The notes under the pieces are model-generated. The model was not told the DNA's origin and did not search any database. It saw only the letters and a list, made by a program, of their open reading frames with translations. Positions 1 through 64,000 of a stretch of 64,000 nt of DNA are shown piece by piece; position 1 is the first letter of the stretch, and every line of letters starts with the position of its first letter. The stretch is from Daejeonella oryzae DSM 19973. GTDB lineage: Bacteria > Bacteroidota > Bacteroidia > Sphingobacteriales > Sphingobacteriaceae. Location: assembly GCF_000422945.1 (NCBI RefSeq), contig NZ_AUHA01000003.1, positions 372,001-436,000 on the forward strand, read 5' to 3'. The translations under genes and the position numbers were made by a program.

Positions 1-1455
1 TTACCGGAGACCATCAATTTTATTTTGGAAACCCAAAAAGATAAAGAAGTAATTATTGCAGGTTTTGGAAATACAAGCGCCCTTGCAGGGCTTGATTCAG
101 TAAGCAGTCCGCTCATCTGGAATTCCCTTGAAACACCAAATTCTGCAGAACAAACTGCTAAAATTATTTTTGGAGGAGCCGCAGCAGAAGGTAAACTGAG
201 TTTGGATATCAGTTCCAGATATCTTAAAGATGCTGGTTTTAGTACCCGTAAAACACGGCTTAACTATTTAAATCTTCAAGAACTTCAGCAGAGTTCTGCA
301 AAACTTACTAAAATTGATGATATCGTAAATGAGGCCATCCGCATGCATGCAACTCCCAGTGCAGTAGTTATGGTGGTTAAAGATGGAAATGTGATTTTTA
401 ATAAAGCGTATGGTTCGCATACATATGATGGAGAAATTCCTACCAAAGTAGATGATATTTATGACCTGGCCTCGGTAACAAAGGTTGCAGCCACCACAAT
501 GGCCGCCATGAAACTATATGAACAACAAAAGCTGGATCTGAATGCAGGCATCGGTACTTATCTGGAGGATGTCAGAAACAGTAATAAAAATAATATTCCG
601 GTAAAAGATGTCATGCTGCACCAGGCTGGTTTCGTTAATCTTGACTTTTTCAGCTATTTAAAGCCTCAGGATCACAGTGCGGATTCCTCATGGCTTTACT
701 CGGTTAAACTTGCCGATCATTATTATCTGCGCAACAATTATTATCATGAAGTGATGTGGCAAAAGATGCTCAAAACACCTTTGCCAACCCGGGGTGAATA
801 TGTTTACAGCGATATAAGCATGTTTATGATGAAAGAAATTATTGAAAAGCAGACCCAAATGCCGCTTGACCAATATGTTTCACAGGAGTTTTACAGTTCT
901 TTAGGAATGAAAACAGCGGGATTTAATCCGATAAAGAATTTTGATATCAAGCAGATAGTACCAACAGAGCGTGATACATATTTCCGTAAAACATTATTGC
1001 AGGGGTACGTACATGATTCCGGAGCTTCAATGGCTAATGGCGTTGCCGGTCACGCCGGATTGTTTTCAAGCGCTAATGACATGGCAATTTTAAATCAAAT
1101 GCTGTTAAATGGCGGAACTTACGGAGGCGTTGAATACTTTAAGCCGGAAACAGTTAGTTTATTTACATCCAGCCAGTCACAAGTGAGCCGCCGGGGTTTA
1201 GGTTTTGATCGTGGCAATGGAACCGGATATCCATCCAGTCTAGCTTCGCCCGATAGCTTTGGCCATACCGGATATACCGGCACTGCCGTTTGGGTAGACC
1301 CGCGGGAAAATCTGGTGTATATATTTTTATCCAACAGGGTTTACCCATCAGCTACAAATAAATTAAACAGCATGAGAATTCGTCCCCGCATTCAGGATGC
1401 AATTTATGAAGCTTTAAATCAGGAGAAAGGGCATACAGCCAGTGTTGGATATTAG
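1..1455 (+). CDS. GH3 (NagZ-type) / class C beta-lactamase fusion protein, C-terminal part
   Basis: The reading frame is open from base 1, so the gene starts outside the window; a TTG at 25 is only an internal codon. The first ~75 visible residues resemble the end of the C-terminal domain of glycoside hydrolase family 3. From about residue 95 (counting from base 25) a serine beta-lactamase/DD-peptidase-like domain follows, with SVTK (150-153, nucleophile Ser and Lys), YSD (261-263, replacing YxN) and HTG (414-416, replacing KTG). In Bacteroidota such fusions join an N-acetylglucosaminidase to a penicillin-binding-like hydrolase and are thought to act on peptidoglycan fragments in the envelope. 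The exact substrate is not shown by the sequence. All three catalytic motifs are intact, so this is probably an active enzyme rather than a remnant. Confidence 0.85.
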   Translation, partial: LPETINFILETQKDKEVIIAGFGNTSALAGLDSVSSPLIWNSLETPNSAEQTAKIIFGGAAAEGKLSLDISSRYLKDAGFSTRKTRLNYLNLQELQQSSAKLTKIDDIVNEAIRMHATPSAVVMVVKDGNVIFNKAYGSHTYDGEIPTKVDDIYDLASVTKVAATTMAAMKLYEQQKLDLNAGIGTYLEDVRNSNKNNIPVKDVMLHQAGFVNLDFFSYLKPQDHSADSSWLYSVKLADHYYLRNNYYHEVMWQKMLKTPLPTRGEYVYSDISMFMMKEIIEKQTQMPLDQYVSQEFYSSLGMKTAGFNPIKNFDIKQIVPTERDTYFRKTLLQGYVHDSGASMANGVAGHAGLFSSANDMAILNQMLLNGGTYGGVEYFKPETVSLFTSSQSQVSRRGLGFDRGNGTGYPSSLASPDSFGHTGYTGTAVWVDPRENLVYIFLSNRVYPSATNKLNSMRIRPRIQDAIYEALNQEKGHTASVGY

Positions 1456-1562
1456 CATTTCAGAAGTCTGGAATGAAAAGCCGAATGCCATATTAACAAC
1501 ATTAGCCTTAGCTGTAATTAAAAATATCTTACCCAATTTTTTGTTATAAATCAGGCTAATGC

Positions 1563-2813
1563 TCAGGTTTTTTTAGTCTCTTCAGTAAATTCCTCTTCAA
1601 TTTTTTTCATGGTTAAAGTCGCAGTAAAGCCATGAATTAATATGGATATAAGTACTACAAAGCTGATCATCGCCCAAAGTTCATCCACGTTAGTAAAGCT
1701 TGCTGCACTAACAGCAAATGCCAGGTAATAAAATGAACCGATCCCTTTAATTCCAAAAAAGCTGATAGCTAATTTTTCTTTAAAATGCAGATTTGTTCCT
1801 GTTAAAGCTAAATATCCCGTCAGCGGTCGGATTATAAATATAAAAACAAGACTGACCAGGGCCATTTCCCAGGTGAGTGGCTTTAAAATTCCCGAAACCA
1901 GCATGCCTCCAAAAAGTATTAACACCACAGCAAGCAATATACGTTCTATTTGATCAGTAAAAGAATGCAGTTTAAGATGGTATTTATGATGGAGTTCATA
2001 ATTTCTGATTGTAATTGCAGTAACAAAAACCGCTATAAAACCATACCCGTGTATCAACTCCGTAATTCCATACACTAATAAAGTAGCCGAGATGGCAACA
2101 AAACCATCTTTGGTTTTTAAAAAGAATTTTTTCCCGGGAATATCCAGCGTTAACCAGGCCAGAGCTTTACCAAATAAATATCCGCAAGCAATACCGGCAA
2201 TCGTCCGATAAATTAAGTCATAATAAACCCATTTGAAAATATCGGGACTATTACCCTGAACAGTTAATGCAAGAACAATTGCAAGCCATGTGAAGGGAAA
2301 AGCCATCCCATCATTAAGGCCTGCTTCGGCTGTTAATGAAAATCTGGTATTCTCTTTTTCATTTTGCAGCGGAGGACCAACCTGAACATCTGCGGCCAAA
2401 ACCGGGTCTGTAGGTGCCAGCGCCGCACCTAACAAAAGTGCCGTAGCTATCGGGAAATTTAAAGCATACATACCTAATGCAGTTAAAATTCCGATACATA
2501 ATAACATAGTAATAGTGATTAACCTAAATGGAGTTGCCCATCCTTTAAATGAAAACGGGTCGTCAATTTTCAGGCCTGTTCCCATCAGAGAAATGATAAC
2601 CATCATTTCTGTAATATGAATGGCGTAATTTTTATTTCCGGGAGAGGTTGGTAAAGGATCGGGCAATCCCTTAAAAACGGAATATAAAACGCCGCCCAGA
2701 ATAACAAATATGATAGAATAAGAGATTTTTATTTTCTCGGTTATGGAAGGCATCCAGGCCATTGCCAATGCAGCGAAACCGATAATGGAAATTGATAAAA
2801 TGTAGATATTCAT
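1563..2813 (-). CDS. CPA1-type sodium/proton antiporter
   Basis: Inner-membrane cation/proton exchanger of about 416 residues with roughly 11-12 hydrophobic segments. The segment LAPTDPVLAADV and, about 30 residues on, EAGLNDGMAFPF are typical of the NhaP/CPA1 ion-binding core, where the aspartates carry Na+ and H+. I start at the ATG at 2813, which leads directly into the first membrane helix; an upstream in-frame start at 2843 would add ten residues (MLIVVVTELY) and is less likely. The C-terminal tail is short and charged, without the RCK/TrkA-C domain of some family members. It stands alone, convergent with the preceding GH3/beta-lactamase gene. Role inferred: pH and sodium homeostasis. 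Confidence 0.85.
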   Translation of the reverse strand: MNIYILSISIIGFAALAMAWMPSITEKIKISYSIIFVILGGVLYSVFKGLPDPLPTSPGNKNYAIHITEMMVIISLMGTGLKIDDPFSFKGWATPFRLITITMLLCIGILTALGMYALNFPIATALLLGAALAPTDPVLAADVQVGPPLQNEKENTRFSLTAEAGLNDGMAFPFTWLAIVLALTVQGNSPDIFKWVYYDLIYRTIAGIACGYLFGKALAWLTLDIPGKKFFLKTKDGFVAISATLLVYGITELIHGYGFIAVFVTAITIRNYELHHKYHLKLHSFTDQIERILLAVVLILFGGMLVSGILKPLTWEMALVSLVFIFIIRPLTGYLALTGTNLHFKEKLAISFFGIKGIGSFYYLAFAVSAASFTNVDELWAMISFVVLISILIHGFTATLTMKKIEEEFTEETKKT

Positions 2814-2976
2814 ATAAAGTTCAGTAACAACTACAATTAACAAAGATGTTTGTTGGTATTGTTATTACTGAATTTAAAATGGTTAAATCCTTAATAAGAC
2901 CAAAACCGGCTGAAATTAGCTCTTTGGTGATGGCTCAAAAGCATATTCTCCAAAAATTAAAATTTGTTATCTAACC

Positions 2977-3891
2977 TTATCGGGATGTTTTTTCATTTGA
3001 ATGCATAAGCTCATTTATTTCGTAAGTGTTGTACCTTGGACATGCTCCTGAATAAGATGCAACCAGAGCGCCAATGCTGCAGGCAAAAGCTAAAGCAGAT
3101 TCAACAGGCGCTGATTTTAAAAGCTGATGAATAAATCCGGCAAGAAATGCATCGCCGCTGCCAACTGTATCAGCAACTTTTACAGGGTATCCATTATGAG
3201 AATATAATATTCCGTTCTGCATAACCATGGCACCGTTTCCTCCCATCGTTACAATTATTGTCTTAATATCAAACTTATCCTGAATTGATTTTATACGCGA
3301 TTGGTCATCTTCATATACGCCATACCATGTGGAAATAAGTTCTAATTCTGAAAGATTTAATTTCAGGATGTCAGCCTTTTTTAAAAGGTATTCATTATTC
3401 ACACGACTAAAATGAGGAGGCCTTAAATTTATATCTACTACTTTGGTTTTGGCCATATCCAACAAAGAAAATAAGGTATCCCTTGATGTTTCACTGCGTG
3501 CAGCAAGACTTCCGCAAACAAAGTATTCTGATTCTGTTAAAAGAGAAAAAAAGCGGTCGTCCCATTGAATGGAGTCCCAGGCAACCGGCTGTACAATGTC
3601 ATAAGTTACTTCATTGTTTTCATCTGGTTTTGCAACTACAATTCCGGTTGGAAGAATCGGGTCTGTCTGCAGATATGATGTATTAATTCCTTTTTCAACC
3701 AGGATTTCTTTCAGACGGTTCCCATTATCGTCCATTCCAATTCTGCTGATTAAGCAGGGATCATTACCCAGCATTTTTAAATGATAAGCCACATTCATTG
3801 GTGCTCCACCAGGCAAAGTGGCTTTTGGTAAAATATCCCATAAAATTTCCCCGAAACAAACAACCTGATGTGAGGTATGGAAATGTGTCAT
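2977..3891 (-). CDS. PfkB-family carbohydrate kinase (fructokinase-like)
   Basis: 304 residues, the usual length for ribokinase/PfkB sugar kinases. The N-terminal signature GGAPMNVA lies at 28-35 and the C-terminal signature DTVGSGDAF at 241-249, which includes the catalytic base Asp247 and the anion hole. VDINLRP (152-158) fits the family's central strand. The GGAPxNVA form and overall pattern are closest to fructokinases, so phosphorylation of fructose with ATP is the best guess, but substrate cannot be fixed from sequence alone and no sugar operon surrounds it. Transcribed leftward as a single gene; the 190 bases upstream are AT-rich and hold its promoter. Confidence 0.85.
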   Translation of the reverse strand: MTHFHTSHQVVCFGEILWDILPKATLPGGAPMNVAYHLKMLGNDPCLISRIGMDDNGNRLKEILVEKGINTSYLQTDPILPTGIVVAKPDENNEVTYDIVQPVAWDSIQWDDRFFSLLTESEYFVCGSLAARSETSRDTLFSLLDMAKTKVVDINLRPPHFSRVNNEYLLKKADILKLNLSELELISTWYGVYEDDQSRIKSIQDKFDIKTIIVTMGGNGAMVMQNGILYSHNGYPVKVADTVGSGDAFLAGFIHQLLKSAPVESALAFACSIGALVASYSGACPRYNTYEINELMHSNEKTSR

Positions 3892-4084
3892 ATAGCTTAT
3901 GTTAAATTGAATAATTAATACTAATTAATTAAAAAAAATGAATGTTACATAGCCCGGCAAGAACTATTATATCCTGTCAAATAGGTAATCTCAGTTTGAT
4001 GCTATAAAATAAAAACGCATTTTGCCTGGATTTTAAAGTGATCAGAAAATATTTAACTTCATCTAATAAACTAAATATATCTAT

Positions 4085-4468
4085 ATGGAAATTGGTACGC
4101 AAATTATCTGGCTTTTGATTTTAGGTTTGCCTGTGGCCTGTATTTCCTGGACGGTTACTCATGAAGAAATCTTTGCGGAATTTAGGAATTACTGTATAGC
4201 CGGTTCAAAAGAGTGCCCAAAGCTGTGGCAGAGGAAATTCTTTTACCTGTTTACCTGCGAATATTGCTTTAGTTTTTACGTGAGCGCACTCTTTCTCCTG
4301 ATAACCAATTACCAGCTTTTGCTTTCCGGATGGCGTGGTTTTCTGATTGCAGAATTTTCTCTCATGTGGGTTGCAAATGTATATATGAGTCTTTTTCTGA
4401 GAATCAGATCTGAAATTAAAAAAGAAAAAACCATCACTAAAGTAGAAGAGGAAAAAATAAAAGGATAG
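4085..4468 (+). CDS. Small membrane protein with CxxC pair, unknown function
   Basis: 127 residues with hydrophobic segments at about 6-24, 63-82 and 87-105, followed by a strongly charged Lys/Glu-rich tail. Four cysteines are placed as C37, C44 and the pair C58-x2-C61 at the start of the second membrane segment, an arrangement suggestive of metal binding or a disulfide. The short CEYCFSFYV stretch recalls DUF1360-like membrane proteins, but I do not regard that as an identification. It is a single gene between divergent and convergent neighbours. Codon use looks like the surrounding genes, so I think it is real. Confidence 0.65.
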   Translation: MEIGTQIIWLLILGLPVACISWTVTHEEIFAEFRNYCIAGSKECPKLWQRKFFYLFTCEYCFSFYVSALFLLITNYQLLLSGWRGFLIAEFSLMWVANVYMSLFLRIRSEIKKEKTITKVEEEKIKG

Positions 4469-4503
4469 ACCTTTTATTTTTTCCTTTTTAAGTTATAGAT
4501 CAA

Positions 4504-4869
4504 CTAGTTCTTATTATTTTCCTTGCTCTCTGGAAGAACTTTAAATGAAGTGGCTACAAACCGGTCTTTAACAATGGTTCCGGATACTACTGCTTTCTTA
4601 ATTTTTTCGCAAAATCCATCTTTAGCATGAGCGTCACCATGATCGTCAATGCTTGTACCATCTACAAAATAAGCTATTCCGTTTATTCTAACTGCTAAAT
4701 CACAAGTTTTCCCGGCCATCTTAAACTGACATTCGCCACAGGAAGCCTCCACAACCTGATTTTTTATTTCTTTTGCGGGAGGTTTGATGGCCGTTACAGT
4801 GGGTTTATTTTGCGCATTCGCATTTATTGCAAAAAAGCCAATGAAAAGCATGACAAATAATGATTTCAT
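4504..4869 (-). CDS. DUF6370-like secreted protein with conserved cysteines
   Basis: 121 residues with a clear signal peptide (about 1-20, ending NANAQ). The mature part has CGEC (44-47), C56 and C87 together with the histidine-containing stretch DDHGDAHAKDGFC (75-87), the pattern I associate with DUF6370 in Bacteroidota. The four cysteines plus histidines suggest a disulfide-bonded or metal-binding periplasmic domain, but no biochemical role is known to me. It is convergent with the small membrane protein gene at 4085-4468, and its C-terminus is a hydrophilic tail. Confidence 0.7.
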   Translation of the reverse strand: MKSLFVMLFIGFFAINANAQNKPTVTAIKPPAKEIKNQVVEASCGECQFKMAGKTCDLAVRINGIAYFVDGTSIDDHGDAHAKDGFCEKIKKAVVSGTIVKDRFVATSFKVLPESKENNKN

Positions 4870-4932
4870 AATAATAGATAGGTTAGAGTTTACACTGTTT
4901 AAATTTAAGATAATTATTCTGTCAAAAATATT

Positions 4933-5832
4933 TTATTTGTTAGCCAGATCTTCAATATCCCAATGAGCATTTTTAGCCCCTGCCCGATAACTACTCTCTA
5001 AAAAATCAAGCAAAGCGTTATAAGGATCATCTTCCTTTCGCAGGTCATCATAAGGCAGCAAGGCCATCGGACTATTATTTGAGAGAATCCATTGAGCAGA
5101 TTCAGGCTGTAATTTTTCTTTGTCTATTCCTTCCGGAGAAGGGTAGGTATATGAATAAAAAGCTGGATAACGGACATTTTCATCTCCCGCCCAAAAACCA
5201 AAGCTGATTACTTCATGAGAATAGGCTTCTTTCTCTACTCTGTCTGCCTGCTCCATATCAGGCCCTCTTTTTCCGGAGAAGCGTGTGACTGTTAAATCCA
5301 TATGATGCCAGTAAAGATGCACCGGACAGCATTTTCCAAGAAACCTGCCGCTGAAATCTTCAAAAACCGTATTCACTGTTTTTAAAATTTGCCAGTAAGC
5401 TTCCACATATTTGCTGTCGTAATGGTTGTAAGAGTTGTTGTTTTCAAATGGCTCAGTACTTAAATTATCATAAGGTTTTGCCAGGATTTTAACCTCAATT
5501 CTAAAATCATTAAGTATTTTCATAAGTTTTTTATAAAAACCTGCAACGCTTAAACCATTTTCCAGTTTAAACGAACTCTGTCGTCCGTCACAAATGCGCA
5601 CTTCCAGCAAGTGATCTATGAAGTTGAATTCAATTTCAAGTACTTTCCCCCGGTAGGGAATAGGCCGGGTAGTTAATCCTTTTGCTGATACAAATAAAGT
5701 AACATGCCACCAATGATTTTTTTTGGGCATTAACTTCATCCTGATTTTTCCTGCAATTTGAAAGTAGAGATGAAGGGTTTTTTTTGTGGGTTCCCAGTCG
5801 TCGAGCGGCAGGAGAGGATATAACTCATTCAT
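4933..5832 (-). CDS. DUF5996 family protein
   Basis: 299 residues, cytoplasmic (no signal peptide or membrane segment). The N-terminus LYPLLPLDDWEPTKKTLHLY, the region around WWHVTL (41-46) and the segment LYWHHMDLTVTRFSG (173-187) followed by GP are characteristic of DUF5996 proteins, which are found widely in bacteria and have no established activity. The several invariant-looking Trp/His residues could form an active site, but this is speculation. Starts 150 bases from the divergent giant gene, so the two share an intergenic promoter region. Confidence 0.75.
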   Translation of the reverse strand: MNELYPLLPLDDWEPTKKTLHLYFQIAGKIRMKLMPKKNHWWHVTLFVSAKGLTTRPIPYRGKVLEIEFNFIDHLLEVRICDGRQSSFKLENGLSVAGFYKKLMKILNDFRIEVKILAKPYDNLSTEPFENNNSYNHYDSKYVEAYWQILKTVNTVFEDFSGRFLGKCCPVHLYWHHMDLTVTRFSGKRGPDMEQADRVEKEAYSHEVISFGFWAGDENVRYPAFYSYTYPSPEGIDKEKLQPESAQWILSNNSPMALLPYDDLRKEDDPYNALLDFLESSYRAGAKNAHWDIEDLANK

Positions 5833-6070
5833 AACTTAACCTTTTAATTTCAATTGTGATTAAAGATAATTAAAACGATTAACTCCATTTGAGTATATAT
5901 TGTAAATCCAAAGGTTAACGGTGTTGGAAAGAATGGAACCTAAAAATGACTATTGATAGCTATTTCAGCTTCCATACAATCAAGCGAAATTGAATGTTCA
6001 AATTCCTTCATTTTTAGCTGTTCACGCAAAAATATCAAGTCCCTCATTCTTTCTATTAATTCCGCATTTT

Positions 6071-9000
6071 ATGGAAAAGGAGCAATTATCCGCCATGCTA
6101 TCCGATCTTACCGGACAATTAAAAATTAGCAAAGAATTTAAAGAGCAGGATTTGCGTGAGTTGCAAAAATCGCTTGCACAATCCTTACTTCATCAGAAGG
6201 TGATTTTAAAGCCTAAAAAATTTAGTTTCGAAAATTCTGATAGTTTTTTATCCCGCACAGTTTCAGGTAAAAGACTCGCAGAAATACAGGAAATTGCTAA
6301 TGAAGTGATTAATGAGCCAAATGAAGAAACTGACTTGCATTTTATCAGCAGAAATATTCCTGTACGTACTACTCAGATTAAGGGAGCTCTTCCTCATCTA
6401 GCTGCCGGAGCCCGTATTAAAAAAACCTTTGGGCCTTTTGATAAATTGGGCGGAAAGGAAATTTATTTTGATTTTATCAAAGTAGAAAATCTCATCCCAT
6501 TATATATCGAGGGACAGGCATTGCCGGCTATTCTTTTTAAAGCCTCATTTCTTAGAAATCATCGGTACATTTTCGGTCAAACGCCTTTGCAAATTTCCAG
6601 AAATTATAAAATTGTTCCAACTTCCGTATGGATAAACACACGCATTTTTAACCCTGTTGCTCCGGAAGGTTTTTTTGCCGGCTTACGTGTTAAAGGAGGA
6701 CAGATACTGCTTGATGCAGATCCTTTTTTGCTGGATGGAAAATTAACAGTTCATTCCCAAACCAAAGTTCAGCTTGATTTAGAACTTGAACAAAAGGTAG
6801 TTGAAGATTCAGATCCTGAAAGTCCATTTGGTGCAGATGCCCGAAGTGCAGAATTTCATCTGCCAGAAAATTTTTCATTATGGTTTAATGGTTCCGGCAA
6901 GCAAATTATTGGTTTAGGTAACTGTTCCAATACAATTTTCGGACAGCAGAGTAATTTCACATTCGACGGAAATCAGCAAGCAGTTTACAACAGTACGCTT
7001 AACCGGCTTGCAATTCCGGTGCGAAGTGACCAGACGGAATTTACAATTTTTACAAGTGAATCTCCTTTCCTGCAAATAAGCGGAACGGCCCGGGTTAAAA
7101 ACTCCTGGTGGTCAATCCCTGCTGCAAAAATTGATATAACCAATCCCTATGAAGCAGATGGCAACGGTGGAATGATTCAGGAATTAGATAAAGGTTTAAT
7201 TAATTCATGGCCGGGACTTGAAGGTCTGGTATTCAATGTAAATCCTTTTTTAATTTCAGAACCCGGACGTATTTCAATAACCGACCTTTCCAGTAATGGC
7301 ACAAATTCGTATCACCATTTAAAATTATGGCGTGATGATAAAAATCCATATGGATCTAATGCTGAATTAAATTTTAAAAATAAGAGCTCATTTTTTTTTA
7401 ACACCACGGCCAAAGGCGATGAGTTATTGCTGACTTTTACTGATGCCTCTTTAAAAATTGACCGTCCCCTAAAAGTAAACGGAGAAGCAGTGGCCGTTAA
7501 TTCTAAAAACTCGGCGATGATGTTCGCCCTGGGAAAAATCAAAAAATCTGTTACCATATACGATGATAATATACTTTGGGATAATAAGCTTGCTGATGAT
7601 AAAATTCCGGTAATTAAGCCTTTTGCCCTGGCTTTGCATAACGCGTTATTTACTGTAACTCCTCCTAATGCTGCTATTTTATTTGGTGTTTTAAGTGATG
7701 ACTATCAAGGTGTGATTTACGGTGATCTGCATTTAAATTTTGGATTATACTCATATCTGCCAACCTTACCCGACCCGTATGCGGCCAACCTGGGAACTTT
7801 AATGCATCAGTTTGGATCACGTAATGATTTGCTGTTAAAGCAAAGAGGCTCTCATGTCTGGATTTGGCTGGTTGCAAATATCCACTGGGATAAACCTGTA
7901 GAAGAATTCAACAAAGTTGGACTTTCGTTCACATTTGCAAAACTTGCTGCCGCATTAGCAGTAGAAAGAGAAGACCTCGCAAATGCAAAAAAAATCAGGC
8001 GAAATCCCCAGTTAATTGAAAAAGTTTTTCCACAATTTTCTTCAAAATCAAAATTAGCTTCTGAATCTGAAATTCCTATGTTTTCAGATGTACAAACAAC
8101 CATGAGTGCCCGCTCTTTCAGAGGAAACGAGCGGCTAAAAATATTGCTGGACGGAATAAACCGCTTAATAACTGAGGACTTTACATTAGTAGATGTGAGT
8201 AGTAAAGCCAACCAAATGGGAGTGGCTTATTCCGGAAATCTGGAAATGAGAAGGAGCTGGGGCGTTCGGGGAAATCCAGTTAATGAGCAGGAAGGCCAGC
8301 TTTTTCCTATCAGCGTAGAGGGAATGGACGTTGTAGCTGCAGGTTATAATGCCAGAGCTTTTACTTTGCCTCAAATTGCATGGGAACCCGTATTTAATTT
8401 TACTCCTGCAACAGTTATCGGCGATCCACCCCTGGGATTTAACTATTATAAGGATGATGGAATTCCTACTCGTATTGGTAACGTTTGCGAAAAGCCGGTA
8501 GCGCTTTCTCCAATTCCTTTAGCTAAATACTTGCAGCAAAGCTTTGAGAATAAGATAGACCGCAAAACATACGCTTTCTTTAATCTCCCTTTCGGGATGC
8601 TTGCTTTTACCATTCTCGATAATTTTTCTAATCAGACCAAAAAACCGTCAATTAAAAATGTAAGCCCGGTTTTTAATAATTATATAAATGGGGGAATACA
8701 ACTGGAACTCCAGGCAGGCACATCTATAAAAGAAGGAGACAGTGATCTTTTTGAAGGTTTTACCATTCAGCTTTACAATGTACTGGATATGTTTGGAACA
8801 GATGTTCAGGCAAGTACGCTGGCTGACAGTCCTACAAAAATTTTTAACGGTGAATTTGCGGTTCCCAGCAATCCTGCGGATACCAGCAGACCCCGGGTTC
8901 CGCTAATTAAAGCAGGATTGAGCGGATACGGAGCCAATATTTTCAGCGACTGGCATAATGAAAAAGCAGTTTTTGCAGAAACCAGTCAGGCGCTTTTTAA

Positions 9001-11320
9001 CGTAACCACCGGGCGTACAAGTCATGAAGTTGTACAGGTTAAAAGTGTCATATATCCATGGGGAATTCATGTAGTCAGAACCATCACCCTTTTCCGATTA
9101 GGCAATGGATATGTTGGGCGAATTGACAGCGGTTGGAAAGCGGAGGGAAATGGTCAGTTTGATTTTACCTATTATGAAAAAGTAACAGATGGAGCCGGAC
9201 AAATCCAATTAGTTACTCATGATAGTCCGTATGAAATGCATCCCGGAATGGTCAAAGGGCTATTCAATATCAAAAACATCAGGGAAATTGAAGTTACTCA
9301 TGAGGATGCAACAGGGCCACTGCCTGCATCATTACGCGGACTTACATTTGATGCCGATGTAGAACTGGAGAATGTGGTTGAAGGCGGATCCAATAACAGG
9401 GTTCCATCAAAAGGTGTATTGGGATTTGTGCAACTGAAACCGGCAGGTAAACCCATTTCTGTAAAACAGTTTGATACGCTGTTGAAATCACAAAAAGGAT
9501 CGATTGGCGGCTCTGTTAATTGCTCTGTTAAAATTGCGGGCTCCAATCAGGCTATGAAGATCAGTCAGTTTGATGTAAGCTCATCCATAAATGCCGTAGG
9601 TTCCAGTGAGATTTTTGTTGCGGCAGCAAGAGGTTCAGTTGTTTTACCAAAAGAAGGTAGCTGGAGCATGGTCATGCATTCCCGTAAGGACGGCACTGTT
9701 GCTCCCTTAGATGAAAATATATCGGTGCCTTTAATCAGGATAGGTAAATGGATTCAGGCATTAAAAGGGGCAGATCCGGCAGAGATGGGAAAAAACCTGT
9801 TGAGGATTGCTCATCCAATGGAGATTCTAAGAAATCCGGCTAATGATACCCTGAATTTTGGTTTTCTTCAAAATCTTAATTCTCAGAAAGTTCTTTTTCT
9901 TACGCCTTCATTTAAAGTGGGGATTGATTCTCTGTTGAGCAAAACGCCCCCCTTAATGGCAGATTCTTCGCGTTTGCTAAAAACGGTAGGGATATTCCCA
10001 AATATTGGTGATGCTGATACTAATTTCGGAGCCGCAATTTCTTTGTTAAACGGGAAGGATGCAGGAGGCAATGCCTTAAAAGCATTCAGTAAAGTGATGG
10101 ATGATGGCATTTTGGATTCAGGGAAAGATGTTTTGGAAATTCTGGAAATTAAAGCTAAGGATGAAGCCGGAAAATTAGTAGACCAGGGATACAAACTGAT
10201 TAAACAAAAAGGAGATGAGCTGCTGAACAATGCTTTCCGGTTTGATCTGCCATCTGTTAATTATCCGCTGATAGATACCGAGGGTTTTAAAGTTTACATT
10301 GAGTATACAGCCAAAAGTGATCCTAAAAATGCAAATAAATCATACATCGGTAAATATGATTTTGATATAGATTCATTTGCTGCAGATTTAGGTAATACCT
10401 GGAAAGGCAAACTTAACAACATGGCTATGGCCATTGATCTGGGACCGCTGGAAAGGGTAATGATTATTAAAGGGAACTTTAATGCTCAAAAAGGAAGTGA
10501 GACAAATTTTGGAGGAGAGAAAGAGGCTGATCCGGCAAATCTTCCTGTTCCAGAAATTGAATTCAGTGATGCATTAAAACCGGTTATTCAAATACTGGAA
10601 ATATTAGCGGCAGTAAGTACCGGAGATTATAAAGATGCATTAAAAAAAGGCCTTAAAGTGGCGATGAGCAATAATGCCAATGTATGGGAATATAAATTCG
10701 AAGCGTCTAAAGATATTCCTCTGGTGCGATTTCCTTTTGGAGCCCTGTACGATTCTCCGCAAACACCGCTCCGGCTTGAGGCCAGTTTGGCAATCGGAAT
10801 GTACTTTAATGCAGCTTTAAAAGTAACTACCGATCCTAAACAACTACTTCCAACAGCCGGTGCATTTTTTAAATTTCATGGCGGCATTCAGGTTATGTGT
10901 GTAAGTGTTGGTGCAGGCAGCATTTATGCGGTTGGCAATGTAGATCTGATGCTGGCAGCAGATACCAGTCCGCTGGTTTCTATTACCATGAAATTCGGTT
11001 TCGGAGCGCAGGTAACAGTGGGTCTGCCTGTAATTGGTAACGTCAGCATTCTGTTTATGATTTCGGTGGAGATTTATGCGGATTCAAGCAAGAAAGTAAT
11101 TGCTACCGGAATTATTCTTTTCAGAGGTCATGCCGAATTGCTTGGCGGATTAGTTGGAGTAACAATCACCATAGAAGCCAAAGGTTCGATTGAAAAACAG
11201 GGAGATGATAAACCTACAACCTGCAAAGCTCAGGTTACTTTTGCACTGGACATCAGCATATTCCTTATTATTGATATCAGTTTCAGCGAAAGCTGGGAAG
11301 AACAAAGACAAATTGCTTAA
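6071..11320 (+). CDS. Giant protein of unknown function (1749 aa), first of a pair
   Basis: I do not recognise this family. The protein is 1749 residues from the ATG at 6071; an in-frame TTG at 5990 would add 27 residues. There is no signal peptide, lipobox or transmembrane helix at the N-terminus, so it is probably made as a cytoplasmic protein. The first ~80 residues are helical and charged; most of the rest is beta-rich, with many aromatic and asparagine-rich turns. The last ~157 residues (about 1593-1749) are unusually rich in Gly, Ala, Val and Ile with alternating strand-like hydrophobic patterns and end in a charged SESWEEQRQIA tail. No kinase, nuclease, helicase, protease or Rhs/YD repeat motif was seen. 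The next giant gene starts 17 bases after its stop, so the pair is almost certainly one operon. Base composition resembles the neighbours. Confidence 0.8.
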   Translation: MEKEQLSAMLSDLTGQLKISKEFKEQDLRELQKSLAQSLLHQKVILKPKKFSFENSDSFLSRTVSGKRLAEIQEIANEVINEPNEETDLHFISRNIPVRTTQIKGALPHLAAGARIKKTFGPFDKLGGKEIYFDFIKVENLIPLYIEGQALPAILFKASFLRNHRYIFGQTPLQISRNYKIVPTSVWINTRIFNPVAPEGFFAGLRVKGGQILLDADPFLLDGKLTVHSQTKVQLDLELEQKVVEDSDPESPFGADARSAEFHLPENFSLWFNGSGKQIIGLGNCSNTIFGQQSNFTFDGNQQAVYNSTLNRLAIPVRSDQTEFTIFTSESPFLQISGTARVKNSWWSIPAAKIDITNPYEADGNGGMIQELDKGLINSWPGLEGLVFNVNPFLISEPGRISITDLSSNGTNSYHHLKLWRDDKNPYGSNAELNFKNKSSFFFNTTAKGDELLLTFTDASLKIDRPLKVNGEAVAVNSKNSAMMFALGKIKKSVTIYDDNILWDNKLADDKIPVIKPFALALHNALFTVTPPNAAILFGVLSDDYQGVIYGDLHLNFGLYSYLPTLPDPYAANLGTLMHQFGSRNDLLLKQRGSHVWIWLVANIHWDKPVEEFNKVGLSFTFAKLAAALAVEREDLANAKKIRRNPQLIEKVFPQFSSKSKLASESEIPMFSDVQTTMSARSFRGNERLKILLDGINRLITEDFTLVDVSSKANQMGVAYSGNLEMRRSWGVRGNPVNEQEGQLFPISVEGMDVVAAGYNARAFTLPQIAWEPVFNFTPATVIGDPPLGFNYYKDDGIPTRIGNVCEKPVALSPIPLAKYLQQSFENKIDRKTYAFFNLPFGMLAFTILDNFSNQTKKPSIKNVSPVFNNYINGGIQLELQAGTSIKEGDSDLFEGFTIQLYNVLDMFGTDVQASTLADSPTKIFNGEFAVPSNPADTSRPRVPLIKAGLSGYGANIFSDWHNEKAVFAETSQALFNVTTGRTSHEVVQVKSVIYPWGIHVVRTITLFRLGNGYVGRIDSGWKAEGNGQFDFTYYEKVTDGAGQIQLVTHDSPYEMHPGMVKGLFNIKNIREIEVTHEDATGPLPASLRGLTFDADVELENVVEGGSNNRVPSKGVLGFVQLKPAGKPISVKQFDTLLKSQKGSIGGSVNCSVKIAGSNQAMKISQFDVSSSINAVGSSEIFVAAARGSVVLPKEGSWSMVMHSRKDGTVAPLDENISVPLIRIGKWIQALKGADPAEMGKNLLRIAHPMEILRNPANDTLNFGFLQNLNSQKVLFLTPSFKVGIDSLLSKTPPLMADSSRLLKTVGIFPNIGDADTNFGAAISLLNGKDAGGNALKAFSKVMDDGILDSGKDVLEILEIKAKDEAGKLVDQGYKLIKQKGDELLNNAFRFDLPSVNYPLIDTEGFKVYIEYTAKSDPKNANKSYIGKYDFDIDSFAADLGNTWKGKLNNMAMAIDLGPLERVMIIKGNFNAQKGSETNFGGEKEADPANLPVPEIEFSDALKPVIQILEILAAVSTGDYKDALKKGLKVAMSNNANVWEYKFEASKDIPLVRFPFGALYDSPQTPLRLEASLAIGMYFNAALKVTTDPKQLLPTAGAFFKFHGGIQVMCVSVGAGSIYAVGNVDLMLAADTSPLVSITMKFGFGAQVTVGLPVIGNVSILFMISVEIYADSSKKVIATGIILFRGHAELLGGLVGVTITIEAKGSIEKQGDDKPTTCKAQVTFALDISIFLIIDISFSESWEEQRQIA

Positions 11321-11337
11321 ATTTTAATCTTAACAAA

Positions 11338-14300
11338 ATGGCAGCTCTAAGCAATACACGTTTTACTTTGTTAGCATTACCTCAGGGAGTTGATGCCGAA
11401 GGGAATTTATCAGTAAACATCATTTGGATCCCCAGAAATATAAGTCCGCTTGAACCGGTCAGCACCATTTTCGCAGGTGGAGTTCCGGCCCAGGCTTTCG
11501 CCGATACACAGCCGCAGTTTAATGTTATTATAGTGAATGATGCCGCAGAATTTGCCGGAAAAAATCCGGCTAATGAGCGTGCAGTTTTAACCGCCCTGGA
11601 ATATTCTAATCAGATTAGAGCAATTTACGAAACACTAAAAAATGTAACCAATGAGGACGGAAGTCCTAAATATTTTGATATTGATGAAAGCAGAAATGCA
11701 GATGTGAGCACAGAACATACTGCGCCTCCTGCCGAAGAAAAGTCATTGTCAGTAAAAAAATATCTTCCTCACAGCTACCGCGATGCCTTTAATTTTACCT
11801 CACCCAGGACAAAAAATGCAGTTACTGATGATAGCTATCATTGCGCAATACGGGATGCTGAGCCGAACTTGAATCTCATAAAAGAGACAAAAGTAAGCTG
11901 GGGCAAAGTATATGCTTATTTGCTCAGGCAACCTTTAATGGCGCAAAAAGCGGGCTTACTTTATAAAACAAGCATTTCTTTAACAGATGCAGACTTTAGC
12001 AAAGGTGGCTGGGTGTATATTGATGTTGTTCCCGATACCGTTTACAGTGCGCAGCAAACAGATTCAATGATTGGCGATGAACCTTTTATTAAACGTTATG
12101 CAGCCAGAATTCCCATTCTTAAAAAAGATGCTGATGGCAAATTCATTCCGCGTACTTTATTTGCTCCTGTTTTATTTCCTGTTCTGAAAGTTGGTGGAAC
12201 TCCTGACGGAATTTTTGACGAAGTATTTATTGAGGCATCGCAATATAATGATGGATTTTCTAAAATCGTTCATGCCAATCAGCCGATGAGCGGCAACATT
12301 TTAAAAGAAGAACCGGATGGTTTTCATCCCCAAAAGGAAATGGGAATAAGGCTTGGCTGGGATGATGAACAAATATTAATCTGGTATTTGCGGCAATTGG
12401 CAAAAGATGAAAGTGTTACAAACCAGGCCGGAAGACTGGATTCTCCGCTGGGAGTTGCCGGCTTTCATATAGACGTTAAGCTGGATGAGGAAGGGGCGGA
12501 ATGGGAAAGTTTAACTGCCGTAGAAAGTCTTGGCGATATGATGCTGGAAGATATTAATATTGGATCATATACAGGAGAACTTCCTTTTCAGGTTTATCCA
12601 ACTAAATTATACGGAGTAAACAGCAGCAATTACTGGCTGCCCATGTTTTTTTCTAACTGGAACGATTGTTCATTGGTTATTCCTGATAAAACAGCTGCAG
12701 AATTGTATCAGAATAGTAGGGCGGTTCAAAAAAAACCTGACGGAACCGTTGAAGACAGGCAGGTGAATGTAAGCAATACCTATAAGGCTGATCCGCTGAA
12801 CACGAGGCTGAGGTATGGAAATTCATACTTTTTCAGAATCAGGCTGGCAGACATCAGTGGAGGTGGACCTAAAGTCGGGGAGGAAGCTATAAATCCGGGA
12901 CCGGGAGGAATTGCAAAAAGTGATTTTAAAAGATATGTTGCTCCCTCAACACTGCGTTTATCCGAAAATGAAAATCTGAAGCATACAACTGATGATCTGA
13001 ATTTTACAGGTGAGACATTAGTCATCAAACGTCCTGTTTTAGAATATCCCACAGTAGTTTATACCAATAAATACGATGATGCTGTAGCATTATTAAAATC
13101 CCAGTTAGACCAGAATTTGGCTTTGGAAGCTGCCGGGACATTTATTAATTACAGCATTGGCCTTTCAGATCCCGACGTAAAAAAAGTGGAAATCAAAGTG
13201 GAAGTTGAAACTTTGCAAATGGATAATTTGCTGAGTGAAAGCGGCAAAGACAACTATATAACCCTGTTTACTACAAACCGAAATTTTGATGCTGATAATT
13301 TTGAGCAGGAGCTTGATATCAATTTTCAATACAAGGATTTCAACGTTCTGAACCTTGCTGACCAGCAAAGCCCATTTGATAATGAACCTGATAATCTTTC
13401 CATTTCTCAAACTGACGGCAATATCATATTACCTACAGAAAGAAATTTGCGGATTACTTTGCGTGCCGTTTGTGATGACCAGGAAAATTACTGGGGAAAT
13501 ATAAATTCAAACCCGAATTTGGATAGCAGGTATGGTAAAACCACGGTTTTAAAAATGAGGAAAGCTTCTGAAAATGAACTTGATTTATTTACCGGCATGA
13601 ACGATGCCCGTGTTTTACAGGGTATTTTTCTGCAGCCAGATCCACAACCAGTTTATGATAGTAATAAGAAAACCCAGGTGGCCTATTCAAATACTAATAC
13701 TCTGCCGGATATTGCACAACGTTTAGCTAAACAACTGGATTTGGCTGTTAACGGATTATCTTTGAGTTCTGAAAATGGGATGCGCATTCATTTCTGGTGC
13801 AGCAATCTCATTCGGCATACATTGGCGCCCGATGGAAGCAGCGTGACATTTTCTTCAAAAAGCGAGTTGATTGATCGCTGGCTGGTTGTTACTTCGTTGT
13901 ATGTTAACCGCGACTGGACCTGGGATGGTTTAAACCCTTCCAGTTTTTCTGTTTTACGCAGAAGGAAATTCGGATCGAATGCAGTTGAGCTTGCTGATAT
14001 GGAGTACCAGTTTATTGGTGATCTTGAATTATACAAAATAGCGTCTTTTCAGGCAATTCAGGAAGGAGAGGACGGGCTTATTCATCGGGAGTATAGCAGA
14101 ATTATTTTTATTGATATACTGGATGCTCATACTGTGAACAATGATTTCCCGGATACGTTGGAAGTTCAGTACAAAATTGTACCCGAATTTTTAGAAGAGG
14201 GTTTGCTTAACGTTGCTGCACCTTTTGAAAGCCAGCAGTTACTTCTTCCTGTTACTGTTAATCCAAAGCAACTACCAAAAATTATTGGCGCAGGCATTGC

Positions 14301-15486
14301 ATTATCACCATATATTCGGAACAAAAAATATTCAGCTACTGAAGCCAGAAAGAGATTTTTGTGGCTTGAATTTGATCAGCTTCCGGAAGATAAGAATGAC
14401 GAGCTTTTTGCACGGCCCCTGGCATATGCAACAGACCAGCTGATCAGCAATAATCATCCTTCACTTTTTGAAATTCCTAAAGAACCACCACTCCCCATTG
14501 ATCCGGAATACATCCGTGTAATTGTTCCTTCTTCTGCTCATGAACACTCCGGACTAAAAGCCATGCAAAAGCTTGAAAAATCAATTGATCAGGACAGACA
14601 TTTTTATCTGCTTCCTCTTCCTCCGGCTCTTCACCATGAAAGTTCAGAATTGTTTGGTTTTTATACTTACGAATTTAGGTTCGGGCACACAGACCGGATT
14701 TGGAGTACCGCACAGGGGCGCTTTGGAAGAGCTTTTCGATTGACAGGATTACAGCATCCGGCACCAAATCTAATTTGTAACGTTACCCGCGATGAAATTC
14801 AACTCACCTTAAGTGCCCCTTTTGCCACAGCAGTGATGAAAGGTAAAAATGTGACTGCAAATCCGCCAAGAACTACTATTTGGTGTTTATTGTACGCTCA
14901 GGTTCAGCAGGCTGATGGATTGGATTTCAGAAATATTTTAATAGCAGAACAGCGGTTACAGCAAAGACCCGTTGAGTTTAAAATCAGAAGGCAATATGAA
15001 CGATTGGTAACTGATCCGGAGCTTAGTGATTTTGAAAAACATATAGCAATTAATCAGATTCAAAATATCAATGTAGCACTGGAGAAAGAGTCTAAACAGA
15101 TTGCTGAAACTGTTTGGTTAAATTCTGAAATAAAAAACCGATTGAGATTGTATGGATTACCGGAAGATTGTTCACTCAGTGTATTATGTGTAGAATTTTT
15201 TGGAAATATTAATTCCATTTATGATCAAATAAGCGATTTACCCACTAACCGGGAAGAATTGATAAATAATATAGCTGTGCATTTTGATAAAGATGCCGCA
15301 TTCAAAATGAATCATGATCTTCCTTCCGGTTCCGGTTTGGAGGGTAATAATAAAGAGATGCTTAATAAAAGAAGGGAAGAAATTGATCAGCAAAATCCGG
15401 TAACCAGCGATCTTGGTAAATTTCGGATTTTAAGAACTTCGCCTCTTACAGAAGTACCATTTGTATGCTGTACAGAGGATGCCTGA
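11338..15486 (+). CDS. Giant protein of unknown function (1382 aa), second of a pair
   Basis: Begins with ATG 17 bases after the first giant gene. 1382 residues, no signal peptide and no obvious membrane helix. Much of it looks like successive beta-sandwich-type modules; short stretches such as SYFFRIRLADISGGGP (near 497-512) and GFYTYEFRFGHTDRIWSTAQG (about 1106-1126) are reminiscent of fibronectin-III-like folds, but this is an impression of pattern only. The region around 1215-1300 is helical and charged, followed by a C-terminal tail that ends CCTEDA. I found no catalytic motif. The close spacing and matching scale suggest a physical or functional partnership with the upstream giant; a structural or carrier role is as likely as an enzymatic one. 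Confidence 0.8.
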   Translation: MAALSNTRFTLLALPQGVDAEGNLSVNIIWIPRNISPLEPVSTIFAGGVPAQAFADTQPQFNVIIVNDAAEFAGKNPANERAVLTALEYSNQIRAIYETLKNVTNEDGSPKYFDIDESRNADVSTEHTAPPAEEKSLSVKKYLPHSYRDAFNFTSPRTKNAVTDDSYHCAIRDAEPNLNLIKETKVSWGKVYAYLLRQPLMAQKAGLLYKTSISLTDADFSKGGWVYIDVVPDTVYSAQQTDSMIGDEPFIKRYAARIPILKKDADGKFIPRTLFAPVLFPVLKVGGTPDGIFDEVFIEASQYNDGFSKIVHANQPMSGNILKEEPDGFHPQKEMGIRLGWDDEQILIWYLRQLAKDESVTNQAGRLDSPLGVAGFHIDVKLDEEGAEWESLTAVESLGDMMLEDINIGSYTGELPFQVYPTKLYGVNSSNYWLPMFFSNWNDCSLVIPDKTAAELYQNSRAVQKKPDGTVEDRQVNVSNTYKADPLNTRLRYGNSYFFRIRLADISGGGPKVGEEAINPGPGGIAKSDFKRYVAPSTLRLSENENLKHTTDDLNFTGETLVIKRPVLEYPTVVYTNKYDDAVALLKSQLDQNLALEAAGTFINYSIGLSDPDVKKVEIKVEVETLQMDNLLSESGKDNYITLFTTNRNFDADNFEQELDINFQYKDFNVLNLADQQSPFDNEPDNLSISQTDGNIILPTERNLRITLRAVCDDQENYWGNINSNPNLDSRYGKTTVLKMRKASENELDLFTGMNDARVLQGIFLQPDPQPVYDSNKKTQVAYSNTNTLPDIAQRLAKQLDLAVNGLSLSSENGMRIHFWCSNLIRHTLAPDGSSVTFSSKSELIDRWLVVTSLYVNRDWTWDGLNPSSFSVLRRRKFGSNAVELADMEYQFIGDLELYKIASFQAIQEGEDGLIHREYSRIIFIDILDAHTVNNDFPDTLEVQYKIVPEFLEEGLLNVAAPFESQQLLLPVTVNPKQLPKIIGAGIALSPYIRNKKYSATEARKRFLWLEFDQLPEDKNDELFARPLAYATDQLISNNHPSLFEIPKEPPLPIDPEYIRVIVPSSAHEHSGLKAMQKLEKSIDQDRHFYLLPLPPALHHESSELFGFYTYEFRFGHTDRIWSTAQGRFGRAFRLTGLQHPAPNLICNVTRDEIQLTLSAPFATAVMKGKNVTANPPRTTIWCLLYAQVQQADGLDFRNILIAEQRLQQRPVEFKIRRQYERLVTDPELSDFEKHIAINQIQNINVALEKESKQIAETVWLNSEIKNRLRLYGLPEDCSLSVLCVEFFGNINSIYDQISDLPTNREELINNIAVHFDKDAAFKMNHDLPSGSGLEGNNKEMLNKRREEIDQQNPVTSDLGKFRILRTSPLTEVPFVCCTEDA

Positions 15487-15505
15487 ATAGTTTAACACGC
15501 ATTTC

Positions 15506-15781
15506 TTAAACCAGATTAAACTTTACAGCAAACCTGATAAGAATTGCTATATTATTCGTTTGGAGTTTTTTGTAAATATTTTTGCGATGATTATTTACTG
15601 TGTGAATAGAAATAAATAAGCCATTCGAAATATTCATACTGGTATGACCATCGGCAATTAAGCGAATGATTTCTTTTTCTCTCCTGGTAAGTAATTGAAA
15701 TTTACTTGCTTCATTATGATCAATAAAAGCGGGTTTGAAATCTACCATGCTATGCCTATGTTTTATTGCTGCAATTTTCAT
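15506..15781 (-). CDS. Single-domain LuxR/NarL-type DNA-binding regulator
   Basis: 91 residues, consisting almost only of a GerE/LuxR C-terminal DNA-binding domain. LTRREKEI (31-38) is the usual first-helix signature, and the helix-turn-helix spans roughly 46-73 with recognition helix HTVNNHRKNIYKKL (60-73). The receiver or sensor domain normally found N-terminal is absent: only ~28 residues precede the domain. It is convergent with the giant gene pair, its stop lying 20 bases from theirs, so it may be their regulator, though convergent orientation gives only weak support. Small GerE-only proteins of this kind are common in Sphingobacteriia. Confidence 0.85.
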   Translation of the reverse strand: MKIAAIKHRHSMVDFKPAFIDHNEASKFQLLTRREKEIIRLIADGHTSMNISNGLFISIHTVNNHRKNIYKKLQTNNIAILIRFAVKFNLV

Positions 15782-15902
15782 TACACCTTATAATTAAAGA
15801 TGATAATTTAGTATTAGGATATTACTGATGTAATTTACTGTTTAATCAGAATTGATTTCAAGCATTTTGATTCACAATTTCTGAGATAGAAATTACATAC
15901 AA

Positions 15903-16733
15903 TTAATCAAATAGGGAAAGTTGCAGGGGTTTTAAAGTAATAGGAAATATGTAATCGGTAGAATTTTTAGCTTCAATTAAATAAACAGGAGTTTCTACAA
16001 ACCTGGACGCAACAATTATTTTAGTTTCCGAGCATTGTTTACTAAATAAAGACTGTACAAGCTCCGGACAATTGTTATCTTTTGAAAGATGGGATAATAA
16101 AAGGTGGCTCATGTGTCGCGGCTTATGGGTTTTAAAAAGCTCAAGTGCCTGATGATTGGACAAATGGCCATTTCCTCCGCGAATACGGTTCTTTAAATAA
16201 TAAGGATAATTTCCTGAATTTAATAATTCCTCGTCATAATTAGCTTCCAGAAAAGCAGCATGGCATTGCTTAAAATAAGTGATCAGGTTTTTGCATACGG
16301 AGCCCAAATCTGTAAAAACTCCGATATTAATATTCTCAAAGGTTATAATAAAGCTATGAGGATCTGAAGCATCGTGGATTTTAGGAAATGCAGTAATTTT
16401 TAACTCGCCGATTTTTATTTCGTCAAAGCCATTAAAAACCTTTACCAAAGAATCTTCGATTAAATTACTCATGCCAGCCAGCGTTCCACTGCTGATGTAT
16501 ATGGGCAAATTATATTTTTTGGCCAGGATGGAAACTCCACGAATGTGATCTGAATGTTCATGGGAAATAAAGACAGCTTTCAGATTACTCATGGAAAGCC
16601 CTAAGCGAAGCATTCGTTTTTCTATTTCCCGGCAGGAAATCCCGGCATCAATCAATACAGCATCAGTCTTATTGCCAATGTAATAGCAATTACCGTTACT
16701 TCCGGAATTTAAGGAGGTGATGTATAGCGACAT
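15903..16733 (-). CDS. MBL-fold metallohydrolase, WalJ/YycJ-like
   Basis: 276 residues. The opening SLNSGSNGNCYYIGN and the metal-binding HEHSDH (58-63) match the WalJ (YycJ) subgroup of metallo-beta-lactamase-fold hydrolases, here with the later histidine-bearing strands (LSHLSKDNNCP) also present. In Firmicutes the family member is tied to the WalKR cell-wall system and to DNA/cell-division coordination; a nuclease-like activity has been proposed, and the Bacteroidota proteins are mostly uncharacterised. Single leftward gene. Cytoplasmic, no signal peptide. Confidence 0.85.
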   Translation of the reverse strand: MSLYITSLNSGSNGNCYYIGNKTDAVLIDAGISCREIEKRMLRLGLSMSNLKAVFISHEHSDHIRGVSILAKKYNLPIYISSGTLAGMSNLIEDSLVKVFNGFDEIKIGELKITAFPKIHDASDPHSFIITFENINIGVFTDLGSVCKNLITYFKQCHAAFLEANYDEELLNSGNYPYYLKNRIRGGNGHLSNHQALELFKTHKPRHMSHLLLSHLSKDNNCPELVQSLFSKQCSETKIIVASRFVETPVYLIEAKNSTDYIFPITLKPLQLSLFD

Positions 16734-16853
16734 TTATTTGCAAAGAAACCTGTTTATTTTAGAAAATTTTGAACTATTTTTTAAAAAATCACATTGTTAT
16801 AAATCATTATGATCCATTTTTGCCGGATAGTCTTTATAAGAATTTTTAAATAC

Positions 16854-16861
16854 TACCTTTG
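16854..16861 (+). promoter_or_regulatory. Possible -7 box (TAnnTTTG) upstream of the J-domain/KTSC gene
   Basis: TACCTTTG matches the Bacteroidota -7 consensus TAnnTTTG. A TTTG at 16819-16822 is too far upstream (31 nt spacer) and nothing better stands at -33, so only the -7 element is supported. It would give a leader of roughly 70 bases containing a 15-codon ORF. Confidence 0.35.
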
Positions 16862-16940
16862 CAAAAAAATTGTTTCCCTGAAAAATGCAGAAAAAGCAGT
16901 TGCTTAATGCGATCAGAGACAATGACCATTAAAATAATTT

Positions 16941-17390
16941 ATGAAAAAAATTGTCGATTACAGAAAGCTTTTAGGAGTTAACAAAACGGTTGAACTTAAG
17001 GAACTTAAAACGGTTTACCGCAATTTCATGAAAGATCTTCATCCGGATAAGTTTAGAAATAATGCCGAAGATGAGAAGCTGGAAGCGGAAGAAAAGTGTA
17101 AAGAAATTATTGAAGCGTATCATTTTCTGGTAAGCATATCTGCCGAAACCCAGGCTTCTACACTTCCGGAATACACCCAAACAATCTCTACTTCCAATAT
17201 TTTGGATTTTCAGTATACCGCCCAAACATTAAAGGTTGATTTTACAGATGGAAGCAGTTATGAGTATTTCGATGTTCCCAAAGGGATTTATATCAAACTT
17301 ATCAATGCCGATTCTCCGGGAAGATTTGCCCGCAGACATATTTACAATGCATTTTTATATCGTAATGTACAGAAACAGGCTACAGCCTAA
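16941..17390 (+). CDS. J-domain protein fused to a KTSC domain
   Basis: 149 residues with two parts. Residues 5-65 form a DnaJ-like J domain with the HPD motif at 34-36 (LHPDKF), which in this family stimulates the ATPase of a DnaK partner. Residues ~83-140 are a KTSC domain (small domain named for lysyl-tRNA synthetase C-terminal occurrence), recognisable from the pattern L-x-V-x-F-x-DGSSYEYFDVP, IYIKLINADSPGRFARRHI. KTSC domains are thought to bind nucleic acid or protein; function of the fusion is unknown to me. It has its own terminator (17422-17458) and is a single-gene unit. A 15-codon ORF stands just upstream (16885-16932). Confidence 0.8.
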   Translation: MKKIVDYRKLLGVNKTVELKELKTVYRNFMKDLHPDKFRNNAEDEKLEAEEKCKEIIEAYHFLVSISAETQASTLPEYTQTISTSNILDFQYTAQTLKVDFTDGSSYEYFDVPKGIYIKLINADSPGRFARRHIYNAFLYRNVQKQATA

Positions 17391-17421
17391 AGTTTTATAA
17401 GTACAGATTTTTATTGAACAT

Positions 17422-17458
17422 AAGCTGACAGGATTTAAAATCCGTCAGCTTTTTTTTA
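17422..17458 (+). terminator. Rho-independent terminator after the J-domain/KTSC gene
   Basis: AAGCTGAC pairs with GTCAGCTT, extended by GGA/TCC with one bulged A, around the loop TTTAAAA and followed by seven further T. It lies 32 bases past the stop codon. Confidence 0.85.
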
Positions 17459-17581
17459 TGCGTAAAATAATAACAGAATGGAGTTTAGTTATTAGAAATA
17501 TGAAAGGGAGCAGTCAATAGTTATTAAAAATAAGTAAATTCATATCTTAGAATTAAGTGAATAATTATTAAAAATTTAAGT

Positions 17582-18586
17582 ATGAAGAATTTTTTATTCA
17601 TTTGTTTAGTTGTATGTTTTGCCGGGAATGCTCAATCCCAAAATTTGGTAATCAACTATTTTGTATCAGACATTTATCCTCAAAGTATCGCTTATTATCC
17701 TGCAAAGAAGCAGTTCATTGTAGGCTCAATGAAAAAGGGACAAATTGCTGCGGTTAATGAAAAGGGAGAATATACAGTTCTTTTAAATGACAGTTCTTTA
17801 GTGGCTACTTCGGGATTGAAAATTAAGGGCAATAATCTTTATGTATTAAGCGGTGATCTGGGTTATTCGTCATATTCATCTGAGAAAAGTAAGTATAATA
17901 TAGCCAGGCTGGTTAAAATAGATCTCCTTTCAAATAAAATTACTTCCGTAATCAATTTAGACACCTTGTTTAAAGGTCCGCATTTTGTAAATGATCTGGC
18001 ATTGGATGATGCCGGCAATATTTATATTACAGATAGCTATTCCCCGGTTATTTATAAAGTCGATGCACAAGGTCAAGCCTCGGTTTTAGTGAGCAGCGAT
18101 TATTTTAAAAGTGACGGTCGGAATCTAAATGGAATTGTATACCATAAACATGGATATTTGCTGGTTGCATTAAGCAAAAGCGGTCAGCTATATAAAATTG
18201 ATTTAAAAGACAGCGTGAAGATTTCTGAAGTAGAAATACAGGGAAATTTTAAGGGGGTTAATGGCTTGCAATTTACCTCAAATAATTTATTGGTGATGTC
18301 GCAGGCCCAGGGTTATAACAAGGTTCATATAATAAACAGCAATAACAGTTGGAAAAATGCCAAAGTATTGCGGACTGATAATTATAAATATATTCATCCG
18401 AATACAGCCGAAACTGTAGGGAATAAAATCTACATTGTAGATTCAAATCTGGATGATCTTAATAGTGGTTCGGGTAAGTCAGATTCTTTTTCTGTGCGGG
18501 TTATTGATCTTCAAAAACGTTTTGCAAGCAAGAAACGGAAAACAAAAGAAGTTACAGTTGGACCAATTCAACGTAAAAAGAATTAA
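17582..18586 (+). CDS. Secreted SMP-30/NHL-type beta-propeller protein
   Basis: 334 residues with a signal peptide (1-20, ending AQSQ). The body shows repeated blades of the type DLALDDAGNIYITDSYSPVIYKVD and GLKIKGNNLYVLSG, as in SMP-30/gluconolactonase-like and NHL propellers. Members bind calcium or hydrolyse lactones, but the catalytic residues cannot be assigned confidently here, so a binding or structural role in the periplasm is equally possible. The C-terminus is very basic (KKRKTKEV). The lipoprotein gene follows 74 bases downstream in the same direction and may be co-transcribed. Confidence 0.7.
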   Translation: MKNFLFICLVVCFAGNAQSQNLVINYFVSDIYPQSIAYYPAKKQFIVGSMKKGQIAAVNEKGEYTVLLNDSSLVATSGLKIKGNNLYVLSGDLGYSSYSSEKSKYNIARLVKIDLLSNKITSVINLDTLFKGPHFVNDLALDDAGNIYITDSYSPVIYKVDAQGQASVLVSSDYFKSDGRNLNGIVYHKHGYLLVALSKSGQLYKIDLKDSVKISEVEIQGNFKGVNGLQFTSNNLLVMSQAQGYNKVHIINSNNSWKNAKVLRTDNYKYIHPNTAETVGNKIYIVDSNLDDLNSGSGKSDSFSVRVIDLQKRFASKKRKTKEVTVGPIQRKKN

Positions 18587-18659
18587 ATTCATTTGTTTTC
18601 AAAGCACTTTGATAAATCTAAAGCTAATGCATTACTGCTAAACTAATATATAATCTATT

Positions 18660-19070
18660 TTGAAACTTCCATCTTTTCAATATTTCCTATTATTCAGTTT
18701 ATTTACTCTTATTCTTAGTAGCTGTAATTCGATAAACGCCGATAAATTATATGGCGAATGGAAATATGTGGAAATTAAGAATCTGGATGTTAATGATCAG
18801 GAAAATATATCAGCCGATGAGCTACAGTTTCAGAACCCGTCTATAAGCTTTTATTCTCCCAATAAACTTTCGATTACGTGGGGCGGAAAAATACTGTCAC
18901 ACGGTACTTTTAAGATGGAAAATCAGATGATAAGGTATACGGAGCTTTTGGAGGATGGCCGGACCCGGGATTTCCCCTTTTTAATTAAGGAGCTTACAGA
19001 TACGGTGCTTATTTTTGAAACGATGATGGCAAATGGCACCCGCATAAAAGCTATAAAGAAAGCGTATTAA
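18660..19070 (+). CDS. Lipocalin-like small lipoprotein
   Basis: 136 residues starting at TTG (18660); no ATG is available before the signal sequence. Residues 1-21 form a lipoprotein signal with lipobox LSSC (19-22), so Cys22 would be lipidated. KLYGEWKYVEI (30-40) resembles the GxW opening of lipocalin-like domains of Bacteroidota, followed by beta-rich sequence of the right length. Ligand unknown. Its stop codon abuts that of the convergent small gene (19071-19256). Confidence 0.7.
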   Translation: MKLPSFQYFLLFSLFTLILSSCNSINADKLYGEWKYVEIKNLDVNDQENISADELQFQNPSISFYSPNKLSITWGGKILSHGTFKMENQMIRYTELLEDGRTRDFPFLIKELTDTVLIFETMMANGTRIKAIKKAY

Positions 19071-19256
19071 TTATTCTATACTATCATCATAAACCATTGC
19101 ATAAAAGTCAAATTTGCTTTTGGTTCCCTGCATTGGTAAAGAGATAATAACATCACGATCAAACTTCTTGCAAATATTCAATAAATCTTCAACCGAATTC
19201 ACTTCAATTGCTCTTTTAGCTTTTTTATCGTCGGCATGACTTAATTCAACTTTCAT
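19071..19256 (-). CDS. Small conserved-looking hypothetical protein
   Basis: 61 residues. No signal peptide or membrane segment. The mix of charged residues and the EVNSVEDLLNICKKFDRDVIISL stretch look like a small alpha/beta domain rather than a random frame. ATG preceded by an A-rich stretch typical of Bacteroidota starts. The stop directly abuts the stop of the lipoprotein gene on the other strand (tail to tail). No function can be suggested. Confidence 0.6.
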   Translation of the reverse strand: MKVELSHADDKKAKRAIEVNSVEDLLNICKKFDRDVIISLPMQGTKSKFDFYAMVYDDSIE

Positions 19257-19410
19257 ATCTTTTTTGTGATTTTGGCTAACATACTTATTTTATTAAATAA
19301 AAATCGGTTCGCCTATAGTTTTTGTTTTTATGCTAAATGAATCAGGCTGATTTTATCCCAAAAAGAGAAGCGATTTACAATTTCCTGTCTTTAAATTTCT
19401 CCGGGAAATA

Positions 19411-19442
19411 AAAAGCCTGAAATTATATAATTTCAGGCTTTT
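19411..19442 (-). terminator. Terminator downstream of tRNA-Ser
   Basis: Near-perfect palindrome AAAAGCCTGAAATTA / TAATTTCAGGCTTTT with a minimal loop, A-rich on one side and T-rich on the other, so it can act in both directions. It lies 12 bases past the 3' end of the tRNA on the minus strand. Confidence 0.75.
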
Positions 19443-19454
19443 TGCATTTTTAAG

Positions 19455-19541
19455 CGGAGAGCTAGGGATTCGAACCCCAGGAACCTGTAACAGTTCAACA
19501 GTTTTCAAGACTGCCGCAATCGACCACTCTGCCAGCTCTCC
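19455..19541 (-). tRNA. tRNA-Ser (anticodon TGA)
   Basis: 87-nt class II tRNA. Acceptor strands GGAGAGC and GCTCTCC pair perfectly; the T arm has GGTTCGAATCC; the anticodon loop CTTGAAA gives anticodon TGA (bases 19507-19505), reading UCA/UCG-type serine codons; a long variable arm lies between the anticodon and T arms as expected for serine. The discriminator is G. CCA is not encoded, as is usual in Bacteroidota. A strong hairpin follows at 19411-19442. Confidence 0.95.
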
Positions 19542-19646
19542 GCCACAAAAGTACAAACTCAAGTCAATTCTGCAAATTAAGATTGTGTTTATTTCTTTTA
19601 TTTGTCCTAACTATCAGATATTGAACAGGAAATATTTTCTGTAAAT

Positions 19647-20633
19647 CTATTTTTTGGTGAGATTAGCCTGCGGATCGGGGCTTCTGAAGCTGTTAAAATG
19701 TGGTTTAACTATCTTAATACTTCGTTTTGAAAGATCAATACTGGCATTTAATTCAAAACCTACAAGGATGATGAGTGAATTTAAATAGAGCCAGATCATA
19801 AGCACCAGCAAAGTTCCTATTGATCCATATACTTTATTATAAGTTCCGAAATTATTGATGTAATAGGAGAAACCGGCAAAAGTTAAAATAGCCAGAATGG
19901 TAGCCATCCAGGAACCGGCACTAAAAAATTTCCATTTTTTGGCGTGTGCCGGTCCATATCTGTATAATATTGAAATGGTGACAAAGTAAATGCAGATTAA
20001 AATAATCCATCTTCCCAGATTTATAATGAATATCCAGAATGCATCCTTAAATCCCATTTCTGATTTTAGGTAAGAGAAGATGTATTCACCGATAGTGATG
20101 ATTACCAGTCCGGAAATAAGTGCAAAAGCGATAATCAGGGTTAAATATAATGCAACTAAACGCTGCTTAATCCAGGTTCGGGTTTCAATAATCAGTGATG
20201 ATTTATTGAAGGCTTCCATTAGAGTATGTACGCCATTGGTTGCAAAGAAAAGGGCGAATATGAAACCAAAGGATAATAATTTAGAATTTTGATTTTTTAC
20301 AATATCTTCTAATGTTGACTCTACCGCCAGGTACGCACTGGTTGGAAGAACCAAAGAAATTAAGTTTAATAACTGATCCTGAAAATTAGTTATAGGGATG
20401 TATGGAATTAGTGTAAATAAAAAAATGATGGCCGGAAAAATAGCCAGCATGAAATTATAGGCCAGCGAAGAAGCTTTATTAACCAGAGAATCCTTACCTA
20501 TTTCCTGGAAAAAGAAAGTAGCAACAGTAAATAATGGCAAAGGACTAAATCCCGGAAGGATCATTACTTTAGACCACTCTACCAATATGTAATAAGGTTT
20601 AAACTTTAATAAAAATTTGTGAAGCCAGTTCAT
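19647..20633 (-). CDS. YihY/BrkB-family inner-membrane protein
   Basis: 328 residues with six hydrophobic segments between about 45 and 295. KASSLAYNFMLAIFPAIIFLFTLIPYIP near residues 53-80 is the family hallmark. YihY/BrkB proteins were once thought to be RNase BN; that was a misassignment and their role (possibly transport) is open. It is the last gene of the leftward PASTA - rhodanese - mltG - thioesterase unit, 6 bases after the thioesterase stop. Confidence 0.85.
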   Translation of the reverse strand: MNWLHKFLLKFKPYYILVEWSKVMILPGFSPLPLFTVATFFFQEIGKDSLVNKASSLAYNFMLAIFPAIIFLFTLIPYIPITNFQDQLLNLISLVLPTSAYLAVESTLEDIVKNQNSKLLSFGFIFALFFATNGVHTLMEAFNKSSLIIETRTWIKQRLVALYLTLIIAFALISGLVIITIGEYIFSYLKSEMGFKDAFWIFIINLGRWIILICIYFVTISILYRYGPAHAKKWKFFSAGSWMATILAILTFAGFSYYINNFGTYNKVYGSIGTLLVLMIWLYLNSLIILVGFELNASIDLSKRSIKIVKPHFNSFRSPDPQANLTKK

Positions 20634-20639
20634 TAAATT

Positions 20640-21047
20640 TTAATTAAAAAATATCTTCAACCTGTTCAAAAAATCTTCGGATGGCATGCAAGGTTTATTT
20701 CGTTTGATATCAACAAATACAAGCGTGGTTTCGCCAATATTGATTAAATCCCCGCTTTCATTATATAATTCATATTGAAAATGAATCCTGACCGAGGGAA
20801 GTTTAGCTATAATTACTTTTACAGTAATTTCTTCATCGTACAAAGCCGGCTTGATAAATTTACATTTTAAATCCAAAACAGGCATAATAATACCCGATTC
20901 TTCCATTGATTTGTAACTCATACCCAGACTTCTGAGCATTTCAACTCTCCCAACTTCATAAAACTGAGCATAGTTGCCATAATACATATAGCCCATCTGA
21001 TCAGTTTCTGCATACCTTACCCGAAGTTTTGTGGAATGTATGAACAT
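20640..21047 (-). CDS. YbgC-like acyl-CoA thioesterase (hot-dog fold)
   Basis: 135 residues, standard single hot-dog domain. VRYAETDQMGYMYYGNY at 10-26 contains the catalytic Asp16 of the 4HBT/YbgC type. Hydrolyses acyl-CoA or acyl-ACP thioesters; chain-length preference cannot be read from sequence. Its start codon overlaps the mltG stop by one base (TAATG type), indicating translational coupling in the cell-wall operon. A second thioesterase of the same superfamily is encoded at 24491-24913. Confidence 0.85.
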   Translation of the reverse strand: MFIHSTKLRVRYAETDQMGYMYYGNYAQFYEVGRVEMLRSLGMSYKSMEESGIIMPVLDLKCKFIKPALYDEEITVKVIIAKLPSVRIHFQYELYNESGDLINIGETTLVFVDIKRNKPCMPSEDFLNRLKIFFN

Positions 21048-22096
21048 TACTTCTTAATATTTTTATCGTTTAACGCTTTTTGAAATTTGCGGGCATTTAC
21101 AAGATGTTCTGACAAGGTAGAGGCAAATGCATGATAACCTGAAAAATCTTCTTTAGCACACATATATATATATTCATGCTTTGAATAATTCAATACGGCA
21201 TCAATAGCATTTATGCTTGGCATAGCAATAGGTCCCGGGGGAAGTCCTTTATTTAAATACGTGTTGTATGGTGAATCTTTGCGAAGATGTTTGTTCAGTA
21301 CTCTTCTGATAGTAAAATCATTATTGGCAAAAATTACCGTTGGATCCGCTTCCAGCTTGATACCCTTATTAAAACGATTCATATATAAACCGGCAATAAC
21401 TGGCATTTCTTTATCATGTAAAGCTTCGCCATCAACTATTGAAGCCAAAATACTAACCTGAACAGGAGTTAATCCTATCTTTTCAGCTTTTGCTTTCCTT
21501 TCGGCATTCCAAAATTTCTGGTACTCCGTGTGCATTCTGCTAAAGAATTTTTCTGCAGAAGTGTTCCAGTACAGTTCATAAGAATTAGGTATAAACATGA
21601 CATAAACGGAACTGGTATCAAATCCGAATTTTTGAACATATTCTGCAGAATCTAATAAATTAATGATTGATGCAGAATCTGCTTCAATTTTTTTAGCGAC
21701 CATTCCCGCAAAGGTTTCTTTAAGTCTTACGTTTTGATATCCTAATTTAACAGGTTCCTGATTTCCGGATTTCAGCATATTAATGAACTTACGGTTGCTC
21801 ATTCCTTTTTCAAGTTTGTATTTGCCGGGCTTTACATCAATATAATCCATGTTTTGAGCTGACCACAAAAATGTTGCGGTATCTTTTACTATTTTTTGAT
21901 CTTTAATAGATTTCAAAACATCATTAAATTCAGAACCGGTTGGGATATATAAATATTCCTGCTCACCGGTTACATTGGCACTAAAAAAATTCAGATAATA
22001 ATTATACGCAGTTACGCTGAGAATTAAGATTAGTAATCCTGCCAACGCAATCCCCACTTTAATACCAAAGCTTAATTTATTTGATTTTTCTGTCAT
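21047..22096 (-). CDS. mltG: Endolytic murein transglycosylase MltG
   Basis: 349 residues: short cytoplasmic tail, membrane anchor about 12-34, LysM-like region, then the YceG/MltG catalytic domain. LEADPTVIF (248-256) and PYNTYLNKGLPPGPIAMPS (276-294) are diagnostic. In E. coli the catalytic Glu lies in ASIVEKET; here the aligned stretch is ASIVDGEA (218-225), placing Asp222 at that position and Glu224 two further on. MltG cuts nascent glycan strands and sets their length. Sits between a rhodanese gene (26 bases upstream) and a thioesterase gene (1-base overlap). Confidence 0.9.
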   Translation of the reverse strand: MTEKSNKLSFGIKVGIALAGLLILILSVTAYNYYLNFFSANVTGEQEYLYIPTGSEFNDVLKSIKDQKIVKDTATFLWSAQNMDYIDVKPGKYKLEKGMSNRKFINMLKSGNQEPVKLGYQNVRLKETFAGMVAKKIEADSASIINLLDSAEYVQKFGFDTSSVYVMFIPNSYELYWNTSAEKFFSRMHTEYQKFWNAERKAKAEKIGLTPVQVSILASIVDGEALHDKEMPVIAGLYMNRFNKGIKLEADPTVIFANNDFTIRRVLNKHLRKDSPYNTYLNKGLPPGPIAMPSINAIDAVLNYSKHEYIYMCAKEDFSGYHAFASTLSEHLVNARKFQKALNDKNIKK

Positions 22097-22122
22097 TTGT
22101 CTTCAATTTGTTAATTTGAATT

Positions 22123-22431
22123 CTATACTAAATTTTGATTTACTTTTCTCCATGCAAGTAAACCCCCATGCAGATTTTTAACGTTTAAAAATCCATTGTC
22201 TGTTAAAACCCGGCGGGCGGTTTCGCTTCTTAAACCTCGCTGACAAACCACTATTATTTGCTGCCGTTTATCGTAATTCAGTTCTTCTATTGTTCTTATT
22301 AAGATTCCCAAAGGTATATTAACGCCACCAATGTTAAACGTATGGAACTCGAGTTCTTCGCGTACATCTATAATCAGAATGGGTTCAGAATTATCGCATA
22401 ACTGCTTTAATTCATATGCGGAAATGTTCAT
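22123..22431 (-). CDS. Single-domain rhodanese-like protein
   Basis: 102 residues, one rhodanese domain. The active-site loop CQRGLRS (63-69) keeps the catalytic Cys63, and DVREELEFHTFNIGGVNIPLG is the usual N-terminal signature. Likely carries persulfide sulfur or acts as a thiosulfate sulfurtransferase in the cytoplasm. One base separates its start from the stop of the upstream PASTA gene, so the two are co-transcribed. Confidence 0.9.
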   Translation of the reverse strand: MNISAYELKQLCDNSEPILIIDVREELEFHTFNIGGVNIPLGILIRTIEELNYDKRQQIIVVCQRGLRSETARRVLTDNGFLNVKNLHGGLLAWRKVNQNLV

Positions 22432-22432
22432 T

Positions 22433-23200
22433 TTAATTATCGTTAGATAATACTACATCAACCTGCGTTCCAATGCTCACTTTACTTAATGAATCGCTTA
22501 AAGCGGGGAATTGCTTGGTGATCCGGGCATTTAACGTATCTGTTAAAATTCCTTCGTAGGTAATACTTCCCAGATTTAAAGAAGATCCTAATAATGAAAG
22601 ACGTGCTTCATTTAAGTTCAATCCCAGCAGATTGGGTAAATCAACTTCGCTGGCACCCATTCCGTCCCCTAAAACAAGACTGATTCTCGAACCTTTTGGA
22701 ACCTGTTGATTTGTAGAAATCGACTGTCCTCCGAAAGAAATCTGCAGAACCACATCACGTGCTACATCCGATGTATAAGTGGTATCACCAAGTTTTAATC
22801 CGTAATTATTAAGGATGGCCCGGGCTTCTAAAAAGGTTTTCCCGTCAATATCCGGGAAGTTGATATTGGGTGCCTGACGGGTTATTATGGTCAGATAAAT
22901 TGTACGGTTCTGTTTTACATTGGTGTTTGCATCAGGGTCTTGCTCAACTACTTCGCCCGGTTTTTTATCATTTAAATACACCGAATCAATTTGATACCTT
23001 AACCCTTTTGACTCCAGGAGCTGAATTGCTTCTTCAACCGATAATCCTTTTAACTTAGGTACCGGTAATCCTTCTCCGTGGCGGGTATATAAATTTAAAC
23101 TATAAAAAATTATGGCTAAAAAAACCACTATTGATACAATTGCGATGATGAAATTATTGCGGAAGTTTTTAGTACGCAGGTAGTTATAAAATTTACTCAT
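22433..23200 (-). CDS. Membrane-anchored protein with three PASTA domains
   Basis: 255 residues from the ATG at 23200; a further 29 residues are open upstream (to 23287) but would place odd hydrophobic sequence before the anchor, so I reject them. Membrane helix about 17-36, then three PASTA repeats (about 45-112, 115-185 and 188-252), each with the L-x-V-x-E-A pattern. PASTA domains bind uncrosslinked peptidoglycan or muropeptides. No kinase domain is attached, unlike PrkC/PknB. First gene of the leftward operon that includes mltG and divergent from ddl, all consistent with cell-wall work. 288 bases of promoter region separate it from ddl. Confidence 0.85.
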   Translation of the reverse strand: MSKFYNYLRTKNFRNNFIIAIVSIVVFLAIIFYSLNLYTRHGEGLPVPKLKGLSVEEAIQLLESKGLRYQIDSVYLNDKKPGEVVEQDPDANTNVKQNRTIYLTIITRQAPNINFPDIDGKTFLEARAILNNYGLKLGDTTYTSDVARDVVLQISFGGQSISTNQQVPKGSRISLVLGDGMGASEVDLPNLLGLNLNEARLSLLGSSLNLGSITYEGILTDTLNARITKQFPALSDSLSKVSIGTQVDVVLSNDN

Positions 23201-23488
23201 TGTGCTGGTAACGGTGGTTAATTTGTATAATAAATGCCAGATGTTGCAAACGCTTAAAGCTAAATAAGCACTGACAATAATATACAATGTATACGATCAA
23301 ATGCCAAACTTAAATCAAATATTAGGATAATGGAAGATAATAATTGCGACAGTTTATTATTCAAACTATTAACAATTATATTTGGCGCCAGCCATTAGTA
23401 TTTTAATTCCAAATGCAATGTGGTTCAGTGGCCAGTACATTAATATTTTTATTATTGAAAAAATATTGATCTAAATATCAAATAAAGA

Positions 23489-24475
23489 ATGAAAAAAACG
23501 ATTGCTTTAGTTACCGGAGGATTTACCGGAGAATCTGTAATCTCATTGAAAAGCGCAGAGGTTATCGGTAAAAATTTAGATCCTGATAAATTTAATGTTT
23601 ACAAAATCATTATCACTAAAGAAAGCTGGTATTACCAGGATGAGGAATTAAAGAATCATGAAATTGACCGGAATGATTTTTCTTTAGCTCTGAACGGCGA
23701 TCATGTGAAATTTGATTGTGTGTTTATAGGTTTGCATGGTTCTCCGGGTGAAGATGGAAAACTACAGGGTTATTTTGATATGCTATCCATACCATATACA
23801 ACCTGTGATGCGCTTACTTCTGCAATAACCATGAATAAAGGGTATACCAAAGCAATTGTTGACGAAGTTGAAGACTTATTTACTGCACGTTCCAGACAAT
23901 TATTTGTGAACGGCGAAGAAAGTATTCAGAAAGTCAGCGCAGATCTTTCATTTCCGCTTTTTGTAAAACCGAATAACGGAGGAAGCAGCATTGGAATGAG
24001 TAAAGTGAAGAGTTCCGGTGAACTTCCTGAAGCTTTAAACAAAGCTTTCGCTGAAGATTCTCAGGTTTTGGTAGAAGAATTTATTAAAGGCCGTGAATTT
24101 ACTATTGGTGTTTATAAAGGTAAAGAGGGAATAAAGGTTCTTCCGGCTACCGAAATAATCACGTCGAAAGAGTTTTTTGACTTTGAAGCTAAATATACAA
24201 CGGGTGTTTCTGAAGAGATTACTCCCGGCAGGATGAACTCTGAAGAATTGAATCGGGTAGAAGAAGTAGTGAAAAATGTTTACAGCGTTCTAAACTGTAA
24301 AGGAGTTGTTCGTATTGATTATATCCTTGAAGAAGAATCGGCTAAATTTTATTTTATTGAAATTAATACGGTTCCCGGTCAGTCAGAAAATAGTATCATT
24401 CCTCAACAAGTTAGAGCTGCAGGAAGAACTATTAAAGATTTTTATACTGAGCTTATAGAAGTAGTACTGGATTAA
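23489..24475 (+). CDS. ddl: D-alanine--D-alanine ligase
   Basis: 328 residues, ATP-grasp ligase making D-Ala-D-Ala for peptidoglycan stems. The N-terminal Ddl signature appears as GGFTGESVISLKSA (11-24), a variant of GGxSSExxVSxxSA; GGSSIGMSKV in the middle and EINTVPGQSENSIIPQQ near the C-terminus provide the ATP/Mg and D-Ala-binding residues. C-terminal signature is intact (GxSE rather than GxT). Divergent from the PASTA gene. A terminator hairpin overlaps its stop codon (24461-24492). Confidence 0.93.
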   Translation: MKKTIALVTGGFTGESVISLKSAEVIGKNLDPDKFNVYKIIITKESWYYQDEELKNHEIDRNDFSLALNGDHVKFDCVFIGLHGSPGEDGKLQGYFDMLSIPYTTCDALTSAITMNKGYTKAIVDEVEDLFTARSRQLFVNGEESIQKVSADLSFPLFVKPNNGGSSIGMSKVKSSGELPEALNKAFAEDSQVLVEEFIKGREFTIGVYKGKEGIKVLPATEIITSKEFFDFEAKYTTGVSEEITPGRMNSEELNRVEEVVKNVYSVLNCKGVVRIDYILEEESAKFYFIEINTVPGQSENSIIPQQVRAAGRTIKDFYTELIEVVLD

Positions 24476-24492
24476 TCCGGTACTACTTTTTT
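24461..24492 (+). terminator. Terminator overlapping the ddl stop codon
   Basis: GTAGTACTGG pairs with CCGGTACTAC (one G-T pair) around ATTAAT, then seven T. The stop codon of ddl is in the loop region, so the last codons of the gene form the stem. The convergent thioesterase ends here as well, and the palindrome could serve it too. Confidence 0.85.
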
Positions 24493-24913
24493 AAATAGAA
24501 TATCGCGTAATCATTTCTTCAGATACTTTCATTCCTCGGCCACTTTTTATATCAATCATTACATAATCAAACCAACCGTTGCAGGCAACTTTATTGTTTT
24601 TCTTAATCTTAATTTCAAATTTTACTCGGCAACCTTTCGTGTTGATGCTCTCAATTCCGGTTTCAACAGTAAATAAATCGCCTAATCCCAAAGGCCTTTT
24701 ATAATCTACAAAAGCTGCCCTAACTACCCATCCGTAACCCTGTTTCAGAAAATCTTCCATGGGCATGCCGTATGAAGTTTCCATTTGTTCATATCTGGCA
24801 GCGAGCACATAATCAAAATAAGTACTGTTATGCACATGATTAAACATATCAATATCATCAGGCCTTACTTTAAATTCACTGATAAACGTGCTGTAGATAG
24901 GTGTTTCTTGCAT
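24491..24913 (-). CDS. Acyl-CoA thioesterase (4HBT superfamily)
   Basis: 140 residues, single hot-dog domain: VRPDDIDMFNHVHNSTYFDYVLAARYEQME has the D-x-D/N-H pattern of 4-hydroxybenzoyl-CoA thioesterase-like enzymes (catalytic Asp in DIDMFNHV). Distinct in sequence from the thioesterase at 20640-21047. Substrate unknown. Single gene convergent with ddl and ending at the shared hairpin; upstream the rpsO promoter reads away. Confidence 0.85.
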   Translation of the reverse strand: MQETPIYSTFISEFKVRPDDIDMFNHVHNSTYFDYVLAARYEQMETSYGMPMEDFLKQGYGWVVRAAFVDYKRPLGLGDLFTVETGIESINTKGCRVKFEIKIKKNNKVACNGWFDYVMIDIKSGRGMKVSEEMITRYSI

Positions 24914-25000
24914 TCTGCAAAGATGCTTGTTTTTTCAGAAAATCAAATCCTGCAATATATTAATAGCACAATCTGATCTAAATTCATACGTAATATTTCC

Positions 25001-25031
25001 TTGTTTAAATCACCTTCAATTCCTATCTTTG
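25001..25031 (+). promoter_or_regulatory. Bacteroidota-type promoter of rpsO
   Basis: TTG at 25001-25003 and TATCTTTG at 25024-25031 match the -33 TTTG / -7 TAnnTTTG pattern of Bacteroidota primary sigma factor with a 20-base spacer. Transcription would start about 45 bases before the rpsO ATG. Confidence 0.75.
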
Positions 25032-25075
25032 CGCCTAATTGTTTATTTATTAACCGCTTTAATATTATTCACGTA

Positions 25076-25354
25076 ATGTATTTAAGTAACGAATTCAAGG
25101 CAGAAATTTTTGCCAAACACGGTAAAGGCGCAACCGATACAGGTTCAGCTGAAGGCCAGGTAGCTTTGTTTACCGCTCGTATTGCTCATTTAACCGGGCA
25201 TCTGAAGAAAAATAAGAAAGATTTTTCAACTCAATTATCTCTTCAGAAATTAGTTGGTAAGCGTCGTGCTTTGTTAGCATACCTTTTCAAAAAGGATATT
25301 AACAGATACCGTGCTATCATCAAAGCATTGCAGTTAAGAGATATCATTAAATAA
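25076..25354 (+). CDS. rpsO: 30S ribosomal protein S15
   Basis: 92 residues from the ATG at 25076; the longer frame from 25001 would begin inside the promoter and is rejected. The segment TDTGSAEGQVALFTARIAHLTGHLKKNKKD is the S15 signature, followed by KRRALLAYL near the C-terminus. S15 binds 16S rRNA helix 22 region early in 30S assembly. Followed by a terminator and then pnp, the classic rpsO-pnp order. Confidence 0.97.
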   Translation: MYLSNEFKAEIFAKHGKGATDTGSAEGQVALFTARIAHLTGHLKKNKKDFSTQLSLQKLVGKRRALLAYLFKKDINRYRAIIKALQLRDIIK

Positions 25355-25372
25355 TCTTAGCAAAACTATGTT

Positions 25373-25400
25373 AAGCCATCTCCTTAGAGATGGCTTTTTA
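25373..25400 (+). terminator. Terminator between rpsO and pnp
   Basis: AAGCCATCTC / GAGATGGCTT with loop CTTA and a T run. It is 18 bases past the rpsO stop. In E. coli a similar hairpin partly terminates and partly reads through into pnp. Confidence 0.85.
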
Positions 25401-25471
25401 ATTTAAAAAAAAACGTTCATATAAAAAATGATGTGCTCTAAAGAGGAAAAGTACATCGCACATATAAAAAG

Positions 25472-27613
25472 ATGAGTTATAACTTAATTAGCAAAAAATT
25501 TGATCTTGGCGATGGCCGAATGATCGAAATCGAAACAGGAAAATTAGCTAAACAGGCTGATGGTTCTGTGGTAGTAAGAATGGGTGATACCATGTTACTG
25601 GCAACTGTAGTTTCTACTGTAGGTGCTAAGGCTGGTGTAGATTTCTTACCGCTTTCTGTAGATTATCAGGAGAAGTATGCTTCTACTGGTCGTATTCCTG
25701 GTGGTTTCTTACGCCGCGAAGCCAGACTATCTGATTATGAAGTTTTAATATCCCGTTTGGTAGATCGTGCTTTGCGCCCTATGTTTCCGGAAGATTATCA
25801 TTCGGATACTCAGGTAATGATCTCTTTAATCTCTGCCGATAAAAACATTATGCCCGATTGCTTGGCGGGTTTAGCAGCTTCGGCCGCTATAGCTGTTTCA
25901 GACATCCCGTTTAACGGACCGATTTCTGAAGTTCGTGTAGCTAAAATTGACGGAAAATTGGTGATTAATCCATACCTGGATGATCTTCAGCGTGCAACTA
26001 TGGAATTTCTGGTTGCAGGTACTGAGCAGGATATCGTAATGGTTGAAGGCGAAGCAGACGAAATTTCTGAAATTGAAATGGTAGAAGCAATTGAATTTGC
26101 TCATAAAGCAATTATCATTCAGGTTCAGGCCCAAAAAGAATTAGCTGAAATGGTTGGTAAAACCGTTAAGCGTTCATACAACCACGAAAACAATAACCCC
26201 GAATTAAGAGAAAGAGCATTTTCTGAAACATATGATCAGGTGTATGCTATCGCGAAATCGGGTTCTTCAAAACATGAGCGTACTCAAAAATTTGCTGAAA
26301 TACAGGAATTATTCATGGCAAAGCTGGGTGATGATGCCTCTGATGACACCAAATTCTTAGCTAAAAAATATTTTCACGATGTTCAGTATGATGCAGTTCG
26401 TAATCTTGTTTTAGACGAAGGAATTCGTTTGGATGGTCGTGATTCACGTACCGTACGTCCAATCTGGAGCGAAATTAGTTATTTGCCATCTGCACACGGA
26501 TCAGCAATTTTTACACGTGGCGAAACTCAATCATTAACTACAGTTACTTTAGGTGCAAAATCTGATGAGCAGCTAATTGACGGGGCTTTCTTTAATGGTT
26601 ATCAAAAATTCTTATTACATTATAATTTCCCGGCTTTTTCTACAGGCGAGGTTCGACCTAACCGTGGAGTAGGCCGTCGTGAAATTGGTCATGGTAATCT
26701 GGCGATGCGTTCATTGAAAAAAGTATTGCCGGGTGATGAGAATCCGTATACCATTCGAATTGTTTCTGATATTTTAGAATCAAACGGATCATCGTCTATG
26801 GCAACAGTTTGTGCCGCTACATTGGCATTAATGGATGCTGGTATTAAAATCAAAGCTCCTGTTTCAGGAATTGCAATGGGATTAATCTCCGATGAAAAAA
26901 CTGGTAAATATGCTATCCTTTCTGATATTCTGGGTGATGAAGATCATTTAGGTGATATGGATTTCAAAGTTACGGGAACAGAGAAAGGTATTGTAGCCTG
27001 CCAGATGGACTTAAAAATCAATGGATTGAAATGGGAAGTGTTAACAGCTGCCTTAAAACAAGCTAACGAAGCACGTCTTCATATCTTAAATGAAATGAAG
27101 AAAACCATTGACGCTCCCCGTGAAGATTATAAGCCTCATGCACCACGTATTGTAACCTTAAAAATCGACAAAGAATTTATTGGTGCAATTATTGGACCCG
27201 GAGGAAAAATTATTCAGGAAATGCAGCGTGAAACCGGTGCTACCATTGCTATTGAAGAAAAAGATAATCTTGGTATAATCCAAATCTTTGCTGATAATAA
27301 GGAAGCTATTGATAAAGCTGTTAGCCGCATCAAAGCTATTGCTTCCAAGCCCGAAGTTGGTGAGATTTATCAGGGGAAAGTGAAAACAATTATGCCTTTT
27401 GGAGCATTTGTTGAAATTATGCCTGGTAAAGATGGTTTATTGCACATCTCAGAAATTGACTGGAAACGTTACGAGAGTATGGATGGAGTTCTAAACGTTG
27501 GAGATACTGTTGAGGTTAAATTACTGGAAGTTGATAAACAAGGTAAATTAAAATTATCGCGTAAAGCTTTACTTCCACGTCCTCCAAGACCGGAAGAAGC
27601 TCCCAAACAATAA
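25472..27613 (+). CDS. pnp: Polyribonucleotide nucleotidyltransferase (PNPase)
   Basis: 713 residues with the standard order: two RNase PH-like domains (about 1-215 and 315-545) joined by a helical linker, then a KH domain with [14 protein letters not shown] (about 573-586) and a C-terminal S1 domain beginning [19 protein letters not shown] (about 632). Degrades RNA 3'-to-5' using phosphate and forms a trimer. The 117-base rpsO-pnp gap contains the terminator and, just before the start, a pairing GATGT/ACATC that could fold; PNPase autoregulates via its leader in E. coli, so this is worth noting but not proven here. Own terminator at 27627-27660. Confidence 0.97.
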
Positions 27614-27626
27614 TAAATATTCAAAT

Positions 27627-27660
27627 AACCCGCCCTGGTAACAGAGGCGGGTTTTGTTTT
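27627..27660 (+). terminator. pnp terminator
   Basis: AACCCGCC pairs perfectly with GGCGGGTT around an 11-base loop, followed by TTGTTTTT. GC-rich stem in an AT-rich region. Confidence 0.9.
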
Positions 27661-27712
27661 TAATGCCATTTTACATTTTTAAATTCTTAAGAAGATAAAC
27701 GGTCTTTAATTA

Positions 27713-27720
27713 TAAATTTG
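27713..27720 (+). promoter_or_regulatory. Possible -7 box of rpe
   Basis: TAAATTTG matches TAnnTTTG and ends 4 bases before the ATG, so a transcript from here would be almost leaderless. No clear -33 TTTG. Confidence 0.4.
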
Positions 27721-27724
27721 CACC

Positions 27725-28396
27725 ATGAGCCACTTAATAGCCCCTTCTGTTTTATCTGCTGATTTTGCTAATCTGCAAAGAGATGTTGAAATGATTAATC
27801 GCAGTGATGCAGATTGGTTTCATATTGATATTATGGACGGCGTTTTTGTACCCAATATGTCATTCGGCTTTCCGGTAATGTCTGCTATAAATAAATATGC
27901 TACAAAGCCACTGGATGTACATTTAATGATTGTGGAACCTGACCGTTATCTCGAACAGTTTAAAAATGCAGGTGCTGCAAATATTACAGTTCACTATGAA
28001 GCCTGTACTCATCTTCACCGCACTTTGCAGGCAATCCGGGATCTTGGATGTAAAGCAGGAGTGGCATTAAATCCGCATACACCGGTTCATTTGCTTGAAG
28101 ATATTATTGATAATATAGACCTCGTTTGCCTTATGTCTGTAAATCCTGGCTTTGGTGGTCAGAAATTTATTGAAAACACCTACAAGAAAATCAGGGAACT
28201 AAAAGCCATGTGTGCTGGCAGAAATGAAGATTTGCTGATCGAAGTTGATGGAGGTGTTGGCGTTCATAATACCTTAGCTTTGCTGCAGGCAGGCGCAAAT
28301 GTTTTAGTTGCCGGTAATGCCGTTTTTGCCGATGAAAATCCTTCTCAAATGATTTCTCAATTAAAAAATATAAGTCCCCAAATAAAAACCGCCTGA
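27725..28396 (+). CDS. rpe: Ribulose-phosphate 3-epimerase
   Basis: 223 residues, TIM barrel. SVLSADFANL (8-17) and HIDIMDGVFVPNMSFG (34-49) hold the catalytic Asp and the metal-ligand His/Asp; MSVNPGFGGQKF (near 138-149) and VDGGVG are the remaining signatures. Interconverts ribulose-5-P and xylulose-5-P in the pentose phosphate pathway. Single gene following the pnp terminator. The TonB receptor gene begins 105 bases later and may be read through. Confidence 0.95.
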   Translation: MSHLIAPSVLSADFANLQRDVEMINRSDADWFHIDIMDGVFVPNMSFGFPVMSAINKYATKPLDVHLMIVEPDRYLEQFKNAGAANITVHYEACTHLHRTLQAIRDLGCKAGVALNPHTPVHLLEDIIDNIDLVCLMSVNPGFGGQKFIENTYKKIRELKAMCAGRNEDLLIEVDGGVGVHNTLALLQAGANVLVAGNAVFADENPSQMISQLKNISPQIKTA

Positions 28397-28500
28397 TTTT
28401 TTTAATATTATCAGATGATCTCTGAAAGCCTGGATTGCCAAAATGTTTATTAATTTAGAACTTAATCTTTACAACATAAACATTTTGGCTTTATAGAATA

Positions 28501-30957
28501 TTGGCGATAAATCAATTTTTTCTAAAATATTTCATCTTTATATTTATTGTTTTTTTTGCCATTCCTTTGTATGCGCAAAAGACCACAACGTTCAGCGGAT
28601 ATGTATTTTCAGAAAAATCCCAGCCTTTAACTGGTGTCACCGTTCGTATAGCGGATACAAAAAATGCCACTCAAACAAACGAGGAAGGTTTTTACAGTCT
28701 GACTGTACCCCTAAACCGGATTGTAGTTATTTATAGTCGCGTAGGCTATAAAAACCTTATCCTGGAAATCGGACTTCTGGAAAATCAGTTGAATAAACAG
28801 AATGTAACTCTATATCAGGATTTGCGTTCTTTGGATGAAGTTCAGGTTCGTGGAAGTACCAATAATACCAGCAATTCCATTTTGCTGGATGCCGCATCAT
28901 TTCAAAATTTACCTGCTGCTTCCGGAAATTTCGAATCTATACTAAAGACTCTGCCCGGGGTTTCATCCAATAATGAACTGAGTTCACAGTATTCTGTTCG
29001 CGGAGGTAATTTTGATGAGAATCTGGTGTATGTAAATGATGTGGAAATATACCGCCCTTTGCTAATCCGAAATGGACAGCAGGAGGGTTTAAGTTTTATA
29101 AATCCGGAGCTTGCCGGACCGGTGAAATTTTCTGCGGGTGGTTTTGAAGCCCGGTATGGCGATAAGCTATCCTCTGTTCTGGATGTTAAATATCTGAGGC
29201 CCGACAGCGCTTTCAGTTCCGTTTCCATAGGTAATTTAGGAAATTCAGCTACCATAAAGCTTCCATATCGGAACCAATATTTTTTAGCCGGAGTTCGGTT
29301 AAAAACTAATAAATCTTTATTAAATTCTCAGGATACAAAAGGCGCATACGAGCCTGATTTTTCGGATTTTCAATTTCTTTTCAACCGTGATTTAAATAAG
29401 AAATGGAATGTTTCATTCTTAGGAAATTACAATTTAAGTAATTTCAATCTGGAGCCACAGAGCAGGGAAACCAAGTTTGGAACTTTTAATGAGGTATTGA
29501 GATTGCAGGTTGAGTATAACGGAAAGGAGGCTGACCGGTATGAATCGGCAATGGGAGCGTTTACCGTTCTTTACAAACCTTCTGGCAGCTTAAACATCAA
29601 ATGGATTAATTCGGGATTTAAGATTAATGAACGCGAAAGAATTGATATTGAAGGCCGTTATGTGTTTGACGAGATTGAAACCGCGTTCGGAAATCCTGAT
29701 TTTGGAAAAGTTAGGGCCAGTAGGGGCATAGGCTCTAATCTCGATTATGCACGTAATATACTTAAGGCCTATATTTATAGTTCTGAGTTGAGAATGTATA
29801 AACAGTTTCAGCGAACTTTTCTTGAAACAGGTATTAGGTATCAGTTAACTAATTTTAATGATCAATTGAATGAATACAGCTTAATTGATTCGGCAGGGTT
29901 TACGTTACCAAATAATCCAGGGCCGCTGATTTTATCTAATTATGTAAATACCCAAAATATAGTATCAAATCATAGCATTAGCGGATTTATTCAGAATACG
30001 TTTCAGGCGAATTCCCGCACTTCCATCGCTTCAGGCATTCGGGCTAACTACAACTCGTATACAGCTCAGCTATTAATCAGTCCCAGGATTAATTTATCGT
30101 ACACGGCAAATACAAATTTACAGTTAAAGGTCTCAGCCGGATCTTATGATCAGCAGCCTTTTTATAAAGAATTCAGAAATTTTAACGGGTCTCTAAATCC
30201 GGATGCCAAAGCGCAGCGATCCCTGCATTTTTTAACAGGCGCAGAATATAGATTTATTGCCCTCAACACTGAATTGAAATTTAGCTCTGAAGTATATTAC
30301 AAACATCTATCGCGTTTAACTCCTTATAAAATTGAGAATTTGCGAATCCGGTATTATGCTGATCAGCAAGCAAGGGGATATGCTGCCGGAGCAGATTTTA
30401 GTTTAGGCGGAAAGTTTGTAAGAGAGCTGGAATCAACGTTCAGGCTCTCTTTTATGAAAACCGCCGAAGACATTGAAGGAGATTTCTATTTTCAGAAAGA
30501 TGCATCCGGAAACACGGTACGTATAGAACCGGGTTTCTTAAAACGGCCTTCAGATCAGAGGATAAATTTTTCGGCATTTTTTCAGGATCGCTTATTAAAA
30601 AATCCTGCAAATAAAGTTCATTTAACTTTGTTGTACGGCGCTGCATTGCCAATTGGCCCGCCCAATACAGATAGATACCGGGATGTTTTTAAAATTCCGG
30701 CCTATAAGCGTGTTGATATAGGATTCTCCAAAGATTTTCTGGATTCGGAAAGCCGCCGAAAACCTGTTTTTCTTCATAAATATTTTACTTCTTTTGTGGC
30801 TTACGCGGAGATATTTAATTTGCTGGATATTAATAATACAGTTTCATTTTTATGGATTAAGGATATAAATAATAACCAGTATGCTATTCCGAATTATTTA
30901 ACCTCCAGACAGTTAAATATCAGGCTGATTGCGAAGTTTAAAACACATATTAATTAA
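28501..30957 (+). CDS. TonB-dependent receptor with carboxypeptidase-like regulatory domain
   Basis: 818 residues starting at TTG (no ATG in the right place; the signal peptide begins at once and ends about residue 26, FFAIPLYAQ). Residues ~28-110 are a carboxypeptidase-D-like regulatory domain; the plug follows (about 118-225) with FESILKTLPGVSSNNELSSQ and the RGG motif; the rest is a beta-barrel. Outer-membrane importer energised by TonB. No SusD partner gene is adjacent, so it is not a SusC/SusD pair and the ligand is unknown. Length is on the short side for the family. Confidence 0.85.
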   Translation: MAINQFFLKYFIFIFIVFFAIPLYAQKTTTFSGYVFSEKSQPLTGVTVRIADTKNATQTNEEGFYSLTVPLNRIVVIYSRVGYKNLILEIGLLENQLNKQNVTLYQDLRSLDEVQVRGSTNNTSNSILLDAASFQNLPAASGNFESILKTLPGVSSNNELSSQYSVRGGNFDENLVYVNDVEIYRPLLIRNGQQEGLSFINPELAGPVKFSAGGFEARYGDKLSSVLDVKYLRPDSAFSSVSIGNLGNSATIKLPYRNQYFLAGVRLKTNKSLLNSQDTKGAYEPDFSDFQFLFNRDLNKKWNVSFLGNYNLSNFNLEPQSRETKFGTFNEVLRLQVEYNGKEADRYESAMGAFTVLYKPSGSLNIKWINSGFKINERERIDIEGRYVFDEIETAFGNPDFGKVRASRGIGSNLDYARNILKAYIYSSELRMYKQFQRTFLETGIRYQLTNFNDQLNEYSLIDSAGFTLPNNPGPLILSNYVNTQNIVSNHSISGFIQNTFQANSRTSIASGIRANYNSYTAQLLISPRINLSYTANTNLQLKVSAGSYDQQPFYKEFRNFNGSLNPDAKAQRSLHFLTGAEYRFIALNTELKFSSEVYYKHLSRLTPYKIENLRIRYYADQQARGYAAGADFSLGGKFVRELESTFRLSFMKTAEDIEGDFYFQKDASGNTVRIEPGFLKRPSDQRINFSAFFQDRLLKNPANKVHLTLLYGAALPIGPPNTDRYRDVFKIPAYKRVDIGFSKDFLDSESRRKPVFLHKYFTSFVAYAEIFNLLDINNTVSFLWIKDINNNQYAIPNYLTSRQLNIRLIAKFKTHIN

Positions 30958-31020
30958 GAAAAAAATGAAAATAACTTGGAAGTTTTTAGAATTCAATTAA
31001 CCTTTCCAATAGAATTCTTC

Positions 31021-31028
31021 TAATTTTG
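31021..31028 (+). promoter_or_regulatory. Possible -7 box of serC
   Basis: TAATTTTG matches TAnnTTTG, 20 bases before the serC ATG. No good -33 TTTG at the expected distance. Confidence 0.4.
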
Positions 31029-31048
31029 CAGCATAAAAAAATAAGATC

Positions 31049-32116
31049 ATGACATATAATTTTGGTGCAGGTCCTTGCATTTTACCACAGGAAGTTTTTA
31101 AGCAAGCCTCCCAAGCGGTGCTGGAGTTCAATCCTACAGGATTGTCTATTTTAGAAATATCACATCGTACTCCCGAGTTCGAAGCCGTAGTAGATGAAAC
31201 TGTTCGTTTGGTGAAAGAACTTTTAGATGTTCCTGCCGGATATTCCGTTTTATTATTACAGGGAGGAGCAAGTCTTCAGTTTTGTATGGTTCCAATGAAC
31301 TTATTGGCAGATGGGCATAAAGCTGCTTATCTGGATACAGGAGTTTGGGCAAACAAAGCAATTAAAGAAGCAAAGATTATTGGAAATGTAGAGGTTGTTG
31401 CTTCATCAAAAGATAAAAACTACACCTTTATTCCAAAAGATTATACGATTCCACAAGATGCAGCTTATTTTCACTGCACATCCAATAATACAATTTATGG
31501 TACAGAAATGCACCATTTCCCAAAATCGCCTGTTCCTGTAGTTTGTGATATGTCATCAGATATTTTCAGCCGTAAAATTAATGTGGCAGATTTTGATCTG
31601 ATTTATGCAGGCGCACAAAAAAATATGGGTCCGGCAGGAGTAACCCTTGTCATTGTAAAAGATGAGCTTTTAGGTAAGATCGACCGTAAAATCCCGTCTA
31701 TGCTGGATTATAAAATTCACATTGATGGCGGATCTATGTATAATACTCCACCCGTATTTTCAATTTATGTTTCCATGCTTAACCTTCGCTGGTTAAAATC
31801 TAAAGGCGGAGTGGAGCAGATTGAGATTGAAAATATCGACAAATCAGAATATTTATACCGCGAAATAGACCGTAACCCGTTCTTTAAAGGAACATGTGCA
31901 GTTGAAGACCGCTCAAGGATGAATGTATGCTTTGTAATGGAAAATCCGGAGCTTGAGAAAGAATTTTTAAAATTAACCGAAGACCGCGGAATTATTGGCC
32001 TGAAAGGTCACCGTAGTGTGGGAGGTTTCCGTGCTTCTTTATACAATGCCTTACCGAGTACGAGTGTACATGTTTTGGTAGATGCAATGCAGGATTTCGC
32101 TGAAAAACGAAGATAA
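31049..32116 (+). CDS. serC: Phosphoserine aminotransferase
   Basis: 355 residues, class V PLP aminotransferase. Pyridoxal-phosphate lysine is K191 in [21 protein letters not shown] at the N-terminus, [14 protein letters not shown] (71-84) and the C-terminal [18 protein letters not shown] are typical SerC. Converts 3-phosphohydroxypyruvate and glutamate to 3-phosphoserine. Followed by serA (50 bases) and a DUF1015 gene, likely one serine transcription unit. Confidence 0.95.
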
Positions 32117-32166
32117 TTGAAATACTTTTTTCCTGACTTTTCAGGTTTATTTAAACTTAAAGATTA

Positions 32167-33123
32167 ATGAATTTTCGAATACTCGCCAATGATGGCATCG
32201 ATCCGATTGGAAAAGCTTTATTAGAGGAAGCAGGCTTTCAGGTTGACACCGATTTTATAAGTCAGGATAAACTTGCCGAAGGCCTGAAAAATTACGATGC
32301 TATCACTGTTAGAAGTGCAACCAAAGTTAGAGAGGAATTAATAGATAGCTGCCCAAATCTTCGTCTGATTGGAAGAGGTGGTGTAGGAATGGATAATATT
32401 GATGTTGATTACGCAATTTCTAAAGGATTGGCTGTGGTAAATACTCCTGCAGCATCTTCTTTATCAGTTGCCGAACTGGTTTTTTCCCACCTTTTTACAG
32501 GAGTTCGTTTTTTATACGATTCAAACCGTAAAATGCCCTTAGAAGGTTCAGAAAAGTTTAATGATCTTAAAAAAGCGTATGCTAAAGGAATTGAACTTCG
32601 TGGAAAAAAAATAGGGATTATTGGTTTTGGAAGAATTGGGCGTGAAACTGCTAAAATTGCTTTGGGACTTGGAATGGAAGTTTTGGCATTTGATCTGTAT
32701 GAAGTGCCAAATGAACTGATACTGGAATTAGCAGGTGGAGTTCAGGTAACGTGTCCGGTTCAATCCGTTAGCATGGAAGAGCTTATTAAAAATTCTGATT
32801 TTATCAGCTTGCATGTTCCTTTTGCTGAAAAAGCTATTCTAGGCGAAAAGGAGTTTGAGCAAATGAAAGATTCTGTAGGAATTGTTAATTGTTCACGCGG
32901 AGGAACTATAGACGAGAACGCATTGATTAAAGCATTAGATTCTGGAAAGGTAGCTTTTGCAGGTTTAGACGTTTTTGAAAATGAACCTCATCCCGCAAAG
33001 GAAATTTTGAATCACCCAAAAATATCTTTAACTCCGCATATCGGAGCTTCAACTAACGAAGCACAGGAACGTATCGGAACTGAGCTCGCGAACCTGATTA
33101 TTGATTTTTTTAAGAATAAATAA
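32167..33123 (+). CDS. serA: D-3-phosphoglycerate dehydrogenase, short form
   Basis: 318 residues, D-2-hydroxyacid dehydrogenase fold. NAD-binding GFGRIG at 153-158; catalytic Arg in NCSRGG, Glu in VFENEPH and His in TPHIGAS; substrate-side GVGMDNIDVDYA at 72-83. The position after serC and before the serine-linked DUF1015 gene supports phosphoglycerate dehydrogenase rather than another 2-hydroxyacid dehydrogenase. It lacks the C-terminal ACT (and ASB) domains of long SerA proteins, so allosteric serine feedback through ACT is not expected. Confidence 0.9.
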   Translation: MNFRILANDGIDPIGKALLEEAGFQVDTDFISQDKLAEGLKNYDAITVRSATKVREELIDSCPNLRLIGRGGVGMDNIDVDYAISKGLAVVNTPAASSLSVAELVFSHLFTGVRFLYDSNRKMPLEGSEKFNDLKKAYAKGIELRGKKIGIIGFGRIGRETAKIALGLGMEVLAFDLYEVPNELILELAGGVQVTCPVQSVSMEELIKNSDFISLHVPFAEKAILGEKEFEQMKDSVGIVNCSRGGTIDENALIKALDSGKVAFAGLDVFENEPHPAKEILNHPKISLTPHIGASTNEAQERIGTELANLIIDFFKNK

Positions 33124-33128
33124 GGATC

Positions 33129-33157
33129 TTTCAGCCTGATATTTTATCAGGCTGAAA
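33129..33157 (+). other. Strong hairpin between serA and the DUF1015 gene
   Basis: 13-bp perfect stem TTTCAGCCTGATA / TATCAGGCTGAAA with a TTT loop, but the following bases (AAATCATTC) have no T run, so it is not a standard terminator. It could protect the upstream serC-serA mRNA from 3' degradation or split expression of the unit. Confidence 0.6.
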
Positions 33158-33175
33158 AATCATTCATCTCTGATA

Positions 33176-34411
33176 ATGCCCAAAATTAAGGCTTTCAAAG
33201 GCATCAGGCCTAATCCTTCCTACGTAGATAAAGTGGTACTTCAGGTAGAAGATCTGAGTATCGAGGCGGCAAGAACAATTCGTCAGGAAAATCCATATTC
33301 ATACGTAAATATGCTGGTGCCTAAAGTAGATAATAAATTTATGCTGGGCTCGAAAACTGAGCTGGCCTATAAAAAAATCAATGAAAACTTTGATGATTTT
33401 ATAGAAAATGGAATTTTGATTCAGGATATTAATCCATCCTTATATGTTTACCAGGTTGCTCATCCGGGTATAATACAAACGGGAATTTGGGCAGTTACTT
33501 CAATTGACGATTACCTGAACAATACTATAAAAAAGCATGAATTAACACGTGCTGACAGGGAAAAATCATTAATAGATTATTTGCAGCAAACGGGATGCGA
33601 TGCCAATCCTGTACTGATCACTTATTCTCCTCAAAAAGAAATTGATGATGTGATCAGTGAAACTGTTTCCAAGCAACCGGATTTATCTTTTAATAAAGAA
33701 AATGCCGTTCATAAACTCTGGAAAATTGATGAAGAGCAAACTCTGAATAAGCTTGTAGATTCATTTTCAAAACTTCCAGTTTCTTATATCGCAGACGGGC
33801 ACCACCGGGCTGCTGCAGCTTCATTGCTGGGTATTGAGAGGAGAAAGCTGAATTTAAAACATGTTGGGAATGAAGAGTATAATTTCTTTACTTCTGTTTA
33901 CATGTCAACAGATCAATTGCGGATATATGAATTTCATCGTTTATTAAAATATACCGGTGATTTTTCAGACACGGAATTTTTAGAACAGCTGAAAAGTAAT
34001 TTTGAAGTTCATCTTGTAAACCATTCATTTAAGCCATCTCAACTGCATGAATTTGGAATGTATATAAAGGGCAAATGGTTTAAGTTAATTGCAAAACCGA
34101 TCACTTACCGGCATCATAATCCGGTCTCTGAATTAGATGTAAGCATACTCCAGAATTATGTTTTATCGCCATTAGTTGGGATTACAGATCCAAGAACGGA
34201 TTCCAGAATTTGTTTTGTAGGCGGAGTTACTCCCATTGAAAAATTAGTGAAACAAGTGGATGAAGGCGATTTTGCTGTTGCATTTACACTTTATCCAACA
34301 TCTATAGAACAGCTAATCAGGGTAGCAGATGCCGGCGAAGTTATGCCACCTAAATCAACCTGGTTTGAGCCAAAATTTCAGGCCGGTTTGGTCATTCACC
34401 AGATTGGTTAA
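33176..34411 (+). CDS. DUF1015 family protein
   Basis: 411 residues. N-terminus FKGIRPNPSYVDKVV and the motif YIADGHHRAAAASLL (about 205-219) define DUF1015. The DGHHRAAA motif resembles the G-H/E-R-R-A-A signature of ParB/sulfiredoxin-fold proteins, a superfamily that includes a free-serine kinase. Position directly after serC-serA makes a serine-related role plausible; it remains an inference. The final four bases overlap the stop of the convergent MBL gene. Confidence 0.85.
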   Translation: MPKIKAFKGIRPNPSYVDKVVLQVEDLSIEAARTIRQENPYSYVNMLVPKVDNKFMLGSKTELAYKKINENFDDFIENGILIQDINPSLYVYQVAHPGIIQTGIWAVTSIDDYLNNTIKKHELTRADREKSLIDYLQQTGCDANPVLITYSPQKEIDDVISETVSKQPDLSFNKENAVHKLWKIDEEQTLNKLVDSFSKLPVSYIADGHHRAAAASLLGIERRKLNLKHVGNEEYNFFTSVYMSTDQLRIYEFHRLLKYTGDFSDTEFLEQLKSNFEVHLVNHSFKPSQLHEFGMYIKGKWFKLIAKPITYRHHNPVSELDVSILQNYVLSPLVGITDPRTDSRICFVGGVTPIEKLVKQVDEGDFAVAFTLYPTSIEQLIRVADAGEVMPPKSTWFEPKFQAGLVIHQIG

Positions 34412-35799
34412 TTCAGAATATACGTTTTCCCTTTTAATGCGATCTCTGCATTAAATTTTTCTTCGCTAAGAGCTTCCTGTAATTTAATCATGGATGATTC
34501 TTCTCCATGTACCAGAAATATTTGTTTTAATGTCGAAGAATCCTGCTGTTTAACAAAATTTACCAGATCATTATGATCGGCATGACCGCTAAACAAATCG
34601 GTTTGCTTAATGGTAGCGTAAACAGATAGTTCGCGGTGGCGGATGGTTACAATTGGATCTCCTCTTAACAAGCGGTGGCCGAGAGTATTTTTAGCGCAGT
34701 AACCAATAAATAGGATAGTACAATAATAATTCTGGATGTTGTAATATAAATGATCCTGAATACGTCCGCCTTCAAGCATTCCTGCGGATGAAATAATAAT
34801 GCAAGGTTCAAAATAATTCGAGATAGCTTTACTGGCATTCATATCTGCCACATAATCCAGATTTTCGAAATCAAATTCATCTCCTTCCCGGCGATAAAAT
34901 TCCTGTGCTTCCTCATTTACCAAATGATGGTGCTTCCTGAAAATTTCAGTTGCATAGGCAGCCATTGGACTGTCAACAAATACCTTAATTCTTGGGAGTA
35001 AGCCCTTGCTAAACAGCTTATTTAAAGAATAAACCAGCGCCTGAGTTCTGCCGATGCTAAATGCCGGAATGATTAAACGACCGGGGGATTTAACGCATGC
35101 TTCATTTACAGTATCAACCAATACCTGCTCAATGGTTTTTTCTTTATTGTGGAATCGTCCTCCATAAGTAGATTCACAAACAAGGTAATCGACCTGCGGC
35201 AGTGATTCCGGGTCATTTAAAACAGGATAGTTTTTTCGTCCGATATCGCCACTAAAGGCTATGCTTTTCTGCTTTCCCTGCTCATTAATTGTAAAAACGG
35301 CTGAAGCGGCTCCCAGCAAATGGCCTGAGGGAACAAAGGTTAACGTGGCTTCGCCATTCAGTTTGAATGGCTTATTAAAAGCAATGCAAACAAACCGGTC
35401 AACCGTTTCCATGACATGCTTTTGCAGATATAAAGGTCTGGGGCCGGTAATATGGTTTCGCTTTCCTTTTCTACTTTTTCTTTGTTTATTAAGGAAAATA
35501 TTTACCGAATCGAGCAAGAGCAGTTCAGAAAGATCTGCGGTAGGAGCAGTACACAAAATCTGGCCTTCAAATCCCATACGCACCAGTGTAGGTAAATTTC
35601 CTGAATGGTCTATATGAGCATGCGTTAAGACTACAACATCAATTTCTGATGGTAAAAATGGGAATTGCTCATTTTCTTCAAGCCAGGTATTACGCTCATA
35701 ATCTAATCCGCAATCTATAAGTATCTTGTAATTTTCCAGTTCAAGCAGGTGCATACTGCCCGTAACTTGCTGCGCTGCGCCCCAAACGGTTAGTTTCAT
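34408..35799 (-). CDS. MBL-fold RNA-processing-type hydrolase (beta-CASP)
   Basis: 463 residues. LTHAHIDHSGNLP around HAHIDH (60-65) gives the metal-binding motif; later GDIGR, SAGMLEGGRIQDHLYY and IFLVHGEESSM mark the beta-CASP and RMMBL segments of the CPSF73/Ysh1-like group. Such proteins are usually RNA endo/exonucleases. Cytoplasmic. Its stop overlaps that of DUF1015 on the other strand. Single gene. Confidence 0.85.
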   Translation of the reverse strand: MKLTVWGAAQQVTGSMHLLELENYKILIDCGLDYERNTWLEENEQFPFLPSEIDVVVLTHAHIDHSGNLPTLVRMGFEGQILCTAPTADLSELLLLDSVNIFLNKQRKSRKGKRNHITGPRPLYLQKHVMETVDRFVCIAFNKPFKLNGEATLTFVPSGHLLGAASAVFTINEQGKQKSIAFSGDIGRKNYPVLNDPESLPQVDYLVCESTYGGRFHNKEKTIEQVLVDTVNEACVKSPGRLIIPAFSIGRTQALVYSLNKLFSKGLLPRIKVFVDSPMAAYATEIFRKHHHLVNEEAQEFYRREGDEFDFENLDYVADMNASKAISNYFEPCIIISSAGMLEGGRIQDHLYYNIQNYYCTILFIGYCAKNTLGHRLLRGDPIVTIRHRELSVYATIKQTDLFSGHADHNDLVNFVKQQDSSTLKQIFLVHGEESSMIKLQEALSEEKFNAEIALKGKTYILN

Positions 35800-35873
35800 G
35801 TATGTTTACAAAGTAATTCTACTCAAGTAATAGTAGTATGTTCTAAAATGAATTTGAGGATTAACCGGAAAAG

Positions 35874-37697
35874 TTAAACTTCATATTGCAACTGACTGAG
35901 GTAGCGGTATAAGCCTTCCTGATTTTCCATCAGCTGATGATGTGTACCACTTTCAATTACAATTCCTTTTTCAAGAACCACAATTTTATCTGCCTCACGG
36001 ATAGTAGAAAGACGGTGAGCTATAATAATGGAAGTACGATCTTTCATAAGTTCCTCTAATGCTTCCTGAACCAAACGTTCAGATTCTGAATCAAGAGAAG
36101 AAGTGGCTTCATCTAAAATTAATATTGCCGGATCTTTTAAAAGTGCCCTAGCAATGGCAATTCGCTGACGTTGCCCGCCCGATAATTTTATACCTCGTTC
36201 ACCAACCAAAGTATCATAACCTTCGGGAAAGCCGCTGATAAACTCATGCGCATTTGCCCGTTTTGAAGCAGCTATTACTTCATCCGCAGAAGCGCTTAAT
36301 TTTCCATAAGCAATATTTTCGCGAATGGTACCTCCGAATAAGAGCACATCCTGTGGAACAATTGCTACCTGGTTACGAATATCTGTTAAAGAATAATGGC
36401 CGGAGGGATTTCCATCGAATAATATTTTTCCGCTCTGAGTTTCATAAAAACGCAGTATTAAACCTGCAATAGTAGATTTACCGGCACCGCTAGGTCCAAC
36501 AATAGCCACTTTCTCACCAGCGCTGGCTTTAAATGAAACGCCGTTTAAAACTGTAATTTCTTTACGCGAAGGATACGAGAACTGAACATTTTCAAACTCA
36601 AGGTTACCATCAATTTTTTGAACGATTGAATTGTCATTTATATTAATAGAAATATCTTCATTTGTTTCCTGAAGAATTTCTAAAACACGTTCGCTGGCAC
36701 CCAAAGCTTTCTGCACATTGGCATATAATTCCGGAAAACTACCCATGGCAGCACCCACAAAAATGGAATATAAAATATAGGTGGTTAAACTTCCTACAGA
36801 TAGTTCTCCATAAGAAACAAGAATTGAACCGTACCAGATTACGCCTACAATAGCACCAAAAATGGCGAAAATAATAAATGAAGCAAAAGCTCCGCGATAG
36901 TTCGCACCTCTCAAAGCTATTTTTACCACTTCACGTAAACTCTTGTCATAACGGCCGGCTTCATAGGCTTCGTTAACAAATGCTTTAACATTTGATATTC
37001 CCTGCAAAGTTTCTTCAACAACTGTATTTGAGTCGGCCAGTTTATCCTGTGCCTGCCGTGAAAGTTTGCGTATAAATTTTCCGAAAACAACAGCGACCAC
37101 CACTAATAAAGGCAATACTCCCAGGTTTAAAAGTGTTAGTTTATGCGATACATAAAACAATAAGGTAACGCCGCCAACAAGTATAACTATCTGCCGGATC
37201 ATTTCAGCGATAGTAGTGGTCAGCGTATCCTGTATTTGAGAAAGATCTGCTGATATGCGGCTATTTAATTCTCCTACACGTCTTTGAGAAAAGAAATTCA
37301 TGGGCAGCGTGATCAGCTTAAAATACGTATCGCGGCGGATGTCTGCCAAAGACTTTTCGGCAACTTCAACAAAAAGCCTGATCCTGAAAAATGAAATAAA
37401 AGCCTGAATAAATAATATGCCAAATGAAATGTAGCCTATCATGTTAATATTCAGTGGCAGGAAATCATATTTTTGTTTTCCCTGCGCCGCATCTATCATA
37501 ATTCCCAGAAGTGATGGAAATGCCAGTCCGGTTAAACTGGATAAGAATAAAAATATCATTCCAACAATAAACTTTCCGCGGTAGGGCTTAAGATATTTGA
37601 GTAATTCAGAAACCTTACGAATGCTCTCTTTATTTATTTTAACCTTTGGAAGTTCTTCCGCTTGAGCGTTTCCGCTATTTAATCGAGCACGTGCCAT
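35874..37697 (-). CDS. ABC exporter, fused membrane and ATPase domains (MsbA-like)
   Basis: 607 residues: six transmembrane segments within about 40-320, then an ATPase domain with Walker A GPSGAGKST (401-409), signature LSGGQ (505-509), Walker B ILILDE (525-530) and the H-loop IIAHRLSTIR. Forms a homodimeric (or half-paired) exporter. Related to MsbA/multidrug half-transporters; a lipid or drug substrate is likely but not specified by the sequence. No partner half-transporter gene is adjacent. Confidence 0.9.
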   Translation of the reverse strand: MARARLNSGNAQAEELPKVKINKESIRKVSELLKYLKPYRGKFIVGMIFLFLSSLTGLAFPSLLGIMIDAAQGKQKYDFLPLNINMIGYISFGILFIQAFISFFRIRLFVEVAEKSLADIRRDTYFKLITLPMNFFSQRRVGELNSRISADLSQIQDTLTTTIAEMIRQIVILVGGVTLLFYVSHKLTLLNLGVLPLLVVVAVVFGKFIRKLSRQAQDKLADSNTVVEETLQGISNVKAFVNEAYEAGRYDKSLREVVKIALRGANYRGAFASFIIFAIFGAIVGVIWYGSILVSYGELSVGSLTTYILYSIFVGAAMGSFPELYANVQKALGASERVLEILQETNEDISININDNSIVQKIDGNLEFENVQFSYPSRKEITVLNGVSFKASAGEKVAIVGPSGAGKSTIAGLILRFYETQSGKILFDGNPSGHYSLTDIRNQVAIVPQDVLLFGGTIRENIAYGKLSASADEVIAASKRANAHEFISGFPEGYDTLVGERGIKLSGGQRQRIAIARALLKDPAILILDEATSSLDSESERLVQEALEELMKDRTSIIIAHRLSTIREADKIVVLEKGIVIESGTHHQLMENQEGLYRYLSQLQYEV

Positions 37698-37782
37698 CTA
37701 ATTTTTAGGGATAGTATATAAAGTCATGATAATGACGGCTGCAAAATTAATTTATTTTAAAGAAACCGGAGGATTAAACGCA

Positions 37783-38298
37783 TCAATCTTTGGTCAATTT
37801 TTTACGCCTGATAATCAGGAATGCCATTGCAAAGCTTAAAGATAAAAAAGCATAGGTTGCTATCTGGTAATTGTCCCTGCTTTTTTCAAGTGATTTAAGT
37901 TCTTCTTTAAGTCTTTCGTTTTCATTTTGGACCTTGGTTATGGTTTCCATGTATTTACCTATACGATCCTGGTTTTGAGTCGACTTGGTTTCTATGGTTG
38001 TTTTCTCAAGATCTTTATAATCCAGCAAAATTTTAAGTTCTTTAAAAATCGAGTTATCTGTCAGCACAATGTCGGTAAGAATATCGTTAGAGCGCTGCAT
38101 ATCCTTTTTTGTTTTTAACCCAAAAATCCCTGTGCGGCGTATTAAACTTTGATCGTACTGACCAAATTTTTCACTCCTTTCGTTGAGCAGCCCATTAATT
38201 TTTTTACGCTGAATCTGATATGCTGAACTGTCGTTTTGCGCCATTAATACCTGAGAAAATCCAGAAATAAGAATGAATAGGATTAGCTTAAATTTCAT
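37783..38298 (-). CDS. Secreted coiled-coil protein with C-terminal membrane anchor, unknown
   Basis: 171 residues. Signal peptide 1-20 (ending LMAQ), a heptad-rich coiled coil about 108-143 (MTVQNENERLKEELKSLEKSR pattern) and a hydrophobic segment 147-163 followed by RRKK, so it is predicted to face the periplasm with a C-terminal anchor. I do not recognise the family. Its start overlaps the stop of the ABM gene by 4 bases (ATGA), so it is the last gene of the SAM hydrolase operon. Confidence 0.7.
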   Translation of the reverse strand: MKFKLILFILISGFSQVLMAQNDSSAYQIQRKKINGLLNERSEKFGQYDQSLIRRTGIFGLKTKKDMQRSNDILTDIVLTDNSIFKELKILLDYKDLEKTTIETKSTQNQDRIGKYMETITKVQNENERLKEELKSLEKSRDNYQIATYAFLSLSFAMAFLIIRRKKLTKD

Positions 38299-38603
38299 AC
38301 ATCAGGATTTAAAAATTTTATATGTCCCTGCAAAGACCAGGCTTCAGCCTTTTGATTAAACAAAGGCTTTACTTTCGCCCATGTAGTTATGAAAAGTTCA
38401 GATCTGCGGTAATTTTCCAGATCTTCTTCTGTGTTCCAGTAACTGATTGTAAAGTATTGTCCGGGATGATTTATATCGCAAAATAAGTTGGTGCTTTGAC
38501 AGCCGCTAAAGTTATCGATGAGTGGTTTGCTGCTATAAAAAATATTCTCAAACAGCTCCATGTTTTCTTTATGAAACGATAGTTTTACTAGACGAGTAAT
38601 CAT
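38295..38603 (-). CDS. ABM-superfamily (antibiotic biosynthesis monooxygenase-like) protein
   Basis: 102 residues, ferredoxin-like alpha/beta barrel: QYFTISYWNTEEDLENYRRSELF is the usual ABM core. Such domains serve as small oxygenases, haem-degrading enzymes or simply binding proteins; none of the catalytic haem residues can be assigned. Starts with a 1-base overlap with the upstream SAM hydrolase-type gene. Confidence 0.75.
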   Translation of the reverse strand: MITRLVKLSFHKENMELFENIFYSSKPLIDNFSGCQSTNLFCDINHPGQYFTISYWNTEEDLENYRRSELFITTWAKVKPLFNQKAEAWSLQGHIKFLNPDV

Positions 38604-39379
38604 TAATGAAATTCTATACGAACAATATCTCCCAGATTAAGGCCAAGTAAGCCACTTGCATTTCCTTTATTAATAGCAATTTCCAGGTGATTGCTTATCC
38701 CAAAAAGACATAATTTTTCTCCTTCCGGAACTTCATTATAATGCCAGCTAAGCTGAGAAATGGATTCGTTCCTTTTAAAATACAAGGTAAAATCCCGTGC
38801 TTGCTGAACCTGGGTAAAAATATCCTTGGTTATATTGGTTATAATATTTTGAAAAGAATCAATGTAAATTACGCTGCCGCGGATAATATCGCGTTCTATA
38901 ACAGGCTGAAGGGTCATTTTTTCTTCCAGCGTATGAACAGGTATACCGATGTCTTTTAATTTTCCTCCTTTTGCAAGATGACTTGCAGCTTTGGCAAAAA
39001 TATCTGACAAAGGAAAATGAAGGAATTTCAGATCCTGCATGATGTTTAATTCAACTATTTCTGAAGGTACATCATCAAATAAAAGTGAAAATATACCATT
39101 ATCAGAACCTACAAAGTAATGATCTTTATATTTAAGTGCCAGGTAACGGGTTTGCTCATTGTACACCGAATCAATACCGATAAGATGCACGGTAGATTTG
39201 GGAAAATAATGAAAAGCGTTCTTTAAAATAAACGCTGCCTGCTGAATGTTAAAAGCAGAAATATTATGCGTTATATCTACAATATTGGCATTGTTCAACT
39301 GACTGAGGATACTGCCTTTTAAAGCAGCCTGATAAAAATCTTTGTCGCCCAGATCAGTTGTTAAAGTGATTATTGCCAT
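38603..39379 (-). CDS. SAM hydroxide adenosyltransferase (DUF62)
   Basis: 258 residues. TLTTDLGDKDFYQAALKGSIL (6-26), IVDITHNI and the GSDNGIFS segment (near 99) are characteristic of the DUF62 / fluorinase-chlorinase superfamily, whose ordinary members hydrolyse S-adenosylmethionine to adenosine and methionine using hydroxide. The halogenase loop is not obvious, so a hydroxide type is expected. First gene of a leftward three-gene operon with ABM and coiled-coil genes. Divergent from phoH. Confidence 0.88.
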   Translation of the reverse strand: MAIITLTTDLGDKDFYQAALKGSILSQLNNANIVDITHNISAFNIQQAAFILKNAFHYFPKSTVHLIGIDSVYNEQTRYLALKYKDHYFVGSDNGIFSLLFDDVPSEIVELNIMQDLKFLHFPLSDIFAKAASHLAKGGKLKDIGIPVHTLEEKMTLQPVIERDIIRGSVIYIDSFQNIITNITKDIFTQVQQARDFTLYFKRNESISQLSWHYNEVPEGEKLCLFGISNHLEIAINKGNASGLLGLNLGDIVRIEFH

Positions 39380-39484
39380 TAAAATGTTAATATAAATTAT
39401 TATTCTTGCGATAGATATTGAAGCTACAAATATTCAATTTTTAATCAGATTTTAATACCTCCCCGGAATTTAAAAAACAAGAAC

Positions 39485-40447
39485 TTGAACGAACTTAATT
39501 TAACCATAGAAAATGTTAACCCAGTTGTATTGTGGGGTTCTAATAATGAATACTTTGAGATTATTAGAAAGCAATTTCCCAAAATAAAAATTGTAGCTCG
39601 GGGTAACGAAGTGAAAGTATTGGGCGATGAAGCTGAACTGAATCTTTTCAATTCTAAGTTTCAGGATATCATAAAACACGTTGATAAATTTCAGAGTCTC
39701 AACAATAATGACCTTGAATCAATACTGGGCGCTTCCATTTCAGTACCGGTCGAAGGCGAAAGTCATTTTACCAAAAACGGTGGAGGAGGAGAGCCAATTG
39801 TTTTCGGTCCCAACGGAATTGTTGTTAAAGCACGCACGGCCAATCAACGTCGTATGGTCGACAGTATAAATTCGAACGATATTATTTTCGCCATAGGGCC
39901 TGCGGGAACGGGTAAAACATATACTGCTGTTGCCCTTGCCGTTAGAGCACTTAAGAACAAGGAGATAAAGCGAATCATTCTTACTCGTCCCGCTGTTGAA
40001 GCTGGAGAAAACCTGGGATTTTTACCCGGAGATCTGAAGGAAAAGATTGATCCATATTTGCGTCCGTTATATGATGCCCTCGATGATATGATTCCCGCTG
40101 AAAAGCTGAAAATTTATCTTGAAAACAGAACCATTGAAATAGCTCCGCTTGCATTTATGCGTGGCCGAACTTTGGATAATTGCTTTGTTATTTTGGATGA
40201 AGCACAAAATGCGACAGATATGCAGCTGAAGATGTTTCTAACCCGTATGGGACCAACAGCCAAATTTATTGTAACAGGAGATATCACTCAGATTGATCTT
40301 CCTAAAATACAGCATTCGGGATTGCATACAGGCTTAAGAATTCTTACAGGAATAAAAGGGATAGATATAATTTATTTAAATGGAGATGACGTAGTACGTC
40401 ATAAACTGGTTAAAAATATACTTCGGGCTTACGGAGATATACAATAA
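39485..40447 (+). CDS. PhoH-family P-loop ATPase
   Basis: 320 residues starting at TTG (39485). An N-terminal KH-like region (about 8-100) is followed by a PhoH domain with Walker A GPAGTGKT (138-145), Walker B FVILDEAQN (234-242) and RMGPTAKFIVTGD. PhoH proteins (YbeZ-like) are linked to RNA handling and ribosome maturation with YbeY. YbeY is not adjacent here. Cytoplasmic. Single gene, followed by purC 95 bases on. Confidence 0.9.
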   Translation: MNELNLTIENVNPVVLWGSNNEYFEIIRKQFPKIKIVARGNEVKVLGDEAELNLFNSKFQDIIKHVDKFQSLNNNDLESILGASISVPVEGESHFTKNGGGGEPIVFGPNGIVVKARTANQRRMVDSINSNDIIFAIGPAGTGKTYTAVALAVRALKNKEIKRIILTRPAVEAGENLGFLPGDLKEKIDPYLRPLYDALDDMIPAEKLKIYLENRTIEIAPLAFMRGRTLDNCFVILDEAQNATDMQLKMFLTRMGPTAKFIVTGDITQIDLPKIQHSGLHTGLRILTGIKGIDIIYLNGDDVVRHKLVKNILRAYGDIQ

Positions 40448-40542
40448 TGGATGTTGGATAATGAATTGTAATGCTAAAATAAAATCTCCAATCTGAATTT
40501 ATTTTCAATTCTAATATCTGATAAACCTTTAAAATCGAACTG

Positions 40543-41490
40543 ATGAATGCAATTAAAGAAACTCATTTCAACCTTCCCGGACAGACTAATTTTTATAAGG
40601 GAAAAGTAAGGGATGTTTATACTATTGAAGATAAATTTCTAGTTATGGTTGTTACCGACCGCATATCTGCGTTTGATGTAGTACTGCCGGAGCCTATACC
40701 TTATAAAGGTCAGGTGTTAAACCAGATTGCAGCAAAGTCATTGCAGGAAACTCAGGATATTATACCAAACTGGGTTATCGATGTCCCGGATCCATGTGTG
40801 AGCATTGGTAGAATTTGCGAGCCTTTTAAAGTGGAAATGGTAATTCGCGGATATCTGGCTGGTCATGCATGGCGAGAATACCAGGCAGGCAGGAGAACTG
40901 TTTGCGGGGTAGAACTTCCCGAAGGTTTGAAAGAAAATGATAAACTACCCAATCCTATAATTACCCCAACCACTAAAGCTTCAGTTGGCCATGATGAAGA
41001 TATTTCACGGGAAGAAATTCTGAAAAGGGGCATTGTAGATGAACACGATTATCAGGAGCTCGAAAAATATACATACGCTCTGTTTAACAGAGGATCTGAA
41101 ATTGCGGACAGGCATGGTTTAATATTGGTTGATACTAAATATGAATTCGGAAAAGCTGATGGTAAAATTCATTTAATCGATGAGATTCATACTCCGGATT
41201 CATCCAGGTATTTTTATAAAGATACTTATGCTGAACTGCAGGAGAAAAATGAACCTCAGCGGCAGCTTTCTAAAGAATTTGTAAGAAAATGGCTTATTGA
41301 AAATGGTTTTCAGGGTAAAGAAGATCAACGGGTTCCAGAAATGTCTCCGGAATTAATTTCCTCGATTTCAGATCGTTATATAGAGTTATATGAACATATA
41401 ACCGGCTTTGAATTTCATAAAAATGAAAGCGAAGATCTTTTAAACAGGGTTGAGACCAATATTATTGAAGCACTTAATCGCTTAAAATGA
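40543..41490 (+). CDS. purC: Phosphoribosylaminoimidazole-succinocarboxamide synthase
   Basis: 315 residues, the longer form of SAICAR synthetase. GKVRDVYTI (19-27), [33 protein letters not shown] and [14 protein letters not shown] are all signature segments. Joins CAIR and aspartate in purine synthesis. Followed 45 bases later by a STAS protein and then rnz, all in the same direction. Confidence 0.95.
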
Positions 41491-41535
41491 TTTTAATTTA
41501 TTATTATTGTAATAGAGATATTTAATACCCATCAG

Positions 41536-41913
41536 ATGAAATTTACAGTAGACAAACACGAAAAATATGTTTTAATTAAACTCAACGAGTCTAAATTAAA
41601 CAGCTTAATATCACCTCAGCTTAAATCAGAATTGATATTAACCAATACGGAAGGCCAGCGTAATATGATTTTGGATTTGTCTGCAGTAAAATATTCTGAT
41701 TCTTCGGGGTTGGGTAGTTTATTGGTTGGACACAGGATTTGTAAAAATTCTGACGGGGTTTTCATCTTAACAGGTATTAACGAAAATATTTCACGTTTGA
41801 TTTCTATTTCTCAGCTGGAAAATGTATTAACTATTGTGGGTTCTGTAGAAGAAGGCATTGATCTTATTTTTATGGAAGAGATAGAAAAAGAATTAAAGAA
41901 AGAAGCAAGATAA
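41536..41913 (+). CDS. STAS-domain protein (anti-sigma factor antagonist type)
   Basis: 125 residues, a single STAS domain. ILDLSAVKYSDSSGLGSLLVGHRICK contains the DSSGLG motif (55-60) with the serine that is phosphorylated in SpoIIAA-like anti-sigma factor antagonists. No anti-sigma kinase or sigma factor gene is near. An acidic/basic tail of 18 residues follows the domain. Stop to start of rnz is 18 bases, so the two are likely co-transcribed. Confidence 0.85.
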   Translation: MKFTVDKHEKYVLIKLNESKLNSLISPQLKSELILTNTEGQRNMILDLSAVKYSDSSGLGSLLVGHRICKNSDGVFILTGINENISRLISISQLENVLTIVGSVEEGIDLIFMEEIEKELKKEAR

Positions 41914-41931
41914 AGGGCTTCCATACTGCTC

Positions 41932-42843
41932 ATGAAATTTGAAGTTACAATTTTAGGCAGTAGTTCTGCAACTCCACTTTTTAACAGAAATCCTTCCGCA
42001 CAATTAATTAATGTAAATGAAAAGTTCTTTCTTCTTGACTGTGGAGAAGGAACACAGCAACAATTACTGCGTTACGGAATAAAAGCTACCCGTATTGATG
42101 ATATCTTCATCAGTCATTTACACGGCGATCATTACCTCGGAATTGTTGGTTTGTTATCCTCTCTTCATTTAAACGGAAGATCAAAGCCCTTAAATATTTA
42201 CGGCCCCACAGAATTACAGGAAATTCTGGAGGTATCTTTCAGACATTCTCAAACCATTTTAAGGTACGAAATCAATTTTCATCCAACCCGTACTGATCAG
42301 AATGAAAAAATATTTGAGAATTACGATGTAATTATAGAAACCTTTCCTTTAGAACATCGCATTCCATGCACCGGGTTTAAATTTTCTGAAAAACAAAGGT
42401 TGCCACGAATTATAAAAGAAAAAGTCGACGAGCTAAATATATCAGTAGAGGAGATTAAACTCATTAAGCGGGGCTATTCCTTTACTGACAGAAAAGGGAA
42501 AATTCATCTGCCGGGCGAATTAACCACCGAAGCAGATAAGCCAAAGTCTTACGCCTATTGTTCTGATACGATTTGCAACTGGAAATATCTGGATATACTT
42601 AATAATACCGATCTGCTATATCATGAATCAACTTTCATGCACGATATGCTTGAGCGGGCTAAAGAAACATTTCACACAACTTCAGTTGAAGCAGCCGAAG
42701 TCGCTTTAAAAGCAGATGTTAAATGCCTGCTTATAGGACATTTTTCTGCACGTTACCGCGATCTGGAACCCATGCTTTTGGAAGCCCGTAACACATTTCC
42801 GAATACACTTTTGGCGGAAGAAGGACGGACTTTTGAAGTGTAG
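41932..42843 (+). CDS. rnz: Ribonuclease Z
   Basis: 303 residues. FISHLHGDHYLGI has the zinc motif HLHGDH (H62, H64, D66, H67); LGSSSATPLFNRNPSAQ at the start and LIGHFSARYRD near the end are RNase Z signatures. Removes 3' trailers of tRNA precursors, needed here because the tRNA in the window lacks an encoded CCA. Likely in one unit with purC and STAS. Confidence 0.93.
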   Translation: MKFEVTILGSSSATPLFNRNPSAQLINVNEKFFLLDCGEGTQQQLLRYGIKATRIDDIFISHLHGDHYLGIVGLLSSLHLNGRSKPLNIYGPTELQEILEVSFRHSQTILRYEINFHPTRTDQNEKIFENYDVIIETFPLEHRIPCTGFKFSEKQRLPRIIKEKVDELNISVEEIKLIKRGYSFTDRKGKIHLPGELTTEADKPKSYAYCSDTICNWKYLDILNNTDLLYHESTFMHDMLERAKETFHTTSVEAAEVALKADVKCLLIGHFSARYRDLEPMLLEARNTFPNTLLAEEGRTFEV

Positions 42844-42900
42844 TTCAAAAAAAATTCGAATATTCAGGAATTATGTTTAGTAAAGCGAAGATTTAATTTA

Positions 42901-43845
42901 TTAATCTTTCTTTCCTCCAAAAACTGAAAAGCTTACATATCTTTTTGGATTGGCTTTCAAATCGATCATCAGTTTATCCAGATTACCTGCTGCATTATTG
43001 AGATTATTATACATTGCAGGGTCGTTAATCATCTGAGATAAAGAACCGCTGCCATTATTAACCTTATTGATAATAACCTGTAAATCAGCAACTGCTTTAT
43101 TAGCTTCGGTAATGGTTTGAGCAAAATTAGCTTTTGCCACCTCATCGCTTACCTTATCTATATTATTCATGATCGAGGTGATCTTGGAATTGTTGTTTTT
43201 AAAGTTTGCTGATATTGATTCAAGATTTCCAAGAATACCAGCAATTTTACTACTTTCTGTTCCTACCAAACCATCAACTTTTCTGCTGGTTCCTTCCAGT
43301 GTCTCCAGAGTACGGGCAATACTGGCAAAACTCTTTTCGAAATTTCTTTGAAACTCCGGACTCAACGTAGAATTTACAGAAGTCAAAACAGAATCAAGGC
43401 GGGCAATAATTTGTTCTGCCTTTTTCTGAACAGGCTCAACCTGCTCGATAAGGTTTTTCTGGATATTCGAATTTAACGTGTCTCCTTTTACAGCGTATAC
43501 GTTGCTGCTGCCCAATTCAAAAATAATGGCTTTTCCGCCTAAAAGATCTGTACTTTCTAGTCTTGCGATAGTATTGTTTGGAATAGCAAATTCCGGATTT
43601 ACTTTAAATTGAGCAAGAATTTGTCCGTTAGGCAATAAGGTTAGATGAGACACCCGACCAATCTGGTAGCCGTTTACAAGTACAGGCTTTGAAACTGCAA
43701 GTCCATCCACACGATCATATTTTGCATAGAATTCGTTTTCTTTTGAAAAAACATCGTTTCCTTTTAAAAAACTATATCCTACAATTAATATGACTATAGC
43801 TACTGCAGCTAAAACGCCTACTTTTGTTTCGTTGGTAATTCTCAT
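42901..43845 (-). CDS. MlaD-family (MCE) protein
   Basis: 314 residues: short N-terminus, membrane anchor about 8-27, MCE domain about 37-115 (VLVNGYQIGRVSHLTLLPNGQI), then a long helical/coiled region with repeated Ser/Asn-rich heptads, as in the phospholipid-transport MlaD/Mce proteins. Expected to face the periplasm and carry lipids between membranes with an MlaE/MlaF ABC importer; those genes are not adjacent. Followed leftward by nothing before rnz. Confidence 0.88.
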   Translation of the reverse strand: MRITNETKVGVLAAVAIVILIVGYSFLKGNDVFSKENEFYAKYDRVDGLAVSKPVLVNGYQIGRVSHLTLLPNGQILAQFKVNPEFAIPNNTIARLESTDLLGGKAIIFELGSSNVYAVKGDTLNSNIQKNLIEQVEPVQKKAEQIIARLDSVLTSVNSTLSPEFQRNFEKSFASIARTLETLEGTSRKVDGLVGTESSKIAGILGNLESISANFKNNNSKITSIMNNIDKVSDEVAKANFAQTITEANKAVADLQVIINKVNNGSGSLSQMINDPAMYNNLNNAAGNLDKLMIDLKANPKRYVSFSVFGGKKD

Positions 43846-44028
43846 CCGTATAAATTCTTGATTATGGAGTTATATGCGAAATTATTCAATGTTTTTGAAT
43901 AGCCGCATATATTGTGTTGATAAAATATAAAATTTGATTTTCTGCTAAAACCCCGGGAAGAACTTATTCCGTACCGAATAGAATAAAATGTTGGGTTTTT
44001 CAAATCGCTGTTAATTGTTTTAATTGGA

Positions 44029-44895
44029 TTACTCCAATTCTACCTGTCGTTTATAAGTTTGAATTGACTTCAATAAACCTGCCACAATTTCTCTCTGTCC
44101 ATGATCAGAATTCATGTATTCCTCTTCAGCCGGATTTGAGATAAATCCAATTTCAGTTAATACTGCCGGCATACCTGCTTTTGCCAATACGGCAAGGCTT
44201 TGTTCTTTTACTCCACGATCAACTCTGCCGCTTTCTATATATGAATCCTGGATAAATGTAGCTAATTTAATGCTTTGATCTCTAAAAGCATTTTTCATTA
44301 AAGAGAGCATGATAATACTTTCAGGATCTTTAGGATCGTACCCTTCATAATTATCTTTATAATCTTTTTCTAAAAGGATAGACGCATTTTCCCGCATAAC
44401 CACGTCTTGTTCGTCTAAACGGCCGAATCCGGAAACAAAAGTTTCTACACCCCTTGTTGACGTACTTTGAACACTTTTATAAATGGGAATTTTTTGTCCC
44501 TTGCTATTTTTCTTGTATCCGCTCTGAACTCTTCTGATGGGCATAGAGTTGCAATGGATAGAAATAAAAAGGTCGGCCTTTGCACGATTGGCAATTCCTA
44601 TACGCTCATATAATGGAATGAAAACATCTGTTGTACGAGTGTAAATCACTTTTACATCTTTCATTTTATCTTCAATAGACTTTCCTAAAAGAAGCGCTAC
44701 TTTTAGAGCCACATCCTTTTCCTTAGAAAACTGTCCGCGGGTTGCTCCGTCATGACCTCCATGACCGGCGTCAATTACTATAGTTCTGATACGATAGGGG
44801 CTTGGGGGGATCTCCTTGCTGAATGAGCTGGACGGCATTATCAGCAATATGCTTAGTATTGTATAAATGAATGTTCTCAATGGTATAATTTTCAT
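44029..44895 (-). CDS. N-acetylmuramoyl-L-alanine amidase (Amidase_3)
   Basis: 288 residues from the ATG at 44895; the ATG at 44943 (16 residues earlier) would spoil the signal peptide and overlap the neighbour's promoter. Signal peptide about 1-26. VIDAGHGGHD (near 41-50) provides the first zinc ligands; FISIHCNSM and LTEIGFISN complete the Amidase_3 core with the catalytic Glu. Cleaves the stem peptide from peptidoglycan. A 60-residue insertion rich in Lys and Ser sits before the second half. Divergent from lptD. Confidence 0.9.
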   Translation of the reverse strand: MKIIPLRTFIYTILSILLIMPSSSFSKEIPPSPYRIRTIVIDAGHGGHDGATRGQFSKEKDVALKVALLLGKSIEDKMKDVKVIYTRTTDVFIPLYERIGIANRAKADLFISIHCNSMPIRRVQSGYKKNSKGQKIPIYKSVQSTSTRGVETFVSGFGRLDEQDVVMRENASILLEKDYKDNYEGYDPKDPESIIMLSLMKNAFRDQSIKLATFIQDSYIESGRVDRGVKEQSLAVLAKAGMPAVLTEIGFISNPAEEEYMNSDHGQREIVAGLLKSIQTYKRQVELE

Positions 44896-44951
44896 TAATT
44901 TTGGTCGTATTGTAGTAACTATAAGTGCAAAAATAATATTCATCAGCGAAT

Positions 44952-47567
44952 TTGAAATTTTTTAACTCTTTTTTTAGAACCGGTGCTTTAGTCACTTACA
45001 TATTTCTTCTCAGTTTAACTGCTTATTCCCAGCAACCTGTTTTAAGGCCCGCGGCATCTAAGCAAGATTCATCTGTGATTTTAAATACAAGAACGGATAC
45101 TTTAACAAATAAGTCTACGTCCGCATCAGGTTTACAGTCACAAATTAAATACAGTGCAGAAGACTCTATCCGCTTTGATCATGTCAACAATGTAGTTTAT
45201 TTATATGGCAAAGGCCGTATTGTATACGATGATTTTGAACTTGATGCTGATTACATTCGTCTGGATCAAAAAAATAATATCGCTTTTGCCAGGGGGTATA
45301 CGGATCCTAAAAACAATCGTTACAGGGGAAGGCCTATATTAAAGCAGGGATCTGAAGCACCTATTACCACAGATTCGCTCGTTTTTAATTATACTACAAA
45401 AAAAGGAAAGTCGTACGGAGTTTTTTCTGATGTAGACGGCGGTTATCTTCAGGCAAAACAATTTAAGAAAAATCAGTTTGATGAAGGATTTTTTAAGAAT
45501 GGAATTTACAGTACCTGCAATCAGCCCCATCCGCATTTTGGCATTCATATAACCAGAGGAATTGTTACCGATAAGCAAATTGTTACCGGGCCAGCCTATC
45601 TTGAAGTGGAAGATGTTCCGTTGCCGCTTGGGGTTCCGTTTGGATTTTTTCCAAAACCCAACAGAAGATCCGGAGGATTATTATTCCCATCATTCGGAGA
45701 AGATAATTTGAGGGGGTTTTTTATGCGAGATCTTGGTTATTATTTTGGATTAAGTGATTATTGGGATCTGGCTATCCGTGGAAGTCTTTACAGTAAAGGT
45801 TCTTACGAAGGGAATACGCAGGCCCGCTATCGTAAAAATTATAAATACGATGGTCAGTTTAGCTTAAGGTATGCTTCTTCAAAAAATGGGGTTGAAGGCA
45901 CACCTGCATTTGAAAATCCGGCAAAAGATTTTAATATTACCTGGAACCATTCGCAAAGGCCGGAAGCTAACCCCGGGACAACATTCAGCGCTTCTGTAAA
46001 TGCCGGTACCGGAAGTTATTTTGCCAATACCGCAGCGGGCGGAACCTATAATTTTGATCAGTTAACACGAAATACGCTTTCCTCAAATATTAGTTATGGA
46101 AAAGTATTTGGAAATGGTCTTTTTAATTTTACATCCAGCTTAAGTCATCGTCAGGATCTGGAAACCAGTACTGTATTTCTGGAACTTCCTACATTCAGTT
46201 TAAATATGAGCACAATAAATCCTTTTGATAGCAAAGATCGGGTTGGTGAACAGAAGTGGTTTCAAAAAGTGAACGTTGGTTATAGCCTGCAGGGAAGTAA
46301 TTCTATCAGTACCACCGAAGATCAGTTATTTAATAAGGATGCACTGCAGAAATTCAATAATGGTTTTCAGCATAATATACCCGTGAGTTTATCTCTTAAC
46401 CTGCTGAAATATTTCCAGTTTAATTCTGGTTTGCAATATAATGAGCGATGGTATCTGCAAACCATTCGTAAAAACTACATACCAAATGCGCTTGATTCTG
46501 TTGTCACTGATACTGTGCCGGGATTTAGCAGAGCTTATGAATACAGTTTGAATACCGGATTATCTACCAAATTATATGGACAGCTAAATTTTAAAAAGGG
46601 AAAATTTGCTGCGATCAGACATGTGGCAACTCCCTCTGTAAGTTTTAATTATCGCCCGGATTTCGGGTCTGAGCGGTTTGGTTATTATCGTGATCTTAAA
46701 ATAGGCGATCAAACGGAAAGATATTCAATTTATGAGAATAGACTTTATGGCTCTCCAACCATCGGTAAAACTGCTGGAATTGGTTTTAGTATAGATAATA
46801 CTATTGAAGCGAAGCGAAGGGCCTCAAAAGACACAACCAGTACAAACCCCGTTTCTGATAAAATACCTATTCTTCAAAACCTAAGCTTTTCAGGTAACTA
46901 TAATTTTGCGGTCGATTCTTTCCAGTTATCATCCATTGGATTTTCCGGACGTACGTCATTATTTAAACAAAAGGTAGGCATAAATTTTAATGGTTCTTTT
47001 GATCCTTACAGTATTGATGAGACGGGCCGAAGACTAAACCAGTTTTCTATTAACAGCGGCAAGATTGCCCGTTTAACCAATTTTGGTTTATCTTTTGATT
47101 TTAGTCTGAATTCTGACGCGATGAAAAAGCGTAATGAAAACTTAAATCAGCTTGGGCAGAATTCTCAAAATATTAACCCTCAGCAAGCCCAGGAACTGGC
47201 CGCAATAAGCCGGGATCCAAATGCATTTGTCGATTTTAATATTCCCTGGAACATCAGTGCTTCCTATAGTTTTCAATACTCTAAGTTTGCCCTGCAATCT
47301 TCTATTACCAATACTTTAAATTTTTACGGTGATTTTAATGTAACCCCTAAATGGAAAGTGCAATACACATCCGGCTATGATTTTCAGCAAAATAAACTGA
47401 GTTTAACACAGTTCTCCATATACAGAGATTTGCATTGCTGGGATATGTCTTTCCGGTGGATCCCGATTGGACCGTACCGTAGTTATAGTGTGGACATTAA
47501 AGTAAGAGCTTCCGTTCTTCAGGATTTAAAATTAAGCCGACGCCGTGATTATTTTAATAACTTCTAA
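44952..47567 (+). CDS. LPS-assembly protein LptD-like
   Basis: 871 residues from TTG at 44952. Signal peptide about 1-26. Residues ~50-150 form an OstA/LptA-like beta-jellyroll (VYLYGKGRIVYDDFELDADYIRLDQ), the rest a large beta-barrel: KPNRRSGGLLFPSFG and FMRDLGYYFGLSDYWDL are typical of the Bacteroidota LptD. Inserts lipopolysaccharide in the outer membrane with LptE. Ends 3 bases before cinA, so the two are probably co-transcribed. Divergent from the amidase, with only 56 bases between starts. Confidence 0.88.
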   Translation: MKFFNSFFRTGALVTYIFLLSLTAYSQQPVLRPAASKQDSSVILNTRTDTLTNKSTSASGLQSQIKYSAEDSIRFDHVNNVVYLYGKGRIVYDDFELDADYIRLDQKNNIAFARGYTDPKNNRYRGRPILKQGSEAPITTDSLVFNYTTKKGKSYGVFSDVDGGYLQAKQFKKNQFDEGFFKNGIYSTCNQPHPHFGIHITRGIVTDKQIVTGPAYLEVEDVPLPLGVPFGFFPKPNRRSGGLLFPSFGEDNLRGFFMRDLGYYFGLSDYWDLAIRGSLYSKGSYEGNTQARYRKNYKYDGQFSLRYASSKNGVEGTPAFENPAKDFNITWNHSQRPEANPGTTFSASVNAGTGSYFANTAAGGTYNFDQLTRNTLSSNISYGKVFGNGLFNFTSSLSHRQDLETSTVFLELPTFSLNMSTINPFDSKDRVGEQKWFQKVNVGYSLQGSNSISTTEDQLFNKDALQKFNNGFQHNIPVSLSLNLLKYFQFNSGLQYNERWYLQTIRKNYIPNALDSVVTDTVPGFSRAYEYSLNTGLSTKLYGQLNFKKGKFAAIRHVATPSVSFNYRPDFGSERFGYYRDLKIGDQTERYSIYENRLYGSPTIGKTAGIGFSIDNTIEAKRRASKDTTSTNPVSDKIPILQNLSFSGNYNFAVDSFQLSSIGFSGRTSLFKQKVGINFNGSFDPYSIDETGRRLNQFSINSGKIARLTNFGLSFDFSLNSDAMKKRNENLNQLGQNSQNINPQQAQELAAISRDPNAFVDFNIPWNISASYSFQYSKFALQSSITNTLNFYGDFNVTPKWKVQYTSGYDFQQNKLSLTQFSIYRDLHCWDMSFRWIPIGPYRSYSVDIKVRASVLQDLKLSRRRDYFNNF

Positions 47568-47570
47568 AAC

Positions 47571-48818
47571 ATGTTAGCCGAGATTATAACTATTGGTGAT
47601 GAGATCCTCATCGGCCAGATTGTAGATACAAACTCTGCCTGGATGGCACAAAAGCTAAATCAAGCCGGCATCCGGGTTAAACAAATCACTTCGGTTTCTG
47701 ACGCTCGGGAACATATATTGGATGCGCTAAAACTGGCAGCAAGCAGAGCTGATGTTATCTTAATAACGGGTGGTTTAGGCCCTACAAAAGATGACATCAC
47801 CAAAAAAACACTGGCTGAATATTTTGCGGTCAATTTATATCAGGATGAGGAATCGCTTGAAAATGTAAAACAGATATTTTCCAAGTACAATTCGCCACTG
47901 TTGGAGGTTAATATCCGCCAGGCAGATGTACTGGAAAACTGCATTGTTTTGCAAAATAAAAATGGAACCGCTCCCGGAATGTGGATCGAAGACCAAGGTA
48001 AGATCTACGTTTCATTACCCGGAGTTCCTTTTGAGATGATGTATCTCATGGAAGAAAATGTAATTCCCAAATTACAGTCCTCATTTAAATTACCGGCGAT
48101 TGTTCATCATACCATTTTAACATCGGGAATCGGGGAATCCTTTTTAGCTAAAGAAATTGAAGATATTGAAGATTCGTTGCCGGATCATATAAAACTGGCC
48201 TACTTGCCAAGGCTTGGTCAGGTTAGACTTCGGTTAAGCGCATATGGTAGTTCTGAAGAGGTTTTGAAAGAAGAATTAAAAGTCTACTCCCAAAAAATAA
48301 TTAACAGAATTTCCTCTCATGTCGTTGCAGAACTTGATATTTCGCTCGAGAAAATCATTTTAGATTATATGCACTCCCGAAATTTAACTTTATCTACTGC
48401 AGAAAGTTGTACGGGAGGCTATATTTCGCATCTAATAACTCAACTGCCAGGCTGCAGTGCCGTATTTGTTGGCGGAGCAGTGTCATATTCTTATAAACTT
48501 AAACAGATTATGCTGGGAGTAAATGAGAAAACTCTCGAGGAATTTGGTGCAGTAAGTGAGGAAACCGTAAAGGAAATGGCGCTTGGTGCAATTAAAAATT
48601 ATGACTCTGATTATTCTGTTGCTGTAAGCGGAATTGCAGGTCCGGATGGTGGTTTACCGGATAAACCCGTGGGAACAGTCTGGATCGCGGTAGCCAACAG
48701 AAATAGAGTGAAGGCAAAAAAGTTTCAGTTTGCAAATAAAAGAGCACAAAATATAGAGCGGTCTGCTATTAACGCTTTAACAATGCTTTTTAAATTTCTC
48801 AAAGAAGATCATCCATAA
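47571..48818 (+). CDS. CinA-like nicotinamide-nucleotide amidase / damage-inducible protein
   Basis: 415 residues. N-terminal MoCF-like domain with IGDEILIGQIVDTNSAWMA and TGGLGPTKDDITKKT (about 64-78), which in this family hydrolyses ADP-ribose; C-terminal nicotinamide mononucleotide deamidase domain with STAESCTGGYISHL and VSGIAGPDGGLPDKPVGTVWIA. Two-domain CinA in full length. Follows lptD directly. Confidence 0.9.
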   Translation: MLAEIITIGDEILIGQIVDTNSAWMAQKLNQAGIRVKQITSVSDAREHILDALKLAASRADVILITGGLGPTKDDITKKTLAEYFAVNLYQDEESLENVKQIFSKYNSPLLEVNIRQADVLENCIVLQNKNGTAPGMWIEDQGKIYVSLPGVPFEMMYLMEENVIPKLQSSFKLPAIVHHTILTSGIGESFLAKEIEDIEDSLPDHIKLAYLPRLGQVRLRLSAYGSSEEVLKEELKVYSQKIINRISSHVVAELDISLEKIILDYMHSRNLTLSTAESCTGGYISHLITQLPGCSAVFVGGAVSYSYKLKQIMLGVNEKTLEEFGAVSEETVKEMALGAIKNYDSDYSVAVSGIAGPDGGLPDKPVGTVWIAVANRNRVKAKKFQFANKRAQNIERSAINALTMLFKFLKEDHP

Positions 48819-48829
48819 TCTAAAAATCT

Positions 48830-48837
48830 TATTTTTG
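48830..48837 (+). promoter_or_regulatory. Possible -7 box before the E2 gene
   Basis: TATTTTTG fits TAnnTTTG, about 85 bases before the ATG. No clear -33 element. Confidence 0.3.
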
Positions 48838-48922
48838 CTGAAATTAGATTATCATTTATAGAAGTGCTGGTAAATACTATTCGTAAATCAATCAATTAAA
48901 ACCTCAATCAAATTATTTAAAT

Positions 48923-50272
48923 ATGGCTCAATACGAATTATTATTGCCAAAAATGGGTGAAAGTGTTGCAGAAGCTACGATCATAAAATGGGTTAAGCAA
49001 CCCGGTGATATGATAGAAGTGGATGAATCAGTTTTGGAAATAGCTACAGATAAAGTTGATTCAGAAGTGCCATCTCCAACCGCAGGTAAACTTTTAAAGG
49101 TTTTATTTAATGAAGACGATGTAGTTCAGGTAGGGGCAGTAATTGCTATTATCGAAACGGATGCAAATGCCGCTACAAAAGCAGATGAAATAGCTGTTCC
49201 TGCTGATAAAGAAAAACAAACAGCTGTTAAAGAAGAAAAAATTCCGGGTAGTGAGCAGTTAGAAATTGCTGCAGAAAATAAACCGAAGCCTGCAGATTAC
49301 AGTGATTCATCCCGCTTTTATTCTCCCCTGGTAAAAAGTATTGCTGCCGAAGAAGGAATTAGTTTAAGTGAATTAGACACTATTAAAGGTTCAGGCTCAG
49401 AAGGCCGGGTAACCAAACAGGATATACTTGAATTTGTAAGTCAAAAATCAGGCAATACAAAAACCGCCTCTGTACCTGATTCTCCAATTAGTCAAAAAGC
49501 ACCTGCAGTTCCTGTAGAAAAACCTCAGGCAACTGCACCGGCAGCGGTTGTTTCCGTTTCAGGAGGTGATGAAATTATTGAAATGGACCGCATGCGCAAA
49601 CTCATTGCCGATCATATGGTAATGAGCAAGCAGACATCGCCCCATGTTACATCTTTCGTTGAAGCTGATGTGACCAATATTGTAAAGTGGCGTGAACGTG
49701 TTAAAAACAATTTTGAAAAACGCGAAGGAGAAAAAATAACTTTTACTCCAATTTTTATTGAAGCTTTGGCTAAAGCGATTAAGGATTTGCCAATGATCAA
49801 TGTATCCGTAAACGGAACTCAGATCATTAAGAAAAAAGATATCAATATTGGTATGGCCGCAGCTTTACCTTCCGGAAATTTAATTGTTCCGGTAATAAAA
49901 AATGCAGATCAGCTAAATCTGGTGGGCTTAACCAAATCGGTAAATGATTTGGCCCGCCGTGCCCGACAGTCTAAATTGAAGCCGGATGAAACTCAGGGCG
50001 GTACATTTACAATGACGAATGTGGGTTCCTTTGGCAACGTTATGGGAACTCCGATTATTAATCAGCCGCAAGCAGCAATTTTAGCGGTGGGCGCAATCAA
50101 GAAAAAGCCTGCTGTAATTGAGACAGAATATGGAGACGTTATTGCCATCAGACACATGATGTTTCTCTCTTTATCTTATGATCACCGTGTGGTTGATGGT
50201 TCTTTAGGAGGGTCGTTTGTACGCAAAGTTGCCGACTATCTGGAAGCATGGGATGTAAACCGCGAAATATAA
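48923..50272 (+). CDS. 2-oxoacid dehydrogenase dihydrolipoamide acyltransferase (E2)
   Basis: 449 residues. Lipoyl domain 1-78 with the lipoylated K44 in IATDKVDSEVPSP; linker rich in Ala, Pro, Lys and Glu; E3/E1-binding domain about 133-172 (YSPLVKSIAAEEGISL); catalytic domain from about 215 to the end with the DHRVVDG active site. Branched-chain-type E2 rather than a pyruvate E2 is suggested by its length and single lipoyl domain; no E1 or E3 gene is adjacent, so the substrate complex is not settled. Followed by a terminator. Confidence 0.9.
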   Translation: MAQYELLLPKMGESVAEATIIKWVKQPGDMIEVDESVLEIATDKVDSEVPSPTAGKLLKVLFNEDDVVQVGAVIAIIETDANAATKADEIAVPADKEKQTAVKEEKIPGSEQLEIAAENKPKPADYSDSSRFYSPLVKSIAAEEGISLSELDTIKGSGSEGRVTKQDILEFVSQKSGNTKTASVPDSPISQKAPAVPVEKPQATAPAAVVSVSGGDEIIEMDRMRKLIADHMVMSKQTSPHVTSFVEADVTNIVKWRERVKNNFEKREGEKITFTPIFIEALAKAIKDLPMINVSVNGTQIIKKKDINIGMAAALPSGNLIVPVIKNADQLNLVGLTKSVNDLARRARQSKLKPDETQGGTFTMTNVGSFGNVMGTPIINQPQAAILAVGAIKKKPAVIETEYGDVIAIRHMMFLSLSYDHRVVDGSLGGSFVRKVADYLEAWDVNREI

Positions 50273-50287
50273 TCTAACATATTTTTT

Positions 50288-50325
50288 AAAAAAGGCCTTC
50301 CAGTTTAACTGAAAGGCCTTTTTTG
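50288..50325 (+). terminator. Bidirectional terminator between the E2 and hom genes
   Basis: AAAAAAGGCCTT pairs with AAGGCCTTTTTT with an inner CAGT/ACTG helix and a TTA loop. A-rich on one side and T-rich on the other, so it ends both convergent genes. Confidence 0.9.
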
Positions 50326-50331
50326 TATATT

Positions 50332-51570
50332 TTAATGAGTATGGATTAATTCCTGAATCTGCTCTTCTATAAGTACATGGCTTTCATCTTCAGGAATTTC
50401 AGCAATAAAGGCACCATTTTCCCTTATAAATTCAACATTCCTGATCAGATTTTCCAGCGATATTTTTCCTATTATGAACTGGAAATTTGCAGAGTAAAAT
50501 CTTTCTGAAATAGTTTCAAATTCTAAATTATTCAGCAAACTTTCATCAGTATATCTCAGGTAAACATTCAGAATCAAATCATTGCTATGATTTACCCTGT
50601 TTTTTTGATGATACTTTTTATATTCATAACGATACTGATACCGAAGAGCGGCAATATCTGATAATACTGCTGCGCCGGTTGGATGTCCGCCGGCACCTTT
50701 ACCAAAGAAAAATTGCTGATCTGCAAAAGCAGCCTGCACAATTACTCCATTGTATTCATTTTCTACATTATATAAAAAGTTATCTGACCGGATCATTTTT
50801 GGGAGCACCAGCAAAACAGATGTTTCATCACTGTTTTTCCGGGCCGAAGCAATCAGCTTAATTTTATAGTTTTTCTCTCTTGCATATTGAAGATCATGCG
50901 GGGATAAACTTTGTATACCAATGTTTAAGACCTCTGCCGGGTTAATAAAGGTTCCATAGGCATGAGCTGCTGCAATTACAAGTTTAAACTTTGGATCAAA
51001 ACCACCTACATCCAGTGTGGCATCAGTTTCTGCAAATCCTAAATCTTGTGCTTGCTTAAGCGCAGTATCATAATCTAAACCTTCATTAAATATTTTAGAT
51101 AGAATATAATTTGATGATCCATTAAAAATCCCGCTTATGGAATACAATAATTCATTATCATAATATTCTTCAAGATTTCTGATTATAGGAATACTGCCAC
51201 ATACAGCTCCTTCATATAGCAAAGAAGTTCCGTGTTGCTGCTGTATTTCAACCAGTTCTTTCAAATGCTCGGCTATCATTTTTTTATTAGCCGAAACTAC
51301 ATTTTTGCCGCTTTTTAATGCTCGTGATACAATTACAAAAGCTGTATCAGCATCGTTTATCAGTTCTACAATCGTATTAATGTCCGGATTCAGTAAAACC
51401 TCATCAATATTTGTAGTGAAATAATCTGAAGGAAGGGATCTTTTTTTTGAAGCGTCTTTAATAACTATTTTTTTGAGATCAATATTCAGGTCCTTGCTGC
51501 TGATAATATCATAAAGTCCCTGGCCGACAACGCCGAATCCAACTAATCCAATTGTTAATTTCTTATCCAT
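50332..51570 (-). CDS. hom: Homoserine dehydrogenase
   Basis: 412 residues, stand-alone (not fused to aspartokinase). NAD(P)-binding GFGVVGQGLYDII near 11-23; catalytic and homoserine-binding core NGSSNYILSKIFNEGLDY and DATLDVGGFDPKFKLVIAA. Reduces aspartate semialdehyde to homoserine. The C-terminal ~95 residues are less conserved and do not clearly match ACT. Last gene of the metY-metX-hom unit, 6 bases from the stop of metX. Confidence 0.93.
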   Translation of the reverse strand: MDKKLTIGLVGFGVVGQGLYDIISSKDLNIDLKKIVIKDASKKRSLPSDYFTTNIDEVLLNPDINTIVELINDADTAFVIVSRALKSGKNVVSANKKMIAEHLKELVEIQQQHGTSLLYEGAVCGSIPIIRNLEEYYDNELLYSISGIFNGSSNYILSKIFNEGLDYDTALKQAQDLGFAETDATLDVGGFDPKFKLVIAAAHAYGTFINPAEVLNIGIQSLSPHDLQYAREKNYKIKLIASARKNSDETSVLLVLPKMIRSDNFLYNVENEYNGVIVQAAFADQQFFFGKGAGGHPTGAAVLSDIAALRYQYRYEYKKYHQKNRVNHSNDLILNVYLRYTDESLLNNLEFETISERFYSANFQFIIGKISLENLIRNVEFIRENGAFIAEIPEDESHVLIEEQIQELIHTH

Positions 51571-51576
51571 TTATAT

Positions 51577-52629
51577 TTAATTGTGCAGGTTTAACTCAGG
51601 CTTTCCTATGGCTGAGTCTTTTAAAAATTTGCTGATGATTTTTGTTAATAATTCCGTTTCGATCAGAAAACCATCGTGTCCGTACAATGAATCTATTAGT
51701 TCAAATTGTGCATGAGGAATATGTTCAGAGAGAAAAATCTGCTCCTCAACGGGAAAAAGTACGTCTGATGTAATCCCCACTATCAGCGTACGGGCTTTTA
51801 TTAAACTTAAAGCATTTTCAACCGTTCTGCGGTTGCGCCCAACATGATGACTATCCATCGTTTTACTTAAGTAATAATAGCTGAACGCATTGAACCGGTT
51901 TACAAGTTTTTCACCCTGATAATTCTGGTAAGAAGCAGCTTTAAAATCGCTGGTTTTCTCGTGTGATTCTTCATTTTGGGTGAACTTATAAGTTTGATAA
52001 TTTCGGTAGGATAGAAGCGCAATGCTACGGGCCGCCTTTAATCCCTTGTTTCCACCATCAGGCGACATCGAATAGAACGTGCGGTCGGCAGTTATTGCCA
52101 TGCGCTGACTTTCGTTAAATGCAATTCCCCAGGAAGAATGAACCGAATTAGTAGCAAGTAAAACCAGATTTTTAATTTTTTCAGGTTCCATTATAGACCA
52201 TTCTAAAGCTTGTTGACCGCCCAGAGATCCACCAATGAGTAAACTGATTTCTTCAATATCCAGATGGTTTGCCAAAAGCTGATGAGCCGATACCAGATCA
52301 CGTACAGTTAATTCGGGAAAGGAAAGGTAGAATGGCAATCCGGTTTCTTTGTTCAGGCTTAAAGGATTACTGCTTCCGTAATGAGATGACAATATATTTG
52401 CGCAAACAATGAAATGTTCATCCGGATTAAATAAATTATTGTAGCCAAAAAGTCCTTTCCACCAATCAAATACGTCAGAATTTGCCGTTAATGCATGACA
52501 TACCCAAATAACATTGCTTTTTTGCTGATTTAATTTCCCGTAGGTATGAAAAGCAATTTGCAATTCCGGCAGTTTTTTACCGCTCTCTAAAACGAATGGA
52601 TCTTTATAATTGAAAACCTGATATCCCAT
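51577..52629 (-). CDS. metX: Homoserine O-acetyltransferase
   Basis: 350 residues, alpha/beta-hydrolase fold. Nucleophile elbow GGSLGGQQ with Ser135; the DVLFPVEEQ and GHDGFL segments provide the Asp/His of the triad. Activates homoserine with acetyl-CoA (or succinyl-CoA; sequence alone cannot decide) for direct sulfhydrylation by MetY. 28 bases after metY. Confidence 0.9.
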   Translation of the reverse strand: MGYQVFNYKDPFVLESGKKLPELQIAFHTYGKLNQQKSNVIWVCHALTANSDVFDWWKGLFGYNNLFNPDEHFIVCANILSSHYGSSNPLSLNKETGLPFYLSFPELTVRDLVSAHQLLANHLDIEEISLLIGGSLGGQQALEWSIMEPEKIKNLVLLATNSVHSSWGIAFNESQRMAITADRTFYSMSPDGGNKGLKAARSIALLSYRNYQTYKFTQNEESHEKTSDFKAASYQNYQGEKLVNRFNAFSYYYLSKTMDSHHVGRNRRTVENALSLIKARTLIVGITSDVLFPVEEQIFLSEHIPHAQFELIDSLYGHDGFLIETELLTKIISKFLKDSAIGKPELNLHN

Positions 52630-52657
52630 TGAAATGACTGAAACTTAAAATATATTA

Positions 52658-54007
<1,350 letters not shown>

Positions 54008-54043
54008 TTAAATAGTATGTTGTAAAGCTGTATAGGAAAGAGA

Positions 54044-54057
54044 TCTGCGAAAGCAGA
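54044..54057 (-). other. Short hairpin in the metY leader
   Basis: TCTGC-TTTC-GCAGA on the minus strand, immediately downstream of the larger attenuator-like hairpin. It may stack on that structure. Confidence 0.4.
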
Positions 54058-54102
54058 AGCAGGATTATAATTCTGAAAAAAAAGAATTACGATAAACCTG
54101 CT
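54058..54102 (-). promoter_or_regulatory. Attenuator-like hairpin after the Cys-rich leader ORF
   Basis: On the minus strand AGCAGG...CCTGCT encloses GTAATTCT/AGAATTAT around a T-rich loop; the hairpin begins at the stop codon of the leader ORF. No T tract follows, so it is not a standard terminator; it could work by transcription pausing, Rho or leader folding. Interpretation as an attenuator is inference. Confidence 0.45.
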
Positions 54103-54215
54103 TAACAAATGCAACAACACATATACTGCATTGGAGTATAAGGCTTGCTGAAAATAGAGGAAATGGAAAAGTTCTCTGAAGAGAAAAAATCGAAGAAATA
54201 AATTTTTCTTTGCAT
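54102..54215 (-). CDS. Putative Cys-rich leader peptide of the met operon (37 aa)
   Basis: Reading from ATG 54215: 37 codons ending Met-Cys-Cys-Cys-Ile-Cys and TAA. Codons 33-37 hold four cysteines (TGT TGT TGC ATT TGT). It lies 10 bases past the P1 helix of the SAM riboswitch and its stop coincides with the start of the hairpin at 54058-54102. Shorter starts at M29 and M32 are also possible. Leader peptides rich in Cys are a recognised way to sense cysteine charging in other bacteria. No Shine-Dalgarno sequence, which is normal for this phylum. Whether it is translated is unknown; a 37-codon frame can occur by chance, though the terminal cluster of Cys is striking. Confidence 0.45.
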   Translation of the reverse strand: MQRKIYFFDFFSSENFSISSIFSKPYTPMQYMCCCIC

Positions 54216-54225
54216 GGCTGTAAAT

Positions 54226-54334
54226 ATTTATAGTTTCCGGTAATTACCGGACAGGAATTGGCACCTTCCCCGAAACCGATCGGGGGGTTGTCAGCGGGTC
54301 ATAGAGCCTGATCTCTCGCCACTTCTGTATAAAT
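54226..54334 (-). promoter_or_regulatory. SAM-I-type (S-box) riboswitch
   Basis: On the minus strand the P1 helix is ATTTATA (54334-54328) with TATAAAT (54232-54226). Between them stand GAGATCAGGCTC-ATGACCC, GCTGACAACC, then GGAAGGTGCCAATTCCTG and the P4-like palindrome CCGGTAATTACCGG, the core features of S-box RNA (the GGTGCCAATTCCTG segment is diagnostic). It lies about 240 bases before metY and directly before the Cys-rich ORF. SAM binding would repress the methionine unit; whether by transcription or translation is not visible. Confidence 0.88.
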
Positions 54335-54464
54335 CAAAACCTTTACGATTATTGATGACAGATTGGTATTGCTACCAAATAATATTTCAAATATATGTTG
54401 AAAAGAATCTAATTTCCAAATTAAATATTTAATAATTGAAAATTGTAGGTTAAGATGACGTATT

Positions 54465-55580
54465 TTATTGCAATGCCTGGTTTAAATCAGCTATCAAATC
54501 ATCACTGTTTTCTAAGCCGATGGAAGCCCGTATTAAATTTTGCGGAGTTTTAGTTTCCGGTCCTTCAATAGATGCCCGGTGTTCAATTAAACTTTCAACG
54601 CCGCCAAGGCTGGTTGCCTGGGTAAAGAGTTTTACTTTGTTAACCACTTTTAAGGCAGCCTGATCAGTACCGTTTACTAAAAATGAAATGATGCCGCCAA
54701 AACCATTCATCTGATTTTTAGCAATTTTATGCTGAGGATGACTGATTAATCCGGGATAATAAACCTTTTCTACGGCAGGATGATCTTCCAAGAACAGGGC
54801 AATTTTCATAGCGTTTTCTTCATGACCACGCATTCGGTAAGGCAAGGTTTTAATTCCGCGGACCGTCAGAAAGCAATCAAAAGGCGAAGGTATGGCACCG
54901 CCCAATGTCTGCACATTTCTGACTTTCTCCCAGAAAGGGTTTAATTCTTTACAGATTAAAGCACCGCCGCATACATCACTGTGTCCGCCAATATATTTTG
55001 TGCTCGAATGCATGACGATATCGCATCCTAATACTAAAGGATTTTGAAAAACAGGGCTCGCGAATGTATTGTCGCAGGCTACAATAATATTATTCTTTTT
55101 AGCAAGGGTAACAACTTCAGCAATATCTGTAATTTTTAACAGCGGATTTGAAGGTGTTTCAATCCATATTAAACGGGTATTGCTTTTTATGGCTGAGCGT
55201 ATTTTCTCGGTATCTGTACAATCCACAAAATCTATTTCTAAAGTTTGGGCATAAATTTCTTTGAGCTGGTTTTTTAATCCGTGATACATATCTTCAGGAG
55301 CAATAATGTGGCTGCCGGCTTTTAAAGATTGAAAAACTGCGTTTCCAGCTGCATTACCTGAGGAAAAAGCGCAGGCATCAGCTCCTCTTTCAAGCTGCGC
55401 CAGAACATTTTCCAAAGATTTTCTATTCGGATTATCAGCTCTTGTGTAAATAAATCCACCCGGATAATCTCCATCAGCGCCACGCTCATAAGTTGTTGAT
55501 AACGTAATTGGCTGTATAACGGCACGGCTTCCAGTTTCAATTTTATTGCCCGCGTGAATAGCGATAGTTTCCAGTTTCAT
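54465..55580 (-). CDS. Cystathionine gamma-synthase/lyase-type PLP enzyme
   Basis: 371 residues, Cys/Met-metabolism PLP family, short form. PLP lysine K195 in SSTKYIGGHSDVCGG; YTRADNPNRKSLE near 45-57 and SLGGVESLIEHRAS near the C-terminus. Could be cystathionine gamma-synthase (MetB), gamma-lyase or a methionine gamma-lyase; sequence alone does not settle this, although MetY nearby suggests a reverse transsulfuration or recycling job. No riboswitch of its own; transcription toward the met leader is in the same direction but separated by 380+ bases that carry the riboswitch. Confidence 0.85.
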   Translation of the reverse strand: MKLETIAIHAGNKIETGSRAVIQPITLSTTYERGADGDYPGGFIYTRADNPNRKSLENVLAQLERGADACAFSSGNAAGNAVFQSLKAGSHIIAPEDMYHGLKNQLKEIYAQTLEIDFVDCTDTEKIRSAIKSNTRLIWIETPSNPLLKITDIAEVVTLAKKNNIIVACDNTFASPVFQNPLVLGCDIVMHSSTKYIGGHSDVCGGALICKELNPFWEKVRNVQTLGGAIPSPFDCFLTVRGIKTLPYRMRGHEENAMKIALFLEDHPAVEKVYYPGLISHPQHKIAKNQMNGFGGIISFLVNGTDQAALKVVNKVKLFTQATSLGGVESLIEHRASIEGPETKTPQNLIRASIGLENSDDLIADLNQALQ

Positions 55581-55666
55581 AATTTATTTATTGACATCAA
55601 AAGGTAAACTTACCATATGATAAAGGTTAATTCAAGTATCAGGATAATAATTGTTTTCTCATTTTG

Positions 55667-55674
55667 TATTTTTG
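55667..55674 (+). promoter_or_regulatory. Possible -7 box of mqnE
   Basis: TATTTTTG matches TAnnTTTG, 14 bases before the ATG. The best upstream TTG (55651) is only 13 bases away, so the -33 element is not convincing. Confidence 0.4.
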
Positions 55675-55688
55675 AACAAAGTTGAAAT

Positions 55689-56918
55689 ATGAATTCTTTA
55701 GATACTCTGAATATACTGCTGCAAAACCCGGATCTTGATTCTGACCTTAAATTAATTGCCGAAAAAATAAGGGATGATAACCGGATCAGTTTTAATGAAG
55801 GCGTTTTATTATATGAAAAAGCAGAGCTAGGCTACCTGGGTATTCTGGCAAATTTCATTCGCGAAAAGCGCCATGGAGATAAGACCTATTTCAATAGAAA
55901 TTTCCATATAGAGCCTACCAATCTGTGTATTTATGATTGTAAGTTTTGTTCTTATTCCCGCCTTTTAAAACAAAAATCGGAGGGCTGGGAATATACCATG
56001 GAAGAAATGCTGGACATTGTAAAAAAATACGATGAACAGCCTGTAACAGAAGTGCATATTGTTGGAGGAGTATTGCCTCAGTATGATCTTCACTTTTACT
56101 CACAACTTTTTACCTCCATTCATCAGCATCGTCCGGAGCTGCATGTTAAGGCATTAACGCCGGTTGAATATCATTATATGTTCAAAAAAGCGAAGATTGA
56201 TTATGCTTCGGGAATGAAACTGATGAAAGAGGCCGGCCTGGATTCCATCCCGGGAGGAGGAGCAGAAATTTTCGACCCCGAAATACGTGAGCAAATTGCT
56301 AAAGATAAATGTACGGGTGAACAGTGGCTTCAAATTCACGAAGAATGGCATAAACTGGGAATGCGCTCCAATGCGACAATGCTGTACGGACATATAGAAG
56401 AATATAAACACCGGGTAGATCATCTGGATCAGCTTCGAACTTTACAGGATAAAACTGGCGGCTTTCAAACGTTTATTCCGTTGAAATTCAGAAATCAGGA
56501 TAACCAGATGTCACATGTTCCAGAAGTTTCGGTTATCGAAGATCTTCGTAATTACGCAATCTCCAGAATATATCTTGATAATTTTGATCATATCAAGGCT
56601 TATTGGGCAATGATCAGCAGAGATACAGCTCAATTATCTTTAAGTTTTGGTGTGGATGATATTGATGGAACGTTGGATGACACCACCAAAATATATTCAA
56701 TGGCCGGAGCAGAAGAACAGCATCCGGCAATGAGTACGAAGGAAATCGTAGATCTGATCAGGCATGTGGGAAGAAAACCAATTGAAAGAGATACGCTTTA
56801 TAATGTACTTACAGATTATACTGATTTTGTGTTTCCTGATGAAGTAAAACCAAAATATTATAAACTTCCTGTTGTACAGCCTGCGGCTGATATGGCTCTT
56901 AATAATTTACAGGATTAA
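55689..56918 (+). CDS. mqnE: Aminofutalosine synthase (radical SAM)
   Basis: 409 residues. Radical-SAM cluster motif CIYDCKFC (C80, C84, C87) preceded by NFHIEPTN, as in MqnE. Joins 3-[(1-carboxyvinyl)oxy]benzoate with SAM-derived adenosyl radical in the futalosine route to menaquinone. The longer C-terminal part (about 300-409) is as in MqnE rather than MqnC. Followed, in the same direction, by a histidine phosphatase and mqnA, which supports the pathway assignment. Confidence 0.92.
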   Translation: MNSLDTLNILLQNPDLDSDLKLIAEKIRDDNRISFNEGVLLYEKAELGYLGILANFIREKRHGDKTYFNRNFHIEPTNLCIYDCKFCSYSRLLKQKSEGWEYTMEEMLDIVKKYDEQPVTEVHIVGGVLPQYDLHFYSQLFTSIHQHRPELHVKALTPVEYHYMFKKAKIDYASGMKLMKEAGLDSIPGGGAEIFDPEIREQIAKDKCTGEQWLQIHEEWHKLGMRSNATMLYGHIEEYKHRVDHLDQLRTLQDKTGGFQTFIPLKFRNQDNQMSHVPEVSVIEDLRNYAISRIYLDNFDHIKAYWAMISRDTAQLSLSFGVDDIDGTLDDTTKIYSMAGAEEQHPAMSTKEIVDLIRHVGRKPIERDTLYNVLTDYTDFVFPDEVKPKYYKLPVVQPAADMALNNLQD

Positions 56919-56925
56919 TTTAAAT

Positions 56926-57612
56926 ATGACAGAAATACCGGCAAATAATCCCGAGCTGAATACCGATTCAAATAAAGCAACTTTAAAAACTATTTATATA
57001 ATTCGCCACGGTGAAACTGATCTGAATAGAAGGGGAATAGTGCAGGGCAGGGGAATGAATACAGATTTGAATGAATTTGGAAAACTTCAATCAGACGCAT
57101 TTCATCAGGCATACCAGCATGTTCCATTTGATAAAATATATACATCTACCTTAAAACGAACTCACCAAACAGTTCAGAAATTTATAGATTCCGGAATTGC
57201 ATGGGAGCAGTTTCCCGGTTTGGATGAATTAGCCTGGGGGATTTACGAGGGAAAAGACAGTACCGAAGAAACTAAATCTGCATTTAGGAACATGACGCAC
57301 AATTGGAGCCAGGGAGATCTTCATCATAAATTTGAACAAGGCGAAAGTCCGCTGGAGGTAAAAGAACGACAGTTGATTGTTATACAACATTTGCTTCAAA
57401 ATACCGAAGACAGGAATGTTTTAATCTGCATGCATGGTAGAGCATTAAGGTTATTTCTTTGCCTTTTAACCAATATTCCACTCACAGAAATGGACAAGTT
57501 CCCCCACTTAAATACAACTTTATACAAAGTGATTTATGATGGAATTAGCTTCCGGATTGACGACTTTAATAATACAGATCACCTGAAATATCTTCTCGCA
57601 AATAAAAAGTGA
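56926..57612 (+). CDS. Histidine phosphatase superfamily protein
   Basis: 228 residues from ATG 56926 (an upstream ATG at 56872 lies inside mqnE). IIRHGETDLNRRG has the catalytic His in RHG (27-29); the second His is in MHGRALRLF and LDELAWGIYEGKD provides the acid region. A phosphoglycerate mutase-like phosphatase whose substrate is unknown. It lies between mqnE (7 bases) and mqnA (4-base GTGA overlap), unusual for such a gene, so translational coupling to mqnA is likely. Its first ~20 residues are hydrophilic and poorly conserved-looking. Confidence 0.88.
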   Translation: MTEIPANNPELNTDSNKATLKTIYIIRHGETDLNRRGIVQGRGMNTDLNEFGKLQSDAFHQAYQHVPFDKIYTSTLKRTHQTVQKFIDSGIAWEQFPGLDELAWGIYEGKDSTEETKSAFRNMTHNWSQGDLHHKFEQGESPLEVKERQLIVIQHLLQNTEDRNVLICMHGRALRLFLCLLTNIPLTEMDKFPHLNTTLYKVIYDGISFRIDDFNNTDHLKYLLANKK

Positions 57613-58325
57613 ATAAAATAAAAATCTCCGCAGTTTCATATACAAACACCAAACCTTTTGTTTACGGATTAACACATTCTGAAATCATTAATAAGATTGA
57701 TTTGAGCCTGGATATTCCTTCAACATGCGCTAATAAATTAATTGATAATCAGGTTGATATAGGTTTAGTTCCGGTTGCTGCATTGCTCCGAATTCCGAAC
57801 TATGAAATTATATCTGATTATTGTATAGGTGCTGATGGCGCAGTTAATTCGGTGTATATTTTTAGTGAAAAACCAATTGAAGAAATAGAAACAATCCGCT
57901 TAGATGAACAGTCGCGGACCTCAAATAACCTGGCATTGGTTCTTCTTAAAAACTACTGGAAGGTTGGGCCGCGGGTGGTAATCGGAAATGCAGACGCATT
58001 TGTTCAAATTGGCGACCGAACTTTTGGAAAAAGTGATCAGTATCCGTATGCGTATGATTTAAGTCAGGAGTGGAAAAAATTTACCGGACTGCCTTTTGCC
58101 TTTGCCGTTTGGGCAGCAAATAAAAAAATTGAACCCGCATTTATCAGCGAATTCAATTTGGCATTAAAGTTTGGACTGGCTAACCGGGAGCAGATAATTC
58201 CGGGTCTCCCTGAATATAAAAATTTTGATTTAGCAGATTATCTGATGCATAAGCTTGACTTCAATCTGGATGAAAAGAAGAAAGAAGCCATTTCAAAATT
58301 TCTTGATCTGGTTAAAGATTTATAA
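57609..58325 (+). CDS. mqnA: Chorismate dehydratase MqnA
   Basis: 238 residues from GTG (57609). SYTNTKP (10-16) and DIGLVPVAALLRIPNY are characteristic of MqnA/MqnD-like periplasmic-binding-protein folds; this one fits MqnA by length and by position. Dehydrates chorismate to 3-[(1-carboxyvinyl)oxy]benzoate, the MqnE substrate. The GTGA overlap with the preceding phosphatase is a strong sign of coupled translation. Convergent with the nucleoside phosphorylase gene. Confidence 0.9.
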   Translation: MNKIKISAVSYTNTKPFVYGLTHSEIINKIDLSLDIPSTCANKLIDNQVDIGLVPVAALLRIPNYEIISDYCIGADGAVNSVYIFSEKPIEEIETIRLDEQSRTSNNLALVLLKNYWKVGPRVVIGNADAFVQIGDRTFGKSDQYPYAYDLSQEWKKFTGLPFAFAVWAANKKIEPAFISEFNLALKFGLANREQIIPGLPEYKNFDLADYLMHKLDFNLDEKKKEAISKFLDLVKDL

Positions 58326-58333
58326 AAACCGGA

Positions 58334-59206
58334 TTAAGATTTGGTAATCGCATTTAAAACGTGTTCGATAGCTTTATCTACAACTTTTTGAGGATCGTTA
58401 CTGAATTCAAATTTTACCCTGCTCGCTAAAATTGCATTTACAGATAAAGCTTTATGTCCTAATACTTTGGCTAATGCGTAAATACCAGCTGTTTCCATTT
58501 CGAGATTAGTTATCCTGCGGGATCCGGATCTGAAAGAATTAAACAGGGAAATTAAGGAAGGCACCGCATTTTTTGCCCGTACTTCACGTCCCTGCGGGGC
58601 ATAAAAACCGGGGGTAGTAGCGGTTATACCTTTTAATAAATCTTTACCAATTTTATTCAATAAACCGGGGTCTGCGGAAGTTATGTAAGGCGAAATTCCC
58701 TGTAAATGATGTAAATGAGATTTGATATCATCCTGAATGTTGTGTTCATCAGCAGAAAGCTGATGTATATAATAATGCATGAGTGAATCCAGTCCAACAG
58801 CAAATTCAGAAACCAATAAGGTGCCCATAGGAATATCTTCCTGAATAGCTCCCGAAGTACCGATGCGAATAATTTCCAGGCTTTTTAACTCATCCTTAAC
58901 TGTTCTGCTTGCAAAATCGATATTAACAAGCGCATCCAGTTCATTAAAAACAATATCAATATTATCAGTACCAATTCCGGTAGAAATAACTGTAATTCGT
59001 TTTTTGCCCAGATAGCCGGTGTGGGTTATAAATTCGCGTTTGCCTTTTTTTAATTCAATGCTGTCAAAATGCCGGCTCACTTCTCCAACCCGATCCGGGT
59101 CTCCAACAGTGATTATGGTATCCGCCACATCTTCGGGTACTAAATTTAAGTGATATATACTTCCGTCGGGATTAATAACGAGATCTGATTCTGCTATTGC
59201 TTTCAT
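58334..59206 (-). CDS. Nucleoside phosphorylase
   Basis: 290 residues, NP-I family. TVGDPDRVGEVSRHFD near 33-48, STGIGTDNIDIVFNE and the later TNLEMETAGIYALAKVLG contain the phosphate, ribose and base-binding residues (ME motif). Related to uridine phosphorylase-like enzymes. It is convergent with the mqn operon, and nucleosidases are needed in the futalosine pathway, so a menaquinone-related role is possible, but nothing in the sequence proves it. Confidence 0.85.
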   Translation of the reverse strand: MKAIAESDLVINPDGSIYHLNLVPEDVADTIITVGDPDRVGEVSRHFDSIELKKGKREFITHTGYLGKKRITVISTGIGTDNIDIVFNELDALVNIDFASRTVKDELKSLEIIRIGTSGAIQEDIPMGTLLVSEFAVGLDSLMHYYIHQLSADEHNIQDDIKSHLHHLQGISPYITSADPGLLNKIGKDLLKGITATTPGFYAPQGREVRAKNAVPSLISLFNSFRSGSRRITNLEMETAGIYALAKVLGHKALSVNAILASRVKFEFSNDPQKVVDKAIEHVLNAITKS

Positions 59207-59637
59207 ACAATTAATATTTAGATAGGTGTAATTAGCTGGTTTTATCCAGAGCTAAAGTACAATAACGAATCAATTGTAGACTGGTAATTTAACCTGAATC
59301 TTCTGAGTTAATATGAATTGCAATTAATTAAATTTATCTTGATAATTTAATCATCAACCTTATCTTTAAGAGAATTTAAAACCTTAATGTTAAATTATAA
59401 TTAAATAACGATGCAGAATTACCTTGCTATTATTAGAATATAATATATATAGTAAATATATACGCAGGTTTTAATTTAATCATGTGTATACATACTAGTT
59501 AGGTGTAATTACCCTGCTGTATAAAAGGAGTATGGCGGGATGACGGACTTTCAATAAAAGTAAATTGACTTTATAAGTTATAGATAACACAAAACCATCT
59601 CACTATTGCTATAACAATCCCAATAAACCTATAAGCA
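59207..59637. other. 431-bp AT-rich intergenic region without a gene
   Basis: No ORF beyond about ten codons. A 12-bp direct repeat TAGGTGTAATTA occurs at 59223-59234 and 59500-59511. The rest is A/T-rich and holds no clear terminator or tRNA. It marks the left end of the accessory islet. Confidence 0.6.
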
Positions 59638-59985
59638 TTGACAAAAGAAGAAATAATAAAAATAATTGCAATAGCACTGATAGGCTCATTGAGTAAATCA
59701 TTTTTTGACAATATTCTTGGCAAGTATATTCCAGATAAGAATATACTTAGCTCTTATATAAAAAAATGTTTACTTTTTTCATTGCGATACATCACTCCTG
59801 CATATTTTTTAATAGAACTTTTTATATCAGAAACCATAGTTGATAAGGGCTTCATTTTCCAAGTTGTATTACTATTTTCTGTTTTGGGTTTTAACGTTAT
59901 TCTTGACCTATTTGGCAACTTGTTGAGTATATTAAAATCACAATCAGCTATAATTGAGAAGATTGTGCAAAGAAATTCACGATGA
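59638..59985 (+). CDS. Small membrane protein, unknown
   Basis: 115 residues from TTG (59638). Hydrophobic segments about 8-22, 45-63 and 69-98 suggest three membrane passes, with a short amphipathic C-terminus. Not recognised. More AT-rich codon use than the core genes, and it stands in the islet between core genes, so it may be acquired. Confidence 0.55.
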   Translation: MTKEEIIKIIAIALIGSLSKSFFDNILGKYIPDKNILSSYIKKCLLFSLRYITPAYFLIELFISETIVDKGFIFQVVLLFSVLGFNVILDLFGNLLSILKSQSAIIEKIVQRNSR

Positions 59986-60066
59986 ATGCCTTAGGTATTG
60001 GCAGGGTATAAATTATCTGCTTCTTAAATATTAACTTAATTGATTAAACTTTCAAAAACAAAAAAT

Positions 60067-60327
60067 ATGAAAATTAATGACTATAATTCACTTGACGACA
60101 TATCTGAAAAAGATATGCTGAAATTTCTTTATGCAAATCAAATCCAGATAATGCGCCAAATAAGCAATCTTCAATGGCATTTAGACAGGAGGGAAGATAA
60201 AGACATTCAACTTCAAAGCCCAGAAAATGATGTAAAAATGTTTGTTGATAAAACAGATACTTTTACTAAACAGGTTAATAATTTTTTGGCAAAAGATGAT
60301 TTAGATAAAGGTGTACTCAAACTTTAA
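60067..60327 (+). CDS. Small hypothetical protein
   Basis: 86 residues from ATG 60067; the ATT/TTG-like frame from 60040 would begin without support. Highly charged, helical (NSLDDISEKDMLKFLYANQI), with no membrane or signal segment. Not recognised. Within the acquired-looking islet. Confidence 0.5.
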   Translation: MKINDYNSLDDISEKDMLKFLYANQIQIMRQISNLQWHLDRREDKDIQLQSPENDVKMFVDKTDTFTKQVNNFLAKDDLDKGVLKL

Positions 60328-60751
60328 TACTAAAAGAAGTTGTAATTATTAATCCAGTCAGGTTCTGGTTTTCCTCAATATGTAAGTTTACCATTAACAA
60401 ATCTGCGTATTCTTCTATAAAAGAATTTAATTAATTAACACAGTTTTGAATTTCAGCCTTAGCAGACTTTTCTTTATTAAAATCAGGCAATACTAATGGT
60501 TCCGTAGCTTTAAATATTAACTACAGCTAACATTGCATTTGCGCAAATGGGCTGTCGTGGTGAAACTTATTTTATTACTTACTTTTTGATTGTTTCGGTT
60601 ATCATAGCATAAGGGGGTAACTCCCATCATCGCAAATACTAACCGTTAGGGGCAAATGGTAAAAAAAACACCACAAATGCCATAAACGACTACTAATTGA
60701 AAAGCTCACTTTGCCAGGAATCGAATGAAATACATGTCATAACGAACTCTT
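60328..60751. other. 424-bp gap between small ORFs
   Basis: No gene seen. It contains attC-like site A (60525-60652) and AT-rich flanks; no promoter consensus stands out. Confidence 0.5.
60525..60652 (+). repeat. attC-like imperfect inverted repeat, site A
   Basis: Outer boxes AGCTAAC (60525-60531) and GTTAGGG (60645-60651); inner boxes CATTTGCG (60536-60543) and CGCAAAT (60631-60637) are exactly complementary over seven bases. This nesting of an outer RYYYAAC/GTTRRRY-like pair around an inner pair is the architecture of integron attC sites; canonical consensus is not fully met (the second base of the left box is G). 128 bases, within attC size range. It lies between two unknown ORFs. Confidence 0.55.
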
Positions 60752-60988
60752 ATGAAGATAAAAACAATGTTACTAACAACACTAGAAAAGTTTATTCTAA
60801 CAGTCGAATTTTTGTGGGCAACATGGTGGGCGTGGCTAGTAATATTGGTAGGAAGTTTTGCAGTTTATAGGTATTTTATTACGAGTGAATCTCGGTATTT
60901 ATTGGGCATTTTAGCTGTGATAATGGGTATTTGGTATGTCATTCATGAGTGGCGAGAATACTTAGAAGAACATGGTAGGTCTAAATGA
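60752..60988 (+). CDS. Small membrane protein, cassette-like
   Basis: 78 residues. Two hydrophobic segments (about 14-39 and 46-63) with Trp-rich faces, followed by the acidic EWREYLEEHGRSK. Not recognised. It sits between attC-like sites A and B, as a gene cassette would, and has its own weakly defined promoter region. Confidence 0.55.
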   Translation: MKIKTMLLTTLEKFILTVEFLWATWWAWLVILVGSFAVYRYFITSESRYLLGILAVIMGIWYVIHEWREYLEEHGRSK

Positions 60989-61006
60989 AAAGACGACTAC
61001 TATCGA

Positions 61007-61166
61007 CGATACATTAAGGGCTTAAATAACATCAGCTCCTAATACAGGGTTAGATTATGCCGGTGAGGTGAATCTCTATCCTTTTCTTCTTTTTAACTAC
61101 TTTAATACTGGGTGACAGGTGAGTGCCTTTTAATCGGGCACAACATAAACCCTTAACCGTTATGCG
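61007..61166 (+). repeat. attC-like imperfect inverted repeat, site B
   Basis: CGATACATTAAGGG (61007-61020) at the left and CCCTTAA (61150-61156) followed by CGTTATGCG (61158-61166) at the right: TTAAGGG/CCCTTAA pair perfectly, and CGATAC pairs with GTTATGCG if one extrahelical base is allowed. 160 bases. Less convincing than sites A and C but in the matching position between two ORFs. Confidence 0.4.
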
Positions 61167-61179
61167 TCATTTTAATACT

Positions 61180-61848
61180 ATGAACAAGGACAATTTTAAT
61201 TCTTTTTATCGTAGCGTAGGACGGACTACCTGTAGGATAATATTTGTTCTTGGAATTATTTATGCTATTACAACGACCATAGGACTACTTTCTCTTCAAT
61301 CACCGGATGACTCAATTGGCAATCCTTATTTCACAATAATGGAAATTTTAAGTATAGTTATCTCGTTACTAATGGCAATTAGTCTGATTACGGTTCACCT
61401 TTGTGCTCCGCTTATTGACAAATTTTTCACCCTCACAGCGCTTATTTTTATGTGCTTCACGACAGTAATTACTTCGTCTGTTCACTTTTTAATCCTCTCG
61501 GTTAGCCATACTATGGAAGCTGAACTATTGCAAAACTCTTCATTTTTCTTTTCGTTCAAGTGGCCTTCGGTCGTTTATGCTTTAGACATTCTTGCATGGG
61601 ACTTATTTTTCGGACTTTCAATGTTGTTTTTAGCTCCTGTTTTTAAAATTGACAAGAATTTAAAAGCACTTTTAATTATTAGTGGAATACTAAGCCTAAT
61701 TGGACTAATTGGTATACCGCTTCAAAATATGCAAATCAGAAACATCGGTATAATAGGATATGCTGTTATAGGTCCAGTTGCTTTTCTTTTAATAGGTAAA
61801 ATTCTCGGAGGACAAAAGGATGAATTGGCTAACAAAACGAACGCATAA
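61180..61848 (+). CDS. Membrane protein, cassette-like
   Basis: 222 residues from ATG 61180; the earlier frame from 61123 begins inside site B and is rejected. About six transmembrane segments (20-42, 51-73, 82-105, 128-152, 161-180 and 188-208 approximately). Not recognised; may be a DUF4386-like permease, but this is an impression. Its stop codon TAA overlaps the left box of site C (61846-61848 within CGCATAAC). Confidence 0.6.
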   Translation: MNKDNFNSFYRSVGRTTCRIIFVLGIIYAITTTIGLLSLQSPDDSIGNPYFTIMEILSIVISLLMAISLITVHLCAPLIDKFFTLTALIFMCFTTVITSSVHFLILSVSHTMEAELLQNSSFFFSFKWPSVVYALDILAWDLFFGLSMLFLAPVFKIDKNLKALLIISGILSLIGLIGIPLQNMQIRNIGIIGYAVIGPVAFLLIGKILGGQKDELANKTNA

Positions 61849-61976
61849 CACGGGTTTGGCAAAAGAGGCGGTTCAGTGCTCCGCAGACACATTGGTGGTT
61901 AATCAAACATTAGTTCTCCGCATCAACTTTGGTGCTAAAAATCCAACACATCGCCAAGCCGAAAAATGTTATCTGC
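61842..61976 (+). repeat. attC-like imperfect inverted repeat, site C
   Basis: CGCATAACAC starting at 61842 and ATGTTATCTGC ending at 61976 are outer partners; inner GGGTTTGGC (61852-61860) pairs with CGCCAAGCC (61952-61960) with two mismatches. The overall 135 bases fold into a long imperfect hairpin. The stop codon of the preceding gene is part of the left box, a typical cassette feature. Confidence 0.55.
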
Positions 61977-62015
61977 AAGGAAACTACTAACATAATAAAT
62001 TAAACATTCAGATAT

Positions 62016-62594
62016 ATGAAACAGTATATTATGACAATCATTGCGGTTTTCACGATAATGAACATTTATGCACAAACCAAAACTCTGGGATATTACATAA
62101 CTCATGAGAACGACACCGTTGTAACCCAAATAAAATTCCCGAATGGTTTACTTGGGCAAAATAATTTTACCAACTTGATTGAAGTTGTTGACAGTTCAAA
62201 TGCCCAAAAAAGATTTACTCCTGTTGATATAAAAGGCTATGGCTATTCAGCTGATGGGCGTAAATACGTTTTTTTGTCAAAGCCGGTAAAAGATGGTTCA
62301 TTCAGATTTCTATCTCCCGTATTTGTCGGCTCCAAAGCTAGTTTATATCAATATGGTACATCTACGTCGGGAAGCGGATATGCACTACCTTCTCAGAAGA
62401 TATATTATACATTTGAAAAACCAGACCACAGGTACCTTTTTCTGGTAGGCCAGACAACGAAAAAGTTCAAGAATGAATTAAAAGAATTTTTTAAAGATGA
62501 CCCTGACGTTCTACAGTTAATTGATGAAAAACTAAAATATTGGCTTGAAATGAAAAAAGACTTATTGGAAATAATGCAGACAGCCAATAAGTAA
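62016..62594 (+). CDS. Secreted protein, unknown, cassette-like
   Basis: 192 residues with a signal peptide (1-20, ending NIYAQ). The mature part is beta-rich to about 140 and ends in a charged helical stretch (KNELKEFFKDDPDVLQL). No catalytic motif. Located between sites C and D. Confidence 0.6.
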   Translation: MKQYIMTIIAVFTIMNIYAQTKTLGYYITHENDTVVTQIKFPNGLLGQNNFTNLIEVVDSSNAQKRFTPVDIKGYGYSADGRKYVFLSKPVKDGSFRFLSPVFVGSKASLYQYGTSTSGSGYALPSQKIYYTFEKPDHRYLFLVGQTTKKFKNELKEFFKDDPDVLQLIDEKLKYWLEMKKDLLEIMQTANK

Positions 62595-62605
62595 TAAGCC
62601 CAGAC

Positions 62606-62630
62606 AGCATACGGGTTTTGCAAAACGTTA
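62606..62630 (+). repeat. Remnant of an attC-like site (D)
   Basis: GCATACGGGTTTTGC followed by AAAACGTTA: the left boxes resemble site C (GCATAAC...GGGTTTGGC), and CGTTA resembles the right box, but the intervening 100 bases are missing. It reads as a deleted site at the right edge of the islet. Confidence 0.4.
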
Positions 62631-62673
62631 ATTCCATCTCGACACTCCAGCACCATCAGAATTACTTTCAAGT

Positions 62674-63288
62674 CTAAACACTGCCCAAATAAGAATAGCT
62701 GAGTCCCGAGATATTTTCAAGTTTTAATAGCAAGTTGTTTAGCTGCGTTTTCCTGACAGAAATCTCCAGCGAGCAGATTGTATCGAAATTTTGATTTTGA
62801 TACGTTAGATTTTCATCTTTCACCAATTTCATCACTTCATTTAATTGCAGGTAGTTAAATTTTAGAAGATAGACATCATTTACAGTTTTTTCTATAATTT
62901 GAGCTGCATGAATGGCTTCGAGTGTTGCCGTTTTATAGGCATTTATCAAGCCCGGAACACCCAATAAGGTTCCTCCGAAATACCGCACTACCACAACCAA
63001 AATATTGGTAAGCTCGTTGGATAATAAGGTGTTGAGAATCGGGCGGCCTGCAGTTCCGGAAGGTTCGCCATCATCGTTTAGTCGAAAAACAGAGCGGTCC
63101 GGGCTTATCCGTAAAGCCCAGCAGAAATGCCTGGCCTTCGGGTGTTCTGTTTGCAGTTGTTGAATCAAGGCTTTAATATTCTGCTCAGAATTAACCGGGA
63201 AAGCATATCCTATAAATTTGCTTCCGCGATCTTTAAATATACCTTCGGAAGGGGAGGCAATGGTTTTGTAGTTATCTTCAAAAAGCAT
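62674..63288 (-). CDS. YigZ/IMPACT family protein
   Basis: 204 residues: N-terminal UPF0029 domain (about 15-120) with DGEPSGTAGRPIL and VRYFGGTLLGVPGLINAY, then a DUF1949-type domain. Cytoplasmic; IMPACT proteins are linked to translation regulation, YigZ function is uncertain. Marks the return to core genes after the islet. Confidence 0.88.
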   Translation of the reverse strand: MLFEDNYKTIASPSEGIFKDRGSKFIGYAFPVNSEQNIKALIQQLQTEHPKARHFCWALRISPDRSVFRLNDDGEPSGTAGRPILNTLLSNELTNILVVVVRYFGGTLLGVPGLINAYKTATLEAIHAAQIIEKTVNDVYLLKFNYLQLNEVMKLVKDENLTYQNQNFDTICSLEISVRKTQLNNLLLKLENISGLSYSYLGSV

Positions 63289-63314
63289 ATTTTAAAATCG
63301 AAATGAAAAATAAC

Positions 63315-64000
63315 TTATACCATAGAAATAACGAATACAGATAGCAAAGCCAGAAATATTCCGACATAGTTCAGTTTGCTTAATTTCTCTTTAAATATTA
63401 AAATTCCAACCAGGGAACCCATGATGATCACTCCAATATTCATCGCAGAAAAAACAATGGATGGATCATTTGATAAGCTTTGATGCGCCTTGATGTAAAA
63501 CAGAATATTGCCAAAGTTTGCGATCCCCAGGATCATTCCCGAGAAAAAATTCTTCCATGAAAATCTCTTTTTCTTCGTAATAAAGAAATAAAGCAATACG
63601 CTAATTGATAGAATAAAGGCAATACAGAAAACCAGGAACAAGGTGCTGGTAAAGGGTGTGGATTTATTTTGGGCAAGCTGCTTAAACAGGATGTCGATAA
63701 TCCCCAGTCCCATAAACACAAGCAGTAAATAAATCCAAGCCGTGTTTGAGCTTTTTTTATCCTCTTTCTTTTGCCATGGAATGGAGCAGATTATAGCAGC
63801 AAAACCAATGCTGATACCGGTTATTTTTAAGGTGGATAATGATTCGCTGAATAAAAGAAATGCGGCTACAATAGGAATAAATAAGGAAAGACGTTGTGCT
63901 ATATCTGTTCTGACAATACCGCTGTAGCGGATGCTGGCCGCCAGAATTAAAAATAGTAAGGGCAGTAAAATTCCTAAGGAAAGATACAGCGGGTAGGAAC
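63315..64000 (-). CDS. EamA/DMT-family transporter, C-terminal part
   Basis: The frame on the minus strand stays open from the window edge (64000) to the stop at 63315, with no stop codon in the 228 residues seen; the start is outside the window. A GTG at 63719 is internal. About seven hydrophobic segments and a Lys-rich loop (WQKKEDKKSS) between the two EamA halves. Drug/metabolite transporter; substrate unknown. 26 bases from the start of the IMPACT gene, so the two may share a transcript. Confidence 0.8.
   Translation of the reverse strand, partial: SYPLYLSLGILLPLLFLILAASIRYSGIVRTDIAQRLSLFIPIVAAFLLFSESLSTLKITGISIGFAAIICSIPWQKKEDKKSSNTAWIYLLLVFMGLGIIDILFKQLAQNKSTPFTSTLFLVFCIAFILSISVLLYFFITKKKRFSWKNFFSGMILGIANFGNILFYIKAHQSLSNDPSIVFSAMNIGVIIMGSLVGILIFKEKLSKLNYVGIFLALLSVFVISMV

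Follow-up and report, generated by a model that had tools for sequence, protein, structure and literature searches.

The leader of the metY-metX-hom operon of Daejeonella oryzae DSM 19973 places a SAM riboswitch, a short cysteine-rich ORF and a hairpin one after another, which raises the question of whether a single leader can report both SAM and cysteine to one operon. The window, that is, the whole 64,000-nt stretch of DNA analysed, had been described in the initial annotation as holding an S-box aptamer closed by a perfect 7-bp P1, a 37-codon ORF 10 nt past the aptamer, a two-tier hairpin from its stop codon and metY-metX-hom downstream. All of these elements were recovered on the minus strand:

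54225..54335, minus strand: SAM-I (S-box) aptamer with an all-A-U P1 (RF00162, 71.7 bits, E 8.3e-15)
54102..54215, minus strand: leader ORF of 37 codons ending Met-Cys-Cys-Cys-Ile-Cys-stop (translation and conservation in relatives)
54058..54102, minus strand: H2, a two-tier hairpin starting at the last base of the stop codon (folding; counterparts in relatives)
54044..54057, minus strand: H3, a small hairpin immediately 3' of H2, TCTGC/GCAGA (folding; the Pedobacter-group counterpart covaries)
53984..54043, minus strand: A-rich, G-poor 60 nt up to metY (leader composition; C-G skew versus controls)
52658..53983, minus strand: metY, O-acetylhomoserine sulfhydrylase type (TIGR01326, 684.8 bits, cut-off 495.1; PF01053)
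51577..52629, minus strand: metX, homoserine O-acetyltransferase family (TIGR01392, 340.9 bits, best match, below the cut-off of 500)
50332..51570, minus strand: hom, homoserine dehydrogenase (NF004976, 314.3 bits, cut-off 205)

The aptamer matched RF00162 over its full length (111 nt) and above the covariance-model threshold (71.7 bits versus a gathering score of 44.4), and the seven perfect A-U pairs of P1 (ATTTATA/TATAAAT) were read from the sequence. The leader ORF begins with an ATG at 54215, 10 nt 3' of the aptamer match, and encodes MQRKIYFFDFFSSENFSISSIFSKPYTPMQYMCCCIC-stop, the C-terminus being MQYMCCCIC-stop. The lower tier of H2 is AGCAGG/CCTGCT and the upper tier GTAATTCT/AGAATTAT; none of 200 shuffles was as stable as the 86 nt at 54120-54035, which fold with a z-score of -4.95. 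The three genes were named by NCBIfam, with MetY and Hom exceeding the subfamily cut-off and MetX not. The run ATGTGYTGYTGY occurs five times in the genome of the window and closes a short ORF at metY only. A cystathionine gamma-synthase/lyase-like gene lies upstream of the aptamer in the same direction (55580-54465). Since MetY is of the OAH/OAS sulfhydrylase type (TIGR01326) and has this gene as its neighbor, the homocysteine made at metYX-hom could feed cysteine.

An alignment of metY leaders across relatives had been proposed as the check on this arrangement. Of 589 metY relatives in named records, the 80 best were used, so that close families dominate. Their aptamers (L031-L110) were called with Rfam; a plain SAM-core sequence expression misses some aptamers. 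An aptamer was present upstream of metY in 70 of these 80 and absent in 8, and two contigs were too short. All 70 aptamer-bearing leaders had a short ATG ORF 3-13 nt after the aptamer (at least 12 codons were required and a start was permitted up to 60 nt past the aptamer). These ORFs are 13-51 codons long, and 53/70 encode at least three Cys within the last 12 codons. Addition of 13 metY leaders from the genus of the window gave an enlarged set of 83 leaders, of which 80 are distinct (three duplicates). The last 12 codons of this set contain 327 Cys compared with 64.7 in dinucleotide shuffles, an excess of about fivefold that peaks in the last eight codons. The other frames contain 120 (frame +1, attributable to composition) and 17 (frame +2). 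At least three Cys in the last 12 codons were seen in 65/83 leaders, a codon run for a pathway amino acid near the stop such as is expected of an amino-acid leader-peptide attenuator; the Cys cluster, whose absence from close relatives the initial annotation had named as evidence against its reading, is kept in most of those sampled. Met codons are likewise enriched in the terminal Cys cluster. The common endings are CICMCCCC in Mucilaginibacter, ICMCCCIR in Pedobacter, YCCMCMNLNCCC in the genus of the window and GCCCCCNFSG in Adhaeribacter.

Eight of the 83 leaders (L073, L077, L081, L095, L099, L102, L105 and L108) have fewer than two Cys in the last 12 codons, and they include five of the seven Sphingobacterium isolates and one of the two Spirosoma leaders. 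All seven Sphingobacterium isolates (L072, L077, L081, L091, L095, L102 and L105) retain the ORF, which ends in Arg-Met-Arg-stop and holds 0-3 Cys; in six of the seven, fewer than three lie in the last 12 codons. This ending is located inside the nearly invariant CACGAATGCGNTAGTCGTC, in which all four letters occur at the third position of the final Arg codon, a coding-like pattern that would carry another sense. A MAG labelled Sphingobacterium (L034) has the Cys ending, but shares an identical leader ORF with the genus of the window. The leader of L080, labelled Flavobacteriaceae, groups with Pedobacter. The two Spirosoma ORFs (L099 and L106) have 15 and 13 codons and end in CMPARAY and CMPAGAY, and their last codons fold as a GC hairpin. 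At L040, a metY locus without aptamer, a 28-codon ORF ending KGCCWL lies 287 nt before metY.

The position of the ORF distinguishes these switches from others of the same genus. Twenty genomes of the genus were sampled (that of the window and 19 more); all have RF00162, and 15/20 have it more than once. Thirty of the loci were fetched, 13 at metY and 15 at a metH-like gene (start motif). None of the 15 metH-like leaders has an ORF of at least 12 codons within 25 nt of the aptamer, and 10-codon ORFs occur in two of them. The 14 positions of P1 contain on average 0.33 G/C in the 70 ORF-type leaders; the mean is 4.0 for 15 further switches from the genus of the window, 14 of which are upstream of a metH-like gene. 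The commonest P1 of the ORF-type switches is GATTTATA/TATAAAT, nearly all A-U, and P1 ends within what must be the initiation region of the leader ORF.

We hold with moderate confidence that the metY-metX-hom leader is a two-input device, in which SAM gates translation of the leader ORF and a ribosome slowed at Cys codons controls Rho-dependent termination. The operon probably measures both its product (SAM) and the sulfur supply, since the SAM switch is directly followed by a Cys-rich ORF that most of the sampled relatives keep. From the anatomy and coding signature observed here, we infer SAM gating, a response to Cys charging, the direction of control, the use of Rho and some role for H2 and H3. 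At high SAM, the SAM-bound aptamer would keep P1 closed within a few nucleotides of the leader ATG, blocking translation; at low SAM, P1 would open and the leader ORF would be translated. The evolutionary evidence that this ORF is translated as a leader peptide is strong. The terminal Cys codons, perhaps together with the interspersed Met codons, may slow the ribosome when Cys-tRNA is short. Where that ribosome stands with respect to the hairpins and the C-rich, G-poor stretch would then decide whether Rho stops transcription before metY. Most likely, the leader would be OFF at high SAM, untranslated and with its C-rich RNA open to Rho, and ON when SAM is low and a ribosome waits on the Cys codons, keeping the RNA and its hairpins permissive to polymerase. 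A weak point of this model is that H2 could form with ribosome stalling and equally without translation. The dual SAM and cysteine sensing suggested initially is upheld in part. The coding-like ORF is conserved in a constant place behind the aptamer, its Cys cluster is mostly kept and the hairpins recur; on the other side stand the Cys-poor leaders, the enrichment of Met codons and a post-stop hairpin that is no terminator.

A simple stem-plus-T-run scan for the U-run terminator that classical attenuators pair with a competing antiterminator detected a terminator-like hairpin in 2/80 leaders, and an intrinsic terminator after the leader ORF was rejected. A rho gene is present. C exceeds G between the stop codon and metY in 80/80 leaders versus 63/118 control upstream regions. 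The mean C-G skew is 0.099 in the 80 leaders versus 0.007 in the 118 controls (Mann-Whitney 3.5e-15, the sequences being related), and it is 0.028 in the 15 metH-like leaders, 12 of them positive. This skew is no more than a hint of Rho, and the related leaders are not independent.

The lack of a terminator-like hairpin in 78/80 leaders also suits translational control by the same leader peptide, in which a ribosome on the Cys codons would alter folding or reinitiation and so tune metY translation. Mycobacterial Cys uORFs are cited as translation attenuators (PMC13236596), and one report describes a uORF under riboswitch control on whose translation the following gene depends (PMC11260477). 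However, the metY initiation region is predicted to be 0.66 unpaired on average and less than 0.5 unpaired in only 4/80 leaders; hairpins that sequester the metY start, tried as a candidate, are unsupported by this folding. Moreover, the distance from stop to metY is 70-160 nt in 68/70 leaders (23 and 208 nt in the other two), which is long for reinitiation. We consider control at the level of metY translation possible but rather unlikely.

A hairpin after the ORF, which the initial annotation had expected to be conserved, was found in nearly all leaders: a helix of at least five pairs starts between -6 and +20 of the stop codon in 79/80. Post-stop segments, folded from -6, gave a mean z of -1.9 against mononucleotide shuffles and were below -1.5 in 53/80. 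In 24 Pedobacter-group leaders, five of the six H3 pairs show changes on both sides. Both-side changes in the structure of this group number 35 cells versus 14.2 in shuffled alignments, and all 35 are in H3. Two of five whole-structure measures in this alignment were not above shuffles (both-side pairs, 446/500; further pair types, 452/500), and the remaining three beat all 500 shuffles. H2 occurs as CTTCC...GGAAG in 24/24 Pedobacter-group leaders and is nearly invariant; the figure of 85.0% obtained for it is an underestimate, as some alignment rows are shifted by one column. In 14 of the 18 Mucilaginibacter-group leaders, 85.4% of H2 cells are paired and covariation does not rise above shuffles (88/500), so that H2 in this group is a conserved helix and not a covariation-proven one. 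A hairpin of the Cys codons, H1, was rejected as a universal element, with two pairing registers in the Pedobacter group.

Alternatively, the constraint could be on RNA structure and not on a peptide, the Cys codons being a by-product of conserved hairpins. The covariation of H3 fits this explanation. Cys codons of the Pedobacter group also pair with each other in an RNA hairpin, so that part of their conservation could be at the RNA level. However, H1 has no both-side changes in the register counted in that group, and Cys recurs across clades despite differing nucleotides and differing hairpins. The codon-level pattern likewise argues against it. The initial annotation had called for codon-level conservation and feared frameshifts; indels keep the frame in 19/21 cases inside the ORF versus 16/123 between the stop and metY (Fisher 2.7e-12). 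Like the indels, pN/pS was counted in 11 clusters of close relatives picked by hand, which cover 45 of the 80 distinct ORFs; over the whole ORF it is 0.58 in frame versus 0.89 and 0.77 out of frame, and the last 15 codons give 0.46 versus 1.10 and 0.82. In clusters E and I, amino-acid changes are not clearly depleted (ratios 2.13 and 0.90). As selection on the leader peptide is moderate and the compared pairs share ancestry, the coding figures are indicative only. Taken together, the indels and pN/pS, by which short translated ORFs are recognized, provide strong evolutionary evidence that the leader ORF looks translated. A purely structural origin of the Cys codons is improbable.

Cys-ended leaders are also found without an aptamer. 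A scan for ATGTGYTGYTGYNNNTRR in 201 genomes of the family gave matches in 86/201, by a pattern that also accepts TGG, and many matches yield just a five-codon frame. At other operons, ORFs of 13-38 codons ending in MCCC and one further codon, in each case lacking a SAM core within the preceding 250 nt, are located 49-229 nt before the downstream gene:

Cys ORF before AhpC/TSA-like genes: L130, L138, L142/L213, L154/L214
Cys ORF before TonB receptor genes: L111, L129/L159/L215, L132, L155/L212, L158/L211
Cys ORF before a serine carboxypeptidase-like (S10 peptidase) gene: L137/L216, L140

The downstream genes were confirmed by Pfam at L130, L211, L212, L213, L214 and L216, and the remainder were named by eye. 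Since the loci were chosen by motif, they demonstrate reuse and not its rate; they form a possible cysteine-leader regulon.

The genes downstream of these leaders bear on the idea that the Cys cluster of the nascent or released peptide serves as a metal-binding site or a sensor of thiol redox, in the manner of CruR. CruR is described, in the portion of the source available, as a copper-sensing DUF2946 protein of 145 residues with CXXC and a C-terminal RAPP (PMC9426467). As far as that text goes, it shares with the present leaders a Cys-containing uORF and Rho-dependent termination, the latter being our proposal here, and TonB receptor and AhpC/TSA genes are types that also follow CruR. However, the peptides here have 13-51 residues, no RAPP was seen on reading the ORF list of the 70 leaders, and CruR has 45 residues between CXXC and RAPP in the same text. 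At the extreme C-terminus of such short peptides, the Cys would not yet have left the ribosome. The genes downstream of the leader studied here make methionine. We give little credence to this explanation. That an ordinary S-box leader simply carries a chance ORF is scarcely credible: although short ORFs arise by chance and are absent from many S-box leaders of the phylum, the presence of the ORF in 70/70 leaders, its near-constant spacing, the Cys excess and the coding signature stand against it, and the indel pattern inside the ORF compared with downstream contradicts it.

Several further elements were noted around these leaders. The palindrome GGTAGCRATACC lies upstream of the aptamer, near the likely transcript start, in 19/70 metY leaders, with TTT preceding it in 18 of those 19; at this frequency it was rejected as a general element. 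CTATAGA-like near-palindromes were seen by eye at the likely promoter upstream of the Cys leaders L130, L132, L136, L138 and L140 and 59 nt before the riboswitch-less metY at L043; they are perhaps the operator of a sulfur regulator. A cobalamin riboswitch lies beside one metY leader on the opposite strand (L061:2236-2434, minus strand), and Flavo-1 RNAs occur near two metY loci (L035:4321-4398; L084:7044-7122, minus strand).

RF00162 was found in 208/247 genomes sampled over the phylum Bacteroidota. Twenty class-level leaders were fetched, of which five, as judged by eye, precede metY-like genes (L199, L200, L202, L204 and L208), and none of the 20 had a Cys-ended ORF; L208 has a 30-codon ORF without Cys 9 nt after the aptamer. 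A terminator hairpin with a U-run was seen by eye in L194, L195, L196, L207 and L210, before another PLP-enzyme gene. No Cys ORF was seen in the 28 leaders judged by eye among 30 further ones (L161-L190), most of them before metY-like genes; L182 (no core) and L169 (wrong cut) were left out. Among the leaders sampled, a Cys ORF stands where the classical platform would be in hosts that we take to be Sphingobacteriaceae and some Cytophagales. Whether this amounts to a widespread two-input sulfur gate is in our judgment evenly balanced. In such a gate, the SAM-I riboswitch would have the beginning of a cysteine-sensing leader peptide as its expression platform, a single RNA would combine shortage of the product with sulfur amino-acid charging for metYX-hom, and the Cys module would be reused alone at other genes of the family.

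Classical S-box leaders use an intrinsic terminator as the platform. The full-length RF00162 match is common to both, but here a leader ORF replaces the terminator. In attenuators of the tnaC and trpL type, the ribosome on a leader peptide decides termination; the present leader is alike in this principle, but has a SAM gate added, and no terminator/antiterminator pair was found. A mycobacterial Cys-responsive attenuator with a leaderless uORF was reportedly described by Canestrari in 2020, whereas here a 111-nt aptamer precedes the ORF. Predictions of Cys-run leader peptides exist for cys operons and cbs of Actinobacteria, with terminators absent and Rho suggested (PMC1262725). As described there, these leaders resemble ours in a short ORF, a Cys run near the stop, sulfur genes downstream and no conserved terminator. 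They differ in phylum, and here the ORF lies behind a SAM-I riboswitch in a methionine operon, with Met codons mixed in and hairpins after the stop. In M. tuberculosis, the Mbox riboswitch acts via a uORF with Rho-dependent termination (PMC12810186) and the B12 riboswitch acts through a uORF (PMC11260477). Here too, the aptamer would govern translation of a small upstream ORF, but the ligand and riboswitch class are different, and the available portions of these papers do not present the uORFs as amino-acid sensors. Bacteroidota leader peptides are mentioned in general terms, as candidates only, in the passages available from two sources (PMC9723704, PMC7366714). No combination of a SAM-I riboswitch with a Cys leader peptide appeared among the titles and abstract openings listed in a literature search that included few subscription papers, nor did any of them describe a SAM riboswitch with a leader peptide in Bacteroidota. 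Cys leader peptides and riboswitch-controlled uORFs have each been described on their own in Actinobacteria, and the combination is new as far as we found.

Sphingobacterium, in which Cys has been lost naturally, offers a ready comparison. If the proposed reading is true, a single leader would serve one operon by reading first a metabolite through its aptamer and then an amino acid through the ribosome; amino-acid leader-peptide control in Bacteroidota would also stand on firmer comparative ground.
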